Source of the DNA: an uncultured Dorea sp.
GTDB lineage: Bacteria > Bacillota_A > Clostridia > Lachnospirales > Lachnospiraceae
NCBI GenBank assembly: GCA_948468495.1
Contig: CAOKJI010000037.1
Location: forward strand, 1-9,747
Direction: 5' to 3'
Length of the DNA stretch: 9,747 bases
Shown here: positions 1-9,747 of the stretch, in pieces
Position numbering within the stretch: position 1 is the first letter of the stretch
Layout: each line of letters begins with the position of its first letter
The notes under the pieces: generated by a model
Seen by the model: the letters and a program-made list of their open reading frames with translations, nothing else
Database searches by the model: none
What the model was told of the DNA's origin: nothing
Position numbers and translations under genes: made by a program

Positions 1-662
1 TGACATCGATACTGATTGTTATCCGTCAGAAGAATAAATACGCGCTTTCTCTTCTCCTTAATAGAGATGTAAATTCCATGTTCACCATAGCGGTAAGCTC
101 TCTCCGTAAGATGAAATCCATCCGCCGTATCCGTATGGAGTATCACATGGTACTTCCGTACCTGTCGGCGCAAATACCGGTGCATCCTGTCCGAATCCAC
201 CTGTGCAGCCAGCTTCTCATATTGCTTTTTCATACTGACAGGCAGTTCCGGCTCTCTCTGATTCAGTATGGCTTCAAATGCATTGCTAACCCTCAGAATG
301 AAGCGCAGGTAATGTTTCTCCTCTTCTGAAAAATTCTCATTCTTCCCCGCCAGTTTCATAAGCTTCGTCTTCAGTCTGGTCCAATAGCTTTTAATCTCTC
401 CCAACGCGTCGAATATAGCAAGGTAGAAATACACCGAAGGAAGTCCCAATTTCTCCCGAAAACCGCTGGCAGTCATCTCATTCTGCACAGTATAACCCGG
501 ATAAATCTTTGCCAGACTTGCAATACCACCGTACCGGCGATACACATAGTTCTTCACTTCCCGGTAATCCTCTGCTATAGCCAGGAGCTTTTGCATATCG
601 GCCTCTGATACCGGAGCCTTATTATATTGGTGAATTGTCTTTACTATCCTGTCCGAAGGCAT
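1..662 (-). CDS. TnpB-like (IS200/IS605 OrfB family) transposon protein, N-terminal part, runs off left edge
   Basis: The reading frame is open from ATG (660-662) to the left edge: 220 complete codons and no stop. GGAGG (671-675) lies 8 nt upstream of the ATG and fixes the start. The protein begins MPSDRIVKTIHQYNK. Stretches such as YRRYGGIASLAKIYPGY (about residues 41-57), LGLPSVYFYLAIFDALGEIK (73-92), RYLRRQVRKYHV and LTDNNQYR resemble, from memory, the N-terminal region of a clostridial group of TnpB-like proteins. TnpB proteins are RNA-guided DNA nucleases carried by IS200/IS605-type elements. Their RuvC catalytic residues and zinc finger lie in the C-terminal half, which is outside the window, so activity cannot be judged. 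No TnpA-type Y1 transposase is in view. The guide RNA of such systems normally overlaps the 3' end of tnpB, also outside. The family call comes from recall of sequence style, not a search; a conserved hypothetical protein is the alternative. Confidence 0.55.
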   Translation of the reverse strand, partial: MPSDRIVKTIHQYNKAPVSEADMQKLLAIAEDYREVKNYVYRRYGGIASLAKIYPGYTVQNEMTASGFREKLGLPSVYFYLAIFDALGEIKSYWTRLKTKLMKLAGKNENFSEEEKHYLRFILRVSNAFEAILNQREPELPVSMKKQYEKLAAQVDSDRMHRYLRRQVRKYHVILHTDTADGFHLTERAYRYGEHGIYISIKEKRKRVFILLTDNNQYRC

Positions 663-692
663 CCGTCTGTCCTCCAGGAATGAAATTAAGAA

Positions 693-712
693 TCCCGCGT
701 TATAATGCGGGA
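693..712 (-). repeat. Hairpin TCCCGC/GCGGGA upstream of the TnpB-like gene, possible transposon left-end palindrome
   Basis: TCCCGC (693-698) pairs with GCGGGA (707-712) around an 8-nt AT-rich loop, 30 nt upstream of the TnpB-like start codon. IS200/IS605-type elements carry subterminal hairpins at their ends. On the minus strand the pentamer TTGAT (731-727) lies 14 nt before this hairpin. TTGAT is the target/TAM of ISDra2, so this is compatible with a left boundary near 726/727. The motif is short and this is only a candidate; the hairpin could equally act in the 5' leader of the mRNA. Confidence 0.35.
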
Positions 713-732
713 ATTTTACGATAGAAATCAAA

Positions 733-894
733 TTCCCATAAAGTGTAGTTTTTGGGAATTTTTTCCACCCAGAAATATTTCGATAAATTGTATAAAAAAG
801 ATATTAATTTTCTTGACGTATTGCCGATAATATAATAGAATGATTAAGAATTTGCGTAGAAAAATCTGTTCCCAAAAACTACACTTTTTGGGAA
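733..894. repeat. Inverted pair of 26-bp palindromes (REPIN- or MITE-like unit)
   Basis: Copy A (733-758) and copy B (869-894) are near-perfect reverse complements of each other, with one mismatch in 26 positions. Each is also a hairpin: 10-bp arms starting TTCCC and ending GGGAA around a 6-nt loop (GTGTAG in A, CTACAC in B). A has one T-T mismatch in its stem; B is perfect. The match continues 2 nt outward (AATT against AATT), so the unit has terminal inverted repeats of about 28 bp enclosing about 110 bp of AT-rich DNA with a promoter. Two inverted palindromes with a spacer is the plan of REPINs and some MITEs. I see no clear target-site duplication. Confidence 0.55.
813..841 (+). promoter_or_regulatory. 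Sigma-A-type promoter, TTGACG-N17-TAGAAT
   Basis: TTGACG (813-818) and TAGAAT (836-841) are separated by exactly 17 nt in AT-rich DNA. Each hexamer differs from consensus at one position. Transcription would begin near 848. There is no plus-strand gene behind it: the perfect hairpin and T-run at 869-900 follow at once, so the expected product is an RNA of roughly 50 nt. Confidence 0.55.
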
Positions 895-900
895 TTTTTT
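869..900 (+). terminator. Intrinsic terminator formed by the right-hand palindrome
   Basis: TTCCCAAAAA (869-878) pairs perfectly with TTTTTGGGAA (885-894) across the 6-nt loop CTACAC and is followed by six T residues (895-900). It lies about 20 nt past the expected start site of the promoter at 813-841. Confidence 0.55.
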
Positions 901-962
901 ATGTAAAATATCCGCCTATACGGCTAACTGCCGCTGAGAGTTTTCCCCTGTCAGATAGCATG

Positions 963-993
963 AAAAAAAGCCCTGAAACCTGCCTCAGAGCTT
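963..993 (-). terminator. Intrinsic terminator of the leftward operon
   Basis: On the minus strand AAGCTCTGA (993-985) pairs with TCAGGGCTT (976-968), nine pairs including one G-U, with an 8-nt loop. The T-run continues to position 963. It is 65 nt downstream of the stop codon of the AAA-ATPase-like gene and should end the transcript of that gene and any co-transcribed genes upstream. Confidence 0.85.
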
Positions 994-1058
994 TCCTGTA
1001 TCTATTTGTATATCCTATCCAATATAAAGATATTTTCTTTGCTGTAATAGACATAATC

Positions 1059-2642
1059 CTAAGTCACCGCATATTCTTCTATCACACAGCTATGCCTTCT
1101 CCTCCCCGCCGGAGCATTCTTATCATAATTAATGCCCACAAGCAGAATCTCTCCCCCGTATTTCTGTATCGCTTCCGGATACCTCCGTTCCTTTATCTGC
1201 GCAATAGCGCCCTCCGCGGACTGATTCCATTTCAATTCAATCACCAGCGCCGGAAGAAGAGAATCTTTCTTTGGCAGATAGACGATATCCGCATATCCCC
1301 TTCCGGCCGGCAATTCCTCAAACATCACATACTCGTCCCCACAGCTAAAATACGCCCGTTTAATCACACTGCGCAGCGACTGTTCATTATTATAATGCAG
1401 AGCCGCCTCTTCCCCATGAATTTTCTCTATCTGATTCGCTACGGCTTCCGCATTCCTGTGAACGGTATCCTCAATAAGCTGTTCGCTCTCTCTGACCCGT
1501 TCGATGGTATCTGTACGCTTCACTTCACGTACCAGTCTGGCAAATTCCATTCGGATTTCTTCATTTGGAATATACGCCGTTTCTGCCGCTTCATCATAAG
1601 CAAGATATCCCAGATGAATCAACAGAGTCAGTACGTCGTCTCTGTTTTGGAACGAAACCAGATCATTGGCAAATCCATTCGTATTTACCCTGACAGCTCC
1701 TCCTCCGATTAACTCTGCTACTGTCTTAGATAATCCGTCAAAATCCAGGCCGATATACCCTGACAAATTCTCTGTCGCTGAAGTCTGTGTCCAGTATGAA
1801 TCAAAATCTTCGTTCCGAATAGCCTCCATAACAGAATTGGGATTATATACCGAGCCCGTATCCCGAAACTTATAGCCGTCATACCACTGCTTCATCCTCT
1901 CAAAATCACTGGAATAATCCTCACAGAGCTTCCTTACTTCCGGCTCGGTAAAGCCTGTATAATCTCCAAATCTCCTTGGTTTAATCATAGTAAATTCTTT
2001 AAAGTCAGAAATCGCAGACTGTGAACCGTCTTTCTTTACCGGAAGAATCCCGGTCATATAGACAGCGGCAAAAATCCGGTCAGTCGTACCACTCCCTTTG
2101 AATAACATACGCAAAAACCGAAGATATCTGTCCTGAATCTCCGGCATTTCCCTAATCGGCGCGTCCCATTCATCAATAATCATGATAAATTTATTCCCTG
2201 TCAGCTCAGCAGCATACATCAAGGTTTCATCAAAAGTATTCCCTGTCATCAACCCCGGATATGCGCTTAGAAGTTCTCTCACAACACTTGTCTGGATAAA
2301 CGGTATGATATCTTCAGCGCTGACTTTTCCCATGATATTGGTCATATCCAGATAAATCACGTCATATCGGTTCAGATACTCTCTATATGTCCCCTTGCTC
2401 TCCTCCGCCGCTATCTTAAGATCCGCGAACAACGCCGAGGAATCGCAGGTTTTATCATAATATGCACACAGCATCTTTGCAGCAAAAGACTTTCCAAATC
2501 TCCGCGGCCTGCTGATGCACGTCAGTCTTCTGGGCGTATCTATCGTCCCATTAACCAGACCGATCAGTCCGCTTTTGTCCACATAGATATCATTCCGTAT
2601 CTCCGCAAATCCACTGTTTCCAGGATTCAAATATACTCCCAT
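1059..2642 (-). CDS. AAA-ATPase-like protein with C-terminal PD-(D/E)XK nuclease domain
   Basis: This 527-residue protein has the two-domain plan of the AAA-ATPase-like (PF09820) plus PD-(D/E)XK (DUF1703, PF08011) family, abundant in gut Clostridia and Bacteroidetes and without a settled function. Visible motifs are the family opening YLNPGNSGF (4-12), YVDKSGLI (20-27), a modified P-loop SRPRRFGKS (44-52), the Walker B strand FIMIIDEWDAP (152-162), and a nuclease core with GYADIVYLP (449-457; Asp452) followed by VIELKWN (467-473; Glu469, Lys471). The ATP and nuclease motifs look intact. A GTG three codons upstream (2651) extends the frame, but AGGAG (2651-2655) overlaps that GTG and sits 8 nt before the ATG at 2642, so I choose the ATG. 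The gene follows DUF5662 by 21 nt and is the last before the terminator at 963-993. It appears full length. Cytoplasmic; no membrane segment. The biochemical role is unknown. Confidence 0.9.
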   Translation of the reverse strand: MGVYLNPGNSGFAEIRNDIYVDKSGLIGLVNGTIDTPRRLTCISRPRRFGKSFAAKMLCAYYDKTCDSSALFADLKIAAEESKGTYREYLNRYDVIYLDMTNIMGKVSAEDIIPFIQTSVVRELLSAYPGLMTGNTFDETLMYAAELTGNKFIMIIDEWDAPIREMPEIQDRYLRFLRMLFKGSGTTDRIFAAVYMTGILPVKKDGSQSAISDFKEFTMIKPRRFGDYTGFTEPEVRKLCEDYSSDFERMKQWYDGYKFRDTGSVYNPNSVMEAIRNEDFDSYWTQTSATENLSGYIGLDFDGLSKTVAELIGGGAVRVNTNGFANDLVSFQNRDDVLTLLIHLGYLAYDEAAETAYIPNEEIRMEFARLVREVKRTDTIERVRESEQLIEDTVHRNAEAVANQIEKIHGEEAALHYNNEQSLRSVIKRAYFSCGDEYVMFEELPAGRGYADIVYLPKKDSLLPALVIELKWNQSAEGAIAQIKERRYPEAIQKYGGEILLVGINYDKNAPAGRRRHSCVIEEYAVT

Positions 2643-2663
2643 AAATTGCACTCCTATTTTTGT

Positions 2664-3224
2664 CTACCGCTTAAACCCCCGCTTCCTCTTATTCTTCATC
2701 ACAATCCTGCGGATATAAGCAAATGTCTCTTCCTCTCCCCTCTCCGCAAGCATCTTCAGCAAATGATGCAGAAGCGCCGCCGTATCTTTATGTACCATAT
2801 TGCCAAGTCTTGCCGCTCCCTGCTCATAATATTCCAACGGATGACAATCCCGGTAATTCTCTTTCTGATAAGTCTTAGAAGCAGCCACCCGGTCCATAAA
2901 CATCTCAATCACATACCTTGTCGGCATCTTCGTACCGGCGAGAAGCCGCTCTTTCTCCGCAGTGTAATCAATCCAGTATTCATAGTGGTGCTTATTGCGC
3001 CCCTTGTGATGAAGCCATGCCGTAGACACTCCTGTGGCCTCCCTCTCCGCGTTATTCGGACTCCTGTTCCCCTGATAATATTTGCATCCAACCAGAAACT
3101 CCGAAGGAGAATACTTGGACAGGTCATGGAGAAGTCCCTGCTTATACAGGCCCACTTTAAAGCATCCTTTCATGACCAGTAATTTGTGATGATTAATCGT
3201 CCTCAGATGTTCCAACGCCTTCAT
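2664..3224 (-). CDS. DUF5662 family protein
   Basis: This 186-residue protein matches my memory of DUF5662 (PF18907), a family of Firmicutes and their phages with no assigned reaction. It has conserved histidine and aspartate blocks: NHHK (11-14), LLHDLSKYSPSEF (31-43; His33, Asp34), WLHHKGRNKHHYEYW (70-84) and a C-terminal LLHHLLK (151-157). The HD pair followed by HH-x5-HH resembles the metal-binding arrangement of HD-domain hydrolases, but a link to that superfamily is my inference. The frame could start at 3284. The ATG at 3224 is preferred because GAGG lies 7 nt before it and the family-like sequence begins there (MKALEHLRTINHHK). The C-terminus is very basic (KNKRKRGFKR). The gene lies 109 nt after traX and 21 nt before the AAA-ATPase-like gene. 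No signal peptide or membrane segment is visible. Confidence 0.85.
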   Translation of the reverse strand: MKALEHLRTINHHKLLVMKGCFKVGLYKQGLLHDLSKYSPSEFLVGCKYYQGNRSPNNAEREATGVSTAWLHHKGRNKHHYEYWIDYTAEKERLLAGTKMPTRYVIEMFMDRVAASKTYQKENYRDCHPLEYYEQGAARLGNMVHKDTAALLHHLLKMLAERGEEETFAYIRRIVMKNKRKRGFKR

Positions 3225-3333
3225 ACTACTACCTCTTTTCTTATCAATAGAATCCTTGTAACAATTGAGACAGGTCCGCCTCAAACAAATTTTTCACGTA
3301 ACCAGTACATCTTATCTGAACTGCCGCGAATCA
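3225..3333. other. 109-nt gap between traX-like gene and DUF5662 gene
   Basis: This is the widest gap in the leftward gene series. It holds an imperfect dyad, TTGAG (3265-3269) and CTCAA (3280-3284), without a T-run adequate for a terminator. I find no convincing -35/-10 pair for a separate DUF5662 promoter, so read-through from the lipoprotein operon is possible but not shown. Confidence 0.5.
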
Positions 3334-4002
3334 TCACATATGTATATTCGCCAGAAAATACAATAATAACAAATGCAGCGGATAAAAAACATAGAAAAAA
3401 TACTTCATACTCCGCCCTTTCTGCCCGTTATACAGAGCAATAGGCAGCATCGCCAGGGCACCTGCCGTCTGGATTCTGCTGGGCCACAGGAAATTCCATG
3501 CGGCTCCCGCAAGATACTGCGCCGCCTTCTTCTCCCTTGTCATCCAGAAAATGGCAATCAGAAGAATCCCTCTGAATCCATAATCCGAATGCATGAGCTC
3601 AGCCGCCCACATAGCAAGAATCACAATCCCGGCTCTGGTAATGATTTCCCGCTCTCTGTCAAGTAACCACAGCATTCCAAGTCCGATAAATAAGGTTACA
3701 AATACATTCTGCTTCTCCGGATACCACAAAGACTGATGAAAGGCCAGATCAAAAGGAATCTCTGAAACAATTACAAAGATGCCAAGCCTCATCATATACT
3801 GAGCCACATTCCGCGTATGGTAGTATCCTTCCACCAGCAAAAAGCAAAAAATCGGGAACGCCAGTCTCCCCACATAGCGAAGCCACACTGCCTCGGGATA
3901 AATGATTACGCCCATATGATCAATCAACATTGATATAATTGCCAGAACTTTCAACTGAAATGTCGTAAGTCCCACTTTTCTTTCTATTACATGTTCCATC
4001 AT
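3334..4002 (-). CDS. TraX family integral membrane protein
   Basis: This 222-residue protein is very hydrophobic and has the landmarks of the TraX family (PF05857): FQLKVLAIISMLIDHMGVII (15-34; Asp28-His29), GRLAFPIFCFLLVEGYYHTRN (45-65), EIPFDL (81-86), QNVFVTLFIGL (98-108) and a terminal FYVFYPLHLLLLYFLA (203-218). I count eight to nine probable membrane segments, so it acts in the cytoplasmic membrane. The namesake F-plasmid TraX N-acetylates pilin; chromosomal homologues in Clostridia are usually of unknown substrate and may be membrane acyltransferases. No conjugation or pilin genes are in view. It begins 12 nt after the stop of the GH13-like gene. Its own ribosome binding site is weak (GATGGGATAGT before ATG), so translational coupling is likely. 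An ATG one codon later (3999) is an alternative start. Confidence 0.88.
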   Translation of the reverse strand: MMEHVIERKVGLTTFQLKVLAIISMLIDHMGVIIYPEAVWLRYVGRLAFPIFCFLLVEGYYHTRNVAQYMMRLGIFVIVSEIPFDLAFHQSLWYPEKQNVFVTLFIGLGMLWLLDREREIITRAGIVILAMWAAELMHSDYGFRGILLIAIFWMTREKKAAQYLAGAAWNFLWPSRIQTAGALAMLPIALYNGQKGRSMKYFFYVFYPLHLLLLYFLANIHM

Positions 4003-4014
4003 ACTATCCCATCA

Positions 4015-5814
4015 TTACCTGCCTGCCAGAATCAGGATTGTGCGCTCTGCCACAACCGTCTCATGCTGATTCTCAAGAAGCTCCGGCTCCTCAAGAACCC
4101 CTTCCCTCGTGGAAACAATAATATACCACTTTCTCTTGCCGGAAAGCGCCGGCAAAGCAAAACTGTGCTCCAGCCAGTGCATATTATAAATGATAAAGTA
4201 ATCCCCATCCCCTACGGCCGCGCCGCTGTAATATACTCCTAGCTGCCGACTGCTAAATTCGTCCGGCGTCCGCCATGCATATTCCCCATGATAAGAGACG
4301 TCTGGAACCCCGCACCGTACAGAATCTAATCCCCGCAAAGGCTCCTCCTGCATAAATACCGGGTGGGACTTGCGCAGCGCAATCAATTCCTTTATCAGTT
4401 CAAAAGTCTCTGGCTGTTTCTTTAATTTGCTCCAGTCCAGCCAGGAAGTAGTATTATCCTGACAATAGACATTATTATTTCCCTTCTGGGTATTCCCGAA
4501 TTCATCTCCCGCCAGAAGACAAGGCGTTCCCTGCGCAAATAACAACAACAGAAAGGCATTGCATATCTGGTTCCTTCTCAATTCATTGACAGCCTTTTTT
4601 CGGCTCGGTCCCTCAGCTCCGCAGTTCCAGCTATAATTACAGTCCGGACCGTCCTGATTATTTTCTCCATTCGCCTCATTGTGCTTACTATCATAAGAAA
4701 CCAAATCATTCAGGGTAAATCCATTCTGGCTGGTGATATAATTATAGGTATCCTTCGTATGATGATTCAGCCAGTAAATTACTCCTCCCACCATGCCTTC
4801 ATCCCCTTTTAGGAATCTGCGCATCGTGTTCTGGAAATCCTCCCTGTGTACAAGAATCTTCGTCTTTTTCAGTATCGGATCCGCATAGATTATGTCCATC
4901 GGAGCAACCCCGGGATTTAAAATAAATCCGTCTATATGATATTCCATCCTATAATACCGAAGACATTCTTCCATCATCTGCTTTGATGCTCCGCTGTCGA
5001 AAGGCATCTCCAGGATCACTTCAATCCCCGCCTTATGGCAGGATTTTACCATATCTTTCAATTCATTTACCGCATCTTTTGACGCAGCATAGCTCTTCTT
5101 AGGGGCAAAATAATAGCCCGGACCGTATCCCCAATAATTAATCACTGTTCTCGTATACTCATCAAATTCATAAACCGGCATACAATGAATCTGATTAATG
5201 CCAAGTTCCGACAGGTATGGAAGCTTCTCTACAATTCCCTGAAATGTCCCCTTATGTTTCACTTTCGATGTGGAATGCTTTGTAAATCCCTTTACATGCA
5301 GACTATAGGCAACTACCTGGTTCATAGGAATATTTAACGGTTCATCCCCTTCCCAGTCATACTTGTCCCACACAAGCTCTCCCCGCCGCTTTGTTATCTC
5401 TCTGCCGGTACTTATCTCTCCCAGAGAAACTTTCTTCTGCACTCCGTACGAAGCTCTCGTCTCTTCGACAGACTCCGGCTTCTCTGCTCCATGAGCCCCC
5501 TCTGCCAAATCTTTCTGTTCTCCGCGACATCTGACCTTCGCAAGTCTCTTCGCATAAGGGTCCACATAATCCTCGCCGTCAACCCGGTAAATATACTCCC
5601 AGGGCTTATCGCCCATGTCTTCCACTCCCACACAGCGCACTTCTCCCATTGCCGTCTCCTCTGTAAGTTCACATGCAAAAACAGGGTCCTCACCCTTCCT
5701 ATGGTATAACAGGAGCTCACATGCCTTCCCCTGCGGGATTGCAACCGCGAAATTCATCCCTTTATCTGTTCCTGTTACTCCAAGAGGTAATGGTGTTCCC
5801 TGTGTCTGCTTCAT
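4015..5814 (-). CDS. Catalytically inactive GH13 isoamylase/GlgX-like protein (CBM48 plus degenerate alpha-amylase barrel)
   Basis: This 599-residue cytoplasmic protein has the plan of glycogen-debranching enzymes of the isoamylase/GlgX/TreX type (GH13_11): an N-terminal CBM48-like beta domain (about 6-95, with YVDPYAKRL at 83-91), a TIM-barrel (about 165-480), and a C-terminal beta domain. Family hallmarks remain: INYWGYGPGYYFAP (225-238), GFTLNDLVSYDSKHNEANGE (365-384), CNYSWNCGAEGPSRKK (392-407), GTPCLLAGDEFGNTQ (429-443). Every conserved catalytic position is changed. Region I reads EMPFDS where DxxxNH is expected. Region II reads GFILNP for GFRFDL, so the nucleophile Asp is Asn300 and its Arg partner is Ile298. 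In region III the acid/base Glu aligns with His323. Region IV reads TSQNG for TSHDG (Gln363, Asn364). Hydrolysis by the GH13 mechanism therefore looks impossible, while the fold and glucan-contact regions persist: a probable pseudoenzyme with a binding, scaffold or regulatory role (inference). GGAGG lies 5 nt before the ATG. It follows the lipoprotein gene by 10 nt. Confidence 0.88.
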   Translation of the reverse strand: MKQTQGTPLPLGVTGTDKGMNFAVAIPQGKACELLLYHRKGEDPVFACELTEETAMGEVRCVGVEDMGDKPWEYIYRVDGEDYVDPYAKRLAKVRCRGEQKDLAEGAHGAEKPESVEETRASYGVQKKVSLGEISTGREITKRRGELVWDKYDWEGDEPLNIPMNQVVAYSLHVKGFTKHSTSKVKHKGTFQGIVEKLPYLSELGINQIHCMPVYEFDEYTRTVINYWGYGPGYYFAPKKSYAASKDAVNELKDMVKSCHKAGIEVILEMPFDSGASKQMMEECLRYYRMEYHIDGFILNPGVAPMDIIYADPILKKTKILVHREDFQNTMRRFLKGDEGMVGGVIYWLNHHTKDTYNYITSQNGFTLNDLVSYDSKHNEANGENNQDGPDCNYSWNCGAEGPSRKKAVNELRRNQICNAFLLLLFAQGTPCLLAGDEFGNTQKGNNNVYCQDNTTSWLDWSKLKKQPETFELIKELIALRKSHPVFMQEEPLRGLDSVRCGVPDVSYHGEYAWRTPDEFSSRQLGVYYSGAAVGDGDYFIIYNMHWLEHSFALPALSGKRKWYIIVSTREGVLEEPELLENQHETVVAERTILILAGR

Positions 5815-5824
5815 ATGTTCCTCC

Positions 5825-6832
5825 TTACTGCCATCCGTCAGCTCCGTACATCTTCACATTATCACTGTTAATCATGAACACATCTTCATAAATCTCTTCT
5901 TCGTATTCATCTCCGTCCAAAATCAAAATCCCGGTTTTGGCCGCTTCTTTTCCTATGCCAATCGGCGACTGAGCCGCCGTTCCGGCAATCTGCGTGTCTG
6001 GCTTCATAAGCTCCTTTTTAATATCCGGCGAGCCGTCCACGCCATAAATCATCACATCTTTTAGTCCCGCAAGATTCACTGCCGTAGTAGCTCCCACCGC
6101 AATCTGATCGTTGCCGCACATAATTACGTCAATATCCTTATGCTCCTTTAACATCTCCTGGGTAATCTCCAGCGCTTTCTGAAATTCCCCGTTGGTATCC
6201 GCCCTGTCTACAATCTCGAATCCCACTTCCGCAGAAGATATCGCTTTTTCAAATCCCGTGATTCTCTCATTAATGGAATTCTGGGTCGGACATTCCAGAA
6301 TCAATATCCTTCCGCCATCCGGACATCTCTCCAGCAAATCCTCTCCGCAGATATATCCGGCGTTCTCATTATCCGAACCGATGTACGCGTCCACGTATTC
6401 CATTTCTTTGACCTGAGTATCCACATTAATAATCTTCACATCCGCTTCCCGCAGAGCCTCCAGGCTTTCGGTAATCTCCACCCAGTTCACCGGACAGATA
6501 AAAATCGCATCGATCCCCTCGTCTATCATCTCCATAATCTGCTCATTCTGAATGCTGGGATCACTCTCCGGATTCTTCGTAATCAAAGTATATCCTTCCT
6601 TGTCAAGAACCTCCTTAATCGCACTCTCCAGCGTAATAAAATAAGGGTTCTCCATATCAATCGCGCTGAATCCAAACTTATAACCCGTCTCTTCTTCCTC
6701 TTCCTCCGTCTCGGATTCCTCCTCTGAGGAAGCTGCATTATCCTCCGGCGTTCCCACTGCTTTCTTACAGCCATACAAGGCCAGAATACCTATAAGCAAA
6801 GCAGCAATCACAATCAATGCTTTCTTTTTCAT
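5825..6832 (-). CDS. Sugar-type substrate-binding lipoprotein (periplasmic-binding-protein fold type I)
   Basis: The 335-residue product starts with a lipoprotein signal peptide: MKKK, a hydrophobic core (5-20) and LYGC with Cys22 as the lipidation site (Tyr at -2 is atypical). An acidic linker (35-49, mostly Glu and Ser) then tethers the binding domain to the membrane. The rest resembles RbsB-like proteins (Peripla_BP_4): FGFSAIDMENPYF (53-65), IDAIFICPVNW (107-117), IINVDTQV (134-141), YIGSDNENAGYICGE (150-164), CGNDQIAVGA (239-248), IYGVDGSPD (262-270). Such proteins bind monosaccharides or similar small ligands outside the cell for ABC transporters or sensors. No ATPase or permease gene is in the window, so it is an orphan here. 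The frame extends to 6859, but GGAGG sits 8 nt before the ATG at 6832 and the likely transcription start (near 6855) lies inside that extension. It heads the operon with the GH13-like gene. The ligand is unknown. Confidence 0.9.
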   Translation of the reverse strand: MKKKALIVIAALLIGILALYGCKKAVGTPEDNAASSEEESETEEEEEETGYKFGFSAIDMENPYFITLESAIKEVLDKEGYTLITKNPESDPSIQNEQIMEMIDEGIDAIFICPVNWVEITESLEALREADVKIINVDTQVKEMEYVDAYIGSDNENAGYICGEDLLERCPDGGRILILECPTQNSINERITGFEKAISSAEVGFEIVDRADTNGEFQKALEITQEMLKEHKDIDVIMCGNDQIAVGATTAVNLAGLKDVMIYGVDGSPDIKKELMKPDTQIAGTAAQSPIGIGKEAAKTGILILDGDEYEEEIYEDVFMINSDNVKMYGADGWQ

Positions 6833-6861
6833 AGTTCCTTCCTCCCTGTGCATACACATTT

Positions 6862-6890
6862 ATTCTACAACATTTTAAAGTGTTTGACCA
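6862..6890 (-). promoter_or_regulatory. Promoter of the lipoprotein/GH13-like operon, TGGTCA-N17-TAGAAT
   Basis: On the minus strand TGGTCA (6890-6885) and TAGAAT (6867-6862) are 17 nt apart. The -10 box has five of six consensus bases and the -35 box four of six. Transcription would start near 6855, giving a short leader of about 23 nt that includes the GGAGG before the ATG at 6832. The weak -35 would suit an activated promoter. Confidence 0.6.
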
Positions 6891-6902
6891 GAAAAAAATA
6901 TT

Positions 6903-6924
6903 ACTTGCCTTATCTACTTGCCTT
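6903..6924 (-). promoter_or_regulatory. Tandem 9-bp direct repeats upstream of the lipoprotein promoter
   Basis: ACTTGCCTT occurs at 6903-6911 and again at 6916-6924 (AAGGCAAGT on the minus strand), with a 13-bp period. The nearer copy is 12 nt upstream of the weak -35 box of the lipoprotein promoter. Tandem direct repeats at this place are typical of binding sites for activator dimers such as response regulators. The farther copy also overlaps the -35 of the possible plus-strand promoter, so a bound protein could affect both directions. Confidence 0.4.
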
Positions 6925-6946
6925 TTCAAAAACTCTCTGTTAAAGT
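6918..6946 (+). promoter_or_regulatory. Possible promoter of the DUF1292 gene, TTGCCT-N17-TAAAGT with extended -10
   Basis: TTGCCT (6918-6923) and TAAAGT (6941-6946) are 17 nt apart. The -10 is preceded by TGT, an extended -10 signature. Each hexamer has four of six consensus bases. Transcription would start near 6953, just ahead of the structured leader at 6962-7043, which supports the assignment. A TAGAAT closer to the gene (7062-7067) lacks a usable -35. Confidence 0.4.
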
Positions 6947-6961
6947 AATTACAGTCTAAAC

Positions 6962-7043
6962 GTTGGTCAGCAGACATAGATTGAAGCAGGCGGAGCAACA
7001 TTCCGCTTGCCATGCATCTGGAAGCTGCCAGTGGCTGGCCAAC
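6962..7043 (+). ncRNA. Structured leader RNA (three-way-junction type) upstream of the DUF1292 gene
   Basis: Three helices can be drawn. P1 is a 10-bp closing stem, GTTGGTCAGC (6962-6971) with GCTGGCCAAC (7034-7043). P2 is a 9-bp hairpin, GCAGGCGGA (6986-6994) with TCCGCTTGC (7002-7010). P3 is a short hairpin, CTGG (7018-7021) with CCAG (7028-7031). The single non-Watson-Crick pair in P1 (6967-7038) and the one in P2 (6989-7007) are both G-U on the plus strand and would be A-C mismatches on the minus strand, which supports a plus-strand RNA. GCCAG (7027-7031) can also pair with CTGGC (7035-7039), which would break P1 and P3, an arrangement open to switching. I do not recognise a known riboswitch class. 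It ends 42 nt before the start codon, so it is probably a cis-acting leader. Confidence 0.5.
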
Positions 7044-7085
7044 ATGTGAATAGTAACCTAATTAGAATGCAAAAGGAGAACCGCT

Positions 7086-7358
7086 ATGGAGAATTTAGGC
7101 ACTGTAACCCTGACTTTGGATAACGACAAAGAACTGGAATGTGAAATCCTCACCATCTATACAGCCGCAGGCAGAGACTATATCGCCCTTGCGCCCATGG
7201 ATGAAACTTTGGACGATATCGTCTATCTTTACCGCTATATTGACCGGGGCGAAGAGGAACCAGAACTTGAACTAATTGAAGAAGATGAAGAATATGAGAT
7301 TGCCTCAGACGGCTTTGACGAATGGCTGGATACTATGGAATTTGAGGAATTGGACTAG
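7086..7358 (+). CDS. DUF1292 family protein (YrzB-like)
   Basis: This small, strongly acidic 90-residue protein matches the DUF1292 family (PF06949), to which Bacillus subtilis YrzB belongs. Hallmarks are an N-terminal beta-rich part (TVTLTLDNDKELECEILTIY, 6-25), the core DYIALAPMD (31-39), VYLYRY (46-51), a run of acidic residues (55-70), and a C-terminus of the usual type (GFDEWLDTMEFEEL, 76-89). The biochemical function is unknown; in Firmicutes these genes are usually chromosomal and near housekeeping genes such as alaS, which is not seen here. AAAGGAG lies 7 nt before the ATG. A structured leader precedes it (6962-7043) and an intrinsic terminator lies 92 nt after the stop codon, inside the convergent helicase gene, so it is probably a single-gene transcript. 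Length is normal for the family and it appears intact. Confidence 0.9.
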   Translation: MENLGTVTLTLDNDKELECEILTIYTAAGRDYIALAPMDETLDDIVYLYRYIDRGEEEPELELIEEDEEYEIASDGFDEWLDTMEFEELD

Positions 7359-7413
7359 TCACCATTTCATAGATACCCATACTAAGCGCCCGCTATCTGC
7401 GTCAAATGAAGCG

Positions 7414-9264
7414 CTAACGCTGCTTCCGGCCGGCAAGCAAATCACTGACAAAACGGGAAGGAGACGCCTCTTTGCCGTTTTTTGTCTTCACATAACTGAT
7501 TATCAGCTCTCTTTTCGCCCGGGTCATCGCCACATAGAACATTCTCCGCTCTTCCTCAATCTCAGCATCCAGCTTTGCCTTCTTATAGGGAATCACGCCC
7601 TCATTGCTCTGGATAATAAAAACAGTATCAAATTCCAGTCCTTTCGCCCCATGCATCGTCATCAGGCAGACGCCTTCCCTGTCTTTTGCCCTTCTGTCTT
7701 TCTGCTCCTTCAGCGTTCTCCCATATTCCTCTATATAGGCAAGCCATTCCGAAACAGAGGCAAATGCCTTTGCCCGCTCCTCTACTTCTGCCAGCAGTGA
7801 AAATAACTCGCTGGCGCTAATCTTCTTCGCCGCCGCATATTCCTTCAGATAATCATCATAGCCAATATGCCGGCGAATATACTGGACAGAGGCATAAGGC
7901 GTCTGCCCAGTTAACATCTTAATATCCCACTCAAACTGGTCAATCCTGTCTAACATCCAGTCTTTATCCATATAAAACCGTCTCAGAGCCTCAAAAGACA
8001 CCTGCGCCTCTTCTAAGCTCTCCCGGCTGATATATCGCTTCGGTGCGTTCATTACATCCAGAAATACCCTTCTGCTCCGGTCGCCTTCCGCCATCCTTAC
8101 ATAGCTAAGAAGCTTTCTCACAACAAAATGCTCATAGATATTGCGCACCTGTTCCCTGGCCTGAAAGGGTATCTGGTTCTCCACGAGCAGTTCCATCAGA
8201 ATCCCCGCATCATTCCCAGTCCGGTACAATACCGCCATCTGGCGGTAATCCAGTCCCTTTTCATGCAAATCCTTCATCTTCTGAATCAGATACCAGCTCT
8301 CCTCTGTGGAATCCTTAACCTCCTGCACGTGGACGCAGGCTCCCTTCTCATTCTCTGTTGAGAGTTTCTTCTCGTACCTCTGGCTGTTACAGCCAATCAC
8401 TTTCAGCGCGCCGTTCACAATATTCTTACTGGAGCGGTAATTCACTCCCAGGAGAAGCTTTCTGGTATCCGGGTAATCATTCCCGAATCCCAGCATAATC
8501 TCCGGACTGGCGCCCCGGAACCGGTAAATAGACTGATCGTCATCTCCCACAACAAACAGATTATTCTCCGGCAGAGCAAGCAGACGTATCACCTCATACT
8601 GAACTCGGTTCACATCCTGAAATTCGTCAATCAGAATAAAGCGGAACCGCTCCTGCCACTGATTTAGTATATCCTCCCTGCGCCGGAATAAATCATAACA
8701 AAGCAGCAGCATATCGTCAAAGTCAATCTTGCGCAGCGCTTTGCGCCGCTTCTCATAGGCTTGATAAATCCTTCCAAACATCGCCCCATGACGGGCGGAT
8801 TCATATCTGCTAACCGGGATTCCCCTGTTCTTTACCGTACTAATCTCTGTAATCAAATCCTGCAGTTCTTCTCTCTCATCCATGGTCTCCAGCTCATATC
8901 CCAGCTCCGGAGAAGATACAATCTCACGCAGCATCTGAAACTTCTCTTCTTCCGTCAGAATATTCTCCGAGCCTAAGCGGTAAGCCCATTTTAAAATCCC
9001 GAAATATACGCCATGGAAGGTTCCGAATGTCACCGGAAGGCTCCTGCCCTCCATCAGCGCCTGAAACCGCTTCTGCATTTCATAGGAAGCCGCCCGGGTA
9101 AAAGTAATGACCAGAATCTGCTCTGGTCTTACTTTATAATGCTCTATTAAATAACAAACCCTCTTAGCGATGGTAAAGGTCTTCCCGGAACCCGGCCCTG
9201 CAAGCACCATACAGGGACCCTTAAAATGCTGGATCGCCTCTTTCTGCACCTGGTTCGGCCGCAT
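7414..9264 (-). CDS. UvrD/Rep/PcrA-like superfamily 1 DNA helicase (compact form)
   Basis: This 616-residue protein is an ATP-dependent 3'-5' DNA helicase of superfamily 1A. All helicase motifs are present in order: Q-motif region PNQVQKEAI (3-11), Walker A AGPGSGKT (22-29), Ia ITFTRAA (53-59), FGTFHG (80-85), II LIDEFQD (211-217), III VVGDDDQSIYRFRGA (238-252), IV NYRSSKNIV (275-283), V MTMHGAKGLEFDTVF (535-549), VI EEERRMFYVAMTRAKREL (570-587). It is about 100-130 residues shorter than typical PcrA or UvrD and stops soon after motif VI, without the long C-terminal tail that binds RNA polymerase in PcrA. It may therefore be a clostridial paralogue rather than PcrA itself. The frame extends to 9336 but overlaps gltX. 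The ATG at 9264 is chosen because GAGGT lies 7 nt upstream, across the gltX stop. It follows gltX by 4 nt and is probably translationally coupled. I found no clear terminator downstream. Confidence 0.93.
   Translation of the reverse strand: MRPNQVQKEAIQHFKGPCMVLAGPGSGKTFTIAKRVCYLIEHYKVRPEQILVITFTRAASYEMQKRFQALMEGRSLPVTFGTFHGVYFGILKWAYRLGSENILTEEEKFQMLREIVSSPELGYELETMDEREELQDLITEISTVKNRGIPVSRYESARHGAMFGRIYQAYEKRRKALRKIDFDDMLLLCYDLFRRREDILNQWQERFRFILIDEFQDVNRVQYEVIRLLALPENNLFVVGDDDQSIYRFRGASPEIMLGFGNDYPDTRKLLLGVNYRSSKNIVNGALKVIGCNSQRYEKKLSTENEKGACVHVQEVKDSTEESWYLIQKMKDLHEKGLDYRQMAVLYRTGNDAGILMELLVENQIPFQAREQVRNIYEHFVVRKLLSYVRMAEGDRSRRVFLDVMNAPKRYISRESLEEAQVSFEALRRFYMDKDWMLDRIDQFEWDIKMLTGQTPYASVQYIRRHIGYDDYLKEYAAAKKISASELFSLLAEVEERAKAFASVSEWLAYIEEYGRTLKEQKDRRAKDREGVCLMTMHGAKGLEFDTVFIIQSNEGVIPYKKAKLDAEIEEERRMFYVAMTRAKRELIISYVKTKNGKEASPSRFVSDLLAGRKQR
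7450..7483 (+). terminator. Intrinsic terminator for the DUF1292 transcript, inside the convergent helicase gene
   Basis: AAAACGGGAAGGAG (7450-7463) pairs with CTCTTTGCCGTTTT (7468-7481) over 14 positions, with one G-G mismatch and one G-U pair, and a 4-nt loop ACGC. Six T residues (7478-7483) form the end of the stem and tail. The wobble pair is valid only on the plus strand and the minus-strand T-run is only four long, so I assign it to the plus strand. The same bases encode roughly residues 595-605 of the helicase. Confidence 0.55.
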
Positions 9265-9268
9265 GGAA

Positions 9269-9747
9269 CTACCTCGCTTCCAACTTTTCGATTCCGGCGC
9301 GAATCCGGGCAAGAGATTCCTCTTTCCCCAGCACATCCATAATCTCCGTTGCGCCTCCCGGTGTATTCTGCCTGCCGGAGACAGCCGTACGAATCGGCCA
9401 CATCACATATCCAATCTTCTTCCCTGTCTCTCCCGCATACTGCTTCAGCGTCTCAAACAGCGCGTCGTTGCCAAAATCCTCCTGCTGCTCCAGCACAGGA
9501 AGCACACCCTTAAGAAGCTCCAGAGAATTCTCCTCGTTCGTCTTCATCTTCTTATGACAATACATCGCCGTATCATATTCCGGCACCGCCTCAAAGAAAT
9601 CAATCTGCTCCCTGATATCTAAGAATGTCTCAATACGAGTCTTAATCAGCCCTGCAATCTTATGCAAATCATACTTATCCCCGACCACTTCTTCTATATA
9701 CGGCTTCGCAAGCGCGAAGAACTTCTCATCCTCCATCGCCTTTAAAT
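9269..9747 (-). CDS. gltX: Glutamyl-tRNA synthetase, C-terminal part, runs off right edge
   Basis: The frame is open at the right edge (it reads LKAMEDEKFF from 9745 inward), so only the last 159 residues are present. This is the anticodon-binding helical domain of glutamyl-tRNA synthetase, which charges tRNA-Glu with glutamate in the cytoplasm. The recognisable end is IGYVMWPIRTAVSGR followed by NTPGGATEIMDVLGKEESLA and RIRAGIEKL, the standard C-terminal pattern of Firmicutes GltX. The ATP-binding HIGH and KMSKS motifs lie in the missing N-terminal part. The ATG at 9736 is an internal methionine, not the start. The stop codon TAG (9271-9269) forms part of the helicase ribosome binding site region, and the next gene starts 4 nt later. 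Confidence 0.9.
   Translation of the reverse strand, partial: LKAMEDEKFFALAKPYIEEVVGDKYDLHKIAGLIKTRIETFLDIREQIDFFEAVPEYDTAMYCHKKMKTNEENSLELLKGVLPVLEQQEDFGNDALFETLKQYAGETGKKIGYVMWPIRTAVSGRQNTPGGATEIMDVLGKEESLARIRAGIEKLEAR

Follow-up and report, generated by a model that had tools for sequence, protein, structure and literature searches.

The window analysed here is the whole 9,747-nucleotide stretch of DNA from an uncultured Dorea sp. (assembly GCA_948468495.1, contig CAOKJI010000037.1). Its gene of interest encodes an apparently non-catalytic protein of glycoside hydrolase subfamily GH13_11, similar to GlgX and isoamylase, and is one of a run of genes on the same strand (Table 1). An AGGAGG motif lies inside the 11 bases preceding its ATG, and the start codon falls 10 bases past the stop of an upstream gene for a sugar-binding lipoprotein, with which it is likely co-transcribed. 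The solved proteins nearest to the lipoprotein are ribose-binding proteins, and the window contains no transporter genes to accompany it. No signal peptide was noticed by eye in the GH13_11 protein itself. Downstream lie genes for a TraX-family membrane protein and a DUF5662 protein; a sequence search for a solved relative of the latter gave no significant match (best E 0.27). The next gene in the run, encoding an AAA-ATPase_like and PDDEXK_9 protein, fell into gene clusters with at most two loci when neighbourhoods were compared, and it is possibly a recent insertion beside the operon. A frame at positions 3–731 (243 aa), open at the window end, had no Pfam or NCBIfam matches at E ≤ 0.001.

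Table 1 Genes in the window, and catalytic regions and sugar-contact positions within the pseudoenzyme. Contacts are named after Streptomyces venezuelae GlgX, as listed in the available part of PMC9530166.
Feature	Position	Strand	Details
Non-catalytic GH13_11 (GlgX/isoamylase-like) protein gene	4015–5814	−	599 aa, ATG start
RbsB/Peripla_BP_4-type sugar-binding lipoprotein gene	5825–6859	−	upstream of pseudoenzyme, 10 bp gap
TraX-family membrane acyltransferase-like protein gene	3334–4002	−	downstream of pseudoenzyme; PF05857, 178.5 bits
DUF5662 protein gene	2664–3284	−	downstream; PF18907, 127.2 bits
AAA-ATPase_like/PD-(D/E)XK (PDDEXK_9) protein gene	1059–2651	−	
UvrD/PcrA-type helicase gene	7414–9336	−	
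Glutamyl-tRNA synthetase-like C-terminal piece	9269–9745	−	truncated at window end
DUF1292 gene	7086–7358	opposite to pseudoenzyme run	
Trp228 and Tyr230	5125–5133	−	contacts Trp222 and Tyr224, kept; by alignment
Region I remnant EVILEMPFDSG, residues 265–275	4990–5022	−	Asp to Glu269, His to Ser274; following ~45 domain B residues absent
Region II HIDGFILNPG, residues 293–302	4909–4938	−	Arg to Ile298, nucleophile Asp to Asn300
Region III remnant TKILVH, residues 318–323	4846–4863	−	acid/base Glu, α5 and strand β6 deleted
Region IV NYITSQNGFTL, residues 358–368	4711–4743	−	His to Gln363, stabilising Asp to Asn364
GH13_11 signature block SYDxKHNEANGE, NYSWNCGAEG, LAGDEF, GNNNVYCQDN, residues 365–461	4432–4722	−	retained; 31 of 54 kept near-invariant columns
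Glu384	4663–4665	−	contact Glu470; Glu in 118 of 120 orthologues; by alignment
Asn448-Val-Tyr450	4465–4473	−	contacts Asn534 and Tyr536, kept; by alignment

A sequence-only reading of this locus had described a protein that keeps the landmarks of GlgX/TreX-type debranching enzymes while every GH13 catalytic residue is replaced. The landmarks WGYGPGYYFAP, SYDSKHNEANGE, NYSWNCG and LLAGDEFG are indeed all present. We assigned the catalytic positions by aligning the protein to 20 intact homologues and comparing it with S. venezuelae GlgX, whose numbering was transferred by hand through the homologue at locus L087; the available part of the report on that enzyme gives its catalytic residues as Asp342, Glu378 and Asp450 (PMC9530166). 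In these alignments the proposed substitutions of the nucleophile, the stabilising Asp, the region IV His, the region II Arg, and the region I Asp and His all stand. The acid/base Glu is lost as well, as proposed; its suggested pairing with His323, however, appears in one alignment only, and “deleted” is a safer description than “replaced by His323” because larger alignments put a gap there.

Regions I and II are separated by 31 residues in the window protein and by 30–31 in all 120 orthologues of the family-wide survey described below, as against 75–77 in 44 intact homologues selected for having the catalytic residues; the roughly 45 residues missing between them are those of domain B. The carbohydrate-binding module CBM48 (PF02922) had no match at E ≤ 5 in the N-terminal domain of any of four pseudoenzymes, and was matched in both of two intact paralogues (33.8–35.6 bits). 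With 332 bits the window protein also misses the TIGR02100 equivalog cut-off of 640.9 bits, which some paralogues with all three catalytic residues miss slightly too. These alignments show that the window protein lacks the GH13_11 catalytic triad; that it is a pseudoenzyme is well supported, and we predict that it is inactive.

An AlphaFold2 model of the window protein is confident and shows a GlgX/ISA1 fold, in which the overall three-domain GH13_11 arrangement is predicted to be present. Strand β6 is missing from the strand list of this model and present in the model of L151, a member of the broader family, both structures being predictions. Because the window’s clade has lost the α5–β6 unit, the barrel predicted by AlphaFold2 has seven strands; by this prediction and by the spacing of regions I and II, the window protein departs from a complete (β/α)8 barrel with domain B. 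If the model holds, the protein would be an example of a GH13 barrel that still folds with one strand fewer.

We surveyed related genomes for the pseudoenzyme and for intact GlgX. In the nearest genus the pseudoenzyme is found in 10 of 11 genomes, and seven of the 11 encode, as a separate protein of about 700 aa, a GlgX that keeps Asp/Glu/Asp; searches for a separate intact GlgX in the nearest-genus genomes G001, G007 and G010 found no match. From at least 595 loci in named genomes, the best 80 comprised 48 of the window’s form, 12 other degenerate forms and 20 intact GlgX. For the family as a whole, 150 genomes, one per genus, were drawn from Lachnospiraceae, to which the nearest genome, G001, belongs. 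A match was present in 126 of these, and 121 were counted as carriers (120 best matches that were fetched, plus G001), leaving out three genomes whose best match was taken for intact GlgX (G014, G053 and G133) and two with a fragment or short frame (G049 and G089). None of the 120 one-per-genus orthologues has all three catalytic residues; two are kept in three orthologues, one in 36 and none in 81. By position, the nucleophile Asp is kept in one, the acid/base Glu in 15 and the stabilising Asp in 26, and the most frequent states are Asn (39), a gap (20) and Asn (62), respectively. Counts are stated on these 120 because the 140 pseudoenzyme rows in our full alignment partly overlap, some genomes being entered under two labels. 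The orthologue with Asp at the nucleophile position lies at L146 (3973–5724), and two of the three catalytic acids are retained at each of L243 (4036–5847), L260 (4002–6098) and L267 (3643–5511).

Outside Lachnospiraceae but within its order, matches occurred in 16 genomes of other families, and all 13 of the homologues fetched are intact (those of G232, G253 and G270 were unread). An unrooted tree of 44 intact sequences and 44 of the 140 pseudoenzyme rows (88 rows, quick search, no bootstrap) set the two groups cleanly on the two sides of one branch with an SH-aLRT of 100; three long-branch pseudoenzyme rows are poorly placed within their group. The simplest history consistent with these sequences is a single loss early in Lachnospiraceae, followed by retention in most of the genera sampled. 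The losses first noted at one locus recur in the orthologues, and related genomes do hold a second glgX with intact catalytic residues; judged by these comparisons, the original observation is confirmed and is wider than first described, being family-wide and no local mutant. In Lachnospiraceae, a major gut family, about four in five of the sampled genera carry the pseudoenzyme. Database labels of its relatives read glycogen debranching protein or alpha-amylase family glycosyl hydrolase although the pseudoenzyme lacks the residues of the GH13 mechanism, and gene counts for debranching enzymes or amylases in these genomes may be too high. One protein labelled as Blautia obeum (P0064) is 62% identical to the window protein; the available part of one report counts two glgX homologues in B. 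obeum (PMC10395257).

Substitution rates point to purifying selection. The dN/dS (NG86) between the window gene and that of its nearest relative, G001, is 0.106, and values range from 0.056 to 0.135 over 10 computable pairs, synonymous sites being saturated in eight of 18 pairs. For neighbouring genes in the same comparison with G001, dN/dS is 0.125 (helicase), 0.128 (TraX), 0.047 (lipoprotein) and 0.057 (DUF5662). In G004, G005, G006 and G011, the pseudoenzyme has a dN of 0.05–0.12 (82–91% identity), compared with 0.009–0.033 (94–98%) for the intact paralogue. The earlier proposal of a retained pseudoenzyme, with no decay of the gene, is well supported by the open frame, the conserved gene order, this range of dN/dS and the absence of a full triad from all 120 orthologues. 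Nor does the window hold a recent mutant of an otherwise intact lineage: the residues are missing from the orthologues as well, and the intact GlgX of seven of the 11 nearest-genus genomes is a paralogue distinct from the pseudoenzyme.

Of 133 columns that are near-invariant in the 44 intact sequences (≥95%), 54 keep their residue at ≥90% among the 120 orthologues; 31 of these 54 lie in residues 365–461, and the lost columns cluster in regions I–III and domain B. The available part of the report on S. venezuelae GlgX lists 11 contacts to acarbose (PMC9530166). Five of these are kept in the 120 orthologues, namely Trp222 (120), Tyr224 (108, with Phe in 12), Glu470 (118), Asn534 (120) and Tyr536 (111, with Trp in nine), and six are not: His271, Asp342, Glu378, Trp380 (Trp in 38 of 120), His449 (His in 49 of 120) and Arg212. 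Four of the lost contacts, His271, Trp380, His449 and Arg212, are outside the catalytic triad, the Arg212 column varying in the intact set too. By position, the kept contacts fall in the loops after β2, β7 and β8, and the lost ones mostly in β3–β5 and at the end of β7. The Glu470 column holds Glu in nearly all pseudoenzymes and Trp in 24 of the 44 intact proteins, so the pseudoenzyme set does not merely copy the local paralogue.

Glucan binding is favoured mainly because this pattern of kept and lost contacts is one-sided; the pattern is suggestive only, since it was recognised post hoc, near-invariant columns often survive in any case (54 of 133), more contacts are lost than kept and the retained residues may have a structural role. 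An alternative set of 11 positions, without Glu470 and Arg212 and with Arg340 and Asp450, divided into four of four kept versus none of seven (Fisher p = 0.003); as it too was grouped post hoc, we set it aside. We infer from the kept residues that the protein may bind α-glucan, which is plausible, and the sequence-only reading’s suggestion that it binds glycogen as a sensor, scaffold or regulator finds some support in the same residues.

Gene neighbourhoods were compared at two scales. Among 60 loci, most of them of the window’s clade and at least one genome being entered twice (as L014 and L124), 48 have the lipoprotein gene directly upstream in the same orientation, and the gap between the two genes is 9–27 bases in 38 of those 48. 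In the family-wide set of 120 loci, window included, the lipoprotein gene is immediately upstream in just 18, and the next gene encodes a DUF5662 protein in 44 and a TraX protein in 34 (clustering of neighbours counted 120 of 121 loci, L200 having dropped out). We rejected the operon as proof of function, the lipoprotein being steady only in the window’s clade. TraX-like and DUF5662 genes come after the pseudoenzyme gene in distant Lachnospiraceae genera, and further recurring nearby genes are, as we take them to be from reading their sequences, ABC-F, exonuclease III-like and luxS-like. Beyond the lipoprotein, the neighbourhood looks like mostly conserved chromosome order. Identifiable neighbours at the 120 loci include no glycogen genes, except intact GlgX at two: one gene away from the pseudoenzyme in L256 (8061–10238) and two genes off in L166 (858–2996), a proximity that may reflect a tandem origin or coincidence.

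Genes of glycogen metabolism elsewhere in the genomes provide context for the host. Matches to glgC exceeded the cut-off in 145 of the 150 genomes, and glycogen synthase and phosphorylase were present in all seven genomes checked for them, five carriers and two non-carriers (G097 and G157). Hosts can therefore probably make glycogen, with or without the pseudoenzyme. Two carriers, G036 and G152 (drafts, 90 and 93% complete), have only weak glgC matches, yet possess glycogen synthase and phosphorylase. Co-occurrence with glgC, considered as a link to glycogen synthesis, proved uninformative because glgC is nearly universal in the family.

The explanation we prefer, with a probability of about one half, is that the protein is a non-catalytic, glycogen-associated scaffold or sensor that binds α-glucan and is itself an ancient paralogue of GlgX. 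One deep paralogue would have become fixed at an early stage of Lachnospiraceae history; in its barrel the catalytic half (β3–β6, with domain B, the nucleophile, the acid/base and, in the window’s clade, β6 itself) would then have been eroded or deleted, and the opposite side of the cleft, formed by the loops after β2, β7 and β8, would have been held under strong constraint. Such a half-cleft would most likely hold an α-1,4-glucan chain or a branch stub with no cutting, and the resulting glycogen-associated scaffold or sensor might affect other glycogen enzymes. Glucan binding may be read from the kept contacts with more assurance than a part in regulating glycogen handling, or any choice of partner, and the regulatory role as such is a guess guided by analogy with the plant isoamylase ISA2.

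One may postulate, alternatively, that the fold has been reused for a role unrelated to glucan, as a protein-interaction or membrane-associated scaffold, perhaps together with its neighbours (lipoprotein, TraX and DUF5662), in the manner of 4F2hc. This competitor, unlikely in our view, has several observations in its favour: the genes that recur beside the pseudoenzyme encode TraX, DUF5662 and, in the window’s clade, the lipoprotein, and are not glg genes; CBM48 is no longer recognised; six of the 11 acarbose contacts listed in the available S. venezuelae text are lost; and domain B is gone, along with β6 in the window’s clade. Five contact residues are nevertheless kept at 90–100% over 120 genera, for which a pure scaffold has no obvious need, and much of the TraX/DUF5662 context may itself be conserved chromosome order.

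A second alternative, decidedly improbable, would make the pseudoenzyme an obligate non-catalytic subunit of the cell’s own debranching enzyme, GlgX or PulA. It has a precedent of the same subfamily in plant ISA2, as described in the available parts of two reports (PMC12510319, PMC12892837), and potential partners do exist: among the 121 carriers, strong matches to GlgX occur in 39 and matches to type I pullulanase in 31. All 21 of the 39 second GlgX copies that were read residue by residue are intact; the other 18 were assessed only by their scores, and they include at least one partial copy (G044). At E ≤ 1e-100, however, 60 of the 121 carriers have neither enzyme, an absence counted mostly in draft genomes and in searches confined to GlgX and type I pullulanase, and a fixed GlgX partner is unlikely in general because so many carriers lack a strong match to either; we rejected an obligate subunit of GlgX as a general explanation on these grounds. 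Nor is GlgX significantly tied to the pseudoenzyme (39 of 121 carriers versus 4 of the 29 other genomes, which include the unclassified G049 and G089; p = 0.066).

It is more doubtful that the remodelled barrel is a new enzyme, in which other carboxylates catalyse a different α-glucan reaction. Asp295, Asp370, Glu384, Asp388, Glu401, Asp437 and Asp453 are invariant or nearly so across the pseudoenzyme and intact sequences, and Glu384 and Asp497 are better conserved in the pseudoenzyme set than in the intact set. Most such acidic residues are not new, however, since they are equally conserved in intact GlgX, and no single residue takes over the three catalytic positions throughout. Scarcely credible, finally, is a decaying gene, recent mutant or still weakly active debranching enzyme, for although dN is higher for the pseudoenzyme than for the intact paralogue where the same genomes are compared and three of 120 orthologues retain two catalytic acids, dN/dS is low, the loss is common to the orthologues, all 120 genera have the deletion and only one of the 120 retains the nucleophile Asp, so that the age of the gene and the selection on it already contradict decay and recent mutation.

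The preferred reading of a glycogen-associated scaffold or sensor can be carried further, if only tentatively, to a family-wide non-catalytic reader of α-glucan, which would hold chains or branch stubs in its half-cleft and tune glycogen build-up or breakdown even in hosts without GlgX or type I pullulanase. If true, such a reader would parallel ISA2 in bacteria and be independent of a debranching partner.

Among the literature matches listed, as far as titles and abstract openings go, there is no description of a bacterial non-catalytic GlgX. The closest solved proteins by sequence are ISA1, TreX and GlgX, with ISA2 scoring lower (our tree contained no ISA2): the window protein is closer to ISA1 (222–246 bits) than to ISA2 (107–117 bits). 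From GlgX, TreX and ISA1 it differs in lacking the nucleophile, the acid/base, the stabiliser, the region I Asp and His, the region II Arg and domain B. A GH13-type barrel without catalytic residues also occurs in 4F2hc/CD98hc, which serves as a partner protein; that protein is of animal origin and membrane-anchored, unlike the window protein. GlgD, the GlgC-like partner in ADP-glucose pyrophosphorylase, is similarly a paralogue within the same pathway that is thought not to catalyse, GlgC being the catalytic subunit of the pair according to the available part of one report (PMC10395257); its fold and its step are different, and we use it as an analogy only. Inactive GH13 isoforms in archaea are mentioned in a table legend within the available part of another report (PMC11046441).

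Plant ISA2 offers the nearest parallel: a GH13_11 fold of old origin whose catalytic residues are substituted over a large clade and which coexists with active paralogues. In the available part of one study, each ISA2 examined shows variation at no fewer than four of five conserved catalytic positions, and the continued selection of this non-catalytic protein “is not understood” (PMC12510319). The Lachnospiraceae pseudoenzyme may provide a bacterial system for the question raised there, namely why a non-catalytic debranching paralogue is kept. It differs from ISA2 in being bacterial, in the deletion of domain B and, in the window’s clade, of β6, and in that half of its carriers (60 of 121) have no strong match to GlgX or PulA.
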